From positions 1,308,705 through 1,372,704 of the forward strand of contig NZ_KI783301.1 in assembly GCF_000510645.1 (NCBI RefSeq): 64,000 nucleotides of DNA, in the 5' to 3' direction. This document shows, one piece after another, positions 1 through 64,000 of this stretch. Position 1 is the first letter of the stretch, and the number at the start of each line of letters is the position of its first letter. The translations under genes and the position numbers were made by a program. Origin of the DNA: Thermicanus aegyptius DSM 12793. GTDB taxonomy: Bacteria > Bacillota > Bacilli > Thermicanales > Thermicanaceae. Under the pieces are notes generated by a model. It saw only the letters and a program-made list of their open reading frames with translations, was not told the origin of the DNA and made no database searches.

Positions 1-388
1 TACAGGCGATGCTCAGAACGATCATGAAAATGAAAGAAGGGCGTCCTTTGACGAACCGCAAAGGGGACACGAGCCAAAACGTTTCGTCTGTAAAATCCAC
101 GATACGCCAGTGGTTACGTGAAGTGAAACGAGAGTCGAAAGGGTGTATTGACGGGACAATTCGCTTGTTGCTGGGGCCTATGCAAAGCAGTCCGACGGGT
201 CGGGCCATAAAAGGATTGTTAAGAGGAAATTAAAGGAAAACCATGCATGGAAAATGAAAGGATGATAAACGAAAGCGCTACCAAGTGAGAGAGGGCAAAA
301 AAAGTTTTAAATCATTTTGGGAAGGTGCCCACGATGACTTGACTCAGACAAGATTAGGGGGGTTATGGAAAAGAAATTTCTTTCAAGG
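1..388. other. Stretch without a recognised gene
   Basis: Open frames exist here (for example a 74-residue basic one at 9-233), but none has a convincing ribosome binding site and I recognise no family. The region may be the remains of an accessory gene cut off by the window edge. The last part serves as the leader of the hicBA pair. Confidence 0.3.
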
Positions 389-394
389 TATAAT
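366..394 (+). promoter_or_regulatory. Putative sigma-A promoter of hicBA
   Basis: A perfect -10 TATAAT lies at 389-394. A weak -35, TGGAAA at 366-371, is 17 bases upstream. Transcription would start near 401, about 35 bases before the hicB start. HicB proteins usually repress their own promoter, but no clear operator palindrome was found. Confidence 0.5.
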
Positions 395-435
395 CCCTTT
401 AAGGTCTAAAGATGATATACAAGGAGAGATTAACA

Positions 436-648
436 TTGAGAAAGTTCCATATCATTCTTATACCGGATCCAGAGGACGGGGGTTATACTGTAGAGGTTCC
501 CGGACTTCCCGGGTGTGTCACCCAGGGGGATACGGTGGAAGAGTGTTTGAAGAACGCAAAAGAAGCTATTGAACTTCACCTTGAGGGGATGGAAGAAGGA
601 GAAAAAATGGATATTGATCCAATCTTCGCTGTAGTCGAGGTGGATTAG
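436..648 (+). CDS. hicB: HicB-family antitoxin
   Basis: Antitoxin of a type II toxin-antitoxin pair, which binds and inhibits the HicA RNase encoded next to it and normally represses the operon. The product has about 70 residues and the typical N-terminal HicB fold: a short beta strand (FHIILIPDPEDGGYTVE), then VPGLPGCVTQGDT and the helix EECLKNAKEAIE. No DNA-binding domain follows, so this is the short HicB form. The frame is open back to an ATG at 412, but AAGGAGAG at 421-428 lies seven bases before TTG at 436, and translation from there gives the family's usual MRKFHIIL-like start. The stop codon directly abuts the ATG of hicA. Confidence 0.85.
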   Translation: MRKFHIILIPDPEDGGYTVEVPGLPGCVTQGDTVEECLKNAKEAIELHLEGMEEGEKMDIDPIFAVVEVD

Positions 649-870
649 ATGCCGCCGCTTCCTTCAATCTCAAGTCGTGAGGTGCTAAGAGCCTTTCAAA
701 ATGCAGGCTTTAAAATAAAGCGCCAGAAAGGTTCACATATTCATCTTGTCAAAAAAGAACGTCATGTCACCATTCCGCTTCATGATCCGATTAAACGAGG
801 GACATTAAGAAACGCAATTCGCCAAGCCGGGATGACGGTAGAAGAGTTTCTCTCTTATTTACACGAATAG
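649..870 (+). CDS. hicA: HicA-family mRNA interferase toxin
   Basis: Small (73 aa) toxin of the YcfA/HicA family: a double-stranded-RNA-binding-like fold that cleaves mRNA when not bound by HicB. The family motif GSHIHLVK is present, with the catalytic histidine at residue 30, followed by VTIPLHDPIKRGTLRNAIRQAGM, typical of the third strand and last helix. It starts directly after the hicB stop, so the two are translationally coupled. The order antitoxin first, toxin second is the less usual one for type II systems but common for hicBA in Firmicutes. Confidence 0.88.
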   Translation: MPPLPSISSREVLRAFQNAGFKIKRQKGSHIHLVKKERHVTIPLHDPIKRGTLRNAIRQAGMTVEEFLSYLHE

Positions 871-884
871 TAAGTAAGAGCTTT

Positions 885-920
885 AAAAGACCAAGGTTCT
901 AAGATGAATCTTGGTCTTTT
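885..920 (+). terminator. Terminator of hicBA
   Basis: Perfect 11-base arms AAAAGACCAAG (885-895) and CTTGGTCTTTT (910-920), followed by CATTTTT. The hairpin covers the only ATG (904) available to the next open frame, which casts doubt on that start. Confidence 0.8.
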
Positions 921-1767
921 CATTTTTAAAAAAAGGAGGAAACGGACAAAGGAACATCCGGACGAAATCAGTAAACCGAATTCTGATCCCTTTCTGCGCC
1001 TTTCGCTGCAAGAGCTTCTCTGGGCGTATTACAAAGGCCCCATTCCCGCCAGCCCTTATGAAAAAGAAGTGATGAATCGAATTGCCAAGTATAAATATGG
1101 AGTAGATTCTTGGGATCAGATTCCGAAAGCAAAAGTAACGAGGGATTTAGGATTGATGACCCAATGGTCCTTCGACTACGCCATTCTCCTCGACTATCAC
1201 TTCAACGAAGAAGGAAAACTGGACAGCTTCATCTTCCGCCCCATTGGACAGCGTTACGCATTCCGGGTCACCGTCAAAAATCCGATTGGAAGTTATGTGA
1301 ATAGCGCAGGATGGGCTGGTTTCAATGACGAAAAATTCAATGGAGTATTAAGCGAGATTGTTACTCCGGAAATTATGGAAGAGATCAAGAAATCAGGTGT
1401 GGTTATTGGCTTTTATTCCGGAACAGGAAGGGCGACCGGAGAGGTAGATACCCGCTTTACCCCGCCTTTTGTGATCTATTCCAATGACGATTTTAGCCTA
1501 AAGTATGTTGAAGTATACCGCTGGAATAACACGGATTATATGGTCAAGGAAATTCGTGGCGGAGGCGATTTTCAGTTTGCTGTTGGAGGCTACTCCACAG
1601 AAGAAAGCGACTATAGCCCCGGAAGCAAGATTCTGCCGGATTATTTCACCAAACGGAGAAGCTTTACACCCGGCAGCGAATGGAGACCCTGGACGAAGGA
1701 TGAAGCCGCTTGGATTCCACAAACGACGTATCAGGTGACAAGGTCATGGTACACCAAAAGCGAATAA
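904..1767 (+). CDS. Orphan protein, possibly N-terminally truncated
   Basis: I do not recognise the family. The frame encodes up to 287 residues, rich in aromatic amino acids and beta-type segments, without membrane spans or a signal peptide. A basic N-terminal run (KKRRKRTKE) is followed by a helical part and then a mixed domain with several W, Y and F residues. The nominal ATG lies inside the hicBA terminator. A good AAAGGAGG (931-937 region) follows it but has no start codon at a proper distance, so either the gene starts in an unusual way or its 5' end has been lost. It ends 17 bases before a strong terminator, which supports it having been a transcribed gene. Confidence 0.5.
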   Translation: MNLGLFIFKKRRKRTKEHPDEISKPNSDPFLRLSLQELLWAYYKGPIPASPYEKEVMNRIAKYKYGVDSWDQIPKAKVTRDLGLMTQWSFDYAILLDYHFNEEGKLDSFIFRPIGQRYAFRVTVKNPIGSYVNSAGWAGFNDEKFNGVLSEIVTPEIMEEIKKSGVVIGFYSGTGRATGEVDTRFTPPFVIYSNDDFSLKYVEVYRWNNTDYMVKEIRGGGDFQFAVGGYSTEESDYSPGSKILPDYFTKRRSFTPGSEWRPWTKDEAAWIPQTTYQVTRSWYTKSE

Positions 1768-1784
1768 AGAATAAGTCATTTAGC

Positions 1785-1811
1785 GAGCCGTCCTATCGAC
1801 GGCTCCTTTTC
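1785..1811 (+). terminator. Intrinsic terminator split by the intron
   Basis: Arms GAGCCGTC (1785-1792) and GACGGCTC (1798-1805) followed by CTTTTC. The U-tract is interrupted at 1811/1812 by the group II intron and resumes as TTTTTG at 3707. It originally terminated the orphan gene at 904-1767. Confidence 0.85.
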
Positions 1812-3706
1812 GTGCGCCCAGCATGGGCGTTATCTTTAGGGTGAAAGTCCCGAACGGGGGCTGGCGAGCGCCTACCGTTAGCCAACAGCAAGGGTGTCCA
1901 TCGTGAGGTGGAATCTGGAGGAAGCTTACGGCAAACGCCCGGCCTAAGGTACACGAACCCAATTTGAGGCTGGAATAGTCGGATGAGCCTGCTAAACAAG
2001 GTAAAGTCCAAAGCCGCCAAGGGCTATTTCAGTAAACTTGGGTAGGCACATGGGCGGAAAGATAACGTCCTTACCTGGGGAGGCCTGCACGGAACGCCAT
2101 CTGCCGATGGTAACCGGGGTCGTAAGGTCCCGCTGAACGTGCAGGAGTCAGCAGAAGCCATAGTACGCAAATACGGGACGCCGGAAAGCGGAAGGGCTGA
2201 ACGTCAATTCAAGGATGAGTCAGAATCTTTCGAGACGCGATGTGTTGAATGCAGAATTCCGCAAGGAACTACTCCGGGGAAGTAAGAGTGAAGCTCTGAG
2301 GGCGCCGGAGAGGGCAGAGCATCGACCGGCAAGACCTGAATGTCATCCTGCGAAGGGAGAAGTATCAGTAATGGACTTGATGGAACAAATCCTATCACGG
2401 CAGAATCTGTTGGAAGCCCTACATCGGGTGGAATCCAACAAAGGTGCGGTAGGCATCGATGGAGTCTCGACCGAGCAACTCCGGGAATATGTCATGAAGC
2501 ACTGGGGGACGATTCGCCAGCAATTGCTGGAGGGAACCTACAAACCTTCTCCGGTTCGAAGGGTCGAAATCCCGAAACCCGACGGCGGAGTTCGGCTACT
2601 GGGCATCCCTACCGTGATTGACCGGTTGATTCAGCAAGCCATCCTTCAAGTCCTGACCCCCATCGTTGACCCGGGGTTTTCCCCCAACAGCTTTGGTTTT
2701 CGACCAAACCGCCGCGGCCATAGCGCAGTAAGACAAGCCCAACGGTTTATCCGCGAGGGATACCGTATTGTGGTAGATATCGACTTGGCACAATTCTTTG
2801 ACCGGGTGAATCATGACATCCTGATGAGTAGGGTAGCAAGGAAAATAAAAGACAAGCGAGTCTTGAAACTTATCCGGGCATACCTGCAATCAGGGGTTAT
2901 GACGGGTGGCGTCTGCGTGAGCAGTGAGGAAGGGACTCCACAAGGGGGACCACTCAGTCCGCTGCTTGGAAACATATTACTGGATGACTTGGACAAGGAA
3001 CTGGAACGCCGGGGATTGCGCTTCTGCAGATATGCAGACGACTGTAACATCTATGTGAAAACAAGGCGGGCAGGGGAACGGATCAAAGCGAGTGTCACGC
3101 GATTCTTGGAAGGAAGACTTAAAATCAAAGTAAATGAGGAGAAAAGCGCAGTAGACTGGCCCTGGAAACGGAAGTTCCTGGGGTTCAGCTTCACCTTTGA
3201 GAAGGAAGCGAGAATCCGACTAGCGCCCAAATCGCTAAAGCGGGTCAAGAACAAAATCAGGGAATTAACAACCCCAACATGGAGTATCTCGATGAAGGAA
3301 CGCATCCGGATACTCAATCAATATCTCATGGGGTGGATGGGATACTACGCACTCATCGAAACGCCCTCTATACTTAAGACGCTGGAACAATGGACCCGCA
3401 GAAGACTGCGGTTATGCCTATGGCACCAGTGGAAACGGGTTCGAACTAGAATCCGGGAGTTACGAGCCTTGGGCCTCCCTGAAAGACAAGTCCTCGAAAT
3501 CGCGAATACGCGAAAAGGCGCATGGCGCACCTCTCAAACTCCCCACTTACACAAAGCCCTCGGAATTGCCTATTGGCAGTCCCAAGGTCTCAAGAGTTTA
3601 ACCCAAAGATACAACGAGCTTCGTCAAGGTTGGCGAACCGCCTAGTGCGGAACCGCATGCTAGGTGGTGTGAGAGGACGGGGGTTAGCCGCCCCCTCCTA
3701 CTCGAT
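1812..3706 (+). mobile_element. Group IIC intron
   Basis: A complete intron of 1895 nt. The 5' end is GTGCG at 1812. The 5' ribozyme domains fill 1812 to about 2360, and the reverse transcriptase lies in domain IV. Domain V follows the ORF: ACCGCCTAG (about 3638) pairs with CTAGGTGGT (about 3660) around TGCGGAACCGCA. Domain VI follows from 3671 (GAGAGGACGGGGG, then CCGCCCCCTCC) and ends CTACTCGAT at 3706. Group IIC introns are known to insert just after the stem of intrinsic terminators, and this one sits in a terminator U-tract. Length, lack of an endonuclease domain in its protein and target choice all agree with class C. Confidence 0.93.
2371..3645 (+). CDS. ltrA: Group IIC intron reverse transcriptase/maturase
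   Basis: Multifunctional intron-encoded protein that helps the intron fold and splice and makes cDNA during mobility. Reverse transcriptase blocks are in order: VRRVEIPKPDGGVR, LLGIPTVIDRLIQQAI, FGFRPNRRGHSAV, GTPQGGPLSPLL and the catalytic YADD (within FCRYADDCN). A thumb/maturase domain follows (SISMKERIRILNQYLMGWMGYY, then the basic RRRLRLCLWHQWKRVRTRIR). It ends after the maturase part with no HNH endonuclease domain. From memory it is very close to the Geobacillus GsI-IIC enzyme. The frame is open to an ATG at 2215, but the ATG at 2371, with AGGGAGA upstream, gives a 424-residue protein matching the usual 420-residue length; the part before it would overlap ribozyme sequence. Confidence 0.93.
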   Translation: MDLMEQILSRQNLLEALHRVESNKGAVGIDGVSTEQLREYVMKHWGTIRQQLLEGTYKPSPVRRVEIPKPDGGVRLLGIPTVIDRLIQQAILQVLTPIVDPGFSPNSFGFRPNRRGHSAVRQAQRFIREGYRIVVDIDLAQFFDRVNHDILMSRVARKIKDKRVLKLIRAYLQSGVMTGGVCVSSEEGTPQGGPLSPLLGNILLDDLDKELERRGLRFCRYADDCNIYVKTRRAGERIKASVTRFLEGRLKIKVNEEKSAVDWPWKRKFLGFSFTFEKEARIRLAPKSLKRVKNKIRELTTPTWSISMKERIRILNQYLMGWMGYYALIETPSILKTLEQWTRRRLRLCLWHQWKRVRTRIRELRALGLPERQVLEIANTRKGAWRTSQTPHLHKALGIAYWQSQGLKSLTQRYNELRQGWRTA

Positions 3707-3734
3707 TTTTGATTCCAAGATAAGGAGGATGAAG

Positions 3735-3887
3735 ATGAATCCGATTTTGCGTCACAAACGATGGATAAGCGCCTCTTTGGTTTTGGCGCTTCTTTTATCC
3801 CTTCTTGCTGTCTTTCAGGTTTTTGGGGGTTATCTTGACGGCGGGAATATATTCGACATCAATCTCTCCAGCTATCCCAACCACTGA
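3735..3887 (+). CDS. Small exported or membrane peptide (50 aa)
   Basis: A strong AAGGAGG (3722-3728) precedes ATG 3735 by six bases (ATG 3729 is in frame but touches the ribosome binding site). The product has a basic N-terminus (NPILRHKRW), one hydrophobic segment at about residues 11-31 and a short polar tail rich in D, N and S ending SYPNH. This is the layout of a signal-peptide-bearing pro-peptide or a one-span membrane peptide. I know no homologue. Its 3' end lies in a nested inverted repeat. It was probably separated from its upstream neighbour by the intron. Confidence 0.6.
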   Translation: MNPILRHKRWISASLVLALLLSLLAVFQVFGGYLDGGNIFDINLSSYPNH

Positions 3888-3936
3888 GATTGATGTTGGG
3901 GGGGCGAATCCTATCCCCCTCAAAGAATATATTCCC
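3843..3936 (+). repeat. Nested inverted repeats at the peptide gene end
   Basis: Outer arms GGGAATATATTC (3843-3854) and GAATATATTCCC (3925-3936) are perfect complements. Inside them ACATCAATCTC (3856-3866) pairs with GAGATTGATGT (3886-3896), and G7 (3898-3904) can pair with C5 (3915-3919). The RNA could form a three-way junction whose 5' strand lies in the peptide's coding sequence. No long U-run follows, so it is not a standard terminator. Confidence 0.7.
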
Positions 3937-3980
3937 TCCATTTTGTAAAAAATAGAACAGTGGGAAAGGAAGGGGATCAA

Positions 3981-4157
3981 ATGGCTTCATCCAATGACCT
4001 GATTCGATATATGACGCAAGAATTGGTTCGTTATTTGGATCAACCCCGTGAAGGCAGGAAAAAGAAGGCGAAGGAGCCCTTTTCCATGCGGATGTTTGGA
4101 CTTCTGCCCATGGCGGCGAAATTGGCGTGGGAAAAACATAAAAGGGGGAAAAAATGA
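3981..4157 (+). CDS. yqzE: YqzE family protein
   Basis: Short (58 aa) conserved Bacillales protein of unknown function, encoded after the comG competence pilus operon in B. subtilis. Family features seen: N-terminal SSNDLIRYMTQELVRYLDQP, a lysine-rich linker, and the hydrophobic FSMRMFGLLPMAAKLAW near the C-terminus, probably a membrane-associated helix. GGAAGGGGATCAA before ATG 3981 supplies the ribosome binding site. The comG genes are not next to it here. Confidence 0.82.
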   Translation: MASSNDLIRYMTQELVRYLDQPREGRKKKAKEPFSMRMFGLLPMAAKLAWEKHKRGKK

Positions 4158-4316
4158 TCGGTGGGCTTTTGAGATGACAGAGAGAGCATAAATGGCCACT
4201 ATGAGGCGATGGTTTTGCCAGGTGAGAATGAGAACATGAAGGAAATGTCGGAAAGGATCGCCGCGTCCCAGTCGCAAACGCGGAAGGAAGGACCGCCGGA
4301 CAAGTGGCTGAAACCC

Positions 4317-5195
4317 TTAAGAATCGTTTGCAACGGTAAAGAGGTTTTCCAAAGAAACCGTGGGTACGAATTTCCCATCGGTTTCTTTTCCTTTGGGAAA
4401 AAGAGGAAGAAAACGGTATCCTTCCTGGTCAAGGGCGATGTAGTAAATCTCCTGATCCCACCGATGAAAGCCCACGACAGGCAAAAGGAGATGTATTTTT
4501 CCATGCCGGATGCGGATGTCGAGATAGGTGTGATTTAAGATGATCTCCTTAGGTTCGTCTACTTTCCTCCTCTTTTTTAAAATTGCCTCGATGGGAAATG
4601 CCCCCTCCATCTCCTTTCTTTCTGCGACGGAGCTTTGGGTCATTTCTTTCGGCGATAAAGGAGGACCCAAATTGTGTAGATCGTCTGTGGGAGTTCGTAC
4701 CTCCATCCCGCTCCATTCCTCCGGTATAGCTTCGGTGGTTTTTGCATCAAAAACCCGCTCCTCTCCATTTCCTTTCACAAGAAAATAAGAGGATATCCCT
4801 TGATAAATTTTCTCCTTCTTCGTCGCTTTCGTGTCGGGATAATAAGAGGAAAGCGTATCTTCATCGAAGAGGCTGTTTCCATCCGTCCCATATTCCAGGA
4901 GGAGAAAGTGGCCCTGGTCATCTTCACCAATCACCAGATAGCCCACCTTAGATTCTCCTTTCCTGATCGTGACGAGCCAGGTTCGCGAATTGGGACCCAG
5001 GGGCTCTTTGCTGATTTTTCCATCTCTCCATGAGGAAAAAACGCCGCCTTTTTGGATCAGCTCCTCTATCCAAGCGTGGGTTTGGCGTGTAAACGTTTCC
5101 TCCCAATGTTCGTTCAAAGAATTCCCGGAGCTTTCTTGGGGGAAGAGAAGCAAAAACATGAAAAGAAGGGGAAGGGGAAACCATTTCTTTCGCAT
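4317..5195 (-). CDS. Predicted secreted protein, unknown function
   Basis: A 292-residue protein with a clear signal peptide: MRKKW then a leucine/phenylalanine-rich core, cleaved near SSGNS. The mature part is hydrophilic, with repeated short beta-type segments and no known catalytic motif, and suggests a cell-surface protein. I do not recognise a family. The frame is open upstream, but AAAGGAG eight bases before the ATG at 5195 and the signal peptide decide the start. It lies between yqzE and yqhG, where B. subtilis has the sin and tapA-sipW-tasA biofilm genes. It is transcribed toward yqzE and probably alone. Confidence 0.75.
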   Translation of the reverse strand: MRKKWFPLPLLFMFLLLFPQESSGNSLNEHWEETFTRQTHAWIEELIQKGGVFSSWRDGKISKEPLGPNSRTWLVTIRKGESKVGYLVIGEDDQGHFLLLEYGTDGNSLFDEDTLSSYYPDTKATKKEKIYQGISSYFLVKGNGEERVFDAKTTEAIPEEWSGMEVRTPTDDLHNLGPPLSPKEMTQSSVAERKEMEGAFPIEAILKKRRKVDEPKEIILNHTYLDIRIRHGKIHLLLPVVGFHRWDQEIYYIALDQEGYRFLPLFPKGKETDGKFVPTVSLENLFTVANDS

Positions 5196-5377
5196 GAGAT
5201 CAACTCCTTTTGATAGAGTGGGAATCCGGTGTCCGATAAGAGATTTCTCTTTATCCCATTTTGGGGAAATCCATTTCGGTGGGGACAAGCTTTTCTTTCA
5301 TCATAGGGGAAAAGGGGAAAAATGTTTGTTTTTTCCTGTCAGGATCTCCTTTCATTTTCTCTTCTTTTTTTATCAAA

Positions 5378-5400
5378 ATATTCCATCCTTTGATGGAAGA
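5378..5400 (-). terminator. Possible terminator after yqhG
   Basis: On the minus strand TTCCATC-AAAG-GATGGAA is followed by TATTTTGAT, a short seven-base-pair hairpin with a weak U-tract between yqhG and the secreted-protein gene. Confidence 0.45.
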
Positions 5401-5424
5401 AGTCAGATTTCTTTCCATCGGTTC

Positions 5425-6270
5425 TCATGGGGAGAGGGAAGTGGGAAGGAGATAGAGAATCCCTTGGTTGATGGGATTTACCTCAATGTGGGGAGAATAT
5501 TGCCATTCCAGTTCCCTTAATCTTTTCTCCCGTTCCCGGATCACCTTCTGAAGGAAATTTTCCTCTTCTTCTCTTTTCCCCTTTTCCCGAATTTCTCCCA
5601 ATCTCCTTTCGTAGTATTGAAGGGTTTGTTTTTTTTCCGCCTCAAGGCGCCTCCTTGCTTCATCGGCCCATTCCTCTCCTTCGGCACGGAGGAGGCTTAA
5701 GATTCTCTCCTCCAGACGAAAGGCGGCCTCCCGGATGGTGAGACGAGGGGGGGTTAAAAATAGATGAGGGGAGAGGGTGGAATTTAGGGGAAGGGAGAGG
5801 ATGCGGGAGAAAAAATCTTCGATGATCCTTCCTGTTCCCAGATGAAGGCCGAAAGAGAGGAGTTTGTCCCGCTTGAGATCGGATAGGTATTCCACCTTAT
5901 AGTTTACGAAGAGCCATGGATCAAGGGGTTTCTTTTTGGATGCAAAGGGAACTTCCTCGTACAGGCGAATAAATCTCCCCTTTTTTTTCGTCGCTTCGAA
6001 GATGGCTTTAAGCCGTGGGGAACCGAACAATAATGGCTCCGTTCGCAACTCCTTTACCTCTTGGGGTTGAAAGAGGTAAGTGATCTCCAATAGCTCTGGT
6101 TTCATTCCCATCGATTCTACATAGCTCCAATAAAAGGGACGGTAACCCAGGTCTTTATCCGTTTCAGGCGTAAGGCGGACGGTGATCAAGTTCTGATCCT
6201 TGCGCAATAAATCGCATTTCCTGTGTTGAAAGAAGGCTTCGACGAATTCCCTTACCTCTTGTTGATCCAA
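5425..6270 (-). CDS. yqhG: YqhG family protein
   Basis: Conserved Bacillales protein of unknown function (281 aa) that always accompanies the helicase YqhH. The N-terminal two thirds is a mixed domain starting MDQQEVREFVEAFFQHRKC; the C-terminal third is a charged coiled coil (about residues 185-250, rich in E, R and K). Start TTG at 6270 is preceded by AAGGAGG at seven bases. It overlaps the end of yqhH by 19 bases, so the two are co-translated. A role together with YqhH in DNA or RNA handling is inference from context only. Confidence 0.88.
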   Translation of the reverse strand: MDQQEVREFVEAFFQHRKCDLLRKDQNLITVRLTPETDKDLGYRPFYWSYVESMGMKPELLEITYLFQPQEVKELRTEPLLFGSPRLKAIFEATKKKGRFIRLYEEVPFASKKKPLDPWLFVNYKVEYLSDLKRDKLLSFGLHLGTGRIIEDFFSRILSLPLNSTLSPHLFLTPPRLTIREAAFRLEERILSLLRAEGEEWADEARRRLEAEKKQTLQYYERRLGEIREKGKREEEENFLQKVIREREKRLRELEWQYSPHIEVNPINQGILYLLPTSLSP

Positions 6271-7973
6271 TGGGAAACCTCCTTAAGAGCACGATCCTCC
6301 CCTGTCTCCTCTTGCAGCCGGCGGATGGAATGAAAGACCTCCGACACATTTTCCAGCTTGATTCGCATCTCCTGTTCGCTCCTGGATCCCATAAAGATAT
6401 CGATCAAATGTGTCTCCAACGTGGTCCCCTTTGGCAGGCGTTCGAGAATGGTATCCAGTTGCCCGATTACGATTTCGAAAAGGTCGATCTTTTCATAGAG
6501 CAAATGGAGAATGGCTTCCTCGACGGTTCCCAAGGTTGTCAAGTTATAGATGGTAACTTCCCTCCGTTGACCGAGGCGGTGAATCCTGCCGATCCGTTGT
6601 TCAATCTTCATGGGATTCCAAGGGAGGTCATAATTAATGATCCGGTTGCAAAATTGGAGATTAATCCCTTCTCCTCCTGCCTCCGTGGCCACCAGGACTT
6701 GGGCCCTTTTTTCAAACAATTCCCTCATCCAGTCTTTTTTGTTTCTCCCAAATCCCCCGCGGAAGGGAATGGAGGTAATGCCGTGTTCATGCAAATAATG
6801 TTGTAAGTAATTCATGGTCCCCCGGAACTGGGTGAAGAGAATCACTTTATCGTTGATCTCTTGAATCAGTTCTACCGCTTTTTTCGCTTTGGTGTTGACG
6901 GTCACCCTTTTTCCGATTTCCACCAATTCCCCAATTTCATCACGGAGGGGAGATTCGGGGGGCAGCTGTTCCAACATCCGGATTAAACTGAGGTATGTGG
7001 CATCTTTGCTCGAGGTAAGCTCCCGCTGAAGGGTGATGAGGGGGAGCGTTCCTCGAATCCCCTTTTCCCGATACTGCTGGCGTACAAAGGAGGTTACCTT
7101 TTCATAAAAGAGGCGCTCCTCGGGAGTCAGTTCGATGGGGACGGTGACTACATTCCGCTTGGGCAGGGAAATCCCGCTGTCTGCCTTGCGATTTCTGATC
7201 ATGACCCGGTCCAACTCCATCTTTAACAGCTTGCTGTTCTTCGACTCCCGCTTTCCTTCCACATATTTTCCTTGAAATTCCGACGTTGACCCCAGATATC
7301 CGGGTTTTAAGAGGGTGATCAGATTGTAGAGTTCACTCAGTTCGTTTTGGATGGGAGTGGCGGTTAGGAGAAGACAGTATTTCTTTCGAATCTCCTTGAC
7401 GAATTGATAATTCTTCGTCTTCTCGTTTTTTAGTTTGTGGGCTTCATCGATGATGAGCATGTCGTATTCCTGATTGAGGACGTGGCTCCGATGGGGTTCC
7501 CGTTTAGCCGTGTCGATGGAGGCGATTAGAATCGCTTCTTTTTCCCACATATATGCCTTTCTTTGGACGATGGCGGGAATGAGGCACTTATCGGCCAACT
7601 CCCGTTGCCATTGCAATACAAGGGAGGAAGGAACGAGGATGAGGGACTTTTTCACCAATCCCCGCAGGAGATATTCTTTTAGGATGAGACCGGCTTCGAT
7701 CGTCTTCCCCAATCCCACCTCATCGGCGAGTAGGGCACGGCCGTGCATTTCAAAAAGGACTTTTTGAATGCTTCTCTTTTGATGGGGGTATAAATTGAGA
7801 TGGGGTAAGGCTTTTAAAGATTGGAGCTCATGAAATTCTTTTATGGCGGTAGCCTCTTCGGCCCGATAGGCCATTTGAAATAGGGTCCAGCTATCCCAGG
7901 GGCCATCTTCCCTCATTCGTCGTTCCAGCTCCATGAATGATTGGTGGTGAATGCGGACGGGGACAGGGGTCAT
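6252..7973 (-). CDS. yqhH: SNF2-type DEAD/DEAH helicase YqhH
   Basis: Superfamily 2 ATPase of the SNF2/RapA type, likely a nucleic acid translocase that remodels protein-DNA or polymerase complexes. Motifs in order: LYPHQ (Q-like), LLADEVGLGKTIEAG (Walker A), LILVPSSLVLQWQREL (Ia), IIDEAHKLKN (DEAH box), LLLTATPIQNELSELYNL (III), then the second lobe VILFTQFRG, VLVATEAGGEGINLQFC and INYDLPWNPMKIEQRIGRIHRLGQ (motifs V-VI). At 573 residues it has the family length. AAGGAGGTGAC just before ATG 7973 fixes the start. It is divergent from the glycine cleavage operon, as in B. subtilis. Confidence 0.93.
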   Translation of the reverse strand: MTPVPVRIHHQSFMELERRMREDGPWDSWTLFQMAYRAEEATAIKEFHELQSLKALPHLNLYPHQKRSIQKVLFEMHGRALLADEVGLGKTIEAGLILKEYLLRGLVKKSLILVPSSLVLQWQRELADKCLIPAIVQRKAYMWEKEAILIASIDTAKREPHRSHVLNQEYDMLIIDEAHKLKNEKTKNYQFVKEIRKKYCLLLTATPIQNELSELYNLITLLKPGYLGSTSEFQGKYVEGKRESKNSKLLKMELDRVMIRNRKADSGISLPKRNVVTVPIELTPEERLFYEKVTSFVRQQYREKGIRGTLPLITLQRELTSSKDATYLSLIRMLEQLPPESPLRDEIGELVEIGKRVTVNTKAKKAVELIQEINDKVILFTQFRGTMNYLQHYLHEHGITSIPFRGGFGRNKKDWMRELFEKRAQVLVATEAGGEGINLQFCNRIINYDLPWNPMKIEQRIGRIHRLGQRREVTIYNLTTLGTVEEAILHLLYEKIDLFEIVIGQLDTILERLPKGTTLETHLIDIFMGSRSEQEMRIKLENVSEVFHSIRRLQEETGEDRALKEVSHWINKR

Positions 7974-8072
7974 GTCGTCACCTCCTTTTTCATCTCTTTC
8001 TTTCCTTCCTGGGTTTTTCATCTTCGTATAATTTTTGCATCACGTATTGTGTCCTGATTTTAAAGAAAGTGA

Positions 8073-8100
8073 TTGTCAAACTCGATTTTTCTGATAGGAT
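8073..8100 (+). promoter_or_regulatory. Promoter of the gcv operon
   Basis: TTGTCA at 8073-8078, 16 bases, then TAGGAT at 8095-8100. It lies about 50 bases upstream of the glycine riboswitch, so the riboswitch would be at the 5' end of the transcript. Confidence 0.55.
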
Positions 8101-8149
8101 GGTAGGTAAGGGGTATACTCATAGTATCTCCCGGAACAAATTGAACCTA

Positions 8150-8314
8150 TGCGCGGATGAGAGCAGAGGGAGAGAGCGCAGGTGGCGCCGCCGAAGAAGA
8201 AAGCCACGTTGGTGAAACTTTCAGGCAAAAGGATCTTTGCTTGACGCATCTCTGGAGAGTGCTTCCGCAGGAAGCCACCAAAGGAGGAACTCCGATAGGG
8301 AGGATACTCTCAGG
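8150..8314 (+). promoter_or_regulatory. Tandem glycine riboswitch
   Basis: Two glycine aptamers in a row before gcvT. The first contains GGAGAGAGCGCAGG, GCGCCGCCGAAGAAG and the end CAGGCAAAAGGAT (about 8233-8245). The second runs from CTCTGGAGAG (8250) to CTCTCAGGTAAAGGGACAG (8307-8325). The paired CAGGCAAAAGGA/CAGGTAAAGGGA signatures and spacing are those of the gcvT RNA class. In B. subtilis glycine binding turns the gcv operon on by preventing termination. Confidence 0.93.
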
Positions 8315-8315
8315 T

Positions 8316-8355
8316 AAAGGGACAGGGGACAGGATGCTCCTTCTGTCCCTTTTGA
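8316..8355 (+). terminator. Expression-platform terminator of the glycine riboswitch
   Basis: AAAGGGACAG (8316-8325) pairs with CTGTCCCTTTT (8344-8353). The 5' arm overlaps the last conserved bases of the second aptamer, so aptamer folding with glycine and terminator formation exclude each other. Confidence 0.85.
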
Positions 8356-8380
8356 TTTGGGCAAAAATGGAGGTGTTGAG

Positions 8381-9484
8381 ATGGGAAGCTTAAAGAGGAC
8401 TCCCCTTTATCCCCTTTACGGGAAGTACGGTGCTAAAACGATTGAGTTCGGCGGATGGGAAATGCCTGTCCAATTCACATCCATCTTGGCAGAACATGAA
8501 GCGGTCAGGAAAAGGGCCGGTCTGTTCGATATTTCCCACATGGGAGAGATTCGGGTGAGCGGTCCTGATGCCCTCTCCTTGATCCAACTCTTGATTACCA
8601 ACGATGCATCCCGGATGAAGATCGGACAAGCGATCTACAGCCCCATGTGCTATCCGGACGGGGGAACGGTGGATGATCTTCTGGTCTATCGACTTGATGC
8701 GGAAGAGTACCTGCTCATCGTAAATGCAGCCAATATTGAGAAAGATCTGGAATGGATCCGCCGCCATTTTGACGGAGAGGGAGAGATTGAGAATCTCTCC
8801 GATGCGATGGCCCTCCTCGCCTTGCAGGGTCCTTTGGCCCCGTCGTTGCTGAGCCGTCTGACGGGAGAAGATCTGAACGAGATTCGCCCCTTTTCTTTTA
8901 AGCAAGGAGTAATGCTGGACGGAATACGTGTTCTTTTATCCAGGACGGGGTATACCGGAGAAGATGGATTTGAAATGTACGTTTCACCGGAAGAGGCTCT
9001 TTCCTTATGGGAAACCATTCTCGAGGTAGGAAAGGAGGAAGGCGTTCTCCCGTGTGGATTGGGAGCCCGCGATACCCTCCGTCTTGAGGCGAAACTCCCC
9101 CTTTACGGGCAAGAGTTAAGTCCGGAGATTACCCCTCTGGAAGCAGGGTTAAATCCGTGGGTAAAATTAGAGAAACCGGTTGATTTTATCGGAAAAGAGG
9201 CGCTCCGGGAACAGAAGGAAAACGGCCTTCCACGCAGGTTGGTGGGGATAGAGATGATCGATCGGGGAATCCCCCGGCATGGGTATCCCGTTTTTCTTGG
9301 CGAAGAGGAGGTGGGTGTCGTTACCAGCGGAACCCATTCCCCCACGCTGGAGAAAAGTATCGCTCTTGCTCTGGTAAAACGGGGGGGGACGGAGATCGGC
9401 CAAGAACTTGCCGTGGAGATTCGAGGGAAAAAATTGAAAGCAAAGGTGGTAAAAACCCCCTTTTACAAACGAAAACCGGAATAG
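8381..9484 (+). CDS. gcvT: Glycine cleavage system T protein (aminomethyltransferase)
   Basis: Transfers the methylene unit from the aminomethyl group carried on lipoyl-H protein to tetrahydrofolate, releasing ammonia and giving 5,10-methylene-THF. The protein has 367 residues, the family length. Motifs: [49 protein letters not shown] and [25 protein letters not shown] before ATG 8381 supports the start. First gene of the riboswitch-controlled operon gcvT-gcvPA-gcvPB. The H protein gene is not in the window. The methylene-THF made here is the substrate of FolD (49.8 kb). Confidence 0.97.
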
Positions 9485-9548
9485 ATGAGAACGTTTTATG
9501 GGAATGTGGAGAAGTTGACACGTTATGAATGGCAAAGGAGGAAAAGAG

Positions 9549-10895
9549 ATGGTGCATCGTTATTTCCCCCAAACAGAGGAAGATCGAAAGGAGATGCTTT
9601 CTTTTCTGGGGGTGGAATCGGTGGAAGAGCTTTTTCAAGATATCCCGGAAGCGGTTCGCCTGAAGAGGACCCTTAAGGTCGGCGAGGGGCTTTCGGAGGG
9701 GGAACTTATGAGACACATGCGGAATCTGGCCGGCAAGAACACGGATCTGACCCAACTGGTTAGCTTCTTGGGGGCCGGTGTCTATGAACACTACATCCCC
9801 AGTGTCGTCTCCCATCTTCTTTCCCGTTCGGAATTTTATACGGCCTATACTCCTTACCAACCGGAGATCAGCCAAGGTGAACTGCAGGCGATGTTTGAAT
9901 TTCAAACGATGGTGTGCGAGATCACCGGAATGGAAGTTGCCAATTCTTCCATGTACGATGGAGCGACCGCACTGGCGGAGGCGGCCATGATGGCGGCCGG
10001 TGACAAAAAAAGGAAAAAAGTAATCATTAGCCGGGCCGTCCATCCTGAGGCGAGGGAGGTTCTCACCGCCTATGCCCATGGTCAAGGAATCCAGGTTGAG
10101 GAGGTGGCTTTCGAGGAAGGCCTTACCTCTTTAGAGGACTTAGAACGGAAGATGGATGAAACGGTGGCCGCCTTCATCGTTCAATACCCCAACTTCTTTG
10201 GCGCCGTCGAGGATCTCTCTTCCTTGGGAGAAGTGGTTCACAGGAAAAAAGGGGTTTTTATCGTTAGCGCCAATCCCGTCTCATTGGGGCTTCTCACACC
10301 TCCCGGGAGAATGGGAGCAGATGTGGTCGTAGGGGATATGCAGCCGTTGGGAATTCCTCCCCAATTTGGAGGCCCACACTGCGGCTATTTCGCGGTAACT
10401 TCCACATATATGCGGAAGATTCCAGGCAGGATTGTGGGAGAAACAAAGGATGAGAAAGGCCGGAGAGGTTTTGTTCTCACCCTTCAGGCGAGGGAGCAAC
10501 ACATCCGCAGAGAAAAAGCCACCTCCAACATCTGTTCCAATCAAGCTTTAAATGCGGTGGCTGCGGCCATCACCATGGCCGCTTTGGGCAGGAAAGGGTA
10601 TGCGGAATTGGCCCGCCTCAACTTCCAGAAAGCCCATTATGCGGAACATCTTATCTCAGCCCTTCCCGGTTACGAAAATCCGTTTAAAGCTCCCTTTTTT
10701 AACGAGTTCGTCGTAAAGACTCCGATCCCGGTACGGGAAATTCAGGAAAGATTGCTTCGCCATGGGATCCTGGCCGGATATGATTTGGGCAAGAAATATC
10801 CGGAACTGGAAAATCATCTTCTCATCGCCGTAACCGATCTTAGGACAAAAGAGGAAGTGGACCGCTTTGTCCGGTTATTGGAGGGATTACAATGA
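9549..10895 (+). CDS. gcvPA: Glycine dehydrogenase (decarboxylating) subunit 1
   Basis: N-terminal half of the P protein, split into two genes as in most Firmicutes. It forms the heterotetramer with GcvPB that decarboxylates glycine and loads the aminomethyl group onto lipoyl-H. It is 448 residues. Motifs: [52 protein letters not shown] and [13 protein letters not shown]; this subunit has no PLP lysine, which is normal. An earlier in-frame ATG at 9525 exists, but AAAGGAGG (9534-9541) points to ATG 9549. Its stop overlaps the gcvPB start (ATGA). Confidence 0.97.
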
Positions 10896-12349
10896 ACGAT
10901 CAACCGCTGATCTTTGAAATTTCTAAACCTGGTCGCATCGCCTACAGCCTTCCCCAAGGAGAGATGGGGGGATTTGATCCGGAGGATCTCTTGCCGGCAG
11001 GCTTTCTCCGTGATGAGGAGGCCCGGTTGCCTGAAGTGTCGGAGCTGGATCTGGTTCGGCATTATACCGCGTTGTCCCGGCGAAACCATGGGGTTGATTC
11101 CGGTTTTTATCCCTTAGGATCCTGCACCATGAAATATAACCCGAAAATCAACGAAGACGTGGCTCGCCTTCCAGGGTTTCTTCATCTACATCCTTATCAA
11201 CCTGAAGAACAGATTCAAGGGGCATTAGAACTCCTGTATCATCTGCAGCAAGATTTAGCGGAGGTTACCGGGATGGATGCGGTAACGCTCCAACCGGCGG
11301 CGGGCGCTCATGGTGAATGGACCGGCCTCATGATTATACGGGCTTATCATGAACAGAGGGGGGAAAAAGGAAGGAAGAAAGTACTTATTCCGGATTCCGC
11401 CCATGGGACGAACCCGGCGAGTGCATCGGTTGCGGGTTTTGAAACGGTAACCATTCCTTCGAATGGAAAGGGTTTGGTCGATATTGAAGCCTTGCGAAAA
11501 GCGGCAGGTCCGGATACGGCGGCCTTCATGTTAACCAATCCCAACACTCTGGGCCTATTCGAGGAGGAGATCCTCACCATTGCGGAGATCGTTCATGAAG
11601 CCGGAGGACTTCTCTATTATGACGGAGCCAACGCGAATGCGATTTTGGGAATAGCCCGCCCTGGAGACATGGGATTTGATGTTGTTCACTTAAATCTGCA
11701 TAAAACGTTCTCCACCCCCCATGGAGGAGGCGGCCCCGGTGCCGGTCCCGTAGGAGTGAAGGGATTCCTGTCCTCTTTCTTACCTCTTCCTGTAATCGAG
11801 AAAGTGGGGGAGAGATACCGTTTTCGCGAAGAGGGAGAGAACTCCATCGGCAGGGTGAAAGGGTTTTATGGAAACTTCGGCATTTTGGTTCGCGCTTATG
11901 CATATATCCGCAGCTTAGGGGGAGACGGCTTAAAGAGCATCGCCGAAAATGCGGTTTTAAATGCCAATTATCTGATGAAGAAATTGGAGACCTCATTTGA
12001 GCTCCCATTTCCCGGTTTATGTAAGCATGAATTTGTCCTTTCCGGGAAAAGGCAAAAGAAATTGGGGGTGCGAACCCTGGATATGGCAAAACGACTTCTC
12101 GATTTCGGCTATCATCCTCCTACGATCTACTTCCCTCTCATCGTAGAAGAGGCGATGATGATAGAACCGACCGAATCGGAGAGCAAAGAGACCTTAGACC
12201 GATTTGCCGAGGTGATGATTCAGATCGCGAAAGAAGCGGAGGAAACCCCGGAGGTGGTGCAGGAAGCTCCTCACCATACGGTGGTAGGCCGCCTCGATGA
12301 GGTCACTGCGGCCCGGCATCCGGTCCTGCGGTATAGAGGGGAAAAGTAG
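10892..12349 (+). CDS. gcvPB: Glycine dehydrogenase (decarboxylating) subunit 2
   Basis: PLP-bearing half of the P protein (485 aa). The cofactor lysine is K271 in [18 protein letters not shown]. Other family segments: [45 protein letters not shown] and the C-terminal [15 protein letters not shown]-like end (here [17 protein letters not shown]). Start ATG overlaps the stop of gcvPA by four bases, which ensures equal amounts of both subunits. It ends the operon; no strong terminator was found before the antiporter leader. Confidence 0.97.
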
Positions 12350-12371
12350 GAGAGTCGAACTAACATAAACT

Positions 12372-12432
12372 GGGAAACCTCCTTGTTCATAAAAGCGTAA
12401 AGAAGGGAGATTCTTTTACAGAGGAGGTTCCC
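12372..12432 (+). promoter_or_regulatory. Hairpin that traps the antiporter ribosome binding site
   Basis: GGGAAACCTCCT (12372-12383) can pair with AGGAGGTTCCC (12422-12432), 11 base pairs with one bulged A. The 3' arm contains the ribosome binding site GAGGAGG and ends right before the ATG. The loop holds a second hairpin (TAAAGAA, GGGAGA, TTCTTTA). No known riboswitch class was recognised. Confidence 0.6.
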
Positions 12433-13596
12433 ATGTTTATTGCAGAAATTGCGCTCATCTTAATGGCTTCAAAACTTTTTGGAGACCTGAGTGTTCGGTT
12501 GGGACAACCGGCGGTTCTCGGAAAATTATTGGTCGGCATTCTCTTAGGTCCCTCACTTTTAGGATGGGTCAAAGACAATGAATTTCTCACGGAGATCAGC
12601 GAGATCGGGGTTCTACTCCTCATGTTTATAGCCGGATTGGAGACCGATTTGGCGCTTCTTAAGAAGACGGGGTTCGCTTCGGTTTCGGTGGGAACGCTGG
12701 GGATTCTTTTGCCCTTAGGGCTCGGTTACGCGGTGGGCATTTATTTAGGACTTGATCCTTTTCAATCCCTTTTTCTCGGGCTTCTCCTGTCTGCCACCAG
12801 TGTAAGCATCTCCGTACAGTCTTTAAAAGAAATGAATCGATTGAAAACGAGGGAAGGATCGGTCATTCTGGGAGCGGCAGTGATCGATGACATCCTGGTC
12901 ATGATCACACTTGCCGTCATGATGAGCTTGACACAGAGCGGAGTGAGTTTGGGGAGTGTGATTCTTCATCAAAGCTTCTTCTTTCTGTTTGCTATCCTCC
13001 TTGCTCTCTTTTTCGTCCCCCATCTTCTTCGGTATTTCGCCCCTCTGAGGGTGACGGAATCGGTCATTACGGCGGGGCTCGTGATTGCCTTTTTCTATGC
13101 GGCCATGGCGGAGTTTTTTGGCGTCTCCGATGTCATTGGCGCCTATCTTGCCGGAATTGCCGTTAGTTTGACCGATTACAAACAGGAGGTTTTCGAGAAG
13201 GTGGAGACGATTGGGTACGCCTTTTTTGTCCCTGTCTTTTTTACCTCCATCGGAATCTCGGTCAATTTTACTCAGGTAGGAAATCAAATGATCTTTCTTC
13301 TTTTTCTCACGTTGATAGCTGTTGCTACCAAATGGATCGGTGCTGGACTTGGGGCGAGGCTTTCCGGTTTTGGGTTGAAGAGCTCGGCAGGGATTGGGGC
13401 AGGGATGATTTCCAGAGGAGAGGTTGCCCTCATATTGGCTTCAATCGGTTTGGAGAAGAGTCTTTTGCCTCCTTCTTATTTTTCGGTGATCGTGGTGATG
13501 GTCCTTTTGACAACGTTGGCTACACCTCCCCTGATGAAACTGTTCTTTCAGAGAAAAGAGCCTTTGCCACCGCTCGGAACGGATGAGCAGCCCTGA
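12433..13596 (+). CDS. CPA2-family cation/proton antiporter
   Basis: Integral membrane antiporter (387 aa) of the KefB/Na+(K+)/H+ exchanger family, about 12-13 hydrophobic segments. Family marks: AVLGKLLVGILLGPSLLGW near the N-terminus, EIGVLLLMFIAGLETDL, the ion-binding GAAVIDDILVMI (D-D pair in the fifth to sixth span) and SRGEVALILASIG near the end. There is no cytosolic TrkA-N domain after the membrane part, so it is the short form. Which cation it carries cannot be read from the sequence. Its translation may be controlled by the hairpin directly upstream. Confidence 0.85.
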   Translation: MFIAEIALILMASKLFGDLSVRLGQPAVLGKLLVGILLGPSLLGWVKDNEFLTEISEIGVLLLMFIAGLETDLALLKKTGFASVSVGTLGILLPLGLGYAVGIYLGLDPFQSLFLGLLLSATSVSISVQSLKEMNRLKTREGSVILGAAVIDDILVMITLAVMMSLTQSGVSLGSVILHQSFFFLFAILLALFFVPHLLRYFAPLRVTESVITAGLVIAFFYAAMAEFFGVSDVIGAYLAGIAVSLTDYKQEVFEKVETIGYAFFVPVFFTSIGISVNFTQVGNQMIFLLFLTLIAVATKWIGAGLGARLSGFGLKSSAGIGAGMISRGEVALILASIGLEKSLLPPSYFSVIVVMVLLTTLATPPLMKLFFQRKEPLPPLGTDEQP

Positions 13597-13612
13597 TCTT
13601 GGGGGTGGGCAT

Positions 13613-13658
13613 CTACCATGAGGGAGGTTCCTTCATGGTAGTTCTCATGTTCTTTTTG
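13613..13658 (+). terminator. Terminator after the antiporter
   Basis: CTACCATGA (13613-13621) pairs with TCATGGTAG (13633-13641) around a GC-containing loop; a broken U-rich tract ending TTCTTTTT follows. Confidence 0.65.
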
Positions 13659-13701
13659 TGTTACATTTATAAACAAGGTAAAAAAAGAGGATGATGTAAC
13701 A

Positions 13702-13959
13702 ATGGCTTCGGAACGGGAATACAGGATTGTCATTGAATTTTGCGTCTGGTGTGACTATTCACCGGAAGCCCTCTCGTTATCTCAATTCCTTCTTAACTAT
13801 TTTGGGACAGAGATTAAAGAATTGCTCCTGATCCCCACAAAGGGAGGAAAATTTGAAGTGACGGTAAATGGCCGTCTCCTTCACTCAAAGCTGGATACAG
13901 GGGAGTTTCCCGATACAGATCGGCTGCTTCGTACCATGAATGAGATGGAAACGCTGTAA
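13702..13959 (+). CDS. SelT/SelW/SelH-like (Rdx family) protein
   Basis: An 85-residue thioredoxin-fold protein of the Rdx family. The redox motif is CVWC at residues 14-17, in the usual place after the first beta strand (REYRIVIEFCVWCDY); bacterial members have Cys in place of the selenocysteine of animal SelW. The later segment FEVTVNGRLLHSKLDTGEFPD is the family's second conserved block, with the sulfate- or thiol-binding turn. Physiological partner unknown. GAGGATGATGTAAC precedes the ATG. It lies just before azlC with a 16-base gap and may share its transcript. Confidence 0.82.
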   Translation: MASEREYRIVIEFCVWCDYSPEALSLSQFLLNYFGTEIKELLLIPTKGGKFEVTVNGRLLHSKLDTGEFPDTDRLLRTMNEMETL

Positions 13960-13975
13960 AGATGGGGGGAGAGTT

Positions 13976-14743
13976 TTGCGAACAGAGATCGAACAGAAAA
14001 AAATTGAGCCGATCACCGTAGGTTCCGAGTGGCTAAACGGAATGAGGGTTAGCCTTCCCGTTGCCTTGGGTTACATTCCCATTGCCGTCGCGTTTGGTTT
14101 ATTGGCCAAAGGGAACGGGATTCCCTTTACCATTACCGCCCTTCTTTCTCTCCTTGTTTTTGCGGGAGCAAGCCAGTTTGTAGCGGTCCAGATGGTGGCA
14201 AGTGGAGCGGTTTGGGGAAACATCGTCCTCTTTACCTTTCTCCTCAATTTTCGTCATTTCTTGATGTCTGCCAGTCTCTCTACCCGCATTTCGGAAAAGA
14301 GTCTTTGGAGAAAGGCGTTGATCGCTTTTGGTGTGACCGACGAAACCTTTTCCCTCGCATCTTTTACACCCGGGCGACTCACCTTCCCGTTTATGTTGGG
14401 GTTAAATGGGATCGCCTATTCTTCCTGGGTTATAGGGACTCTCATCGGGTACGGAGCGGGGTCCTTTCTCCCCGATGAACTTCAAAGCAGCATGGGAATT
14501 GCCCTATACGCCATGTTTATTTCCCTTATTTTACCTGCGATGAAGGGCTCCCGTCTTATTTTTTTCACCGTCGTTGGGGCAGCAGTGGTTAATTCCCTCC
14601 TCACGCTGTTTATGCCGCAGGGGGTCTCCCTCATTCTCTCTACGCTTCTCTTTGCCACCATCGCGTCATTCATCGCTCCGGAAGAAGAGGTCCAAGGAGA
14701 GAAGAGAGGCTTTGACCGTATGGAGGGGGAAAGTAAGAAATGA
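13976..14743 (+). CDS. azlC: AzlC-family branched-chain amino acid exporter subunit
   Basis: Large subunit of the AzlCD exporter (about 255 aa, 7-8 membrane spans). Recognised by GMRVSLPVALGYIPIAVAFGLLA, FAGASQFVAV, LLNFRHFLMSASL and FGVTDETFSLA. AzlCD exports branched-chain amino acids and analogues such as 4-azaleucine. An upstream in-frame ATG (13940) lies in the preceding gene; a GGGGGGAGAG run directly before TTG 13976 makes this the likelier start. Its end overlaps azlD by four bases. Confidence 0.9.
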   Translation: MRTEIEQKKIEPITVGSEWLNGMRVSLPVALGYIPIAVAFGLLAKGNGIPFTITALLSLLVFAGASQFVAVQMVASGAVWGNIVLFTFLLNFRHFLMSASLSTRISEKSLWRKALIAFGVTDETFSLASFTPGRLTFPFMLGLNGIAYSSWVIGTLIGYGAGSFLPDELQSSMGIALYAMFISLILPAMKGSRLIFFTVVGAAVVNSLLTLFMPQGVSLILSTLLFATIASFIAPEEEVQGEKRGFDRMEGESKK

Positions 14744-15051
14744 TGAGCCTACGTGACTTAATCCTCATGGTTTTAGGAATGGCTCTCGTTACTTATCTCC
14801 CTAGGCTGCTTCCTTTTTTATTTCTCCAACGTCTCTTTATTCCCCCCCGTCTACGGCGTTTTTTTTCCTTCATCCCCTATGCGATGTTAGGGGCTCTCAT
14901 TGTTCCGGGGGTCTTCAGTTCGACAGGAGATCTGTCAAGCGCCATCGTTGGCTTTCTGGTAGCGGTTCTCCTCGTTTGGCTTAAACTCCATGTGGTGTTC
15001 GTCATAACCGGAGCCATCTTTGCTGTGTATCTCTTTCAATTGTTCTTTTAG
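14740..15051 (+). CDS. azlD: AzlD-family exporter subunit
   Basis: Small partner of AzlC (103 aa, four membrane spans). Family marks: GMALVTYLPRLLPFLFL and FFSFIPYAMLGALIVPGVFS. It starts inside the azlC stop (ATGA), so the subunits are coupled. No regulator gene (azlB/Lrp type) lies next to it. Confidence 0.9.
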   Translation: MMSLRDLILMVLGMALVTYLPRLLPFLFLQRLFIPPRLRRFFSFIPYAMLGALIVPGVFSSTGDLSSAIVGFLVAVLLVWLKLHVVFVITGAIFAVYLFQLFF

Positions 15052-15180
15052 GATCCTGAGTCAAATCTTCGGTATCCGAGTGAGTGAAACCTCTCCCGCC
15101 TTTGTTTCGCTTCGAGGAGGGAATCCTCCGGGCATTTCGAAAGAAAAGACATGGCGTTAGTAAAAAATAGGAGGGAAATG

Positions 15181-16017
15181 ATGGAAGAGATATGGCGTTT
15201 TATCGATACAGGCGCCCTGTCGCCTGCCCTCAACATGGCCGTCGATGAGGCCATTCTTCAAATTCATGGGGAAGGGAGGGTACCTCCCACCCTTCGATTT
15301 TATACGTGGAACCCGGCGACTTTATCCGTCGGATATTTTCAAAGAGCGGAGAAGGAGATTGATTTCAACCGACTTAAAGAAGAAGGGATCGGATTTGTCC
15401 GTCGTCCCACAGGGGGAAGAGCGGTCCTTCACGACAAGGAGCTGACCTACAGCATCGTGGTATCGGAGGGTTACCCCGGTATTCCCGCAACCGTCACGGA
15501 TTCGTACCGTTTTTTTAGTCTAGGTTTGATGGAGGGGTTTCGACAGCTCGGTCTTCCCGTGGAGATGGTGAAACTGGATTCGGAGTCGGAGAAAGGAAAA
15601 CAGGCTTCCCTCGGAACAGCCGCTTGTTTTGACTCGCCTTCATGGTATGAATTGGTGCTAGGGGAGCGGAAAATTGCAGGAAGTGCCCAGATGAGACAAC
15701 GGGGTGTGATCCTACAGCATGGTTCCATCCTGATTGATCTCGATGCGGACCTCCTCTTTTCCTTGTTCCGTTTTCCCTCTGAGGAGGTGCGGCAAAGGGG
15801 AAAACGGCTTTTTCTCAAACGGGCGGTGGCCATTAACGAAGAAAGGATGCATTCCCCCGCCACCTTGGAAGAGGTAAAAGGAGCCTTTGCGGAAGGATTC
15901 CGGAAAGGATTGGGCATCCGGCTTATCGAGGGGGAGTTAACGAAAGAAGAATGGATCCTGGCGGAGAGGTTGGCCCGGGAGAAATACGGGACAGATGCGT
16001 GGAACCTCAGGAGATAA
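15181..16017 (+). CDS. lipM: Octanoyl-[GcvH]:protein transferase LipM
   Basis: Moves the octanoyl group from acyl carrier protein to the lysine of GcvH, the first step of lipoate synthesis in Bacilli. The protein has 278 residues, as in B. subtilis. Features: N-terminal FIDTGALSPALNMAVDEAIL, FYTWNPATLSVGYFQ, RRPTGGRAVLHDKELTYS and the LipM-type active cysteine in GTAACFDSPSWYEL, then GERKIAGSAQMRQRGVILQHGSI. TAGGAGGG six bases before ATG 15181 decides the start. Function ties to the gcv operon upstream, whose H protein is the acceptor. Confidence 0.93.
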   Translation: MEEIWRFIDTGALSPALNMAVDEAILQIHGEGRVPPTLRFYTWNPATLSVGYFQRAEKEIDFNRLKEEGIGFVRRPTGGRAVLHDKELTYSIVVSEGYPGIPATVTDSYRFFSLGLMEGFRQLGLPVEMVKLDSESEKGKQASLGTAACFDSPSWYELVLGERKIAGSAQMRQRGVILQHGSILIDLDADLLFSLFRFPSEEVRQRGKRLFLKRAVAINEERMHSPATLEEVKGAFAEGFRKGLGIRLIEGELTKEEWILAERLAREKYGTDAWNLRR

Positions 16018-16036
16018 TGGGCACATACCGTCGATT

Positions 16037-17173
16037 TTACGGTTTTAGAACCACCTTAATACAGCCGTCGGATTTTGTATCAAACACTTCATAGCCGTGT
16101 TGAGCCTCCTCAAGGGGCAAACGGTGGGTGATGATGTCGGTGGGGTCGATCCGTTCCTCTACGATCATCCGGTAAATTTCGGGCATGTAATGGATGACCG
16201 GGGCTTGTCCCATTTTAAGGGTAATATTCCGGCTGAATAAATCGCCGAGGGGAAAGGCGTTATACCGCATGCCGTAAACCCCCACCAATTGGATCGTCCC
16301 ACCTTTTCTGACGGCTTGGCTTGCGATTTCGATCGCCCCTAAAGAGCCTCCTTGCAATTTCAAGGCGGTTTCCACCAATTCAACAAAGGTCATTTTTCCG
16401 TCCATCCCCACACAATCGATTACAACGTCGGCCCCGCCATGGGTGATTTCCTTTAAATAGCCACCGATGTTTTCCTCTTTTTCAAAATTAATGGTTTCGA
16501 CATGATTGGTTCGTTCCGCGTGCGCCAAGCGGTAGTCGATATAATCAACGGTAATGACCCGTTCCGCCCCTCTCAGCCAAGCAAATTTTTGGGTGAGCAA
16601 ACCGACGGGCCCGCTTCCGAGTACGACCACGCTGTCCCCTTCCTTAACGCCCGAAGCATCCACTCCCCAGTAGGCAGTGGGGAGAATGTCGGAGAGGAAC
16701 AGAAGTTTTTCATCTTCCAATTCGCAATCCTCGGGAACCCGGAAGGGAGTAAAATTGCCGAACGGGACCCTCAACATTTCCGCCTGTCCGCCTGCGTATC
16801 CTCCAAACGTCTCCGAATATCCGAAATAACCGCCTGTCTCTCCATGGGGATTGGATCGGTCGCATTGGCTCTCGAGATGATTCCTGCAGTAAAAACATTC
16901 TCCGCAAGCCACATTGAAGGGAACGATAACCCGGTCTCCTTTTTTTAAACGGGTTACCTCAGACCCTGTCTCCTCTACGATGCCCATCGGTTCGTGGCCG
17001 ATGATGTAACCTTCCGGGAGGTTCGGAACCATCCCATGGATGAGGTGAAGATCGGATCCGCAAATGGCGGTGCTTGTAATGCGGACAAGGACATCGTCTT
17101 CTTTTTCCAGTTTTGGATCATTTACTTCCTTCACTTTCACATCTTTAATGCCTTGATAGGTGACTGCCTTCAT
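16037..17173 (-). CDS. Zinc-dependent alcohol dehydrogenase (glutathione-independent formaldehyde dehydrogenase-like)
   Basis: Medium-chain dehydrogenase/reductase, 378 residues. Catalytic zinc ligands C38 (in CGSDLH) and H60-E61 (GHE) are present; structural zinc ligands C90, C93, C96, C104. The Rossmann motif is VVLGSGPVGLL. The inserted loop NPHGETGGYFGYSETFGGYAGGQAE and the long 290-region insert resemble the PDH/formaldehyde dehydrogenase subgroup that acts without glutathione. The real substrate is unknown. It lies convergent with lipM, with only 19 bases between, and transcribes alone after a 180-base gap from dat. Confidence 0.9.
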   Translation of the reverse strand: MKAVTYQGIKDVKVKEVNDPKLEKEDDVLVRITSTAICGSDLHLIHGMVPNLPEGYIIGHEPMGIVEETGSEVTRLKKGDRVIVPFNVACGECFYCRNHLESQCDRSNPHGETGGYFGYSETFGGYAGGQAEMLRVPFGNFTPFRVPEDCELEDEKLLFLSDILPTAYWGVDASGVKEGDSVVVLGSGPVGLLTQKFAWLRGAERVITVDYIDYRLAHAERTNHVETINFEKEENIGGYLKEITHGGADVVIDCVGMDGKMTFVELVETALKLQGGSLGAIEIASQAVRKGGTIQLVGVYGMRYNAFPLGDLFSRNITLKMGQAPVIHYMPEIYRMIVEERIDPTDIITHRLPLEEAQHGYEVFDTKSDGCIKVVLKP

Positions 17174-17261
17174 CGTTTTCTCTCTCCTCCTTATACAACG
17201 GATGTACGATCGTCCTTGAGACAGATCTTATTCTTCCCCGATGCTTTGGTTCCATCCAGGA

Positions 17262-17320
17262 GATAAAAGAGGAAGGCTCCCTTTACCCCTGCTCAAACCA
17301 AAGCAGGGTAGGAGCCTTCC
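17262..17320 (-). terminator. Terminator of dat
   Basis: GGAAGGCTCC (17271-17280) and GGAGCCTTCC (17311-17320) pair perfectly, with an inner CCCTGCT/AGCAGGG stem. On the minus strand it is followed by TCTTTTATCT. Confidence 0.85.
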
Positions 17321-17356
17321 CAAACGATTCGGTTAAACATGGGTTGAATCGGTCCG

Positions 17357-18202
17357 TTACGCCTTTAACAAAGCGATCCGCCGTTCAAAAGCCTCTTGAA
17401 GTTGACGAGAGATGACGCCAGGCACCCCATGGCCGATTTTTTTGCCGTCCACGGTTAAAATCGGCGTAATTTCATTGGTGGTGCTGGTGATGAAGAGCTC
17501 ATCGGCCGCAAATAACTGATCGATGGTGAACGTTTCTTCCACCAAAGGAATTTTTAATTGATGGGCTAATTTCACCACCACTTGACGGGTGATGCCGTTT
17601 AAGATGAGGGAATTTAAGGGATGAGTAAAAAGTTTCCCCTCTTTTACCATAAATAAATTGCTGGAGCTTCCTTCGGTTACCGTTTTTCCTCGATGCAGGA
17701 TCGCTTCGAGAGCTCCCGCTTCTTTGGCCGCTTGCTTCGCCAGGACATTTCCCAGCAAATTAATGCTCTTTATGTCGCAGCGAAGCCAACGGATATCTTC
17801 CGCCAAAATAGCGGAGCCCCCGTTGACGATGGTATCGACGGGTCGGGGATAAGGGGAAGCATAGGCGATTACATTGGCCTCGGCCTCTTGTGGAAACGCA
17901 TGTGCTCTAGGCGCGGTTCCCCTCGTTACCTGAAGATAGATGATCCCGTCTTCCAACTTCTCCAATCGGACCAGTTCATTCACCTGCCGGGATAGTTTCT
18001 CTAAGGAATAAGGGAAAGGGATCCTTAATTCTTTTAAACTTCTTTCGAGGCGGGTAAAATGTTCCGCTTCCGCAAAAAGATTGCCATGATAAACTCGAAT
18101 CACTTCGTATACGCCGTCGCCGAACTGGTATCCCCGATCTTCCGGGTCAACCCTCACTTCTCCCTTCGGCACGATACGGCCATTCCATAACATGTAATCC
18201 AT
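17357..18202 (-). CDS. dat: D-amino acid aminotransferase
   Basis: Fold-type IV PLP enzyme that interconverts D-alanine and D-glutamate with their 2-oxo acids, supplying D-amino acids for peptidoglycan. The protein has 281 residues. Start MDYMLWNGRIV and DRGYQFGDGVYEVIRVY are typical. PLP lysine is K145 (CDIKSINLLGNVLAKQAA), at the same number as the studied Bacillus enzyme; VTEGSSSNLF and LNGITRQVV bind the cofactor phosphate. A GTG at 18214 is in frame, but GGAGG five bases before ATG 18202 and homology favour the latter. Followed by a strong terminator. Confidence 0.94.
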   Translation of the reverse strand: MDYMLWNGRIVPKGEVRVDPEDRGYQFGDGVYEVIRVYHGNLFAEAEHFTRLERSLKELRIPFPYSLEKLSRQVNELVRLEKLEDGIIYLQVTRGTAPRAHAFPQEAEANVIAYASPYPRPVDTIVNGGSAILAEDIRWLRCDIKSINLLGNVLAKQAAKEAGALEAILHRGKTVTEGSSSNLFMVKEGKLFTHPLNSLILNGITRQVVVKLAHQLKIPLVEETFTIDQLFAADELFITSTTNEITPILTVDGKKIGHGVPGVISRQLQEAFERRIALLKA

Positions 18203-18344
18203 TTTTTCCTCCACTCCTTTTTTTCTCTATTTTAATCCTTTTCAAAGATTTTGACTAGTTACGATTGAAGGAAGAAGAAAACTCTTTTTTTGTGTGAAAT
18301 CTGCACGATGTATCTATTGACATTTTTCGCCCTTTTGTTCTCTC

Positions 18345-18392
18345 CTACTATATCTTGGTGTTTAAAAAAATTCGTCATACAATATATTGTGT
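18345..18392 (+). promoter_or_regulatory. Pair of NrdR boxes before nrdJ
   Basis: ATACAATATATTGTGT at 18377-18392 closely matches the NrdR consensus ACACWATATATWGTGT. A weaker second copy, CTACTATATCTTGGTG at 18345-18360, is centred exactly 32 bp upstream, about three helical turns, the usual NrdR arrangement. A TTGACA (18317-18322) and TACTAT (18346-18351) suggest the upstream box overlaps the -10 region, although the spacing between them is too long for a standard promoter. Confidence 0.72.
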
Positions 18393-18497
18393 TTTAGGCT
18401 TGTCCGGGAGGATGGAGATGTGGTATGCTTGGTTTACCTGGAAGGTATTCTGCCGGTGATGCCGGAAGAGAGAAGCAAAGAAGAGGGAGGAATTTTT

Positions 18498-21044
18498 ATG
18501 AACCGCACGAAACTTACGGGTTTGAGCGAAAAAATCTTCTTAGATCGTTATGCCATGAAAGACTTGGATCCGGATCACATTGAACGTGGAGATACCGTCA
18601 TCGTTTTAACGAAGGATGACCCGAAATTTCCCCAAAAAGAGGTGGCGGAGGTTCTGGAGCGATCAGGGGAGAGGATCAGGGTCCGTACCCGCAACGGGCA
18701 AGAACTTTTGATTCCGTTAAAGGATGCGACAAAGGCGTTGGAAACCTCTCCGGAACAGATGTGGGACCGACTGGCCAAAGCAATCGCTAAAGTGGAAAAA
18801 GGGGAAGAGAAGCAAACGTATTGGGAAAAGAAATTTCGCGAGGTGTTAGAGGATTGGAAATTGGTCCCCGGAGGAAGGATTGCCGCAGGAGCAGGGGTAA
18901 ATGATGAGTTAACCCTCTTTAATTGCTACGTCATCCCATCTCCTCAGGACAGCAGGGAAGGGATCATGAAAACCCTCACCCAAATGACGGAGATCATGTC
19001 TCGTGGTGGAGGGGTGGGGATCAACCTTTCCACTCTTCGACCGAAACGAGCCCGGGTTCATGGAGTAAACGGCACGTCAAGCGGTTCGGTAAGTTGGGGA
19101 GGGTTGTTCAGTTATACCACAGGTCTCATTGAACAGGGGGGAAGTCGGCGTGGTGCCTTAATGCTCATGCTGAATGATTATCACCCCGATCTCCTTGAGT
19201 TTATCACCGTTAAGCAGGATATGGGAAAAATGACCAATGCGAATCTTTCCGTCTGTATCAGCAATGCCTTTATGAGGGCGGTAAAGGAGGATTTAGACTG
19301 GGATCTCATTTTCCCGGATACGTCGGATCCGGATTATGATCAGATTTGGGACGGGGACATCGAGAGATGGAAGGCAGAAGGGAGAAAGGTGATTCACTAT
19401 AAAACGGTACGAGCCCGGGACGTTTGGCATACCATCATCGAGTCTGCGTGGCGAAGTGCCGAACCGGGAGTTGTCTTCATCGACTATTATAATCAAATGT
19501 CAAACAGCTGGTATTTTAACCGGATTGTTGCCACCAATCCTTGTGGAGAGCAGGGGCTTCCTCCCTGGGGTGTCTGTAACTTATCCGCTTTAAATCTCTC
19601 CAAATTCGTGAAAGAAGAAGAGAAAGAAGTGGATTGGGAGAAGCTGGGCGAGGCCGTTCGCATTTCTGTCCGTTTCCTCGATAATGTGATCGACGCAACA
19701 CCATATCACTTTAAGGAGAATGAGGAGAATCAGAAAGGGGAGCGGAGAATCGGCTTAGGGTCCATGGGCTTGGCCGAAATGATGATTAAGTTGGGGATCC
19801 GCTATGGTAGCCCCGAATCCCTTACTTTCCTGGATAAGCTTTATCACTTTATCGCCCGGGAGGCTTATTTGGCATCTACCGATATCGCGGAAGAAAAAGG
19901 GAGTTTTCCAAAGTTTGATGCAGAGAAACATCTGCAAGGGAAATTTATACAACAATTGGACGAGGATGTAAAAGAGGCGATCCGCACCAAGGGGATTCGC
20001 AATGTGACGCTGTTAACCCAGGCGCCGACCGGAAGCACCGGAACCATGGTGGGAACCTCCACCGGGATCGAACCCTATTTTGCCTTTAAGTATACACGGC
20101 AAAGCCGCTTAGGATTGGACGAACAATATGTTCCCATCGCACAGAAGTGGATGGAGGAGCATCCGGGCCAACCCCTGCCCGATTATTTTGTAACGGCGAT
20201 GGATCTAAGCGCCGAAGATCATATTCGGGTCCAGGCCGCCATCCAGAAATGGGTCGATTCCTCCATCAGTAAAACGGCCAATGCACCTCACGATTTTACC
20301 GTGGAGGAGACCAAAAAATTGTATGAATTGGCCTTTGACCTGGGATGCAAAGGAGTAACCATCTACAGAGACGGAAGCCGTGATGTACAGGTTCTTTCCG
20401 CAGCCAAAGAGGAGAAGGAAGAAAAGAAAGAAGTCCATCCCCAAAGCGGCCGGGAAGAACCGCAATCCACAACCCAGGCGGCTGTTGGTTCCGCCTATAA
20501 GAGGAGGCCGAAGAAACTGGTAGGAGCTACCTATAAGATGAATACCCCATTGGGGAAAGCATACATTACCGTGAACGAATTAAATGGAAAACCCTTTGAA
20601 GTGATCGTCAATGTGGGAAAGGCGGGGAGCGATGTTTTCGCCATGTCAGAAGCACTAGGCCGTGTCTCTACGCTTTTCCTCCGCTTCGGAGAATTGCCTG
20701 ACGGAAACAAGGCCCGCTTATTAATTAAGCATCTGAAAGGGATCGGAGGTTCGGGAGCGGTCGGTTTCGGCGCCAATCGGGTCGAATCGATTCCGGATGC
20801 GGTGGCGAAAGCGATAGAGATGCACATTGATGGAATCGATGAAAATCACTCGGTGGCTGCCACTGTAGAAGAGACGGTTTTCCACGAACATGTCCATGAT
20901 CTCCAGGAGGAGCTGCGGGAGAAGATGAACGATGACGATGGGGAGGATTCCCTGGACCTTTGTCCCCAGTGCGGTGCGGCCACACTCGTTAATCAAGAGG
21001 GATGTAAAAACTGTATCTCTTGTGGTTACACCCGGTGCAGTTAA
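18498..21044 (+). CDS. nrdJ: Adenosylcobalamin-dependent (class II) ribonucleotide reductase
   Basis: Reduces ribonucleotides to deoxyribonucleotides using a radical made from coenzyme B12; oxygen-independent. It is 848 residues. Active-site cysteines: C143 (FNCYVIPSP) and C349 in NPCGEQ, with the E351 of the same motif; PTGSTGTMVGTSTGIEP forms the phosphate-binding end of the barrel. Residues about 620-670 are a charged linker rich in E, K and Q, followed by a TSCPD-type domain (VNVGKAGSDVFAMSEALGRV) and a C-terminal zinc ribbon CPQC-N-CKNCISCGYTRC that carries the redox cysteines. Start ATG 18498 follows GGGAGGAA. NrdR boxes lie upstream. Confidence 0.95.
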   Translation: MNRTKLTGLSEKIFLDRYAMKDLDPDHIERGDTVIVLTKDDPKFPQKEVAEVLERSGERIRVRTRNGQELLIPLKDATKALETSPEQMWDRLAKAIAKVEKGEEKQTYWEKKFREVLEDWKLVPGGRIAAGAGVNDELTLFNCYVIPSPQDSREGIMKTLTQMTEIMSRGGGVGINLSTLRPKRARVHGVNGTSSGSVSWGGLFSYTTGLIEQGGSRRGALMLMLNDYHPDLLEFITVKQDMGKMTNANLSVCISNAFMRAVKEDLDWDLIFPDTSDPDYDQIWDGDIERWKAEGRKVIHYKTVRARDVWHTIIESAWRSAEPGVVFIDYYNQMSNSWYFNRIVATNPCGEQGLPPWGVCNLSALNLSKFVKEEEKEVDWEKLGEAVRISVRFLDNVIDATPYHFKENEENQKGERRIGLGSMGLAEMMIKLGIRYGSPESLTFLDKLYHFIAREAYLASTDIAEEKGSFPKFDAEKHLQGKFIQQLDEDVKEAIRTKGIRNVTLLTQAPTGSTGTMVGTSTGIEPYFAFKYTRQSRLGLDEQYVPIAQKWMEEHPGQPLPDYFVTAMDLSAEDHIRVQAAIQKWVDSSISKTANAPHDFTVEETKKLYELAFDLGCKGVTIYRDGSRDVQVLSAAKEEKEEKKEVHPQSGREEPQSTTQAAVGSAYKRRPKKLVGATYKMNTPLGKAYITVNELNGKPFEVIVNVGKAGSDVFAMSEALGRVSTLFLRFGELPDGNKARLLIKHLKGIGGSGAVGFGANRVESIPDAVAKAIEMHIDGIDENHSVAATVEETVFHEHVHDLQEELREKMNDDDGEDSLDLCPQCGAATLVNQEGCKNCISCGYTRCS

Positions 21045-21054
21045 AGAAGCTTTT

Positions 21055-21087
21055 AAACCCTGGTCCCGCGTGGGCTAGGGTTTTCTT
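21055..21087 (+). terminator. Terminator of nrdJ
   Basis: AAACCCTGGTCCC pairs with GGGCTAGGGTTT (two mismatched positions) around GCGT, followed by TTCTT. Confidence 0.75.
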
Positions 21088-21181
21088 GATGTAGAGGCAT
21101 TTTTTCGGAGTGCACAGATTTGAGGGAGCTTCTTTTTTTTGTCATAATAAAGAAATAGAAAAGAGAGAGCAGGGGGATGAC

Positions 21182-22696
21182 ATGGCAAGAGAAAATGTTT
21201 TAGCGAAAGGACAAAAAGAAACAAATCGTCCGATCGTTTTAGCGGCGGTAATGATTTCCATGTTTATGACGGCTGTGGAATCCACCATCGTAGGTACGGC
21301 AATGCCTTCCATCGTAAGTGACTTAGGCGGATTTTCCATGCTTAGTTGGGTTTTTTCGGCATATCTTCTCGCCCAGGCCATCACGGTTCCCATCTATGGC
21401 AAGATGTCCGATCTCTTTGGAAGAAAGCTAATTTTTGTCATCGGCGTATCCCTTTTTTTGGTAGGTTCTTTCCTATCCGGTTTCTCGCAAACGATGACTC
21501 AGCTTATCTTTTTTCGCATCATACAGGGATTGGGGGCGGGGGCGGTCCAACCCATCGCGACCACGATTATAGGAGATATCTATACCTTGGAAGAACGGGC
21601 CAAGATCCAGGGCTATCTATCCAGCGTTTGGGGGATTTCTGCAGTGATCGGGCCTTTGTTAGGTGCCTTGTTCGTTCAAATCCATTGGTCTTGGATCTTC
21701 TGGATCAACCTCCCTTTAGGATTGATGGCGATGATGGGTATCCTATCCTCTCTCCATGAAGTATTTGAGAAAAAGAAACATGAGATTGATTATCTGGGTT
21801 CCCTTCTCTTGTTTGTGATGATTATTTCCGTCATGCTGGCCTCCTTGCAAGGGGGAACGGCATGGAGTTGGCTCTCATGGCAAACAGGATTTCTTCTTTT
21901 TCTCTTTCTTCTCGGCTTTTTCTTTTTCTTCGTTCAGGAGCGTAAGGCGAAGGAACCCATCATTCCCCTCCACATATGGAAAAACCGGACGATTACCTTT
22001 GCCAATCTCGCCTCTTTGACCACAGGGGGGCTTCTCATCGGCATCTCTTCCTTTCTTCCCACCCATCTTCAGGGAGCGATGGGCTATCCTCCCCTGATCG
22101 CCGGATTTGCTTTGACCGCCATGTCGATCGGTTGGCCTTTTGCCTCTTTTTTCTCCGGGAAAATGATGATTCGCTATGGATTTAGGACTACCTCCATTCT
22201 GGGAGGGGGATTTCTTCTTCTTGGTTCCCTCTTTTTTCTTACTTTGACGGCTGAAAGAGGGGCCGTATGGGCAGGATTGGGTTCCTTCTTCACCGGGATG
22301 GGGATGGGTTTTTCCACCACCAGTTTTATCGTCTCCATTCAAAGCGGTGTTCCTTGGAATCTCAGGGGTGTAGCCACTTCAACCAACCTTTTTATGAGAA
22401 CGTTAGGGGGAACGGTGGGGGCCGCCTTTCTCGGTGGCGTTTTAAATACGGCCTTGGCACGGTATTTGTATGGCCAAGGGCTACCTGAGGAGAAAGCGTC
22501 GGCGCTTATCAAACAGGTAAATGAATTGTTGGATCCGGAGAAGCGGGTCAAGATGGCGGAAGATGCGGTGAAGCTCCTGCAAGGGGGATTGGAAGGAGCC
22601 CTCCATGGAGTCTATTGGGGAATGCTTCTCCTAACCCTATTAAGCCTGCTCTTTATCCTTTTATTGCCTAAAGAAGGAGAAAAGATGAAGGAGTAA
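21182..22696 (+). CDS. MFS multidrug transporter, DHA2 (EmrB/QacA) family
   Basis: 14-span proton-driven efflux pump of 504 residues. Motif C-like and DHA2 marks: MISMFMTAVESTIVGTAMPSI in span 1, LLAQAITVPIYGKMSDLFGRK (motif A) after span 2, RIIQGLGAGAVQPIA, and GIGPLLG-like SAVIGPLLGALFV (motif C). Substrate not predictable. The frame is open upstream to 21110, but ATG 21182 after AGGGGGATGAC gives a natural cytosolic N-terminus. Its own leader and the nrdJ terminator make it a separate unit; no regulator is beside it. Confidence 0.9.
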   Translation: MARENVLAKGQKETNRPIVLAAVMISMFMTAVESTIVGTAMPSIVSDLGGFSMLSWVFSAYLLAQAITVPIYGKMSDLFGRKLIFVIGVSLFLVGSFLSGFSQTMTQLIFFRIIQGLGAGAVQPIATTIIGDIYTLEERAKIQGYLSSVWGISAVIGPLLGALFVQIHWSWIFWINLPLGLMAMMGILSSLHEVFEKKKHEIDYLGSLLLFVMIISVMLASLQGGTAWSWLSWQTGFLLFLFLLGFFFFFVQERKAKEPIIPLHIWKNRTITFANLASLTTGGLLIGISSFLPTHLQGAMGYPPLIAGFALTAMSIGWPFASFFSGKMMIRYGFRTTSILGGGFLLLGSLFFLTLTAERGAVWAGLGSFFTGMGMGFSTTSFIVSIQSGVPWNLRGVATSTNLFMRTLGGTVGAAFLGGVLNTALARYLYGQGLPEEKASALIKQVNELLDPEKRVKMAEDAVKLLQGGLEGALHGVYWGMLLLTLLSLLFILLLPKEGEKMKE

Positions 22697-22750
22697 TTTT
22701 TCCCCCTCCGTGAAAAATAGGGATAGATCATTTCCGTGAGGGGGATTGGC

Positions 22751-22999
22751 ATGCCCAAAAAGTACAGGGAGCTGCAGACGGTCCGTTCGCAAAAAAACGA
22801 ATGGTTGCCTGAGGAATTTCCCGAAGGCCCTTATGGTTCTCCGTATCATGAACCGATCGGACACCATGGAAGACCCGAACAGCATATAACTTCCGCGTTT
22901 GCTTGGGAAAATCGTTCTTTGCATGAGGGGATACCGCGCCAAGTAGAACCAAAGCATCCTCCCCATGACGATCCCTCCCACGAAGTGGAACCACTCTGA
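22751..22999 (+). CDS. Small conserved hydrophilic protein
   Basis: 82 residues starting MPKKYRELQTVRSQKNEWLP, then EEFPEGPYGSP and a histidine- and proline-rich C-terminus (PRQVEPKHPPHDDPSHE). It resembles, from memory, small Bacillus proteins annotated only as cytosolic proteins. No membrane span, no metal motif beyond the many histidines. GAGGGGG before ATG 22751. Function unknown; located before mntR. Confidence 0.65.
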   Translation: MPKKYRELQTVRSQKNEWLPEEFPEGPYGSPYHEPIGHHGRPEQHITSAFAWENRSLHEGIPRQVEPKHPPHDDPSHEVEPL

Positions 23000-23035
23000 C
23001 GGGAGGGAAGGGGAACGAAACGGTCTTTTCTGTTT

Positions 23036-23371
23036 TTGTTCAAAGGATTAACCATTTTCTTCATCCTTCTTTTTACAAGTTTTCTGGATCGAGGCGATTT
23101 TACTTTTTTTCCTTTTTTCATTTTAATTAGTATTCTCTTCTCTATCGGTTTTATCGCGGATCTTGTACTCATGCCGAGGTATGGAAATTTCCAGAGTGCG
23201 GTCATCGAAGGATTCGCAATCTATGTTTTGCTTTCCTTTTCTCCCCTCCTACTCCCCTCGATCTCCTTTCGTTTTTCTCCCCCCACGCTTATCGTCGTCA
23301 GTTTTTTGGTTACCGTCTTTGAGATCTTTTTGCACCGGCGAGTGATTCGAAGTGGGATTCAACAGTTCTAA
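23036..23371 (+). CDS. Four-span membrane protein, DUF2512-like
   Basis: About 111 residues with four hydrophobic segments. The central ADLVLMPRYGNFQSAVIEGF resembles the DUF2512 (YndM) signature ADLxILPRTGN. The start is unsure: TTG 23036 has no good ribosome binding site nearby, and the nearest purine-rich run is about 20 bases upstream. Function unknown. Confidence 0.6.
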   Translation: MFKGLTIFFILLFTSFLDRGDFTFFPFFILISILFSIGFIADLVLMPRYGNFQSAVIEGFAIYVLLSFSPLLLPSISFRFSPPTLIVVSFLVTVFEIFLHRRVIRSGIQQF

Positions 23372-23466
23372 TATTTGTACCGGCACCGTCCCATTCCCTC
23401 CTTGATATACTATAGGAAAAAGGGTATCATGAATCTAGACCATTGTTAGGGGGAACGGGGATTAGG

Positions 23467-23889
23467 ATGAGAACGCCAAGCATGGAAGATTATTTAGAGA
23501 GAATTTTTACCTTAATCCGGGAGAAGGGATACGCCCGGGTCTCAGACATAGCAGAGGCTTTGAAGGTTCATCCATCCTCGGTCACAAAGATGGTGCAAAA
23601 ATTAGACAAAGATGAGTATCTGGTCTATGAAAAGTACCGGGGTTTAGTTCTTACCCCTAAGGGGAAAAAAATCGGCAAACGCTTGGTCGATCGACATCAA
23701 CTACTGGAGGAATTTCTCCAAATCATCGGTGTTTCTGAAGAGAATATTTATCGGGATGTAGAGGGGATTGAACACCATCTAAGTGCAGATTCTTTAAATG
23801 CGATCGGCTATTTGGTTCAATATTTTCGGGAGGAACCGGAACGGATTAAAGCATTGCACCAAATTCGGGAATGTGATAAGGAGGCTTAA
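23467..23889 (+). CDS. mntR: Manganese transport regulator MntR
   Basis: DtxR-family repressor that binds Mn2+ and shuts off manganese uptake genes. 140 residues. N-terminal winged helix ([39 protein letters not shown]) almost identical to B. subtilis. All metal ligands are present: D8, E11, H77, E99, E102, H103. No SH3-like third domain, as in MntR. The frame opens earlier, but ATG 23467 gives the conserved [11 protein letters not shown] start. No manganese transporter is in the window. Confidence 0.96.
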
Positions 23890-23895
23890 TCATCG

Positions 23896-23932
23896 GCTTT
23901 TATGGGGGAATTTCCTCTGTAAAAGCTTTTTA
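23896..23932 (+). terminator. Terminator of mntR
   Basis: GCTTTTA (23896-23902) pairs with TAAAAGC (23920-23926), with an inner GGGGGA/TCCTC stem, followed by TTTTTAC. Confidence 0.7.
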
Positions 23933-23974
23933 CTATCGATTGAATGAGATGAAAGAGAAATGGAGGAATGAAGA

Positions 23975-24709
23975 ATGGAAATCACCATTTTAGGCCGTTG
24001 GGGTGCTTATCCGGAAGGTGGAGAGGCGACGGCAGGGTACCTCATGGAACATGGAGAGACCTCCCTCCTTTTAGATTGTGGAAGTGGAGTACTAAGCCGG
24101 TTGCAGGAGAGACTGCCGATTTCCCATTTACATAGCTGCCTCGTCACCCATTATCATCATGACCATGTGGCCGACCTGGGCGTTCTCGGCTACGCCGTCA
24201 TGCTGCAGAGCCGATCCGGGGCCCGGAAAACCCCGTTTACCTTTTACCTGCCAAAGGAACCTGCCCAGGAGAAGGAAAGGTATTTAGGCATTCCCGGCGC
24301 TCAAATCGTTGAGATTTCACCCGAAGATGAATTATCCATAGGGGGAATACGCTTTACCTTTCTTCAAACCGTTCACCCGATTTATACCCTGGCGGTGAAA
24401 GCGGAATGGGGAGAAAAGAGCTGGGTATACACTTCCGATACCTCTTTCTTTGAAGAGCTCATTCCTTTTGTGAAAGGAGCCGATCTTCTCCTCGCCGAAT
24501 CCAATTTTTACTTAGGGCAAGACGGTTCGAAAGCCGGCCATATGAACACAGGAGAGGTGGGAAGACTGGCGAAGGAGGGAGAGGTAAAGAAAGTGGTGAT
24601 TACCCATCTTCCCCATGTGGGCAAACAGGAGGATCTTGTCCAACAGGTAAGGTCCGTTTATTCCGGCCCTGTATATCTAGCGAAGATAGGCGATCGCTAC
24701 GTGATTTAA
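23975..24709 (+). CDS. Metallo-beta-lactamase fold hydrolase
   Basis: 244-residue binuclear-zinc hydrolase of the RNase Z/YhfI-like branch. Ligand motif THYHHDH at residues 58-64, H in TVHPIYTLAVK, D in YTSDTSF and the last histidine in ITHLPH. The N-terminus (MEITILGRWGAYPEGGEATAGYL) matches the YhfI-type subgroup rather than true RNase Z, which has a flexible arm absent here. Substrate unknown. A separate transcript after the mntR terminator is likely. Confidence 0.85.
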   Translation: MEITILGRWGAYPEGGEATAGYLMEHGETSLLLDCGSGVLSRLQERLPISHLHSCLVTHYHHDHVADLGVLGYAVMLQSRSGARKTPFTFYLPKEPAQEKERYLGIPGAQIVEISPEDELSIGGIRFTFLQTVHPIYTLAVKAEWGEKSWVYTSDTSFFEELIPFVKGADLLLAESNFYLGQDGSKAGHMNTGEVGRLAKEGEVKKVVITHLPHVGKQEDLVQQVRSVYSGPVYLAKIGDRYVI

Positions 24710-24728
24710 AGGAATAAAACATAGAGAG

Positions 24729-24770
24729 ATCCCCCGGAGCATAGACATGTGATAAAAACGGGGGATGTTT
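24729..24770 (+). promoter_or_regulatory. GC-rich hairpin at the patatin gene start
   Basis: ATCCCCCG (24729-24736) pairs with CGGGGGAT (24759-24766), followed by GTTTT. It could end the hydrolase transcript. The 3' arm is also the only purine-rich ribosome binding site of the next gene, so it may limit that gene's translation. Confidence 0.6.
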
Positions 24771-24773
24771 TCC

Positions 24774-25694
24774 ATGCTGGCCAATGGGGTCTTTGGAGGC
24801 GGAGGGGTAAAGGGGATCGCCTTCGTGGGGGCACTTAAGGTATGCGAAGAGATGGGGATCGAGTGGAATCGTCTGGGCGGTACTTCCGCCGGAGCCATCG
24901 TGAGCTCCCTCCTCGCTGCCGGATATCGTGCGTCGGATTTGGAAGAGCTAATGGTTCAATTAGATTTCTCCCGAATCGTGGAACGGAATTTTTGGGATTA
25001 CCTCCCTTTGGGGCGACTTGTGCGCATGTTTTTTACCCTTGGGATGTATCCGGCCACCTATCTAGAGAAGTGGTTAGAGGAACGCCTAAGGGAGAAGGGG
25101 GTTTCTACCTTCGCCGATCTCCCCGCCGGACGGCTTACCGTCATCGTCTCAAATCTTTCAACCGGGGAGATTTTAGCCCTCCCACAAGACTTGCAAAGGA
25201 TAGGCTTTTCACTTCATGAGTTAAAAGTGAGCCGTGCGGTACGAATCAGCAGTTCGATGCCCTTTTTTTTCGACCCGATAAAAGCACGCCGAAATCCCGT
25301 CGAATATTTAATCGATGGTGGGGTCCTGAGCAATTTTCCGGTCTGGATTTTTGATCAAGATCCCCCCCACGGAATCCCCACATTCGGATTCAGCCTAAGC
25401 GGGGGAAAGGATAAGGAGAAGAGATATCATAAGATTCGGACACCGATCTCCATGCTCCGAGCTCTTTTTTCCGCCATGTTAGAAACCCAAGATATGAAAT
25501 ATGTGGAAAATCAGGATGCGGTTCGTACGATTTTCATTCCTACACCCGGGGTGCAATCGACCGACTTTCATTTAACAAGGGAGCAGAAGGATTCACTCCT
25601 TCGCATCGGAGAAGAGGCGACGCGGAAATTCTTTCGAAAGCGGAGCATTCAGCGGCCTCCTTCCACGATTATTTACACAAAAAAAGAGGAATAG
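24774..25694 (+). CDS. yqhO: Patatin-like phospholipase, YqhO type
   Basis: Lipid acyl hydrolase family with a Ser-Asp dyad. Oxyanion motif GGGGVKG at residues 8-14, nucleophile S38 in GTSAG, and the aspartate in LIDGGVLSNFPV. 306 residues. An ATG at 24765 is in frame, but it touches the GGGGG run; ATG 24774 gives the family's usual start just before the oxyanion loop. In B. subtilis yqhO follows mntR, and here only the hydrolase gene lies between. The lipid substrate is unknown. Confidence 0.88.
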   Translation: MLANGVFGGGGVKGIAFVGALKVCEEMGIEWNRLGGTSAGAIVSSLLAAGYRASDLEELMVQLDFSRIVERNFWDYLPLGRLVRMFFTLGMYPATYLEKWLEERLREKGVSTFADLPAGRLTVIVSNLSTGEILALPQDLQRIGFSLHELKVSRAVRISSSMPFFFDPIKARRNPVEYLIDGGVLSNFPVWIFDQDPPHGIPTFGFSLSGGKDKEKRYHKIRTPISMLRALFSAMLETQDMKYVENQDAVRTIFIPTPGVQSTDFHLTREQKDSLLRIGEEATRKFFRKRSIQRPPSTIIYTKKEE

Positions 25695-25759
25695 ATTTCC
25701 ATGTTTAGGGAATCCTTTATGGTAAGAGGCAGTATGTCCAGGTTGGGAGGTGATTCAGC

Positions 25760-25933
25760 GTGGAGATGACCGCTCAAGAAGTTCTGGAACGCATTCGGTT
25801 AATGAAGGAAAAAGGAGCATCTTTGAATAAAAAGAGGATAAAGAGGGATGATCCGGAATTGATGCGGAATGCCCTCTACTATTATCCGAGTTGGGAACAT
25901 GTTTTACGGGAACTAGGGGTTGAGACAACCTAG
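25760..25933 (+). CDS. Small conserved protein (57 aa)
   Basis: GTG start preceded by GGGAGGTGATT. The product is helical and charged: TAQEVLERIRLMKEKGASLNKK, then DPELMRNALYYYPSWEHVLRELG. The alternation of a K/R-rich turn with a tryptophan-containing helix suggests a small DNA- or RNA-binding homeodomain-like unit, but this is inference. It ends 36 bases before a strong terminator. I do not recognise a named family. Confidence 0.65.
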   Translation: MEMTAQEVLERIRLMKEKGASLNKKRIKRDDPELMRNALYYYPSWEHVLRELGVETT

Positions 25934-25968
25934 TAGAAGAAAGGAAAAACTCCCATCTCTTTGATATG

Positions 25969-26030
25969 CTCCCCTTTGAGTAGACACCTGAAATAACAAA
26001 AATTCAGGACTGCACAAAGGGGAGTTTTTA
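25969..26030. terminator. Bidirectional terminator
   Basis: CTCCCCTTTG (25969-25978) pairs with CAAAGGGGAG (26015-26024), followed by TTTTTA; an inner CCTGAA/TTCAGG stem is present. An A-run on the 5' side lets it also serve the convergent yqhQ. Confidence 0.85.
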
Positions 26031-26051
26031 TAGGAAACGGGTCGATTCGTC

Positions 26052-27026
26052 TTAACGGACTTGTACCAATCCGCTTTCATCCAGTTCCCGCATGCGGTTG
26101 AAAGAAGCGATCGCCACTTCAATTTGCGCAGTATTCGGTTCTTTGGTGGTAAGAAGTTGGAGCCAGAGCCCAGGGTAACCTAGATAGCGGAGTATAGGAA
26201 TCTCCCGCATCTTATTGGTGAGAAAGAGGGTCTCATAAGAAAGGCCGATCACGACGGGGATGAGGAGGATTCTCTCTAAGATTCTCTCCCAGAGGGTGTG
26301 ATAAGGGAAAAAATAGTTAAATACGGAGTAGACCAAAACCCCAACGATCGCTGTGAAGATAATGAAACTGGAACCGCAGCGGTAGTGCAGGCGGGAGCTT
26401 TTCTTTACGTTTTCCACCGTTAAAGGGAGGCCTCTTTCATAGGCGTTAATCACCTTATGTTCCGCCCCATGGTATTGAAAGAGACGTTTGATCAGGGGAG
26501 TGATGGAAATAGCATAAAGGTAGAGGAGAAGGAGAAAAATTTTAATAACCCCTTCGATGATGTTGCTTTCGAACCGTTCCCAAGGAGTCCCTTGTGGGAC
26601 CGAGTACAGGATAGGATCTAGGAGACCTGCCAAAAGAGCGGGGACCCCCGTAAAGATGATTTTGCCAACAATAAGGGAGATTACACCCATGACTGCAACC
26701 CCCAGGACAAAGGACCACGAGGTTTTCTCTTCTCTTCCCATCGTTTTTTCAGTTGCATCTTCATCTCCGTCATCCAAATCATACTTCTCCGCAGCGAAAG
26801 AAAGATGGCGGCTCCCATTGGCGCTTGATTGAATAAGAGCAACGATGCCCCTGATAAAAGGGATTTTTTTTAGCCATCTGGTCCACGGCTGTTCCGTCTT
26901 CGGCTGTTCAAAATATTCAATTCTGTTATCCTTTCGACGAATGGCCGTCACATATACATGTTTGCCTCCGAACATGACTCCTTCTATGACCGCCTGACCT
27001 CCATAGAGGTTTCGCTCATTTGCCAT
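26052..27026 (-). CDS. yqhQ: DUF1385 membrane protein YqhQ
   Basis: 324-residue membrane protein of unknown function. Family start NLYGGQAVIEGVMFGGKHVYVTAIRRKD, then IPFIRGIVALIQS, several spans between residues 105 and 265, and the strongly conserved QYHGAEHKVINAYERG with RCGSSFI further on. The histidine/glutamate pattern could bind metal, but no activity is known. A GTG three codons upstream (27035) is possible; ATG 27026 was chosen because GGGTG lies seven bases before it. Confidence 0.92.
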   Translation of the reverse strand: MANERNLYGGQAVIEGVMFGGKHVYVTAIRRKDNRIEYFEQPKTEQPWTRWLKKIPFIRGIVALIQSSANGSRHLSFAAEKYDLDDGDEDATEKTMGREEKTSWSFVLGVAVMGVISLIVGKIIFTGVPALLAGLLDPILYSVPQGTPWERFESNIIEGVIKIFLLLLYLYAISITPLIKRLFQYHGAEHKVINAYERGLPLTVENVKKSSRLHYRCGSSFIIFTAIVGVLVYSVFNYFFPYHTLWERILERILLIPVVIGLSYETLFLTNKMREIPILRYLGYPGLWLQLLTTKEPNTAQIEVAIASFNRMRELDESGLVQVR

Positions 27027-27245
27027 CTTATTCACCCTTACCTTTGCAACTTAAAAAACTCTGCTTTTTATTTTACACCATGAAGAAGAAAAGTGCATTC
27101 CCCAAAAAAGCTTTGATACTTGCCCCTCCCTCTGTTTAATTCCTCATAAAACATTCACTTTATCTTCACAAAGTAGGGGGGCTTACTAGTGGAAACATCA
27201 TTAGAATAGAGATAAACTGTTAAATGAAGAAGGAGGTGTGACCCA

Positions 27246-27611
27246 GTGCGACGGATTTTACTTCTAACCGGCATGCTTGCTCTCTCCGTAATCCTTCTCA
27301 GTGCTTGTGGAAGCGGCAGTAACGCGCCTCAAAATCAAGGTTCGGCTCCACCAACCGGCGAGTCGGGAACGACCACTGAAGGGCAGACGGCAAAGGTGGA
27401 TGCGGCGACGGTATATCAAACCAATTGTGCAAGCTGTCATGGTCAGAACCTGGAAGGAAATGTGGGCCCTGCACTCAATCATATTGGTGCAACACTTTCT
27501 AAAGACCAGATCCTTTCCACTATTAAAAATGGAAAAGGAATCATGCCTGCCAATATTATTCAAGGGGAAGAGGCAGATGCGGTAGCCTCATGGCTGGAAG
27601 GAAAGAAATAA
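27246..27611 (+). CDS. cccB: Cytochrome c551-type lipoprotein
   Basis: Small membrane-anchored electron carrier (121 aa). Lipoprotein signal: hydrophobic core then LSAC at residues 18-21, so Cys21 would be lipid-modified. A low-complexity linker (residues 22-50, rich in G, S, T, Q) leads to one class I cytochrome domain with heme motif CASCH and axial methionine in GIMPAN. Start GTG after AAGGAGGTGTGA. It is close to B. subtilis CccB in length and layout; the neighbour yvjA/prfB context is different here. Donates electrons in respiration, partner unknown. Confidence 0.88.
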   Translation: MRRILLLTGMLALSVILLSACGSGSNAPQNQGSAPPTGESGTTTEGQTAKVDAATVYQTNCASCHGQNLEGNVGPALNHIGATLSKDQILSTIKNGKGIMPANIIQGEEADAVASWLEGKK

Positions 27612-27645
27612 CTCCAGATTTTCTGAAGGGACTTCTTTCATACAT

Positions 27646-27672
27646 AACCGGTGTAAAACCGGCTTTTTTTTT
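27646..27672 (+). terminator. Terminator of the cytochrome gene
   Basis: CCGGT, a GTAAA-type loop, then ACCGG followed by CTTTTTTTTT. Short but with a strong U-tract. Confidence 0.75.
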
Positions 27673-27721
27673 AAAAAGATGGGGAAAATAGTTTAAAAGG
27701 GATTAACGATCAGGAGGCTCC

Positions 27722-28168
27722 ATGAAAGAAAAATCTGATGTAGCAAATCAAGAGCAGAAAACAAGATGGCTTTATGCCCTTGAGGTCGGTTTTTTTGGGG
27801 CGCTGATTTGGAGTGGGGTCTTATATCTCCTCTATTGGCTTCGTCTCTCAAAGCTCTCTCCTTCCCATATCGCGCAAGGCTTTTTAAAGCCGGAATATCT
27901 TTTTCGCTGGGAAGGGGTCTTCTTCTCCCTTATCCTTCTTGCCCTTTATTCCATCCTTGTTTCTTTCTTGTATGTGTATACCTTGGCGAGAATAAATAGC
28001 CCGTGGTTGGGAGTGGCCTTGGGAATCATACTCTGGTCCGCGATGATGGGCTGGCGCTCCATGGATTGGAATACCCTTGCCTCCACCTTATCCATATTTG
28101 TGCTTTATGGTGTCTTTGTAGGCTATTCTTTGTCGGCCGAGTTCTCCAGTCCCGAAGAGATCGAGTAA
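27722..28168 (+). CDS. yqhR: YqhR family membrane protein
   Basis: 148 residues, four membrane spans with the WLYALEVGFFGALIWSGV start and SPWLGVALGIILWSAMMG typical of YqhR. Function unknown. It stands between yqhQ and aroQ as in B. subtilis, although on the opposite strand to yqhQ. Confidence 0.88.
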   Translation: MKEKSDVANQEQKTRWLYALEVGFFGALIWSGVLYLLYWLRLSKLSPSHIAQGFLKPEYLFRWEGVFFSLILLALYSILVSFLYVYTLARINSPWLGVALGIILWSAMMGWRSMDWNTLASTLSIFVLYGVFVGYSLSAEFSSPEEIE

Positions 28169-28232
28169 ACGGGGAGAGATCCTTTAAACCGATAGATCTC
28201 TATGATACAATGCAAGGGAAGGGGGAGAGGGG

Positions 28233-28688
28233 ATGAAAATTCAAGTGATCCACGGCCCGAACTTAAATTTGTTAGGGCAGAGGGAACCTGAGATTTATGG
28301 AAGGATGACGTTGGAGGAAATCGACAACCGCCTTTCCCGATTGGGAAAGGAACTGGGATGCGAGGTTTTCTCTTCCCAGTCAAACCATGAGGGGGAGATT
28401 GTGGACCTCATTCAAAAGGCGGGACAACAGGTACAGGGAATTTTACTGAATCCTGCAGCTTATACCCATACGAGCGTAGCCATTCGGGATGCCATCGCTG
28501 CGGTTGGGTTGCCCACTGTGGAGATTCACCTTTCCAACATACATAAACGTGAATCGTTCCGCCACCACAGTTTTATTTCCCCCGTGGCGATAGGGGTTAT
28601 CGTCGGTTTTGGGGCTTACGGGTATGAAATTGGGCTCCGGGCCTTGGTTCATTACATCAGGGAAGAGGGGAAAAAGATTGGAAAATAG
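28233..28688 (+). CDS. aroQ: 3-dehydroquinate dehydratase, type II
   Basis: Third step of the shikimate pathway. 151 residues, flavodoxin-like dodecamer-forming family. HGPNLNLLG at 7-15 binds substrate, catalytic R17 and Y22 in REPEIYG, then [15 protein letters not shown] and [18 protein letters not shown] with the catalytic histidine. GGGGGAGAGGGG precedes ATG 28233. Its end overlaps papA. Confidence 0.97.
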
Positions 28689-29748
28689 AGTAGAAAGAAT
28701 GAGGAACTTTTTTGCCGAGAATCAGATCGAAGCCCTGCTGGTTACTTCGGACCGGAATCGTCAATATCTAAGCGGATTTACAGGAACGACCGGCTATCTG
28801 CTGATTACAGAAAAAGAGGCCCTCTTTTTTACAGATTTTCGTTATCTGGAACAAGCGAAGGAACAATCTCCTCATTTTACCGTGATCGATAATCGCAGAA
28901 AGATGCTGGAGTCGGTGGCTGAAGAAGTGAAAAAAAGAGGACTGAAACACATCGGCTTTGAAGAGAATCATGTAACGTATGGAGAATACAAAAGCTGGCT
29001 ATCCCGCATGGAAGGGGTGGATTGGGTCCCCACCGCCGGCTTGGTTGAACAACTTCGCCTTTTAAAGGATGAGGGAGAGATCCAAAAAATCAGAAAAGCG
29101 GCGGAGATCGCCGATTCGGCTTTTGCTCATATCCTTGCGTATATTAAACCCGGCGTTACGGAAAATGAGGTGGCTTTGGAATTAGAATATACGATGCGTA
29201 AGTTAGGTGCGAGCGCCCCTTCCTTCGATACCATCGTGGCTTCCGGATACCGGTCCGCTATGCCCCACGGTAGAGCCTCCAATAAGAAGATCGAAACAGG
29301 AGAGTTGGTAACCCTTGATTTCGGGGCGGTATATGAAGGGTATGTCTCGGATATGACCAGAACCGTGGCGGTAGGAGAGATTTCACCCAAACTGCATGAG
29401 ATCTATAGAGTTTGTTTAGAAGCCCAGCAGAAGGGAGTAGAGGAGTTGGGACCGGGAATGACAGGACAGGAGGCCGACGCCCTCTGTAGGGATTACATCA
29501 CCTCCCGAGGATATGGGGAAGCCTTTGGACACGCGACGGGACATGGGATCGGCTTAGAGATCCATGAAGGCCCCACCCTTTCCCTCAACAGCGAGATCAT
29601 CCTTCAGCCGGGCATGGTGGTTACGGTGGAACCGGGGATCTACCTGCCTGGCGTTGGTGGTGTGCGGATTGAAGATGACCTCCTGATCACGGAAGATGGA
29701 AGTGAGATCATCACAAAGTCGAAAAAAGAATTGATTCAGCTGGGATAA
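28678..29748 (+). CDS. papA: Xaa-Pro aminopeptidase (M24B)
   Basis: Dinuclear-metal aminopeptidase that removes N-terminal residues before proline. 356 residues. Creatinase N-domain (about 1-130), then pita-bread fold with metal ligands in [17 protein letters not shown] (two Asp), [16 protein letters not shown] (His), [11 protein letters not shown] (Glu) and VRIEDDLLI (Glu). The start is TTG 28678, after GAGGGG and overlapping the end of aroQ, giving the B. subtilis length; longer readings run into aroQ. Confidence 0.93.
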
Positions 29749-29804
29749 TTGTTATATGATAGGGTAGGACTGTATTTTTTCCAAGGGTTTAGGAGGATGA
29801 AAAC

Positions 29805-30362
29805 GTGATTTCGACCAACGATTTTAAGACGGGAGTTACGATTGAGTTGGAAGGAGACCCATGGCAGGTCCTCGATTTCCAACATGTCAAGCCGGGAAAA
29901 GGCTCCCCCTTTGTCCGGGCGAAGATGAAAAATCTCCGCACAGGAAATGTGAGAGAAGATACCTTTCGGGCAGGGGAGAAAGTTCCCCGTGCCCATATTG
30001 AAACCAAAGAGATGCAGTATCTTTATTCAAGCGGCGACGAGTATACTTTTATGGATATGAATACGTATGATCAGATTAATTTGTCCCGTAAACAGATTGA
30101 GTATGAACTAAAATTTTTGAAAGAAAACATGACGGTTTATATGATTGAATATAAAGGAGAGATGTTGGGGATTCAGCTGCCCAACACCGTTGTGCTGGAA
30201 GTGACGGAGACGGAGCCGGGAATCCGGGGAGATACGGCGACGGGCGGTTCTAAGCCGGCCACCCTTGAAACAGGCCATGTGGTAAGCGTTCCCTTTTTCA
30301 TTAATGTGGGGGATAAGCTGATCATCGACACACGAACCGGAGAATATGTTTCCCGAGCCTAA
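29805..30362 (+). CDS. efp: Translation elongation factor P
   Basis: Rescues ribosomes stalled at polyproline. 185 residues, three beta-barrel domains. The loop lysine K32 (VKPGKGSPF) is at the site modified in Bacillus. The end [27 protein letters not shown]-like block is typical of the third domain. GTG start after AGGAGG. The aroQ-papA-efp order is the standard Bacillus one. Confidence 0.97.
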
Positions 30363-30363
30363 T

Positions 30364-30415
30364 CGAAAAAGAAAAGCCTTATCGTTGTTTGGAGCGATTG
30401 GGCTTTTTCTCTTTC
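30364..30415. terminator. Bidirectional terminator between efp and DUF441 gene
   Basis: GAAAAAGAAAAGCC (30365-30378) faces GGGCTTTTTCTCTTT (30399-30413). A-rich 5' arm and U-rich 3' arm fit use by both convergent genes. Confidence 0.75.
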
Positions 30416-30427
30416 CAAAGGTATCGG

Positions 30428-30868
30428 TTATATTCCAAAATGCCTTAAGATTTGGATAAAGAGGGCGGTAATCCCTGCCGCCATGAGAGGCCCTACCGGA
30501 ATTCCCCGAAAGAAGAGGATACCAAGGATGGATCCGATGACCAATCCGACGATCATGCTGGGCTCCAGCTTTAAGAGTTCCAACCCCTTCCCGTTCATGT
30601 AGGTGGCGATGGCTCCACCCAATAAGGCCATGAGCCCTGGAAGGGTGGTGAAGAGGGGAGAAAAATCCTTCCATTGAATCTTGCCGCTGGCGAAAGGGAC
30701 AAGAACGGACATCATGAGAAAGAGGAGCCCTAGTTCAAGCCCCCTTCGCTCAACGGAAGGGAAGAAACGTTCCAACGAGGTTAACTTCAGAATTAAGAGA
30801 ATGCTTGCTGCGGTCGCAATGATGTGGGAACGGCCCAGCAATCCGATCACGATTAAAACCACTAACAT
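30428..30868 (-). CDS. DUF441 membrane protein (YtwI-like)
   Basis: 146 residues, four spans; conserved glycine-rich segments [21 protein letters not shown] and [26 protein letters not shown] define UPF0756/DUF441. Function unknown. AGGGGAAATC directly before ATG 30868 decides the start; a GTG at 30895 is also in frame. It lies after the sulfolactate genes on the minus strand but 49 bases apart. Confidence 0.85.
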
Positions 30869-30916
30869 GATTTCCCCTGTCAAGATAAGCCCCACCTATC
30901 TGTTGGCGTTTTATCC

Positions 30917-31654
30917 TCATCTAGTTGGAGAGTATGTTTCAGGATGGACAAATATGCGCCCCTCCTGCAGATAGGGGACCAATGGGATGGTATCCCGCCG
31001 GGATGAGTAGCGAATATCCTCTGTTAGCCCCAGTTGGGCAAGGCGTTTTCCCGTGGCTGTTTTCAAAAGAACCTCTTCAATGCGGTTAATGTTTTGCAAA
31101 TATCCATCATACAGAAGCTGGGAGAAATCGCTTAATTCCAGAGGGTCTTTACTAAGTTCAAAGAGCTTATTAATGAGAAATCCGGCGGCCAAGCCATCTT
31201 CATAGGCAAATTCATTTCTGCTTCCGGCACAATAGAGGGTAAGTTCCTTCCCGATCTGAAGCACTTTTTGGGCCACTGCACTCCCATTGAGAAAGGAACC
31301 GATAAGAACATGTTCACCACGCATTGCCTTTTGGATCGCCCGGGTTCCATTGGTTGTAGATAAGATTAGCCTCTTTCCTTGCAGAGATTGAGAGGAAAGT
31401 TCTGAGGGGGAATTGGAAAAATGGAATCCGCTTATTTTTTTACAGTATCTCTCTCCGGCGAGCAATGTTTCGCTATTTTGCAGAAGAAATGCTTTTCCCA
31501 ACGTTTCTACGGGGATGACTTCGGAGACTCCGGCGAGAAATGCCGCAAGAATCGTGGAGGACGAGCGAAGCACATCGAAGATGACAACCGTCTTCCCCAC
31601 AATCATCTCCCCCTTAATCTCATCGACGGTGGCGATGGATTCGACTCTCATCAT
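30917..31654 (-). CDS. yitC: 2-phosphosulfolactate phosphatase (ComB family)
   Basis: Removes phosphate from 2-phosphosulfolactate to give 3-sulfolactate; second step of the route first described in methanogen coenzyme M synthesis. 245 residues. Family segments: VVIFDVLRSSSTILAAFLAG, LSTTNGTRAI, VLIGSFLNGSAVA and AGSRNEFAYEDGLAAGFLI. ATGATG overlaps the end of the synthase gene, so the two are coupled. B. subtilis has the same pair as yitC-yitD and its spores contain sulfolactate. Confidence 0.9.
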   Translation of the reverse strand: MMRVESIATVDEIKGEMIVGKTVVIFDVLRSSSTILAAFLAGVSEVIPVETLGKAFLLQNSETLLAGERYCKKISGFHFSNSPSELSSQSLQGKRLILSTTNGTRAIQKAMRGEHVLIGSFLNGSAVAQKVLQIGKELTLYCAGSRNEFAYEDGLAAGFLINKLFELSKDPLELSDFSQLLYDGYLQNINRIEEVLLKTATGKRLAQLGLTEDIRYSSRRDTIPLVPYLQEGRIFVHPETYSPTR

Positions 31655-32496
31655 ACCTCTCCTAACACTTCTTTAAAGATAAAGGTATCGGAACGAAGCC
31701 CCCTCCTTAACGCTTCAAGGGCAACCACTTCTCCTGGCGCGATATTTCCCAGGTTTACATTGGTTCCGAACAATTGAATGAAATGCACCTGTTGTTTCTT
31801 TAACGGAGCTTCCCAAATCAAGCGATCTTTATATGCCCAATGATGGACAAAGTCATAGAGGGTAGCGCCATCAAAGTTTCCGTTTTGGTCATAGATTCCG
31901 ACCCCCGTTCCCGATTCCCGTCCCTCCACGATCACATAGGAGACCCCTAAAAAGATGTCGCTTAGAAGTCTTTCTTCCAGCTCTGAAAGGAGAATGATGC
32001 TTCCTTGTTCCTTTTTACCAAATTCAGTAATCACATCTAATCCCGCATCAAGAGCCCGAACGATGATCTCTTTTCGCACGTCAGGGGGATAGGATAGGGT
32101 TCCTTCCGATATTTCGATGGCATTAAAACCGATCTGTGTGATAAGGCTAAGATAGTGGGGGATTTCCTGCTGATAGATGGCTACTTCCGTCAATGTGCCG
32201 CCAGGATAGATCTTCACGCCATATTCCTTGGCAAGCTGAATCTTATGCTTTAGATAATGGCTGGAATATAAAACCGAGGTGCCGAATCCCAGTTTTAAAT
32301 AATCGATATAAGCTCCTGAAACTTCAAGAAGATCCTTAAGTCCGTCAATCCCCAATCCCTTATCAATGACCATCGTAATTCCATTCTCCCTTGGTTTGAG
32401 GTTTCTCGTTTGGCTCGGGTCCGTCAGGGAATGAGGCCAGTTTAACCACGACAATGTTTCTTCTCCCCTTTCTTCTAGGCATAGATATCTGCCCAT
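31651..32496 (-). CDS. yitD: Phosphosulfolactate synthase (ComA family)
   Basis: Adds sulfite to phosphoenolpyruvate to make 2-phosphosulfolactate. 281 residues, TIM barrel. Family segments: ITMVIDKGLGI, YLKLGFGTSVLY, KIYPGGTLTEVA, FNAIEISEGTL, DVITEFGKK and VIVEGRESGTGVGI. The first about 35 residues before the barrel are poorly conserved, so an internal start is possible. It sits between efp and yqhV, close to the spoIIIA operon, unlike in B. subtilis. Confidence 0.9.
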   Translation of the reverse strand: MGRYLCLEERGEETLSWLNWPHSLTDPSQTRNLKPRENGITMVIDKGLGIDGLKDLLEVSGAYIDYLKLGFGTSVLYSSHYLKHKIQLAKEYGVKIYPGGTLTEVAIYQQEIPHYLSLITQIGFNAIEISEGTLSYPPDVRKEIIVRALDAGLDVITEFGKKEQGSIILLSELEERLLSDIFLGVSYVIVEGRESGTGVGIYDQNGNFDGATLYDFVHHWAYKDRLIWEAPLKKQQVHFIQLFGTNVNLGNIAPGEVVALEALRRGLRSDTFIFKEVLGEV

Positions 32497-32594
32497 ACTA
32501 TATGCAGCTCTTCTTCCATCGGTTCATTTCTTTACCCTATGTCTAAGACATCATGGACAGGCATAGGATGTACCAAAAGGGAAGAGAGGTGTAT

Positions 32595-32879
32595 ATGATG
32601 TGGTATCTCTGGCAATGGTTTGATAAGGCGGTGCTTGGCATGGCCTTGCTTCGCCTTCTATCGGGAAGCATCGAGATACTTGCAGCCCTCATCATGCTAA
32701 AAGTAAACGAAGTGGGGAAGGCCCTGGTGGTAAATTCCATGCTTGCCATGGTGGGCCCTTTGATTTTACTGACAACAACAGCCATCGGCTTGGTCGGTGT
32801 CGCCCACCGTTTATCCTTTGATAAAATACTCCTGGTTTTTCTAGGGGTTCTCCTCATTCTGATGGGAGTAAGAAAGTGA
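32595..32879 (+). CDS. yqhV: YqhV family membrane protein
   Basis: 94 residues, three membrane spans, DUF2619. Recognised by LLRLLSGSIEILAALIMLKVNEVGKALVVNS and a C-terminal GVLLILMGVRK. Function unknown; it precedes the spoIIIA operon in B. subtilis as here. GAGAGGTG before two adjacent ATG codons (32595, 32598). Confidence 0.88.
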   Translation: MMWYLWQWFDKAVLGMALLRLLSGSIEILAALIMLKVNEVGKALVVNSMLAMVGPLILLTTTAIGLVGVAHRLSFDKILLVFLGVLLILMGVRK

Positions 32880-32920
32880 AGAGAAGGGATAATAAGAAAT
32901 GAGAAAGGGGAGGGATTAAG

Positions 32921-33433
32921 ATGGAAAAAATAGATAAGAATTTATCCTATATGGAAGGCTTGGTAGAAGGACTTGACTTAGATCCTTCGACCAAAGAGGG
33001 GAGAGCCATCTTTGAACTCATCCAATTCAACAAAAAAATGGCTGAAGAGATCAGGGATTTAAAACTGCGCCTTACGGATCAAGAAGAGTTTATCGAAGCA
33101 CTGGATGAGGATCTCTATGAGGTAGAATCCCTTCTATTTGAATATGAGGGGGATTCCGAGGAGAAGGAGTTCATGGAAAGCGCTGAGAAGAACATTCAGG
33201 GTGATCGTAAGGAAGAACAAGATGAGGGAGATGAGGAAGGCTTTTACGAGATGGAATGTCCCAATTGCGACGAGATGATCTTGATTGATGCCGAATTGAT
33301 GGAGGAGAACGACCAGGTAGAGCTGGTATGCCCTGAATGTAAAGAGGTGATCGTTTTAAATGTGGAGGATCAAAGGTTATCAGGGAACGAGGAGGGTAAG
33401 CCTACCCGCTCCAAGACGGAGGTCCGGCAATAA
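32921..33433 (+). CDS. CD1247 N-terminal domain protein with zinc ribbon
   Basis: 170 residues. The N-terminal helical part (YMEGLVEGLDLDPSTKEGRAIFELI) is the CD1247-type domain found before spoIIIAA in many sporulating Firmicutes. A heptad-like helix (residues about 30-75) and a very acidic linker (75-105) follow, then a zinc ribbon with CPNC and CPEC 26 residues apart. It may hold a regulatory or scaffold role in sporulation; this is inference from position. It ends before a strong terminator. Confidence 0.8.
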   Translation: MEKIDKNLSYMEGLVEGLDLDPSTKEGRAIFELIQFNKKMAEEIRDLKLRLTDQEEFIEALDEDLYEVESLLFEYEGDSEEKEFMESAEKNIQGDRKEEQDEGDEEGFYEMECPNCDEMILIDAELMEENDQVELVCPECKEVIVLNVEDQRLSGNEEGKPTRSKTEVRQ

Positions 33434-33486
33434 CCGTGGATGGCAACATTTCTATTTGATTCGTTTCATACCGGCAACAGATCGAT

Positions 33487-33520
33487 GAAGAGGGCCTACC
33501 GTATCGGCCCTCTTCTTTTA
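33487..33520 (+). terminator. Terminator before the spoIIIA operon
   Basis: GAAGAGGGCC and GGCCCTCTTC pair perfectly (10 bp) around TACCGTATC, followed by TTTTA. It isolates the spoIIIA operon from upstream transcripts. Confidence 0.9.
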
Positions 33521-33550
33521 GTCTAAAGAAGGCCAAGCTTGCATAGAGAT
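33521..33550 (+). promoter_or_regulatory. Possible sigma-E promoter of spoIIIA
   Basis: GTCTAAA (33521-33527), 14 bases, then CATAGAGAT (33542-33550). This loosely fits the sigma-E elements known for spoIIIA in B. subtilis and lies between the terminator and spoIIIAA. The match is weak. Confidence 0.3.
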
Positions 33551-33580
33551 AAGGTAGATTCCTTCAATGGAGGGATAGGA

Positions 33581-34543
33581 ATGGTTGAGGCACTCTTCCA
33601 TTTTCTGCCGGATCACATAGAAAAGGCCCTCAAGCTTCTCCCTGAGACGATCCGCTCTACCCTTGAAGAGGTTCGATTGAGGGCGGAAAGACCGGTGGAA
33701 ATCATTTCTTCCTTGAAAGAAGGATTCTTAACGTCAGCGGGGGATATCACCCCTCTCCCTTCAAACGGTCTCATCGTTTCACCCGACGATATGGCACACA
33801 TCATAAATCTTATGACGAATCATTCCCTTTATGCGATGGAAGAAGAGCTCCGCAGAGGCTATCTCACGCTCCCCGGTGGACATCGGATCGGATTAAGCGG
33901 GAGAGCCGTATTGAAGGGAGGAAGAATATCCCATTTGCATCACATCACCGGACTTAACCTTCGCCTTGCGAGGGAGAAGATTGGTACGGGAGAGGTTCTG
34001 CTGCCTTATATTTGGAACGGAAAAGAGGTCTATAATACGCTTATCATCTCCCCGCCCCGGGCCGGGAAAACCACGCTCATCCGGGATTTGGCGCGGATTT
34101 TTAGCTATGGGGAGTCTCGCTTCGGGATATCGGGCATGCGGGTTGGGGTGGTGGATGAACGCTCCGAAATCGCCGGTTCTTACTTGGGGATCCCCCAGAA
34201 GGACGTGGGGCCGCGAACCGATGTCCTGGATGGATGTCCTAAGGCGGAAGGGATGATGATGATGATCCGCTCCATGTCTCCTCAACTTTTAATCACCGAT
34301 GAGATCGGCCAAGAAGAAGATGTGGTTGCTTTATTGGAAGCAATTAATGCAGGAATTTATCTCATTGCCACCGCCCATGGGGAGAAGTTGGACGAGATCG
34401 AGAAAAGGCCGATTCTACAAAAAATTTTCCGTTACCAAGTATTTCAACGGATCATCTTCTTAAGCAGAAGAAAAGGAGCGGGAACGATAGAGGCCGTTTA
34501 TGATGGCCAAGGAAAGCGGGTTTTGGGGGGGAATCTCAGATGA
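33581..34543 (+). CDS. spoIIIAA: Stage III sporulation protein AA (ATPase)
   Basis: Secretion-type ATPase of the SpoIIIA-SpoIIQ channel between mother cell and forespore. 320 residues. GSLTLPGGHRIGLSGRA-like block (YLTLPGGHRIGLSGRAV), Walker A PPRAGKTT at about 158-165, GMRVGVVDERSEIAGSYLG and the Walker B region LLITDEIGQEEDV. GGAGGGATAGGA before ATG 33581 fixes the start. First gene of the eight-gene operon; its end overlaps spoIIIAB by four bases. Confidence 0.96.
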   Translation: MVEALFHFLPDHIEKALKLLPETIRSTLEEVRLRAERPVEIISSLKEGFLTSAGDITPLPSNGLIVSPDDMAHIINLMTNHSLYAMEEELRRGYLTLPGGHRIGLSGRAVLKGGRISHLHHITGLNLRLAREKIGTGEVLLPYIWNGKEVYNTLIISPPRAGKTTLIRDLARIFSYGESRFGISGMRVGVVDERSEIAGSYLGIPQKDVGPRTDVLDGCPKAEGMMMMIRSMSPQLLITDEIGQEEDVVALLEAINAGIYLIATAHGEKLDEIEKRPILQKIFRYQVFQRIIFLSRRKGAGTIEAVYDGQGKRVLGGNLR

Positions 34544-35058
34544 CGATAAAGGGTTTCGGGGCTCTCCTCGTTTTACTCATGGCCACATTGGCCGGCTTTC
34601 TCATCTCAAACCGTTTTTCCGGAAGAACAAAAGAGATAAGACAGTTAGAGAACCTCCTCCTCGCTCTGGAAACGGAGATTCTCTATGGGGCGAAACCCCT
34701 TGGGGAGATCATAAGGAGGATCGGGGAAAGGGAAAAGGGACCGATCGCCCACATATGCCAAAGAATTGCAGTAAGGCTGAAGGAAAGGGAATTTACCTTT
34801 TGGCAAGTGTGGGAGGAGGAGTTGAGAAGGGGTTGGCCCACCACCCATCTAAAGGGGGATGAACAGGAGGTTCTCCTCCAATTAGGTTCCGTCCTTGGCC
34901 TTTCCGATAGGGAAACCCAAAGAAATCATCTGCGGCTTGCCCTGGCCCACCTGAGAGCGGAAGAAAAGGAAGCAATGGACGATCAAGCAAAATATGAGAA
35001 ATTATCGAGGACACTTGGATTTTTAAGCGGACTTTTGCTCGTCATACTAATGTATTAA
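34540..35058 (+). CDS. spoIIIAB: Stage III sporulation protein AB
   Basis: 172 residues: N-terminal membrane span (ALLVLLMATLAGFLIS), a cytoplasmic-type helical domain with RQLENLLLALETEILYGAKPLGEII, and a second hydrophobic segment at the C-terminus (GFLSGLLLVILMY). This is the layout of GspF-like SpoIIIAB. Overlaps spoIIIAA. Confidence 0.95.
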   Translation: MTIKGFGALLVLLMATLAGFLISNRFSGRTKEIRQLENLLLALETEILYGAKPLGEIIRRIGEREKGPIAHICQRIAVRLKEREFTFWQVWEEELRRGWPTTHLKGDEQEVLLQLGSVLGLSDRETQRNHLRLALAHLRAEEKEAMDDQAKYEKLSRTLGFLSGLLLVILMY

Positions 35059-35073
35059 TTGGAGGAGCTTTAC

Positions 35074-35277
35074 ATGGGTATCGATGTAAGCACCATCTTT
35101 TACATCGCCGGCATTGGAATTATCATCGCCATGATTCACACGGTCCTAAAACAGGCGGGCAAAGAAGATTGGGCCCATTGGGTTACCTTGATCGGCTTTA
35201 TCGTAGTCCTCTACATGGTATCCACCTATATCCAAACCCTCTTTCAACATTTGCAAAGGGTTTTTAAATTTTACTGA
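35074..35277 (+). CDS. spoIIIAC: Stage III sporulation protein AC
   Basis: 67 residues, two membrane spans (IFYIAGIGIIIAMIHTVLKQAGKED, VTLIGFIVVLYMV). TTGGAGGAG before ATG 35074. Confidence 0.95.
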   Translation: MGIDVSTIFYIAGIGIIIAMIHTVLKQAGKEDWAHWVTLIGFIVVLYMVSTYIQTLFQHLQRVFKFY

Positions 35278-35318
35278 TCCGGTTTCGATTTGAAAAGCGG
35301 AACAAGGGGATTTTTATC

Positions 35319-35708
35319 ATGGAAATCATGCAAATCGTGGGTCTTGGCATCGTCGCCACGGTACTGAGCCTCGTCGTGAAGGAGAAAAGACCTGATTTTG
35401 CCTTTATGATCTCCGCACTGGCAGGGATTGCCATCTTCCTTTATATTCTCGGTCCCATCGGCAAAGTGATCACCCTATTACAACGGCTTGCCTTCGATGC
35501 CCATGTAAATCTCATCTTTCTAGAGACGGTGTTAAAGATCATCGGGATTGCCTATATTGCAGAATTTGGTGCTCAGATTACCCGGGACGCAGGGGAAGGT
35601 TCCATCGCCGCCAAGATTGAGCTGGGAGGGAAGATTCTCATCCTGATTCTCTCCATCCCGATCATTCAGTCGGTCATTGAAACCATTTTACGATTACTCC
35701 CTGCTTAA
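35319..35708 (+). CDS. spoIIIAD: Stage III sporulation protein AD
   Basis: 129 residues, about four spans. Family block FLETVLKIIGIAYIAEFGAQITRDAGEGSIAAKIELGGK is well preserved. It belongs to the channel's membrane platform. Confidence 0.95.
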   Translation: MEIMQIVGLGIVATVLSLVVKEKRPDFAFMISALAGIAIFLYILGPIGKVITLLQRLAFDAHVNLIFLETVLKIIGIAYIAEFGAQITRDAGEGSIAAKIELGGKILILILSIPIIQSVIETILRLLPA

Positions 35709-35721
35709 AAGGAGAGAAACG

Positions 35722-36888
35722 ATGAAAAGGACCCTCATCCTGTTCCTTCTTATCTGGCTGGGAGGAGGAGAGAATCTCTTTGCATCACCGGATCCGAACG
35801 AAATGCTGGTGAAGCAACAGCTGGAACATCTCAACCTTGATGAGATTGAGCAATATTGGCAGAAGTTATACCAGGATTATCACGGATTTCTTCCCGAGGT
35901 GAAATCACCCGGTTTAATCTCCTTGATGTTACAGCAAGAGAAGGGATTCTCCCTCCAAGGGGTATTGAACGGGTTTCTCCATTTCCTCTTTCATGAAATC
36001 ACCGTCAATGCGAAGCTTCTCGGTATGATCCTCCTCCTTACGATTTTTGCCTCCATATTGGAAAATATCCAAAGCTCCTTTGAACAGACCGCCGTGAGTA
36101 AAATCGCTTTTATCATCACTTTTCTCGTTCTCATGATTCTCGCCATGAACAGTTTTTCCGTGGCGATGAATTATGCGAAAGAGGCGATCAAGGGAATGAT
36201 GGATTTCATGATGGCCATTGTTCCTCTCTTGGTCACCTTAACCATTTCGATGGGAAATGTGGCGGCGGGAACTTTCTTCCACCCGTTCATCGTCGTTCTT
36301 GTTCATGCCAGTGGAACTCTTGTCTACTATTTTGTCTTTCCTCTGCTCTTTTTCTCCATTCTTCTTCAGTTGGTAAGCCATATCTCCCAAAAGTACAAGT
36401 TAACCCGCCTTGCCGGCCTCTTACGCAATATCGGATTAGGGACGTTGGGTATATTTATCACCGTTTTTTTATCCGTTCTCTCCTTTCAAGGGACAAGTAC
36501 TTCGATTTCGGATGGACTCGCTCTCCGTACCGCCAAGTATATGGCCGGGAATTTCGTTCCCGTTGTCGGACATCTATTTACCGATGCGGCGGAAACGGTG
36601 ATGGGAGCCTCCCTTCTTCTTAAAAATGCGGTAGGGATTACAGGGGTAGTCCTTCTCCTCTTTATGGCTGCCTTTCCGGCGATCAAAATATTGGTGATCA
36701 GCCTCATTTATCAGATAGCCGCCGCTCTTTTACAACCTTTGGGCGATCATCCCATGATTACCGCCCTTCATGATATCGGAAACGGAATGATGTTGATTTT
36801 CGGGGCTTTAGCTACGGTTTCCCTTATGTTTTTCCTTTCTCTTACCATCCTGATTGCTTCAGGAAACTTGGCGCTGATGATCCGGTAA
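35722..36888 (+). CDS. spoIIIAE: Stage III sporulation protein AE
   Basis: 388 residues. A signal sequence (KRTLILFLLIWLGGG) leads to an outside N-terminal domain, then about seven spans. Family segments: FSLQGVLNGFLHFLFHEI, SIPSLLVTL-like MAIVPLLVTLTISMGN and SDGLALRTAKYMAGNFVPVVGHLFTDAAETV. AAAAGGAGAG before ATG 35722. Largest membrane component of the complex. Confidence 0.95.
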   Translation: MKRTLILFLLIWLGGGENLFASPDPNEMLVKQQLEHLNLDEIEQYWQKLYQDYHGFLPEVKSPGLISLMLQQEKGFSLQGVLNGFLHFLFHEITVNAKLLGMILLLTIFASILENIQSSFEQTAVSKIAFIITFLVLMILAMNSFSVAMNYAKEAIKGMMDFMMAIVPLLVTLTISMGNVAAGTFFHPFIVVLVHASGTLVYYFVFPLLFFSILLQLVSHISQKYKLTRLAGLLRNIGLGTLGIFITVFLSVLSFQGTSTSISDGLALRTAKYMAGNFVPVVGHLFTDAAETVMGASLLLKNAVGITGVVLLLFMAAFPAIKILVISLIYQIAAALLQPLGDHPMITALHDIGNGMMLIFGALATVSLMFFLSLTILIASGNLALMIR

Positions 36889-36926
36889 GGTGGCCGAAAT
36901 TTCACGAAATATGGGGGGATCAGTCC

Positions 36927-37592
36927 ATGCTTTCTTCTCTTTCCGATTGGCTGAAGCAATTAATTTCCTTGGTCCTCTTGGCGACCATCGCCGATCTCCT
37001 CCTTCCCAATGCCAAGATCCAAAAATATACCAAGGTGGTGATCGGCCTTTTTATCCTCATTACGATGTTAAACCCCCTTTTGCAGGTTGTCAGCATAGGG
37101 AATCTCCCCGAAAAATGGATGGCGGAATCTTATCTCTTTCTAAAAGGGAAGGATGGGGAGACGAATTCCCTCGATGCCCAACAGATTGAAAAATTAAAAG
37201 CGGAGCAGGAAAAAGAAATGCTTGCCTACCTTTCCCGGAACTTGGCTTTTACCATCGAACAGGAACTAAAAGATCAGATGCAGGTAGAAAGCAAAGTGGA
37301 GGTAAACCTTACCTTTTCCGCAGAAAAGGAGCCGAAAATGGAAAAAATCTTGGTCTATTTATTAGGACAGGTTCATAAAAAGGATAACAAGGGAGAAGGG
37401 ATTATAGGAAAAGGCAACCCGATCACGCCCGTTGACCCCATTCGAATCAATGGAAGGGGGGAGCAAAGCCTTACGGTAAGCGGGGAAGAGACAGAAGAAA
37501 GCGCCGGAATCCGCTTCTTTCTGGAGAAAAGGTATGGGCTTCCTTCAGAACAAATTATTGTGGTAAAAGGGCAGGATCGTCCGAGCCAATAG
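36927..37592 (+). CDS. spoIIIAF: Stage III sporulation protein AF
   Basis: 221 residues. Two N-terminal spans (LISLVLLATIADLLLPNAKIQKYTKVVIGLFILITMLNPLL), then a soluble domain ending with a ring-forming beta-alpha-beta unit (ESAGIRFFLEKRYGLPSEQIIVV). Linker around residues 145-185 is less conserved. Confidence 0.94.
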   Translation: MLSSLSDWLKQLISLVLLATIADLLLPNAKIQKYTKVVIGLFILITMLNPLLQVVSIGNLPEKWMAESYLFLKGKDGETNSLDAQQIEKLKAEQEKEMLAYLSRNLAFTIEQELKDQMQVESKVEVNLTFSAEKEPKMEKILVYLLGQVHKKDNKGEGIIGKGNPITPVDPIRINGRGEQSLTVSGEETEESAGIRFFLEKRYGLPSEQIIVVKGQDRPSQ

Positions 37593-37604
37593 GGAGGAGA
37601 ATAA

Positions 37605-38186
37605 ATGGCTTCCAAATGGTCCATGGATCGGTGGCAGTGGATGATTATCCTCATTGGGCTGGCAGCAGGGCTGTTCCTAATGGGTTCCTTTTTCAAGGTT
37701 CAGGAGGAAAAGAATCTCCCGCCTCCTGTGGCTTCCGATGCCCAGGCTGTACAAGGGGAATCCGTAAAAGAATGGACGATGAAGGATTATGAAGAGTTCT
37801 ACGAAAATTCTCTGCGGGAGATCCTGGAGCAAATCGTCGGGGTGGGCCAGGTGACGGTCATGGTGAACCTCGATTCCACGGAGGAGAAGGTCTACCAAAC
37901 CAATCTACAGACGGGAAAACAGGTAACGGAAGAGAAGGATACCCAGGGAGGAACCCGCACGGTGGAAGATATGACACAAAATTCGCAAGTCGTCACCGTC
38001 ACGGGCGGAGGAGGAGAACAGCCCATCGTGGTGAAAACGGTAAAACCAAAAATCAGAGGGGTTGTAGTTGTGGCGAACGGTGTGGAGAATATGCAGGTGA
38101 AGGCTTGGATCTTTGATGTGATTGAGCGCTCTTTAGATGTTCCACCCCACCGTATTTCGATTGTTCCGCGGAAAAAAGGAAATTAA
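37605..38186 (+). CDS. spoIIIAG: Stage III sporulation protein AG
   Basis: 193 residues: short cytosolic start, one span (WMIILIGLAAGLFLMGSFF), then the ring-building motif (YEENSLREILEQIVGVGQVTVMVNLDST-type) and an insert before KIRGVVVVANG. SpoIIIAG forms a 30-fold ring in the space between the two sporulation membranes in B. subtilis. Confidence 0.95.
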   Translation: MASKWSMDRWQWMIILIGLAAGLFLMGSFFKVQEEKNLPPPVASDAQAVQGESVKEWTMKDYEEFYENSLREILEQIVGVGQVTVMVNLDSTEEKVYQTNLQTGKQVTEEKDTQGGTRTVEDMTQNSQVVTVTGGGGEQPIVVKTVKPKIRGVVVVANGVENMQVKAWIFDVIERSLDVPPHRISIVPRKKGN

Positions 38187-38207
38187 TTTTACGTTGGAGG
38201 GATTTTC

Positions 38208-38822
38208 ATGTCACTTAAAAAGCAGACCGTATGGCTACTAACGATGCTTACGTTGATGGTTGTCTTGTCCGCTTATTATCTCTTCTATGGGGAGGTAAAA
38301 CCGATTGATGTTGCAAATCCCGATACTCAGACGGAGAAGGGGAAAACGGATGGAGATGGGGGAACAAAGCCCAATGAGGAGGTAGGAGCAACGGGAATGA
38401 ATGACCCATCGGGAATGGGGATAACTCCCGATCCCACCTCCGGCATTCAGATTGAGACGGCCCCTTCTACTTCCACCGAGGATTTCTTCGCCTCTCTCCG
38501 TTTAGAACGGGATCAGGCGAGGGCACAAATGATGGAGCAATACTACAATATTGTATCGGCCAATCAGGATAAAGAACAAGTGAAGGAAGCATCGGCCAAA
38601 TTGGATGAACTGCAGAATATGGAAAGCAACGAACAGACGGTGGAATCCCTTATCAAGGCGGAAGGTTTCCCCGATGCGGTCGTCATTGCTTCTCGGGAGA
38701 AGGTAAACGTGATCGTCCAAGCCAAAGAGCTGAAGGAGGATCAAGTGGTAACCATCATAAACCTCGTCTCGAAAAACATGAACGTACCGGGGACATCGGT
38801 CATCGTAAGTTCGCGACAATAG
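38208..38822 (+). CDS. spoIIIAH: Stage III sporulation protein AH
   Basis: 204 residues: N-terminal span (TVWLLTMLTLMVVLSAYYLFYG), a low-complexity linker rich in G, T, P and E (about 30-85), and the SpoIIQ-binding YscJ-like domain (LRLERDQARAQMMEQYYNIV and later VESLIKAEGFPDAVVIA). Last gene of the operon, followed by a strong terminator. Confidence 0.96.
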   Translation: MSLKKQTVWLLTMLTLMVVLSAYYLFYGEVKPIDVANPDTQTEKGKTDGDGGTKPNEEVGATGMNDPSGMGITPDPTSGIQIETAPSTSTEDFFASLRLERDQARAQMMEQYYNIVSANQDKEQVKEASAKLDELQNMESNEQTVESLIKAEGFPDAVVIASREKVNVIVQAKELKEDQVVTIINLVSKNMNVPGTSVIVSSRQ

Positions 38823-38856
38823 TTCATGTTGGATGAAGTAACCGCCGCAGCTGATC

Positions 38857-38889
38857 AAAGACTGTAGGTTAGAATCTACAGTCTTTTTT
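38857..38889 (+). terminator. Terminator of the spoIIIA operon
   Basis: AAAGACTGTAG (38857-38867) pairs with CTACAGTCTTT (38876-38886), followed by more T. Between it and the next promoter (to 39165) I see no gene, only AT-rich sequence. Confidence 0.92.
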
Positions 38890-39112
38890 GTGAAGAAGGT
38901 ACATATTTTTCCATTTTGGTCACGGAAGAACATGAGCCTGGTTGCCTTATCCTCGGTGATGAGGTAATTCGTTAAAATGAATATCGTTATAGAAATCAAT
39001 GGAACGAAAGTTGTTCTTTTTTAATCAAGGAACGGGGGAGCTACCCTCAAAAAAGTTATTTCTTCTTGATGACCACCTCACCTCAATTGATCGCCATCTG
39101 TTGCTATTGTCG

Positions 39113-39133
39113 AAAATGATCGAAAATCATTTT
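39113..39133. repeat. Operator-like inverted repeat before the MFS promoter
   Basis: AAAATGAT (39113-39120) and ATCATTTT (39126-39133) around CGAAA. It lies 32 bases upstream of the -35 element; possibly a binding site for an unlinked regulator. Confidence 0.4.
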
Positions 39134-39165
39134 TATTTTTATCATCATGAAAAGATTAAAAAGTA

Positions 39166-39195
39166 TTGACTTTCCCCATTTGGATTGGTTAGAAT
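39166..39195 (+). promoter_or_regulatory. Sigma-A promoter of the MFS cassette
   Basis: TTGACT (39166-39171), 18 bases, TAGAAT (39190-39195). It leaves a long leader of about 240 bases before the MFS start. Confidence 0.6.
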
Positions 39196-39274
39196 GATCT
39201 CAAGAATTTCCTTTTTAAATAAATATAAGTAATTATCTTTGTTGTATATTTTACTCGCATTTCAATTTACATAG

Positions 39275-39436
39275 GTGTGGGTTGCGTACATCGGGTGCAT
39301 GCCGGTTTCTCCACAGGAATATGAAGGGGAAAAAGCTTGTTTTGGACGACCCACGGTGCGTGTGGTGCACAATGGCCCTTTCTTTGTTCCGGGGACCGGA
39401 ATCTGGGCCACGACTGAAATAACGGATTGGAGATGA
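39275..39436 (+). CDS. Possible leader peptide or gene fragment
   Basis: An open frame of 53 codons from GTG 39275 (45 from ATG 39299) ends in TGA at 39434-39436, six bases before the GTG of the MFS gene. No good ribosome binding site was seen. Its end overlaps the MFS ribosome binding region (GGAGATGATG), so its translation would affect that of the pump. It may instead be the remnant of another gene. Composition is as GC-rich as the MFS gene and unlike the AT-rich DNA just upstream. Confidence 0.3.
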   Translation: MWVAYIGCMPVSPQEYEGEKACFGRPTVRVVHNGPFFVPGTGIWATTEITDWR

Positions 39437-39442
39437 TGTGGA

Positions 39443-40720
39443 GTGAGCCCGGAAAGTGAAGTTTTATCCGCAACCCAAAAGAAACCGTCCTATCGGAGTC
39501 TTCTTGCCCACGGCAATTACAGGCTGCTCTTGTCCTCGCAAGTGATTTCAGCGATTGGAGACGGCGTGTATGCGCTCGCGCTTATTTGGATGATGAAGAT
39601 CATGACAGGAAGCGCGCTATTGATGTCCATCCTGCTTGCGGCCGAAATCGTTCCCCTCATTCTGGTGGGCTTGTTTGCAGGCATCATCGTCGATCGGGGG
39701 AACAAAAAAAAGATGATGATCTGGAACGACATTTTTCGGGGGGCCGTTGTTTCGTTGCTCGTTTTGCTGTGGATGGTTGACTGGCTAGAGCCATACACAC
39801 TTATCATTGCAGCCGTCCTATTGTCGTCGAGTACCGCTTTTTATGCTCCATCCCGCATGGTATCGGTGCGAACCATTGTTCCGGAAGACCACATGGTACA
39901 GGCGCAGAGTCTGTCGCAAATCGCGCAAACCGTGGTCGGATTGAGCGCGCCGGCGATCGGAGCCTGGTTGATCCACATGGGGATATCTTATGCGTTCATT
40001 GTGAACGCCGCGAGCTTCTTTATTTCAAGCCTCCTCATTTCATTGATCCGCAACGAACAGCTTTCGCATGGGTCCGGGAAAGGAACGTTAAATCTGAATA
40101 GGATGATGTCCGATTTCAAAGAAGGCCTCAGGACGATTACCTCCCATCCGTTGCTTAGAAGCCTGGTCCAATATATCGTGCTCATTAATTTCATGCTTGC
40201 CCCCACATCGCTCCTGTTTCCGCTGATCGTGACGGATGCGTCCGAATTGGCTGTGCTCGAGACCAGTTTCTTTATCGGCATTGCGGTCGGGGCGTTGTTG
40301 ATCAACTTTTTGAGCGCGTGGCCGCCTGTCGCTTCGTTGGCGTTCGGAATCGGGCTTATGCTGATCGGACTCGGCGCACTCTATTGGGATCTTGGGCTAT
40401 ATTTTGCGGCGATGTTCGTTTTTGTGGCCGGACTCGGCAGCCCGATGGCCAACGTTACCTTGCAGACACTCTTTATTTTAAAGGTACCCCGAGAGACGCT
40501 CGGGCGTGCCGGAAGCATGATGAAGGTTCTTTTGGAAGCGGCGCGCCCCACGTCGATGCTGCTCGCAGGGGCGCTCATCACGTGGATTCCCTTGCGCAGC
40601 TTTTTCGCCGTGATGGCGCTTCTTGGACTCATCATTGTCGGCCTGATGGTGTTAAATCCCGCGATTCGAAGCGATAAGGAAGTTCAGACGGCCCAACCGT
40701 CCGGTCTTGAAAAAAGCTAG
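39443..40720 (+). CDS. MFS transporter (macrolide-efflux-like, DHA3)
   Basis: 12-span major facilitator of 425 residues. Family marks: NYRLLLSSQVISAIGDGVYALALIWMM in span 1, LFAGIIVDRGNKKKMMIWNDIFRGAVV (motif A-like) and TAFYAPSRMVSVRTIVPEDHMVQAQSLSQIAQT, as in the enterobactin/macrolide exporter group. Substrate unknown. Codon use is richer in GCG, CGC and CTC than its neighbours, and it splits spoIIIA from accB, which are closely linked in B. subtilis; both point to horizontal gain. GTG start after GGAGATGATG. Confidence 0.88.
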   Translation: MSPESEVLSATQKKPSYRSLLAHGNYRLLLSSQVISAIGDGVYALALIWMMKIMTGSALLMSILLAAEIVPLILVGLFAGIIVDRGNKKKMMIWNDIFRGAVVSLLVLLWMVDWLEPYTLIIAAVLLSSSTAFYAPSRMVSVRTIVPEDHMVQAQSLSQIAQTVVGLSAPAIGAWLIHMGISYAFIVNAASFFISSLLISLIRNEQLSHGSGKGTLNLNRMMSDFKEGLRTITSHPLLRSLVQYIVLINFMLAPTSLLFPLIVTDASELAVLETSFFIGIAVGALLINFLSAWPPVASLAFGIGLMLIGLGALYWDLGLYFAAMFVFVAGLGSPMANVTLQTLFILKVPRETLGRAGSMMKVLLEAARPTSMLLAGALITWIPLRSFFAVMALLGLIIVGLMVLNPAIRSDKEVQTAQPSGLEKS

Positions 40721-40843
40721 CGGGAAGGTTGTGTAAACATGTTTCGCTAGGTGCGTCCTTTCGTGAGGTAGAACGATCGATTTTGGGTATTCATATTCAG
40801 CCGGCTTGCTCGCATTTGGAGGATATACTTCAATGCGATGGTG

Positions 40844-40872
40844 AAGCTCCGTGAAACATCGGAGCTTTTTTC
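40844..40872 (+). terminator. Terminator of the MFS gene
   Basis: AAGCTCCG (40844-40851) pairs with CGGAGCTT (40860-40867), followed by TTTTTCC. Confidence 0.85.
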
Positions 40873-41015
40873 CGTGGCGAATGGTTCCCCTTTCCCATCT
40901 CGTGCCCACAGACCAGGGTGTTTTTCCGGGTGTGAAGCGTCAATCACCTGTTCACTCTTGTCCCAGTCTGTTATAATAATGAAAATACCTATAACGCCGG
41001 GAGTGATTGAAGCCT

Positions 41016-41534
41016 ATGTTGAAGATCCATGAAATCAGAGAAATCATCCGTTTAATGGATCAATCGGGAATTACCCATTTGGAGCTGGAATTAGAAGGGG
41101 ACAGGCTCCTTCTCAAAAAAGAGAAGGAGATCTCTCCGGTGGTTGAGAAAGAACGAGTACAGCCGGGACTTCCCATTCTATCTGAAAAATCTGCTGCCTC
41201 CACTCAACTCCCTAAAGAAGAGAACGCTTTCACCCCCCCTCCGGCTCTCGTAAAAAAAGAGGAGAAACCTCTGGAAACGGAGACGGAAGAGAATTTCAAG
41301 AAGATCACCTCTCCCATGGTGGGAACCTTTTATGCAGCCCCTAACCCGGATGCGAAACCCTATGTGACGGTCGGGGATTATGTGGAGCCGCATACCATCG
41401 TCTGTATTATTGAGGCGATGAAACTTTTTAACGAGATTGAGGCGGATGTCCGGGGACAAATCGTCAAAGTCCTGGTGGAAAACGGACAACTGGTTGAATA
41501 TGGCCAGCCTTTATTTCTGGTGAAGGCGGAATAG
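41016..41534 (+). CDS. accB: Acetyl-CoA carboxylase biotin carboxyl carrier protein
   Basis: Carries the biotin that moves CO2 from AccC to the transferase for malonyl-CoA synthesis. 172 residues: N-terminal dimerisation helix (MLKIHEIREIIRLMD), a P/E/K-rich linker (about 45-90) and the biotinyl domain with biotinylated K136 in IIEAMKLFNE. A TTG nine bases upstream is in frame; ATG 41016 matches known AccB starts. A TATAAT at 40972-40977 is probably the -10. Followed by accC after 12 bases. Confidence 0.96.
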   Translation: MLKIHEIREIIRLMDQSGITHLELELEGDRLLLKKEKEISPVVEKERVQPGLPILSEKSAASTQLPKEENAFTPPPALVKKEEKPLETETEENFKKITSPMVGTFYAAPNPDAKPYVTVGDYVEPHTIVCIIEAMKLFNEIEADVRGQIVKVLVENGQLVEYGQPLFLVKAE

Positions 41535-41546
41535 GGGAGGGATAAT

Positions 41547-42896
41547 GTGTTTAAAAAGATCTTAGTGGCCAATCGGGGAGAGATCGCCGTCCGCATCATT
41601 CGCGCGGCGAGGGAGATGGGCATCCAGACGGTGGCCATCTATTCGGAAGCGGATCGAGATGCCCTCCATGTTCGCCTCGCCGATGAGGCCTATTGCATCG
41701 GTCCCGCTTCATCCAAAGAGAGTTACCTAAATCTGACCAACATCATGAGTCTCGCTACCATTTTGGGCGTAGACGCCATTCATCCAGGTTATGGTTTTTT
41801 GGCAGAGAATGCCCATTTCTCCGAATTGTGTGAGGAATGCGGGATCGTCTTTATCGGTCCCAAAAAAGAATCGATTGAAAAAATGGGAGATAAGTCGACG
41901 GCGAAGGAAACCATGAGGGCGGTCGGCGTCCCGACGGTACCGGGAACGGAAGGGTTGGTGGAGGATGCCGAGGAAGCCTTTAAAATAGCCGAAGAAATCG
42001 GATATCCCGTGATCATTAAAGCGACTGCAGGTGGCGGAGGCAAAGGAATGCGGGTTGCCTATTCGAAGGAAGAACTGGAGAAATCCCTCTCTATGGCCCA
42101 AAAGGAAGCGGAGACCGCCTTTGGCAATCCCGGCGTTTATCTGGAAAAATATGTAGAGGAACCCCGGCATGTGGAGATTCAGATTATGGCGGATCGGCAT
42201 GGAAATGTGATTCATCTAGGAGAGAGAGATTGTTCCATCCAGCGACGCCATCAGAAATTGGTGGAAGAGACGCCTTCTCCTGCCCTAACGGATGAATTGA
42301 GGGAGAAGATGGGAAAAGCCGCTGTTCTAGCTGCAAAGGCGGTTGACTATGTGGGAGCGGGAACCGTGGAATTTCTCTTAGATAAACATGGACATTTTTA
42401 TTTTATGGAGATGAATACGCGGGTACAGGTAGAGCATCCTGTGACGGAGATGGTGACAGGCATTGATATCATCAAGGAAATGATCCGGGTGGCGGCAGGG
42501 GAGCCCTTGTCGGTAAAACAGGAAGAGGTGAGGATCCGGGGATGGGCGATGGAATGCCGTATTAATGCGGAGGATCCCGAAAGAAACTTCTTACCTACTC
42601 CCGGGGAGATTGAAGATTATCTCCCTGCCGGAGGCTTTGGGGTGCGGGTGGATAGCGCCGTCTATTCAGGCTATCGGATTCCGCCGTATTACGACTCCAT
42701 GATCGCTAAGTTGATCGTCTGGGCTCCAACCAGAGAAGAGGCGATTGAACGGATGAAAAGGGCCCTGCAGGAGATGATCATCTCCGGGAAAGGGGTTCAT
42801 ACCACCATTCCTTTTCACCTCCGCCTCTTAGAACATGAGAAATTTCGAGCGGGCCAATTTGATACCCGTTTTTTGGAGAAGGAGAAGTTTCTTTAA
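41547..42896 (+). CDS. accC: Acetyl-CoA carboxylase biotin carboxylase subunit
   Basis: ATP-grasp enzyme that carboxylates biotin on AccB. 449 residues. [22 protein letters not shown], glycine-rich [42 protein letters not shown] and the catalytic region [21 protein letters not shown] start after GGGGAGGGATAAT. Confidence 0.97.
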
Positions 42897-42933
42897 GGAG
42901 AGATCCCGGAAACGGGGACAGGAGTTGTGGAGA

Positions 42934-43533
42934 ATGAAAGCAACGGCGTGCCTTTTGGCGGGGGGAAAATCGCAGCGGATGGGCAGGAACAAAGCCCTCC
43001 TTCCCATGGGAGAGATGAAAAATATGGAGCGGATCATTCAAAAGCTTCATCCCTATTTTGAAGAGATGCTCCTCATCGCCAATGAACCGGAAGAATTTAA
43101 AGAGTTTGGCCTTCCCATCTTTTCTGATCGGTATCCGGGGAAAGGACCCTTGGCCGGGATTCATGCAGGTTTAATTTCTTCTTCCCATGAGGCAAATCTT
43201 ATGGTCGCGTGCGATATGCCTTTCGTATCCGGCGAGTTGGCCGCATTTCTCATCAAGCTTTCCGAAGGGTATGAGGCGGTTGTACCCCGCGTCGGGGGGG
43301 TGTTGAACCCCCTCTTTGCGGTTTACCGCCGTTCTCTGATCGGGAAGGCTGATCGCGCCTTGCAGGAAGGGAAATTAAAGTTGACCGATTTTCTCTCTAC
43401 ACTTCATGTCCGTTTCGTTGACGAAACGGACTTACCCTCTTTCCCGGATCTTCGTTGGATTCTCTTTAATATGAATACCCCCGCAGAATATGAGATGGCA
43501 AAGAAACGTCTTTCTCTTCTTAATCCCTCGTGA
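42934..43533 (+). CDS. mobA: Molybdenum cofactor guanylyltransferase
   Basis: Links GMP to molybdopterin. 199 residues, nucleotidyltransferase fold with ACLLAGGKSQRMGRNKALLPMG at the N-terminus (GTP-binding loop) and MVACDMPFVSGEL (metal-binding DMP). Upstream ATG 42835 lies inside accC, so ATG 42934 is preferred. No other moco genes are nearby, so its presence after accC is unusual. It overlaps the convergent racemase gene by 14 bases. Confidence 0.9.
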   Translation: MKATACLLAGGKSQRMGRNKALLPMGEMKNMERIIQKLHPYFEEMLLIANEPEEFKEFGLPIFSDRYPGKGPLAGIHAGLISSSHEANLMVACDMPFVSGELAAFLIKLSEGYEAVVPRVGGVLNPLFAVYRRSLIGKADRALQEGKLKLTDFLSTLHVRFVDETDLPSFPDLRWILFNMNTPAEYEMAKKRLSLLNPS

Positions 43534-44218
43534 GCGCATATTCCACCGCAGCCTCTGCGTGAATCAGCGTAGTGTCAAAGATGGGCACCGATACGTCTTC
43601 CTGCTTAATGAGTAACCCAATCTCCGTACAACCGAGGATGATTCCTTCTGCTCCTTGTTCGACCAATCGCTTTATCGTCGCCAGATAAGCCTCTTTGGAC
43701 GAATCGCAGATTTCTCCCAGACAAAGTTCATGGTAGATCACATGATGAATCATTTCCCGTTCCTCATCATAAGGAACAATCACTTCCAGACCATGTTTCT
43801 TTATTAATCGCCCTTTATAGAAGTCTTGCTCCATCGTAAAACGGGTTCCCAAGAGCCCTACTTTTTTTAGTCCTGCATTTTTAATTCGTCCAGCGGTGGC
43901 ATCGGCAATATGAAGGAATGGGATCTGAATCGCCTTTTCCATCTCATCCGCCATTTTATGCATCGTGTTGGTGCAAAGGAGGAGGAAATCGGCCCCTCCC
44001 CTTTCCACGCGTTTTGCCGCTTCCACCATGAGTTTCGTTAAACTTTCCCAATCTCCTTCATGTTGAAGGCGCTCAATTTCCTCAAAATCGACCGAGTAAA
44101 GGACGAGTTCCGCAGAATGGAAGCCGCCAAGTTTTTCTTTTACCTTTTGATTTAGGATACGATAATATTCCATCGTGGATTCCCAACTCATACCGCCGAT
44201 CAGACCGATCGTTTTCAT
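43520..44218 (-). CDS. Aspartate/glutamate racemase family protein
   Basis: 232 residues, cofactor-independent two-base racemase family. Cysteines of the active site in LLLCTNTMHKMAD and IILGCTEIGLLI; start TIGLIGGMSWESTMEYYRILN is typical of the YgeA/RacX-like aspartate racemase group. True substrate unknown. It might feed D-amino acids to the cell wall together with Dat at 17.4 kb. Confidence 0.9.
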   Translation of the reverse strand: MKTIGLIGGMSWESTMEYYRILNQKVKEKLGGFHSAELVLYSVDFEEIERLQHEGDWESLTKLMVEAAKRVERGGADFLLLCTNTMHKMADEMEKAIQIPFLHIADATAGRIKNAGLKKVGLLGTRFTMEQDFYKGRLIKKHGLEVIVPYDEEREMIHHVIYHELCLGEICDSSKEAYLATIKRLVEQGAEGIILGCTEIGLLIKQEDVSVPIFDTTLIHAEAAVEYALTRD

Positions 44219-44331
44219 ATGTTCTTATTCTCCTCTCTCTATGAATCATGTGAATCTTCGATTCCTTTAGATCGATCATATGGATCTTTAGGGGCCATTT
44301 TTCTACGTGATTGGGAAGAAAAGGGAAAGGA

Positions 44332-45774
44332 TTACAGCATTGGCGGCTTTCTATGTCGGGTATAATTTTCAAAGGCATAGGCGATGGTAATCAATGCCGG
44401 CTCTTCAAAAGCCCGGGCGGTAAAAGTAACTCCGAAGGGTTCCCCTTCCTGGGTGTAGCCTCCCGGGACGGTGATGGAGGGATACCCTGCTTTGGCGGCA
44501 ATTCCTGCCCCATAATTGGCGGGGAAGAGGAGGGAGGTTAAGTTATGCTCACGCATTGCCCGGTCTATTCCCTCCTTGCGAGACCTTCTCAGGTCGTTGA
44601 GTCGGCTGCGTAAATATTCACCTTCCGTGAGACTACCGCTTTTCTCTTCTGCCGCTAAAAGGAGGGATTGACCATAACGAAGGGCTTTCTCCGGCCTCTC
44701 ATTGTTAAAACGTATCAAATCTTTTAAGGAGTGAACAGGAAGGTGAGATTCTACTTTGGCCAAGTAAGCATTCAGATCCGGCTTAAACTCATAGAGAAGG
44801 ACGGTATAATCCTCTCCCCCTTCCTTGGAGGGCAGAAGGACGGGATCAATCACCTCCACTCCTGAATCCCGCAAAGCTCGAATCGCTTCCTCCATGATTT
44901 TCAACTGATCCACATGCAATGAATCATAATAGGGTTCCCTGGGCACACCGATCCGCAAGCCCCGAATCTCTCCGGATGGATAAGGGGGAGAAACGTTTGC
45001 CGGGAAATGGAGGTTTGACCGCAAGGTTGCAGGATCTTTAGGATCTTTTCCTGCCATGGCCCAAAAGAGCAAGGCGGCATCGGCGACACAGCGGGCGATG
45101 GGACCTGCCGTATCCTGGCTGTGGGAGATGGGAATGATCCCGGATCGGCTGATCTGTCCCACGGTAGGTTTAATCCCAACGAGGGAGTTGGCGCTTGCCG
45201 GGCTAAGGATCGATCCGGAGGTTTCCGTCCCCACCGCGGCGGCAGCCAGTCCGGCGGCGACAGCCGCTGCCGAGCCGGAGCTCGATCCCCCTACATCAAA
45301 ACGACCGGGACCGTACGGATTTAAGACTTGCCCACCTCTTGAACTGTAACCGTTCGGCATATTTTCCGTCATGAAATTGGCCCACTCCGTCATATTCGCT
45401 TTGCCCAGAATGATGGCGCCGGCTGCCCGCAGCTTTTGAACCAGAAAGGCATCTTCCGAGGCATAATGATTCTCGAGGGCAAGGGAACCGGCGCTGGTAT
45501 GCATTTTATCCGCCGTATCAATGTTATCCTTTACTATAATCGGAATGCCATGGAGAGGACCTCTGTTTTTCTTTTCATTCCGCTCCGCATCTAACGCTTC
45601 GGCGATCTCCCTCACATCGGGATTCAGCTCCAGGATGCTGTTGATTTTCGGTCCTTCTTTATCCACGCGGGCAATCCGATCCAGATAAAAATCGACCAAT
45701 TCAATTGAAGAGAGTTCTCCCTTTTCCATGAGAGATTGGAGCTCTCCGATCGTTTGTTCACTCAAATCGGACAT
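44332..45774 (-). CDS. Amidase signature family enzyme
   Basis: 480 residues. Ser-cisSer-Lys catalytic set: K82 (PIIVKDNID), cis-Ser in GGSSSGSAAA (162-171) and nucleophile in GTETSGSIL (S188). The sequence is closer to general peptide-type amidases than to the tRNA enzyme GatA, and no gatC/gatB lie alongside. No signal peptide, so cytosolic. Substrate unknown. Stands alone on the minus strand with its own upstream gap. Confidence 0.9.
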   Translation of the reverse strand: MSDLSEQTIGELQSLMEKGELSSIELVDFYLDRIARVDKEGPKINSILELNPDVREIAEALDAERNEKKNRGPLHGIPIIVKDNIDTADKMHTSAGSLALENHYASEDAFLVQKLRAAGAIILGKANMTEWANFMTENMPNGYSSRGGQVLNPYGPGRFDVGGSSSGSAAAVAAGLAAAAVGTETSGSILSPASANSLVGIKPTVGQISRSGIIPISHSQDTAGPIARCVADAALLFWAMAGKDPKDPATLRSNLHFPANVSPPYPSGEIRGLRIGVPREPYYDSLHVDQLKIMEEAIRALRDSGVEVIDPVLLPSKEGGEDYTVLLYEFKPDLNAYLAKVESHLPVHSLKDLIRFNNERPEKALRYGQSLLLAAEEKSGSLTEGEYLRSRLNDLRRSRKEGIDRAMREHNLTSLLFPANYGAGIAAKAGYPSITVPGGYTQEGEPFGVTFTARAFEEPALITIAYAFENYTRHRKPPML

Positions 45775-46001
45775 ATTGGTTTCCTCCTAGCATGGTTGAT
45801 TTATCTCCATCCTTTTTATTATGACATAAATCATTCTTTTAACAAATGAAAAAAATCAAAACCATGTATCTTCCTCATTCCTTGTGTTTAGTAGAAGAGC
45901 AAGGTAAGATAAGGGATAAGGATTTTGATGGAAAGTCGTAGATATCCCACCTTTCAAGATAAAAGAATGGGAGCAATTTTAAAGAGAGAAGGGGTCGGGT
46001 T

Positions 46002-46949
46002 TTGGAAGATAAAGAGAAAGAGTTCCGGAGAAACCATCTCATCGGGGTCGTCTATGCGGTCTCCGCCTTTGCCTTATGGGGGATTCTCCCCGTTTACTGG
46101 AAGGCGCTCTCCCGGGTTGCGCCTTTGGAAATATTGGCCCACCGCTTCATCTGGTCCTTTGTCTTTGTGGTCATCCTCCTTTTTTTTCATAAGCGAATCG
46201 GAGGAATCTTTCAAGTTTTTGCCGCACGAAAAAAGCGTCTTGCCCTGATTGCCGGTGCGGTGCTTATCACGACCAATTGGGGAGTGTACATTTGGGCGGT
46301 AAATGCGAATCACCTGATCGACGCCAGTTTAGGGTACTATATCAATCCGTTGGTAAGCATCGCCTTAGGGATGCTGTTTCTTAAGGAAAGGCTCAATCTG
46401 CTTCAGATGATCGCGCTGGGGTTGGCCGCTCTTGGTGTTCTTCTCATGGGGATGGAGTTTGGGCAGATTCCCTGGATCGCCCTCCTTCTTGCCTTCTCCT
46501 TTGGATTTTACGGCCTCGTAAAAAAAATGACCCATCTGGATGCGGAGATCGGACTTGCGGCGGAAACCCTTGTGGTTCTGCCTTTTGCTTTCGTTTACCT
46601 GATGTTTAGCGAACAGCTTCATGGGTGGCCGATCTTGCAATTTCCTCTCCCCACCCTGCTTCTTCTTCTCGGGGCAGGTGTGGCGACGGCAACCCCGCTT
46701 CTCTGGTTCGCCCAGGCGGCGAACCGCGTTCGCCTATCCACCGTGGGATTTATTCAGTATTTAACTCCCACGATCAACCTGCTTCTCGGCATCTTTCTTT
46801 ATAAGGAACCTTTCACCCAGGCTCATTTCATTAGTTTTACCCTCATCTGGATCGCCCTCCTCCTTTACTCCTTCTCGGGTTTACCTCTTTTTAAACGGAG
46901 GATCCCCGGAAAGGTGAGAAGTGAAGAGAGCTTTAACTCCACCCGATAA
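46002..46949 (+). CDS. rarD: RarD/EamA-family permease
   Basis: Ten-span drug/metabolite transporter of 315 residues. RarD marks: GVVYAVSAFALWGILPVYWKAL, EILAHRFIWS, TTNWGVYIWAVNANHLIDASLGYYINPLVS and a C-terminal LTPTINLLLGIFLYKEPF. Called chloramphenicol-sensitive protein in E. coli; real substrate unknown. Start TTG 46002 is weakly supported; no better one is seen. It lies on the plus strand before the yqhY group. Confidence 0.85.
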   Translation: MEDKEKEFRRNHLIGVVYAVSAFALWGILPVYWKALSRVAPLEILAHRFIWSFVFVVILLFFHKRIGGIFQVFAARKKRLALIAGAVLITTNWGVYIWAVNANHLIDASLGYYINPLVSIALGMLFLKERLNLLQMIALGLAALGVLLMGMEFGQIPWIALLLAFSFGFYGLVKKMTHLDAEIGLAAETLVVLPFAFVYLMFSEQLHGWPILQFPLPTLLLLLGAGVATATPLLWFAQAANRVRLSTVGFIQYLTPTINLLLGIFLYKEPFTQAHFISFTLIWIALLLYSFSGLPLFKRRIPGKVRSEESFNSTR

Positions 46950-46970
46950 ATCCTTTCTCCCTGCAGGAGT

Positions 46971-47000
46971 TTGTACTGGGAAATCTTTTCATGGTATAAT
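46971..47000 (+). promoter_or_regulatory. Promoter of the Asp23-nusB group
   Basis: TTGTAC (46971-46976), 18 bases, TATAAT (46995-47000), 45 bases before the yqhY start. Confidence 0.6.
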
Positions 47001-47045
47001 CGATCTAATCGGTTCTGTGGACGAATGAAAAGGAGGATGAGAATC

Positions 47046-47471
47046 ATGGAGGAAATGATCGCCAAAATGGAAACGACATCGTTAGGAAAGATACAGATCG
47101 CACCGGAAGTGATTAGCGTCATCGCGGGTCTCGCCGCTTCGGAAGTGGAAGGCGTTCATACCTTAAGTGGAGGTTTGGTCGGAGATTTGGCCGAACGATT
47201 GGGTCGCAAAAAGAACTTGGCCAAAGGCGTGGCAGTTGAAGTGGGGCAAAAAGAAGTGGCTGTGGATATTTCCGTAACGGTAGAATACGGTTATTCGATT
47301 CCGAAGATCGCCGCAGAAATTCAAGATAATGTGAGAACGGCGATTGAGAATATGACGGGTCTTCATGTCGTAGAAGTAAATGTGCATGTCCTCGATGTTC
47401 GGTTCCATCCCATCTCCGAAGTTGTTGTCCCTGAAGAGAAAAGCCAAGAGAAAAACCTGCGCGTCCGTTAA
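47046..47471 (+). CDS. yqhY: Asp23/Gls24 family protein YqhY
   Basis: 141-residue envelope stress/growth protein linked with accBC in Firmicutes; in B. subtilis loss of YqhY disturbs fatty acid synthesis control. Family blocks: GKIQIAPEVISVIAGLAASEVEGV and VAVDISVTVEYGYSIPKIAAEIQDNV, HVVEVNVHVLDV. AAGGAGG nine bases before ATG 47046. Here the racemase, amidase and rarD genes separate it from accC. Confidence 0.93.
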   Translation: MEEMIAKMETTSLGKIQIAPEVISVIAGLAASEVEGVHTLSGGLVGDLAERLGRKKNLAKGVAVEVGQKEVAVDISVTVEYGYSIPKIAAEIQDNVRTAIENMTGLHVVEVNVHVLDVRFHPISEVVVPEEKSQEKNLRVR

Positions 47472-47518
47472 AAAAGAGATATTTCTAAAGCGGACGGATG
47501 AAGGAAAGGATGAGCGCC

Positions 47519-48061
47519 ATGGATTTTTTACTTCGTTTTTACAGTTTTATCATATTGATACTTTCTCTTGTTTTGCTTGTTTTCGGTTTCGGATTTTTTG
47601 AAGATGGGGTTTATGCGGCCGTCGATTATTTTTACCAATCCACGAAAGTACGTATTGCCTACATCGTTTTTCTCCTTCTCCTCGCCGGCCTTAGTCTTTT
47701 TTTTCTGCTACAACGGAGGGGAAGGAAAAGCACGACAGACACGATTAATCAAAAAAATGAGTTGGGAGAAACGCGGGTTTCAGTGACCGCTCTTGAGAAT
47801 ATTGCAGCGAAGGTTTTACAGCGGATCGCCGGGGTAAAGGATTGGCAGATTCGGCTTCGTTCCTCGGAAGTGGAGGGTCATCAGTTTTTCATAAAGGTTG
47901 TCGTAGATGGGGAAGTTCCCATCCCACAATTGATCGAACAGGTTCAGAACGAGGTAAAACAAAGGGTAGAGGAAATCTCCGGAGTCCCAATCCGAAATGT
48001 TTCGGTCCTCGTAAGCGATATCGTCAGCACAGGAAACCAAAAGAGCCGAAGAGTGGAATAG
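47519..48061 (+). CDS. amaP: Alkaline shock response membrane anchor protein AmaP
   Basis: 180 residues with two N-terminal spans (FYSFIILILSLVLLVFGFGFF; IAYIVFLLLLAGLSLFFLL), then an Asp23-like cytosolic domain. AmaP anchors Asp23 proteins to the membrane. ATG 47519 lies nine bases after AAGGAAAGG. Followed by the DUF2273 gene after 10 bases. Confidence 0.9.
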   Translation: MDFLLRFYSFIILILSLVLLVFGFGFFEDGVYAAVDYFYQSTKVRIAYIVFLLLLAGLSLFFLLQRRGRKSTTDTINQKNELGETRVSVTALENIAAKVLQRIAGVKDWQIRLRSSEVEGHQFFIKVVVDGEVPIPQLIEQVQNEVKQRVEEISGVPIRNVSVLVSDIVSTGNQKSRRVE

Positions 48062-48071
48062 AGGGGTGTCC

Positions 48072-48296
48072 ATGTGGGAATATGTAAAAATACATAAGGG
48101 AAAAGTGGTGGGTGTAGGCGTTGCTCTTTTCTTCAGTCTCGTCTATCTCTTCTTTGGTTTCTTTCAAATGATCGTCGTATTTCTGATCCTGGCGCTGGGG
48201 TATTATATCGGTTCTAAATTGGATCGGAATGAGAGCATTGAAGAGATCCTTAAGAAATTTATTCCGGAAGATTTTTTCAATCGGAACCACCGCTGA
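48072..48296 (+). CDS. DUF2273 small membrane protein
   Basis: 74 residues with two hydrophobic segments (VVGVGVALFFSLVYLFFGFFQMIVVFLILALGYYIGSKLD). DUF2273 proteins are regular companions of AmaP/Asp23. Its stop codon lies inside the loop of the following terminator-like hairpin. Confidence 0.9.
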   Translation: MWEYVKIHKGKVVGVGVALFFSLVYLFFGFFQMIVVFLILALGYYIGSKLDRNESIEEILKKFIPEDFFNRNHR

Positions 48297-48311
48297 AGGT
48301 GGTTTTTTCTT
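48286..48311 (+). terminator. Terminator or attenuator between DUF2273 gene and nusB
   Basis: AACCACC (48286-48292) pairs with GGTGGTT (48299-48305) followed by TTTTCTT. The stop codon TGA of the upstream gene is in the loop, so translating ribosomes would melt the stem. Confidence 0.7.
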
Positions 48312-48326
48312 AGAAAGGGGAACATC

Positions 48327-48710
48327 ATGTTGCAACGAAGGGCGGCAAGGGAGACGGCGTTAAAATGTTTGTATCAGATGGAAGTAGGGGGAATAAGCGC
48401 CGAAGAGGCGATGGAAAATCTGGGAGTACGTGATCCTTATGTAACCCGCCTTCTTACAAAAATCACGGAACGGAGGGAGGAACTGGATGAGCGCATACGT
48501 CCTCTCCTTAAGGGATGGAAGCTGGAACGGTTAACCTACCTGGATCGGGCGATCCTTAGGATAGGTACGTATGAAATTTTATTTGAAGAAGAGGTCCCGG
48601 ATGCGGTAGCCATCGACGAGGCGGTGGAATTGACGAAGAAATACAGCGATGATCGATCCCGGCCGTTTATTAACGGAATCCTCTCTCAGCTCATGAAGGA
48701 AAAGAAATGA
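48327..48710 (+). CDS. nusB: Transcription antitermination factor NusB
   Basis: 127 residues, all-helical. Family start RRAARETALKCLYQMEV and end AIDEAVELTKKYSDDRSRPFINGIL. With NusE (S10) it binds boxA in rRNA leaders. Overlaps the next gene by four bases. Confidence 0.96.
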   Translation: MLQRRAARETALKCLYQMEVGGISAEEAMENLGVRDPYVTRLLTKITERREELDERIRPLLKGWKLERLTYLDRAILRIGTYEILFEEEVPDAVAIDEAVELTKKYSDDRSRPFINGILSQLMKEKK

Positions 48711-49672
48711 AAGAGGCTTATCTTGGAATCGATACCAGCAATTATAGAACGTCGGTATGCATGGTGGGTCCAGGCGGAGAGATCTTGTTTGAGGCGAGGG
48801 AGCTTCTTCCTGTCCCTGCAGGGGAGAGGGGATTGCGCCAATCGGAGGCCTTATTTATTCATTTGAAATTTCTCCCCGAACTGATGAGCCGCGTAACGGA
48901 AAAATACACCTATTTGGCTGTGGGTGCCAGCACCCGTCCGCGTCCTTTCATCGATTCCTATATGCCGGTCTTTCGGGCGGGGGAAGCATTGGGGCGTTTT
49001 CTTTCCTCCCTCCTGCAGATCCCGTTTTATGAATTCTCCCACCAGGAAGGTCATTTGGCTGCAGGGGAATACAGCCTGCCTGTTCCCTTGCCTGTTCATC
49101 GGTTTTTAGCCGTTCACCTATCCGGAGGAACGAGCGAACTTCTTCGTGTAGAGAGGGGTTCATCGGGATATACCATTGAGAAAATGGGAGGAACGCTGGA
49201 TCTCCATGCAGGTCAATTGATCGACCGTATCGGGGTGGAAATGGGTTTACCTTTTCCGTCGGGTCCTTTCTTAGAAGAGATGGCAGGCAAGGCAAAAGGG
49301 GAGGTTCGTCTTCCATCGTATACGAAGGGATATTCCTTTAGTTTTTCCGGGGCTGAATCCGCTTTGTTGCGGCTTGTAGCGGAAGGAAAATTGCCTCGGG
49401 AGGAGATCGCCTTCGCTGCTCTTCAGGTGGTGGCCAACTCATTGGAAAAGGTGCTGCGCCAAGCCGTAGAAGAGACCGGGCTGCGGGAGATCCTGATTGT
49501 CGGGGGAGTGGCGGCCAACCGGATCATTCGGGAACGGTTGAAGAAACGACTTGAACACCGGGCGGTTGGGGCGAGACTTTATTTTGCAGATCCTCGCTTC
49601 GCCGGGGACAATGCGTATGGGATCGCCAGGCTTACCCGCTCTTTACATCAACAGACGAAGAGTCTAAACTGA
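48707..49672 (+). CDS. TsaD (Kae1/YgjD)-like paralogue
   Basis: 321-residue ASKHA-fold protein related to TsaD, the tRNA t6A synthesis enzyme, but of a separate Firmicute subgroup found next to nusB/xseA. Features: YLGIDTSNYRTSV nucleotide loop, the metal-type HxxxH in FSHQEGHLAAG, HLSGGTSELL, SFSGAESAL and IVGGVAANRIIRERL, then RFAGDNAYGIA. The metal-binding and nucleotide-binding marks are kept. Function unproven; the true tsaD is expected elsewhere. Confidence 0.8.
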   Translation: MKEAYLGIDTSNYRTSVCMVGPGGEILFEARELLPVPAGERGLRQSEALFIHLKFLPELMSRVTEKYTYLAVGASTRPRPFIDSYMPVFRAGEALGRFLSSLLQIPFYEFSHQEGHLAAGEYSLPVPLPVHRFLAVHLSGGTSELLRVERGSSGYTIEKMGGTLDLHAGQLIDRIGVEMGLPFPSGPFLEEMAGKAKGEVRLPSYTKGYSFSFSGAESALLRLVAEGKLPREEIAFAALQVVANSLEKVLRQAVEETGLREILIVGGVAANRIIRERLKKRLEHRAVGARLYFADPRFAGDNAYGIARLTRSLHQQTKSLN

Positions 49673-49688
49673 ACCTATAGAATTGATT

Positions 49689-49717
49689 TTGTGGGCAACA
49701 ACAAGGTTGTGTACAAT
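49689..49717 (+). promoter_or_regulatory. Putative promoter of folD group
   Basis: TTGTGG (49689-49694), 17 bases, TACAAT (49712-49717), 38 bases before folD. Confidence 0.5.
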
Positions 49718-49755
49718 CTTCTGTCATTTAGTCATGAAAGAATCGGGGGAGTAAG

Positions 49756-50634
49756 ATGACGGCAATGCTTCTTAACGGGAAGGAATTGGCAAAAAAAAGA
49801 AGAAGTGAAATCAAAACGCAGGTAGGGCGATTAAAGGAAATGGGAATCACGCCAGGCCTAGCGGTGGTCTTGGTAGGGGAGAATCTTGCTTCTGTCACCT
49901 ATGTCCGATCGAAAGAAAAAGCATGTCATGAAGTGGGGATCTATTCCGAGGTCATTCGCCTTCCCGAAACGATCACCGAGGAGGAGCTTTTACAGGTCAT
50001 CGAAGAGTTGAACCGAAGGGAGGAGATTGACGGCATTCTCGTTCAGCTTCCCCTCCCTTCTCATATTAGGGAGCAGGTGGTGATTAACCGGATTGCCGTG
50101 GAAAAGGATGTGGATGGCTTTACCCCGGTGAATCAGGGAAAACTTCTCCTGAATGAAAAGGGACTTTTTCCCTGTACACCCCTTGGAATTATCGATCTTC
50201 TCAAAGAAACGGGGCAGTCCATTGCAGGAAAACATGCCGTTGTCATCGGCCGCAGCAACATCGTGGGCAAACCGGTCTCCCTCCTTCTCCTTCATCAGCA
50301 TGCCACCGTCACGATGGCCCACTCTCGTACCGTCGGTCTCAAACAAATCGCAAGGGAGGCGGATATTTTAGTGGCAGCGATGGGTCAGGCAAAAAAAATC
50401 ACATCCGATTATATTAAACCGGGAGCGATTGTCATCGATGTAGGCATTAATCGGGATGAGAACGGTAAATTGGTGGGCGACGTAGACTTTGAGGCGGTTT
50501 GCGAGGTAGCCGGATGTATCACGCCGGTGCCGGGCGGTGTGGGACCAATGACCATTACCATGCTCCTTCAAAATACCCTGCAAGCTTCCCTTTGGAATCA
50601 CCATGTTGAACTTGCAGGACGGATCGATGGATGA
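49756..50634 (+). CDS. folD: Methylene-THF dehydrogenase/cyclohydrolase
   Basis: Bifunctional enzyme interconverting methylene-, methenyl- and formyl-THF with NADP. 292 residues. [17 protein letters not shown] with the catalytic lysine, [35 protein letters not shown] (cofactor loop) and [19 protein letters not shown]. Takes methylene-THF from the glycine cleavage system. Overlaps xseA by four bases. Confidence 0.97.
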
Positions 50635-52010
50635 AGATGAATGGGACAGCGCTTACGATATGGACCGTAACGGAGCTCACCTCTTATTTAAAGGGATACC
50701 TTGAAGAAAACGATAGATTGCGTGAGGTGTGGCTTCGGGGGGAGATCTCCAATTTTAAACACCATACCCGGGGGCATATGTATTTTACCTTGAAAGATGC
50801 CGAGTCGAAGATTCAAGCGGTTATGTTTCAAGGACACAATCGTTTCTTGCGCTTTACGCCTTATGACGGACAGAAAGTAATTGCCCGGGGGAGCATCTCC
50901 ATTTACGAGCGGGATGGGCAATATCAACTCTATGTAAAGGAAATGCAGCCTGACGGGATCGGCAATCTCTATTTGGCTTATGAGGAACTGAAGAAAAAAT
51001 TGGAGGAAAAGGGGTATTTCAAGGCCGAAAGGAAAAAGCCGCTCCCCCAATTCCCGAAGAGGATTGCATTAGTCACTTCCCCCACCGGTGCGGCGATTCG
51101 GGATATGATTACTACTTTGCGCAGGCGATACCCCCTGGTTCAGATCATTGTGGTTCCTGTTCTCGTCCAGGGGGAAGAAGCTCCCCTTTCCATTGCAAAG
51201 GGGATCGATTTGGTAAACCGTTACGGTGGAATCGACCTGATCATCACAGGGAGGGGAGGCGGTTCCATCGAGGAGTTATGGGCTTTTAATGAAGAACGGG
51301 TGGCAGAGGCCATCTATCATTCTACCATTCCTATCATCTCCGCCGTTGGACATGAAACCGATACAACCATCGCCGATTTTGTCGCCGATCTCAGGGCTCC
51401 AACCCCCACGGCTGCAGCGGAATTGGCAGTTCCCCATATTGAACAGTTAAGAGAAAAATTGAATCTTCTAAATCGAAGAGGAAAAAGAGCGCTTCTTGAA
51501 AGCATCGCGAGAAAAAGAAAAGATTTGTCCGCTCTGCAAAAATCCTCCGTCTTAAGGCGACCGCTTTCATTGGTTGAAGAACAGAACCAGCGGCTGGACA
51601 AGGCGATGGAGAGGTTGGAACGAAATAAGGAGAGGCTCATCCAAGATCGGAAAAGGGAATTTGGTTATTTAAAAAATCGTTTTCTGCATCTCGCCAGTTT
51701 ATTGCGCATCGAGACGGGGAAAAACAGGGTAAAAGAGTTGGAAGGAAGGCTCACGAAAGGGATAAAGAGAGAGCTTGAAGGAAAGAAGAAAGAGCTTCTA
51801 TATCAGATCTCCCGTTTGGAAGGATTAAATCCGTTATCCATATTGAAACGGGGCTATACCGTCGCGTACAGTCAGGAAAAAAAGGTGATTCAAAGCATAA
51901 AAGGGGTCTCCCCTGGAGAAATGTTATATCTTCACTTTGTAGATGGAGTCGCCACCACGACGGTTTGGAGCGTCGAAGAGAAGGAGGAGAACCATGGCGG
52001 AAAAGAATGA
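50631..52010 (+). CDS. xseA: Exodeoxyribonuclease VII large subunit
   Basis: 459 residues. N-terminal OB fold ([24 protein letters not shown]), catalytic domain ([76 protein letters not shown]) and a long coiled coil (about 275-390). Degrades single-stranded DNA with XseB. Its end overlaps xseB by 17 bases. Confidence 0.97.
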
Positions 52011-52257
52011 GTTGGCCCAACAGATCTCTCAATATCCCTTTGAAGAGGCAATGGAGCGATTGGAAAGGATCGTAGAGGAGTTGGAAAAAGGAGAAGTTTC
52101 TTTGGAAGATGCGATCAACCTTTATCAGGAAGGGATCTTGCTTTCCAGACATTGTGATCAAAAACTGAAACAAGTGGAGGAAAAGATACGACTTTTAACG
52201 GAGGAGAATGGAAATATAATCCTAAAAGAATTTTCCGTTGAGGAGGGAGAGGGGTGA
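51994..52257 (+). CDS. xseB: Exodeoxyribonuclease VII small subunit
   Basis: 87 residues, two-helix protein: PFEEAMERLERIVEELEKGEVSLEDAINLYQEG is the family core. AAGGAGGAGAACC before ATG 51994, within the end of xseA. Overlaps ispA by four bases. Confidence 0.96.
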   Translation: MAEKNELAQQISQYPFEEAMERLERIVEELEKGEVSLEDAINLYQEGILLSRHCDQKLKQVEEKIRLLTEENGNIILKEFSVEEGEG

Positions 52258-53144
52258 ACCCACTTCAGGAATATTTGGAAGAACAAGCCTCATGGTTTAC
52301 GGAACAGCTTCCCCGTTTTCTTCCGAGAGATATTCCGGAACGCCTTTTGCAATCGATGGATTATTCTTTGAGGGCAGGCGGGAAGAGGTTCCGTCCCATT
52401 CTTCTCTTCTCCGTATTGGAATCGATCGGTAAATCTCGGGAATTGGGTCTTGAAACTGCGGTAGCGATTGAGATGATTCATACCTACTCTTTAATTCATG
52501 ATGATCTCCCGGGAATGGATAATGATGATTATCGCAGGGGAAAATTAACCAATCATAAAGTTTTTGGAGAAGGGATGGCGATTCTGGCGGGCGATGCTTT
52601 ACTTACGTGGGCCTTTTATCTCTTAAGCGTTCTTCCCGATTTTCATCCGGAATTATCTCATGCCACATCCCTCCTCCTCATCAGGAAACTTGCGGAAGCG
52701 GCAGGCCCGACCGGCATGGTGGGAGGACAAGCGTTGGATCTGGAAGCAGAGAATAAACAACTTCCTCTTTCCGAACTGGAAAAAATCCATACGCATAAAA
52801 CAGGGGATATGATTCATTTTTCCGCTATGGCCGGAGCTATCCTAGGAGGCGCTACGACGAAACAGAAGGAAGCCTTTTCAACCTATGCCCGCAAGTTGGG
52901 ATTGGCATTTCAGATTCAAGATGATATTCTGAATATAATTGGAGATGAACAAAAACTTGGGAAACGAGTTGGCAGCGATGCCCAATTAGGAAAGTCCACG
53001 TATCCTGCGCTGCTTGGGATGGAAGAATCCATCGCCTATATGAACCGATTGGTGGATGAAGCGAAAAAGGCGATTCAGATCGACGGGATCGAAAGGGAGC
53101 ATCTCCATCTTCTAGCCGATTACATCGTCCATCGCGATAAATAA
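52254..53144 (+). CDS. ispA: Farnesyl diphosphate synthase
   Basis: Makes C15 farnesyl diphosphate from IPP and DMAPP. 296 residues. First Asp-rich motif DDLPGMDNDD at about 83-92 with the two-residue insert of bacterial FPP synthases, second motif QDDILNI, and RAGGKRFRP for IPP binding. GTG start. Next to dxs, as usual. Confidence 0.96.
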   Translation: MNPLQEYLEEQASWFTEQLPRFLPRDIPERLLQSMDYSLRAGGKRFRPILLFSVLESIGKSRELGLETAVAIEMIHTYSLIHDDLPGMDNDDYRRGKLTNHKVFGEGMAILAGDALLTWAFYLLSVLPDFHPELSHATSLLLIRKLAEAAGPTGMVGGQALDLEAENKQLPLSELEKIHTHKTGDMIHFSAMAGAILGGATTKQKEAFSTYARKLGLAFQIQDDILNIIGDEQKLGKRVGSDAQLGKSTYPALLGMEESIAYMNRLVDEAKKAIQIDGIEREHLHLLADYIVHRDK

Positions 53145-53195
53145 GTCCTCTATATCATCCTGAGGATAAAGGACCAAAAGAAGGGTTGACGGCCG

Positions 53196-55103
53196 ATGAT
53201 TTTAGAGCATATTCATTCCCCGCAAGATGTGAAACGTTTATCCAAGGAGGATCTTCCCCTGCTTGCCAAGGAGATCCGCCAATTTCTCATTGAGAAACTA
53301 TCGATTACCGGCGGGCATCTTTCTCCCAACTTAGGTGTGGTTGAGCTTACCCTGATGCTTCATCGTCTGTTTGATAGCCCGAAAGATAAAATTTTATGGG
53401 ATGTCGGCCACCAATCCTATATTCACAAGATCATCACCGGAAGAAAAGAGAAGTTTGATACGTTACGCCAGTATAAAGGATTGTCCGGCTTTCCCCGCAG
53501 GGAAGAGTCGGAGCATGATGTCTGGGAAACGGGCCATAGCAGCACCTCCCTCTCCGCTGCCATGGGAATGGCGATCGCCAGAGATCTACAGGGGAAAGAC
53601 CATCATATCATCGCCGTGATCGGGGATGGTGCCATGACCGGAGGAATGGCACTCGAAGCGTTAAATCACATCGGGCATGAACAAAGACGTTTAATCGTGA
53701 TCCTGAACGATAATGAGATGTCGATTTCACAAAACGTAGGAGCCATTCACCAATATCTTGGAAGAATCCGAACCGCAGCGAAATACCAAAAGGCAAAGGA
53801 TGAAATGGAGAATTTATTAAAGCGGATTCCAGCCATCGGGGAAGGCTTGTTACGAACCGCAGAGCGGATGAAGGATAGCCTTAAGCACCTGCTCGTCCCG
53901 GGAGTTCTCTTCGAAGAACTGGGATTTACCTATTTGGGGCCGGTGAATGGACACGACTTTGATGATTTGGAGATTTCCATAAAACAGGCGAAAAAGTTAA
54001 ACGGTCCGGTTCTCCTCCATGTTATTACAAAAAAAGGAAAAGGATACGTCGCGGCGGAAGCAGATTCGGATACTTGGCACGGGTTAGGACCATATAAGGT
54101 TGAGTCAGGTGAGGTTATTAAACAACCTGGACCTCCCAGTTACTCTTCTATTTTTGCCAAAACATTAATCCGACTGGCCGAAAAAGATCGACGGATCATC
54201 GCCATCACGCCGGCCATGATGAGCGGTTCAGGACTTAAACCCTTCGCGGAGCGCTTTCCGGACCGCCTTTTTGACGTGGGGATTGCCGAACAGCATGCTA
54301 CAACCTTATCGGCAGGATTAGCGGTAAGCGGGATGAAGCCTGTGCTTTCCATCTACTCCACTTTCCTGCAGCGGGCATATGATCAGGTGATCCATGACGT
54401 ATGCAAACAAAATTTAAACGTCGTTATCGCCATAGACCGGGCGGGCCTTGTGGGAGCCGATGGAGAAACCCACCAGGGTGTTTTCGACATTCCCTTTCTG
54501 AGAGTGGTTCCCAACCTTATCCTGATGATGCCTAAGGATGAGAATGAACTGCAGCATATGATCTACACCGCACTCCACTATGAGAAAGGGCCGATCGCAT
54601 TCCGTTATCCCCGGGGAAACGGAATCGGCGTCCCTCTAGATAAAGATTTTCATGAAATCCCGATCGGTAAATGGGAAATTCTTAATCCCGGAGCAGATGG
54701 CGTCATCTTGGCGGTAGGCCCCATGGTTCATGTGGCCAAAGAAGTTTCCGCTCGTTTTGAGAAAGAAGGAATCGGAATCCGCGTGGTGAATGCCCGTTTT
54801 ATCAAGCCCCTTGATGAGGAGATGCTTTTTTCCATGGCTCAGGAACATCTTCCAATTCTTACCCTCGAGGAATCCTGCAGGTATGGCGGTTTCGGAAGCG
54901 CGGTGCTGGAATATTATGTGGATCATGCCCTCGCCCCCCATGTGGTAAATATGGGGATACCGGACCGCTTTATCGGACATGGGAGCGTGAATCAACTGCT
55001 GGAGGAATTAAATTTAAATGTTCAGGGAGTAATGGAACGAATGCGGGAGATATTAGGGGTAAAGAGGAAATATAGGAGGATCTCATGGGAAAGGAGCGTC
55101 TAG
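53196..55103 (+). CDS. dxs: 1-deoxy-D-xylulose-5-phosphate synthase
   Basis: Thiamine-diphosphate enzyme, first step of the MEP isoprenoid pathway. 635 residues. [29 protein letters not shown], the ThDP motif [15 protein letters not shown], then the pyrimidine domain DVGIAEQHA with the catalytic glutamate and the C-terminal [14 protein letters not shown]. Overlaps yqxC by 19 bases. Confidence 0.97.
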
Positions 55104-55906
55104 ACCTCCTCCTTGTAGAAAAGGGGTTTTTTCCGAGCCGGGAGCAGGCGAAAGATGCCATTCTCTCAGGCCTGATTCAAGTAGGAGATAAGATCGAAGA
55201 TAAACCCGGCACAAAGATCGAGAGGGATGCCGAGATTCTGGTCAAATCCCCTCCCCATCCCTACGTAAGTAGGGGCGGACTTAAATTGGAAAAGGCGATT
55301 GAAGTTTTTCGCCTCGATCTAAAAGATAAGGTCGTTTTAGATATAGGGGCCTCTACGGGAGGATTTACCGACTGCGCATTACAACATGGGGCAAAAATCG
55401 TTTACGCCATTGATGTAGGTTACGGGCAACTTGCTTGGAAACTGAGAAATGATAAAAGGGTTATTGTGATGGAGAGGGTGAACTTTCGCCATTTGAAACC
55501 TGGTCAACTGCAAGGCCCCTCCCCCCACGTTGCGGTCATTGATGTATCCTTCATTTCATTAACCCTCATTCTCTCCAATCTCACGTATTTTTTTCCGAAT
55601 GGGGGAGAAGTGGTTGCCCTCGTTAAACCACAATTTGAGGCGGGCAGGGAAAACGTGGGGAAAAAAGGGGTTATACGGGATCCCAGGATCCACCTTGATG
55701 TATTAAAAAAAGTCGTGGCAAAAAGTGAAGAGTTAGGATATACTCCAATCCAAATAACCCATTCTCCGATTAAAGGGGGAGAGGGGAATATAGAATTTCT
55801 CCTTTATCTTCAGTTTAACGCAGGGGAAGGACAAAAGGGAAATATTTCCCTGGAGGAAGCGGTAAGGAAAGCACATCAGGAGCTGGATGGTCACTTATCC
55901 CCTTAA
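55085..55906 (+). CDS. yqxC: TlyA-family rRNA methyltransferase YqxC
   Basis: 273 residues: N-terminal S4 RNA-binding domain ([25 protein letters not shown]) and an FtsJ-type methyltransferase domain ([34 protein letters not shown]). TlyA proteins methylate 2'-O positions in 16S/23S rRNA in some bacteria; the target here is not shown. TAGGAGG before ATG 55085. Confidence 0.95.
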
Positions 55907-55917
55907 AGGGGATTTTT
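55897..55917 (+). terminator. Terminator of the folD-yqxC operon
   Basis: ATCCCC-TTAAA-GGGGAT followed by TTTTCC, starting within the yqxC end. Confidence 0.8.
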
Positions 55918-56071
55918 CCATAGGTTCTTTTTCCGTTTGAAAATATTCCCCTCCTTAGGGTATTCAAACATTGGCAATCGATTTTCATTTTGCAATCTTC
56001 TCACGAGGGAACAGGAAAATCCCCTTTTTGAGCGAATATGGAACATAAAGCTTTAAGAAAGGGGACAGGCG

Positions 56072-56584
56072 ATGCTTTATACCTACGATTCCCTCGTTTT
56101 TTGGTTGCTCCTGTTCTTTGTCTTACTCCTTATCCTCCGAATTTTTTGGAAACATCTCCCGTTTCGGATCGATTGGGGGAATGGAGAAAAAGAGGATCCC
56201 CTTAAAGACTTATTACATCAACAGGGATACGTCCTTATACGAAGGCATATCCGGCTTCCCATCCAAATTCATTACAAAGAGGAAACATATCCGACTCGTT
56301 ATTTCATCGACGGGGTGGCGAAAAAGGGAGGAAAATGGTATATCGTTAAAGTAGGGAGAAAACAAAAGCCTCTTTTATTGACCGGCAGCGGAATACGGGA
56401 TGCTCTTTTACCGTATGCTCTGTTGGGAAAATGGGACGGAATCCTTTATGTGGAGCCGGAAAAGAGGATGGTTCATCGATTTATCTTTGAAATGGATCGC
56501 TCTCTTCTTCCTCAACCGCTGCGCCTTATCCCTTATTTGCTATTCTTTCTTGCCGGGCTTGCCCTTGCATTCCTGTTTAAATAA
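56072..56584 (+). CDS. Two-span membrane protein, unknown
   Basis: 170 residues: an N-terminal span (LVFWLLLFFVLLLILRIFW), a soluble middle of about 115 residues and a C-terminal span (LLFFLAGLALAFLFK). The middle has a beta-rich stretch (YVLIRRHIRLPIQIHYKEETYPTRYFIDGVAKKGGKWYIVKV) and PYALLGKWDGILYVEP, which suggests a restriction-endonuclease-like or NERD-type fold; the DGV...KGGKWYIVKV spacing resembles a D-(E/Q)xK nuclease core. This is inference only. Sits between yqxC and argR. Confidence 0.7.
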   Translation: MLYTYDSLVFWLLLFFVLLLILRIFWKHLPFRIDWGNGEKEDPLKDLLHQQGYVLIRRHIRLPIQIHYKEETYPTRYFIDGVAKKGGKWYIVKVGRKQKPLLLTGSGIRDALLPYALLGKWDGILYVEPEKRMVHRFIFEMDRSLLPQPLRLIPYLLFFLAGLALAFLFK

Positions 56585-56628
56585 CGATTTAATGATAGTG
56601 ATAGGAAAAGTGGAAAGGAGGACCCTGC

Positions 56629-57078
56629 TTGAAAAAAAGCGCAAGGCATATGCGGATCAAAGAAATCGTATCCTCGCAAATCGTGGAAACTCAAGATGAA
56701 CTGGTAGATCTGTTAAACGCAGAAGGATTTTCCGTGACACAAGCGACGGTTTCCCGGGATATTAAGGAACTCCATCTGATTAAGGTACCTATTCCGAATG
56801 GGAAATATAGGTATTCATTACCGATGGAAACCTCGATAAATCCTTTACATAAGATTCGGCGATTGATGGTGGAGAGTTTTCAAAGCATCGACTATACGGA
56901 GAATTTAATTGTGATGAAGACGTTGCCGGGGAATGCAAACGCCTTCGGGGCTCTGCTGGACGATCTAGATTGGCCGGAAATCATGGGGACGATCTGCGGA
57001 GATGATACGTGCCTCATCATATGCAGAAGCAAAGTTCAAGCTGAAGAAGTGGTTAAACGCCTCCGGGGATTGGTTTAG
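56629..57078 (+). CDS. argR: Arginine repressor ArgR/AhrC
   Basis: 149 residues. N-terminal winged helix ([36 protein letters not shown]) and C-terminal hexamer domain with the arginine-binding [14 protein letters not shown]. Start TTG 56629 follows AAAGGAGG. Represses arginine synthesis and activates catabolism in B. subtilis. Confidence 0.96.
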
Positions 57079-57127
57079 CTCGTCTCCCTTGTGCGGGTAA
57101 AAGAGAGGATGGAGGGGGAGAAACACC

Positions 57128-58837
57128 GTGATCGTGGAACTTACCATTCGAAATTTTGCCATTATCGAAGAGGTTCACCTTCAATTTCATCAAGGTTTAA
57201 ACGTATTGACAGGGGAAACGGGTGCAGGGAAATCGATCCTTCTCGACGCGTTGGGACTCCTACTGGGAGGGCGGGGTTCCCAAGAGATGATCCGCTACGG
57301 AGCAGAAAGGACGGAAGTGGAAGGGTTGTTTCAGATTGGGGAATCCCATCCCATTGCCTCGATGCTGAACGAGTTTGGCATCGATGGGGAGGAAGGGATG
57401 TTGATCCTGCATCGGGAGATGGGAAAAAGCGGCAAAAGCATTTGCCGCATTAATGGGAAATTGGTTCCCCTCTCCTTTCTCCGGGAGATTGGAGAAAAAA
57501 TCCTTCACATCCATAGCCAAGAGGATCATCATCAAATAATGCAAACAAACCAACATCTTCATTGGCTTGATGCTTATGGAGCCCGGACCATCTCGGAGAA
57601 ACTGAGAGAATATAAGGAAATATTTCATCAATATCAACGGATCTATTCGGATTATGAGCATCTTCGCCAGGATGAGAAAGAAACCGTTCAACGGATCGAT
57701 CTTTTGCGTTACCAATACCAGGAGATTACCCAAGCCTCTCTGGAACCCCATGAGGAGGAGAAATTAACGGAAGAACGTTCACGTCTGGTTCACGCGGAAA
57801 AAATTACTTATCATGGCGAAGGAGCTTATAATGCTTTGACGGGAGAAAACAAAGCCCTCGATTGGTTAGGAATGGCCATGGGACATCTGGAAGAAGTGGC
57901 CGAAGTGGAACCGTTCTTAAAAGAGAAATTTCAGCAGGTGGAAGAGGCTTTCTTCTTGCTAGAAGAGGTCTCAAGGGATCTTCGTGCCTTTCTAGACGAG
58001 CTTGACGTAGATCAGGGAAGATTGTCCGAGGTAGAGGACCGCCTTCATCTCATTCAACAATTAAAAAGAAAATATGGGGACTCCATTCACGCCATACTGG
58101 AATATGCCGCAACCATTGAGGAAGATCTGGAGAGATTAGAAAATAAGGATTTTTTACTCCAAAAATATGTAAAGGAATTAACCGAGCTCAAGGAGGAGCT
58201 TCTGCTTGCCGCCGCAGAATTGACGGAAACACGGTGTAAAGCAGCGGACGAGATGAGCGCGGCGATCCATCAAGAACTGAAACATCTTTATCTCGACAAG
58301 GCAAAATTTAGGGTCCAGGTGGAGGATATAAAGGATGATCTGGTCGGAGCATCCCTAGAGATAAAAGGAGGAGAGTATGGTTTAAATAAGGTGGAATTTT
58401 TGGTGGCTACGAATCCGGGGGAACCCTTAAAACCATTAACCAAAATTGCGTCGGGAGGAGAACTGTCCAGGATTGCGCTTGCTTTACGGACGGTATTGGC
58501 CAAGGTGGATGATGTGGATACACTCGTCTTCGATGAGGTAGATACCGGCGTCAGCGGAAGGATTAGCCAGGCGATTGGGGAAAAATTACACCATATTTCA
58601 AAAGAACGGCAAGTTTTAGCCATCACCCATCATCCGCAAGTGGCCGCTTATGCGGATAAACATTACCTGATTCAAAAGGAAACCCTGGGAGAACGGGCCA
58701 TCACCCAGGTAAAGGAGTTATCGGAAGAAGAGCGAATTCAAGAATTGGCCCGCATGATAGGTGGAAAAGAAATCACTCCCTCCGCTCTTCAACATGCCCG
58801 GGAATTGAGGGATGCTTCGAGGGGAAGTGGAGTATAA
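57128..58837 (+). CDS. recN: DNA repair protein RecN
   Basis: SMC-like ATPase acting early in double-strand break repair. 569 residues. Walker A GETGAGKS at 29-36, long coiled-coil arms (about 160-370), signature TKIASGGELSRIALALRTVL and Walker B TLVFDEVDTGVSG, then ITHHPQVAAYAD. GTG start after GGGGGAGAAACACC. Confidence 0.97.
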   Translation: MIVELTIRNFAIIEEVHLQFHQGLNVLTGETGAGKSILLDALGLLLGGRGSQEMIRYGAERTEVEGLFQIGESHPIASMLNEFGIDGEEGMLILHREMGKSGKSICRINGKLVPLSFLREIGEKILHIHSQEDHHQIMQTNQHLHWLDAYGARTISEKLREYKEIFHQYQRIYSDYEHLRQDEKETVQRIDLLRYQYQEITQASLEPHEEEKLTEERSRLVHAEKITYHGEGAYNALTGENKALDWLGMAMGHLEEVAEVEPFLKEKFQQVEEAFFLLEEVSRDLRAFLDELDVDQGRLSEVEDRLHLIQQLKRKYGDSIHAILEYAATIEEDLERLENKDFLLQKYVKELTELKEELLLAAAELTETRCKAADEMSAAIHQELKHLYLDKAKFRVQVEDIKDDLVGASLEIKGGEYGLNKVEFLVATNPGEPLKPLTKIASGGELSRIALALRTVLAKVDDVDTLVFDEVDTGVSGRISQAIGEKLHHISKERQVLAITHHPQVAAYADKHYLIQKETLGERAITQVKELSEEERIQELARMIGGKEITPSALQHARELRDASRGSGV

Positions 58838-58941
58838 AAAGATGAACAATCCATTTTTTGATGTTATAAAGGGGAGGTTACTCGGAGAAATTATAGGTAC
58901 AGCAAGTTTGGAGGTGTAGGTAGGGACAGGAGTGTGATACG

Positions 58942-60243
58942 TTGGACGACAGACAGAGAGAAAAAAAACGGTTTTGGAGTGTGTTAGCCATCCTTCTCCT
59001 GCTTGTTTTGGCCTATACCCCTCCTGTTTATAATTATGCCTCTATCCCCACGGAAGTACGCTTAATGTTAGGCAGGAGCAAAGAGCTTCATTTATCCATC
59101 CCTGCAAGCACCTTGGGGACGACCGATCAACAAAAGGTGATTTCCTTAGAACAGCACCCTTCCCATACCTTCACGATTCAACCTCGGCAAACGGGAGAAG
59201 CGAATCTTCAGGTGAAGATGGGGGATATCCCCATTAAAAACCTTCACGTCCAGGTTTATCCGGAACTCCTCCTCTATCCGGGAGGGCAATCGATTGGGGT
59301 TAAGCTTCATTCGGCAGGGATCCTCGTCGTAGGTCATAAGCAGATTCTAAATCATAGGGGAGAATCTTCCTCTCCTGCAAAGGAAGCAAACATCCATGTT
59401 GGAGATTTAATCACCAAAATTAATGGAAAGACGATTCGAGAAGCTTCCGCATTAGGGAAGATCGTGGATGAAGCAGGCCGTGCCGGAAAATCTCTACAGC
59501 TTGAATTCATTCGGGGTAAAGAAAAGTTAAATGTTCAGGTTACTCCCATAAAAGATGAAGAAGATCAGCGTTATAAATTGGGACTCTATGTTCGTGATTC
59601 GGCGGCGGGGATCGGAACCTTGACGTTTTACGATCCGAAAACAAAACGATATGGCGCTTTGGGTCATGTCATCTCGGATCAGGATACGCAAAAACCCATT
59701 TCGGTAGGAAAGGGAAGTATTCTCCCCTCTACGGTAACCTCGGTAGATCGCGGGGAACAAGGGAAGCCAGGATCAATCCGTGCCATTTTTCCCGATGAAA
59801 AATCATCGATGGGTAATATAGAAAAAAACAGTCCGTTTGGAATTTTTGGCAAGCTCCATTCATCCATCCCCCACCTTCTCTATCGTGAGCCGATCCCGGT
59901 TGCGTTCGTGGAAGAAGTGAAGGAAGGTCCTGCAGAGATCTTAACTGTTGTAGACGGAGATAAAGTGGGGAAATACTCCATCGAAATTGTAAACGTGATT
60001 CGCCAGCGATATCCATCCACCAAAAGCATGATCATTAAAGTAACGGATCCTCGCTTGTTGGAAAAGACAGGCGGTATCGTACAGGGAATGAGTGGCAGCC
60101 CCATCATCCAAAACGGCAAGCTGGTAGGAGCGGTAACCCATGTATTCGTCAATGATCCAACACAAGGGTACGGTCTTTTTATCGAATGGATGTTGGAAGA
60201 GGCAGGTTACTCCCTCCATCATCAGCTTAAAAAAGCAAGCTGA
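58942..60243 (+). CDS. spoIVB: SpoIVB signalling serine peptidase
   Basis: Forespore protease that starts sigma-K activation by cleaving SpoIVFA. 433 residues: N-terminal span (SVLAILLLLVLAYTPPVY), a PDZ domain (about 115-200) and a SpoIVB peptidase S55 domain. Catalytic residues H242 (GALGHVISD), D369 (VTDPRLL) and S384 (QGMSGSPI) match B. subtilis H236, D363 and S378 with a constant shift of six. Start TTG 58942. Followed by spo0A, the universal order. Confidence 0.97.
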   Translation: MDDRQREKKRFWSVLAILLLLVLAYTPPVYNYASIPTEVRLMLGRSKELHLSIPASTLGTTDQQKVISLEQHPSHTFTIQPRQTGEANLQVKMGDIPIKNLHVQVYPELLLYPGGQSIGVKLHSAGILVVGHKQILNHRGESSSPAKEANIHVGDLITKINGKTIREASALGKIVDEAGRAGKSLQLEFIRGKEKLNVQVTPIKDEEDQRYKLGLYVRDSAAGIGTLTFYDPKTKRYGALGHVISDQDTQKPISVGKGSILPSTVTSVDRGEQGKPGSIRAIFPDEKSSMGNIEKNSPFGIFGKLHSSIPHLLYREPIPVAFVEEVKEGPAEILTVVDGDKVGKYSIEIVNVIRQRYPSTKSMIIKVTDPRLLEKTGGIVQGMSGSPIIQNGKLVGAVTHVFVNDPTQGYGLFIEWMLEEAGYSLHHQLKKAS

Positions 60244-60247
60244 GAAA

Positions 60248-60282
60248 GGAAGCAAGTTGAAAGGGCTCAGCTTGCTTTTTCC
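60248..60282 (+). terminator. Terminator of spoIVB
   Basis: AAGCAAGTTGA (60250-60260) pairs with TCAGCTTGCTT (60267-60277), followed by TTT. Confidence 0.85.
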
Positions 60283-60299
60283 ATGTCAAAAAAAGTCAA

Positions 60300-60380
60300 T
60301 TCGACAGAAATTTCGTCGATAATTTTAAAAATTAAATAAAAACACAATAAAAAGAAGGAACTTGATTTGATGCGTCGAAT
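60300..60380 (+). promoter_or_regulatory. spo0A control region: 0A boxes and sigma-H promoter
   Basis: A perfect 0A box TTCGACA lies at 60300-60306 and two near matches (CGTCGAT at 60314, CGTCGAA at 60373-60379). AGGA at 60356-60359 and GAAT at 60377-60380 are 17 bases apart, as in the sigma-H consensus AGGAWWW-N11-12-RNNGAAT. The last box overlaps the -10, so Spo0A-P could act at its own start site, as known for the sporulation promoter in B. subtilis. Confidence 0.7.
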
Positions 60381-60413
60381 AAAATAAAAGTGGAAAAAAC
60401 ATGAAAGGAGTTT

Positions 60414-61205
60414 ATGCAGATGATCCGGGTGATGATCGCAGATGATAATCGGGAACTGATTCGCCAAGTGGAACATTTCCTGAATACTCAGGAGGATATG
60501 CATCTTGTCGCCTCTGCTCAGAATGGAGTAGAAGCACTCCACTTGTTGGAGGAGGTTCGTCCCGATGTGCTCTTATTGGATATTATTATGCCGTTGAAGG
60601 ATGGCCTGGCGGTTTTAGAGTCCTTGCAGCAGATGGAAGCCCCCTTTCCAAAGGTGATCATGTTAAGTGCCTTTGGTCAGGAAGAAACAACGAAAAAAGC
60701 GGTTGACCTAGGGGTATCTTATTTTGTCTTAAAGCCGTTTGAATTTGAAACCCTTGCCAACCGGATTCGAGAGGTGATGGGTAAAGAGAACCAAATTGTA
60801 AAAAGGGATTCAGTAAAGGAGACAAACCGCTCCTACATCTCCAGAAATAACCTAGATGCCAAGATCACTTCCATCATTCATGAAATCGGAGTGCCTGCCC
60901 ACATCAAAGGGTACATATATCTGAGGGAAGCCATCACCATGGTGTATCAGAATATCGAGATCTTGGGTTCGATCACAAAAGTGCTTTATCCGGAAGTGGC
61001 CAAAAAGTTTAACACAACCCCCAGCCGGGTGGAGAGGGCGATTCGTCACGCCATCGAAGTGGCTTGGCAACGGGGAAACATGGATTCGATTTCCAAATAT
61101 TTCGGGTATACCGTGAGCAATACCAAAGCAAAGCCGACCAATTCCGAGTTCATCGCCATGGTGGCGGATAAGCTGCGGATTGAGGATAAAGTGGGCTCTG
61201 TTTGA
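60414..61205 (+). CDS. spo0A: Sporulation master regulator Spo0A
   Basis: Response regulator at the end of the phosphorelay. 263 residues: receiver domain with acidic pocket D10-D11, phosphorylated D56 (LLLDIIMP) and conserved lysine in FVLKPF; the C-terminal DNA-binding domain contains [41 protein letters not shown] and the sigma-A-contact stretch. ATG 60414 aligns with the B. subtilis start. The C-terminus ends [12 protein letters not shown], slightly different from the usual end; a second decayed copy of this end follows. Confidence 0.97.
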
Positions 61206-61206
61206 T

Positions 61207-61264
61207 TTTCCGATTCCTCGCCACGGTGGCGGGATAAGTTGTGGATCGAGCACAAGGTGTCGTA
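61207..61264 (+). pseudogene. Decayed duplicate of the spo0A 3' end
   Basis: About 50 bases (TTCCGATTCCTCGCCACGGT onward, through GGATAAGTTGTGGATCGAG) align with the end of spo0A at 61142-61195 with roughly 80% identity, one missing and one extra base. The last part reads DKLWIEHKVS and a stop, parallel to [10 protein letters not shown] of the intact gene. It has no start of its own. Confidence 0.75.
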
Positions 61265-61364
61265 AGCCAAGCGGAACAAGCAATTTCAGGCTTTTGGCTC
61301 GTCTGATCCGAGACCGACTATTTTTTTAAATCGATAAATCATAAAAAGGACTGCCGATGAACTG

Positions 61365-61410
61365 CCCCTATTTATTGGTTTGCAGCCAAACCGACGAATA
61401 GGGGTGTTTT
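61365..61410 (+). terminator. Terminator of spo0A
   Basis: CCCCTATT (61365-61372) pairs with AATAGGGG (61397-61404), with an inner GGTTTG/CAAACC stem, followed by TGTTTTCT. The sequence between spo0A and here holds only the duplicated tail. Confidence 0.85.
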
Positions 61411-61471
61411 CTCTGCAATAATGTAAGGAACATTTACGTTTTCTTCATTTAATAAAAAGGGGTGAGCATAC

Positions 61472-61561
61472 ATGGACGATTTGTTTGAACGTCATAGACA
61501 ATTTTGGGGACCATTTTTTAGTGCTGAAAAAGATCCAATCAAGGCGAAAATGGCAAACTGA
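61472..61561 (+). CDS. 29-codon open frame, probable gene start remnant
   Basis: A good GGGGTGAG lies eight bases before ATG 61472. The frame gives DDLFERHRQFWGPFFSAEKD and stops at 61561. It looks like the first residues of a longer protein, cut by what now precedes the sugar transporter; it might also be a real micro-protein. No homologue recognised. Confidence 0.4.
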   Translation: MDDLFERHRQFWGPFFSAEKDPIKAKMAN

Positions 61562-61599
61562 ACGTGCAAAACTTGAGTATTTTAAAATAAACTTTTCTA

Positions 61600-61720
61600 T
61601 TGAAAACTATCCGAAAGTAATGTAAAATACGATTAAGGAAACCGCTTACCTAAAATATATGTAGGTATTTTATGGTTTGACTCAGACTTTTTTATGTTCT
61701 ATAAGGTAAGCGCTTACCTT
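61600..61720 (+). promoter_or_regulatory. Promoter with two LacI-type operators
   Basis: TTGAAA (61600-61605), 17 bases, TAAAAT (61623-61628). Operator 1 AGGAAACCGCTTACCT (61636-61651) lies at about the start site. Operator 2 AAGGTAAGCGCTTACCTT (61703-61720) is a perfect 18-base palindrome 68 bp downstream. They agree at 14 of 16 bases. The core AAGCGCTT is typical for LacI/CcpA-family proteins and resembles a cre site. Confidence 0.75.
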
Positions 61721-61812
61721 TTTGCTTGGGGGTGGTACTTGGTGTTGTCCGCATTGCAAGGTGGCTGACAGCTTAACGCAACTATGCGGTATGGTATGAG
61801 GGAGGAGAGCGC

Positions 61813-63318
61813 ATGACGGAAGAGGCCAATGTTTTGCTGAAACTTACCAACGTCAGCAAAAGTTTTTCCGGCGTTCCGGTGCTAAAACACGTAGATTTGG
61901 AGATACGGTCGGGAGAGGTGCACGTACTCTTGGGAGAAAACGGGGCGGGCAAGTCCACCCTGATCAAGATCGTGACCGGTGCCTATGCCATGGACGAAGG
62001 CGAGATGTGCTGGGAAGGCAGGAAAGTGGAGATTCGCCGTCCGTCCGATGCTATTGAGCTCGGGATTGCCACAATTTATCAGGAGCTAAATCTGATTCCG
62101 GAGTTGACGGTGTATGAAAACATCTTTCTCGGTCGGGAGATCAAGAACAAGGGCAAGTATTCACTGTTGAATCGGAAAGCGATGAAACAAAAAGCGGCGG
62201 AAGTGCTGAAGCGGCTCGGTCAGGAGATCACTCCCGACGCCAAGGTTTCATCGCTGGGCATCGGCAAGCAGCAATTAGTGGAAATTGCGAAAGCGCTTAC
62301 GATCAACGCGAAGCTGATCATCATGGACGAGCCCACGGCATGTCTCAGCGCTTCCGAAGCGGAGCAGCTGTTGAAAACGATTGACGAGCTGCGCAAACAG
62401 GGAATTGCCGTTATCTATATTTCCCATCGGCTGGAAGAGATCAAAAAAATCGGCGATCGCGTCTCGATCCTGCGGGACGGCCGAAAGATCGATACGCTGC
62501 CGATAAAGGAAACCAGCTCGGACAAGATGATCCAGATGATGGTGGGCCGCACGCTGGAAGACAAGTACCCGAAAGAATCGTTCGAGCGGGGTCGTGAAGG
62601 GCTCAGAGTGGAGCGTCTCCGTCTCAAAGGAAGAGCAAAAGAGATTAACTTCACCGCCTACCAGGGCGAGATTCTCGGCATTTCAGGACTAGTCGGCGCA
62701 GGGCGGACGGAGTTGGCGAGAGCCATTTTCGGGGCGGATCCGGTGGAGTCGGGGGACATCTACGTCTTCGACCAAAAAGTGGACATCAAGTCTCCACAGG
62801 ACGCGGTTCGTGCGGGACTGACGCTGATCACAGAGGACCGCAAAGGGGAAGGCCTGATTCTCGATCAGACGCTGGAATTCAACATGACCATTGCCAGCCT
62901 GCCCAAGTTCAAAACAGGGCTGTTTTTGGAGCGCAATCGGTTGAAGTCTGTATCGCAGGACTACGTGCGGGAGCTGCAGATTCGGCCTACCGACATCAGC
63001 AAGCACGCGCGGAAACTGAGTGGCGGAAACCAGCAGAAAGTGGTGATTGCCAAATGGCTTTCCACTGACGCCAAAGTGTTCATCTTTGACGAACCGACGC
63101 GGGGAATCGATGTTGGGGCTAAGGTGGAAGTGTACCGCCTGATCAACTATCTGGTGAAGAACGGGGCGGTGGTCATCATCATCTCTTCCGAGTTGCCGGA
63201 AATTCTGGGGATTTGCGACCGGATTTTGGTCATGCACGAGGGAGGGATTACCGCAGATTTGGCCAGAGATCAGGCTGATCAGGAGATAATTATGAAAGCG
63301 GCTACAGGGGGGTTGTAA
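61813..63318 (+). CDS. Sugar ABC transporter ATP-binding protein (RbsA/MglA type)
   Basis: 501 residues with two nucleotide-binding domains in one chain. Domain 1: GENGAGKST, the divergent signature SSLGIGKQQLVEIAKAL and IIMDEPTACLSASEAE. Domain 2: the weaker loop GLVGAGRTELA in place of a full Walker A, then LSGGNQQKVVIAKWL and IFDEPTRGIDVGAK. This pattern is that of ribose/galactose/xylose importers. GAGGGAGGAG before ATG 61813. Codon use is more GC-rich than the conserved block. The sugar is not predictable without the binding protein, which is not in the window. Confidence 0.93.
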   Translation: MTEEANVLLKLTNVSKSFSGVPVLKHVDLEIRSGEVHVLLGENGAGKSTLIKIVTGAYAMDEGEMCWEGRKVEIRRPSDAIELGIATIYQELNLIPELTVYENIFLGREIKNKGKYSLLNRKAMKQKAAEVLKRLGQEITPDAKVSSLGIGKQQLVEIAKALTINAKLIIMDEPTACLSASEAEQLLKTIDELRKQGIAVIYISHRLEEIKKIGDRVSILRDGRKIDTLPIKETSSDKMIQMMVGRTLEDKYPKESFERGREGLRVERLRLKGRAKEINFTAYQGEILGISGLVGAGRTELARAIFGADPVESGDIYVFDQKVDIKSPQDAVRAGLTLITEDRKGEGLILDQTLEFNMTIASLPKFKTGLFLERNRLKSVSQDYVRELQIRPTDISKHARKLSGGNQQKVVIAKWLSTDAKVFIFDEPTRGIDVGAKVEVYRLINYLVKNGAVVIIISSELPEILGICDRILVMHEGGITADLARDQADQEIIMKAATGGL

Positions 63319-63319
63319 G

Positions 63320-64000
63320 ATGTCCGATCTGGCTATCGAAAAAGAAACAAAGGAAACGAGCGATTCCAGGAGTATGTTCAGGGAAGCTCTGAGCAAATTC
63401 GGCGCACTGATTGGCCTCGTGTTGCTGTGCGTGACGCTGACGATCCTGTCCGACAAGTTCTTCACCCTAAACAACATCATGAACATCGCCCGCCAGTCGT
63501 CCATCAACGCGCTTTTGGCGTTGGGAATGCTGTTGCCCATTCTGACGGCGGGTATTGACTTGTCGGTCGGGTCGGTTTTGGCACTGGCCATTATGCTCAT
63601 GGGGATCGTCACGGTGAATTGGGGAGCGAGTCCGTTGATCGGAATTCTTGTCTGCCTCGTAATCGGTGCGCTGTGCGGATGGTTGAACGGCATCATGCTG
63701 ACGAAGCTGCGACTGCCTCATCCGTTCATTTCCACTCTGGGCATGATGAACGTGGCCCGCGGGCTAGCACTGATCGTTACCGGAGCGGCTCCGATCGCAG
63801 GCTTTCCCTACGCCATCCAGTACGTGGGTAGCGAGTTCATTGGACCGTTTCCGGTCAGTTTTCTGCTCGTCATTCTGATGTACGTGGCATTTCATCTCTT
63901 TTTGACCCGCACAGCGACCGGACGGTATATCTACGCCATCGGTGGCAACAAGGAAGCTGCACGACTCTCAGGAATCAACGTGGATAAAGTCCTCGTCATC
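63320..64000 (+). CDS. Sugar ABC transporter permease, RbsC type (partial)
   Basis: Starts two bases after the ATPase stop codon (ATG 63320) and runs off the window end. About 227 residues visible: a polar N-terminus, then spans with NIARQSSINALLALGMLLPILTAGIDLSVGSVLAL and the family's CGWLNGIMLTKLRLPHPFISTLGMM and TGRYIYAIGGNKEAARLSGINV (EAA-like loop). Forms the membrane channel for the ATPase encoded before it. Confidence 0.93.
   Translation, partial: MSDLAIEKETKETSDSRSMFREALSKFGALIGLVLLCVTLTILSDKFFTLNNIMNIARQSSINALLALGMLLPILTAGIDLSVGSVLALAIMLMGIVTVNWGASPLIGILVCLVIGALCGWLNGIMLTKLRLPHPFISTLGMMNVARGLALIVTGAAPIAGFPYAIQYVGSEFIGPFPVSFLLVILMYVAFHLFLTRTATGRYIYAIGGNKEAARLSGINVDKVLVI

Follow-up and report, generated by a model that had tools for sequence, protein, structure and literature searches.

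The window, a 64,000-nucleotide stretch of the Thermicanus aegyptius DSM 12793 genome, carries on its plus strand a terminator whose T-run is interrupted by an intron of 1895 nt (1812..3706). The 5' exon (1785..1811) consists of an 8-bp stem (GAGCCGTC at 1785-1792, GACGGCTC at 1798-1805), the loop CTATC (1793-1797) and the tail CTTTTC (1806-1811), which is the first half of the T-run; the fold energy is -14.4 kcal/mol. The second half, TTTT (3707..3710), forms the 3' exon. Upstream lies an open reading frame (904..1767) whose 480-aa paralog, a Cu_amine_oxidN1-domain protein, is encoded elsewhere in the genome; the window copy is truncated at its 5' end. Downstream is the 5' fragment of a paralogous gene (3728..3884), which ends early after about 50 codons. 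The insertion halved the T-run and damaged no gene.

Read directly from the sequence, the intron starts with GTGCGCCC, with GTGCG opening it at 1812, and ends with CCTACTCGAT, with CTACTCGAT closing it at 3706. Because the 5' exon and the intron end in C and T, respectively, and the intron and the 3' exon begin with G and T, the junctions cannot be shifted. Rfam models match a domain I segment (RF02001, group-II-D1D4-3; 1897..2069, 128.8 bits) and a D1-D4 segment (RF01998; 2111..2197, 61.8 bits). Domain V (3636..3669) carries a CGC triad at 3639-3641 and folds with a two-base bulge (-19.7 kcal/mol); domain VI and the 3' splice site (3670..3706) follow, as assigned from Rfam and the fold. The RF00029 match to domains V and VI (3636-3706) scores 41.7 bits, where the cut-off is 40, and its 3' limit is exactly 3706. 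A CGC triad is usual in class C domain V, and domain V of the window intron is class-C-like. Positions 1812-3706 (+) of the window are a full-length group IIC intron.

The intron-encoded protein (IEP; 2371..3645, start codon chosen by alignment to residue 1 of the GsI-IIC reverse transcriptase) has 424 aa, with reverse transcriptase (RT, PF00078) and maturase/X (PF08388) domains and an intact YADD motif. Pfam detected RVT_1 and GIIM only in these 424 aa, and no endonuclease domain was found. The protein scores 419.5 bits against the NCBIfam group_II_RT_mat equivalog (cut-off 300), and its best solved relative is the GsI-IIC RT (718.6 bits, 315/421 aligned residues identical, 75%). The preliminary description had called the element a group IIC intron bounded at 1812 and 3706, with a protein close to GsI-IIC. 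The Rfam and protein matches bear out the assignment, including the class C domain V, the 3' boundary agrees with the end of the DV/DVI match, and both boundaries agree with the empty site described below. As a separate observation, the IEP frame runs into domain V with its last codons and its stop, and about 10 bases (3636-3645) therefore serve both as coding sequence and as catalytic RNA.

The genome also contains a partial paralog of the locus that has no intron (L087; minus strand of G000:C1:2209116-2209982). It reads GAGCCGTC-CTATC-GACGGCTC-CTTTTC|TTTTGATTCC, uninterrupted. The DNA match to the window continues past the stop codon, covers the hairpin and ends with the last exon base, C1811; after the equivalent of this base the paralog continues with TTTTGATTCCAAG, the bases that follow 3706 in the window. 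Judged from the paralog, the target before insertion was hairpin-CTTTTC-TTTTGATT, a continuous terminator. Because the hairpin-CTTTTC-TTTTGATTCC is present without an intron, the empty site is an exact join of the two flanks, and the paralog fixes both intron boundaries to the base with no bases gained or lost. Transposon insertion with target duplication was rejected, as the paralog joins the flanks with neither duplicated nor missing bases. The uninvaded copy has diverged from the window (86% DNA identity) and is a paralog within one genome rather than the same locus in a sister strain; a search of sister genomes with the upstream gene for a same-locus empty site returned only distant matches to other, longer proteins. 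The placement of the insertion inside a terminator U-tract, a class C type of target, had been proposed from the sequence, and the paralog supports it. Two checks that might have overturned the proposal, one on the continuity of the uninvaded site and one on a class C domain V, both came out in its favour. The two loci form a base-exact filled/empty pair of one terminator within a single genome.

The genes around the two sites are well diverged. The upstream ORF and its paralog (G000:C1:2209158-2209982, minus strand) share 84% protein identity, and a codon comparison gives 182 codons alike, 47 silent differences and 41 residue changes. The window copy is a fragment in which the first third of the paralog's protein is absent. 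In the intron-free paralog, a different mobile gene, a 366-aa RRXRR/IscB-like ORF (L087:178-1278, minus strand; G000:C1 ~2207835-2208935), lies 24 nt behind the junction. It scores 172.5 bits in Pfam and 149.6 bits against NCBIfam IscB, under the cut-off of 175. Its flanks on both sides can form hairpins, and it occupies the ribosome-binding region of the gene that follows. Since the RRXRR part alone matches, this ORF may be of the HNH-less type, which we take to be IsrB. Two copies of one locus have been struck by two different elements within 25 bp.

Hairpin and tail are scored as terminator-like in both the window and the paralog. Such matches by themselves do not exceed shuffled sequence in this region (8 found, shuffle mean 6.0), so the argument leans instead on the empty site and on related introns. 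From the 203 relatives returned by a scan of genome contigs, the 80 best were taken further. The 5' RNA was matched in 72 of these loci, and in 54 of them, as well as in the window, the 5' end showed the start motif with sufficient exon for the junction to be placed. A stem scoring at least 6 stands directly before the junction in 49/55 cases, compared to 134/2200 control positions, and a stem scoring at least 8 in 39/55 compared to 13/2200; the controls come from the same loci, coding sequence included, and are not matched to intergenic gaps. By this measure six of the 55 junctions have no strong hairpin. A hairpin before the junction is far above chance across relatives. The shuffle result would fit a window hairpin that arose by chance as an inverted repeat, with the intron inserting for another reason, but the same layout of hairpin and T-run precedes the relatives and two remnants in this genome, and we give this explanation practically no weight.

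The first base of the 3' exon is T in 45/58 relatives with a located 3' end (58 of 60 hits taken in), as it is in the window. Only four of these 58 have a T-rich 3' exon start like that of the window (at least 4 T in 5). Insertion in the middle of a T-run, as in the window, is less usual than insertion at its end.

Alignment of domain I identified EBS1 as a 4-nt word of the Id3 loop, directly behind a conserved C in the Id3 stem, and this word covaries with the exon. EBS1/IBS1 words include GAAA-UUUC, CAAA-UUUG, UAAA-UUUA and ACAA-UUGU. One of the 55 introns (L035) has no EBS1 in register, leaving 54 for pairing counts. Among these, positions -1 to -4 are paired in 52, 52, 52 and 38 introns; means for permuted exons are 22.6, 32.1, 39.6 and 31.0, and out of 5000 permutations 0, 0, 0 and 18 reached the observed values. 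A large part of the 54 consists of copies within one genome, which are not independent. Counting one per distinct intron, -1 is paired in 37/38 and the window is the one unpaired, a mismatched Anoxybacillus copy having been merged into its matched siblings in this count. One genome (G032) holds two class C introns, L113 and L150, with EBS1 GAAA and AACA, each pairing with its own exon.

The -1 pair was also scored in two further sets, with the EBS1 register taken from a motif rather than from the domain I alignment. It is present in 21/24 and 16/18 introns, or 89/96 over the three sets. The first of these comprises 24 of 32 loci (L111-L142): five of the 32, together with the yardstick locus L018, repeat introns that had been counted before and were excluded, and L135 (no 5' exon), L142 (unparsable) and L141 (no row) fall outside the set. 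The second comprises 18 of 20 stretches. A different candidate for EBS1, GGAAAG at 2056-2061, which could pair with CUUUUC, was dropped because it is the Id3 loop word after GC that covaries with the exon.

The window intron is an exception to this pairing rule. Its EBS1 (TAAA, 1993..1996, plus strand, placed by alignment and pair counts) faces the IBS1 TTTC (1808..1811, plus strand, in the register set by covariation among the 54 introns), so that UAAA and UUUC form three of four pairs and the U of T1993 is unpaired with C1811 at -1. Only 7/96 introns are unpaired at this position, two of them with degenerate intron starts. A copy in Anoxybacillus sediminis is also mismatched at -1 and several others miss one of the four pairs; since these copies carry a mismatch, insertion, at least, can proceed with one. 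The -1 mismatch of the window could reflect a later mutation, a mismatch-tolerant insertion or an assembly error. Because two insertions lie at a -1 C, that of the window and that of a 93% identical remnant which stops before EBS1, a donor that once had G as the first base of EBS1 is suggested, with base 1993 later changed, probably from G to T. A Geobacillus jurassicus relative has GAAA on UUUC.

Since the -1 pair of EBS1-IBS1 is a C-U mismatch, efficient splicing is not a given and the window intron may splice poorly. The intron could even be a fossil that no longer splices or moves. The rarity of the mismatch among relatives, the truncated flanking genes and the presence of a single full copy beside several remnants would all fit this reading. 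Nevertheless, the 424-aa frame is open with its YADD motif, domain V folds with its bulge, domain I scores 128.8 bits, and the Anoxybacillus sediminis copy and several others also have an incomplete set of pairs; we regard a fossil as possible but rather unlikely.

A more speculative idea, which we consider doubtful, is that the intron is caught between two targets. It would have inserted with GAAA on UUUC and then acquired UAAA, and would now read UUUA while sitting at UUUC. If this is true, and if the hairpin permits splicing despite the mismatch, class C introns could switch target and keep their home. This would explain the many EBS1 words among introns 80-88% alike, as well as the two G032 copies with different EBS1 words that each fit their own site. 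With the filled/empty pair and a natural one-base mismatch at the key exon-recognition pair, the roles of hairpin and EBS1 in 5' splice-site choice could be told apart within a native intron.

The anatomy, the base-exact boundaries and the empty site were observed here, as were the EBS1-IBS1 rule and the preference for hairpins among relatives. With these, the element is almost certainly a retrotransposing intron of group IIC (class C), without an endonuclease, that reverse-spliced into the terminator T-run at C1811/T3707. For the course of insertion we draw on the known family, from which reverse splicing, fork priming and lariat splicing are taken. The lariat RNA, bound by its own reverse transcriptase, would have recognised a single-stranded form of the terminator hairpin. 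EBS1 in domain I would have read four bases of the T-run (IBS1), with one 3' exon base, T3707, serving as IBS3, for which no EBS3 was located. Reverse splicing between C1811 and T3707 would then have been followed by copying into DNA with a replication-fork primer. GC skew is positive throughout the window, which would place the intron on the lagging-strand template; PMC8919778 reports that class C introns prefer this template.

The preliminary description had also held that splicing would restore a full terminator. This is correct for the RNA sequence, as the ligated exons equal the terminator of the paralog, but not for termination itself. Intrinsic termination acts while polymerase stands on the T-run, and ligation comes once polymerase has passed. 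Splicing would rebuild the RNA sequence of the terminator, but polymerase has left the T-run by then, and a polymerase that is past the intron cannot be terminated in this way. The hairpin and CTTTTC remaining at the filled site are still scored as terminator-like; since this half-run is retained and termination precedes splicing, the host probably pays little for the insertion, and termination probably needs no service from splicing. That splicing matters to the host by rebuilding a working terminator is therefore very unlikely: the identity of the ligated exons with the intact paralog terminator speaks for it, but the order of events and the half-run speak against it, as does PMC8919778, which describes class C introns behind terminators as rarely transcribed.

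The endonuclease-less group IIC intron of the window adds a clean but ordinary example to a family that is well known, and the rule that places class C introns behind terminators is established. Such introns are expected directly behind a terminator hairpin or an attC site. GsI-IIC of Geobacillus stearothermophilus, the source of a well-known laboratory enzyme whose RT structure has been solved (6ar1, 6ar3, 7k9y), shares the RT/maturase layout without endonuclease, although the sequences differ and the likeness is drawn here from the RT protein rather than the intron RNA. The target of GsI-IIC is a hairpin and T-run. The nearest loci resemble the window intron both in their RNA and in their target. 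The class C introns of Geobacillus jurassicus (L018) and of two other Bacilli (G266 and G320) have IEPs 79-81% identical, 5' RNA up to 88% identical and the same target type. Their EBS1 words (GAAA, AAGA) are fully paired with the exon, unlike that of the window. The group IIC models B.h.I1, O.i.I1 and Ta.it.I1 are described in PMC4424553 and PMC7161350 as having an En-minus IEP, a IIC ribozyme and a terminator stem-loop target; by this description they resemble the window intron.

No intact copy other than the window intron was found in this genome. The Rfam domain V search of the genome gave a count of one, which is not a census, as it scored 150/354 candidates and missed the window's own domain V. 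Many identical copies were looked for and not found; besides the one full copy there are short remnants and, at 1111162 and 315263, two group II RT stretches that are less closely related. The order comprises six genomes, in which RT matches occur only in this genome and in G005 (best 69% over a part). In the 92 plasmid and five phage records with a match, none covered 80% of the query, giving no nearer copy, and IMG/VR yielded four loci, the best at 79%.

Class C 5' fragments stand behind hairpins, as judged by eye, at three sites of G000:C1: the 93% identical remnant, 163 nt of the same lineage behind a hairpin ending in TTTTTC (L097, 1099593-1099755), a 39-nt fragment behind a hairpin ending in TTTTT (L099, 134553-134591), and L100 (2582367-2582479). 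A further remnant of about 175 nt (L098, G000:C1:535167-535341; 77-80% identity) joins the first ~90 nt of the intron almost directly to DV/DVI; it is an ORF-less mini-element from which everything between has been lost, and one copy was found. In another genome (G222), a near relative (L167:101-271, 92%) is represented by 170 nt of its 5' part, broken off by what appears, by eye, to be an IS-type transposase gene. Elsewhere in the window, a glycine riboswitch (8157-8246, 65.2 bits) lies upstream of an ORF at 8357 whose translation reads as gcvT-like.
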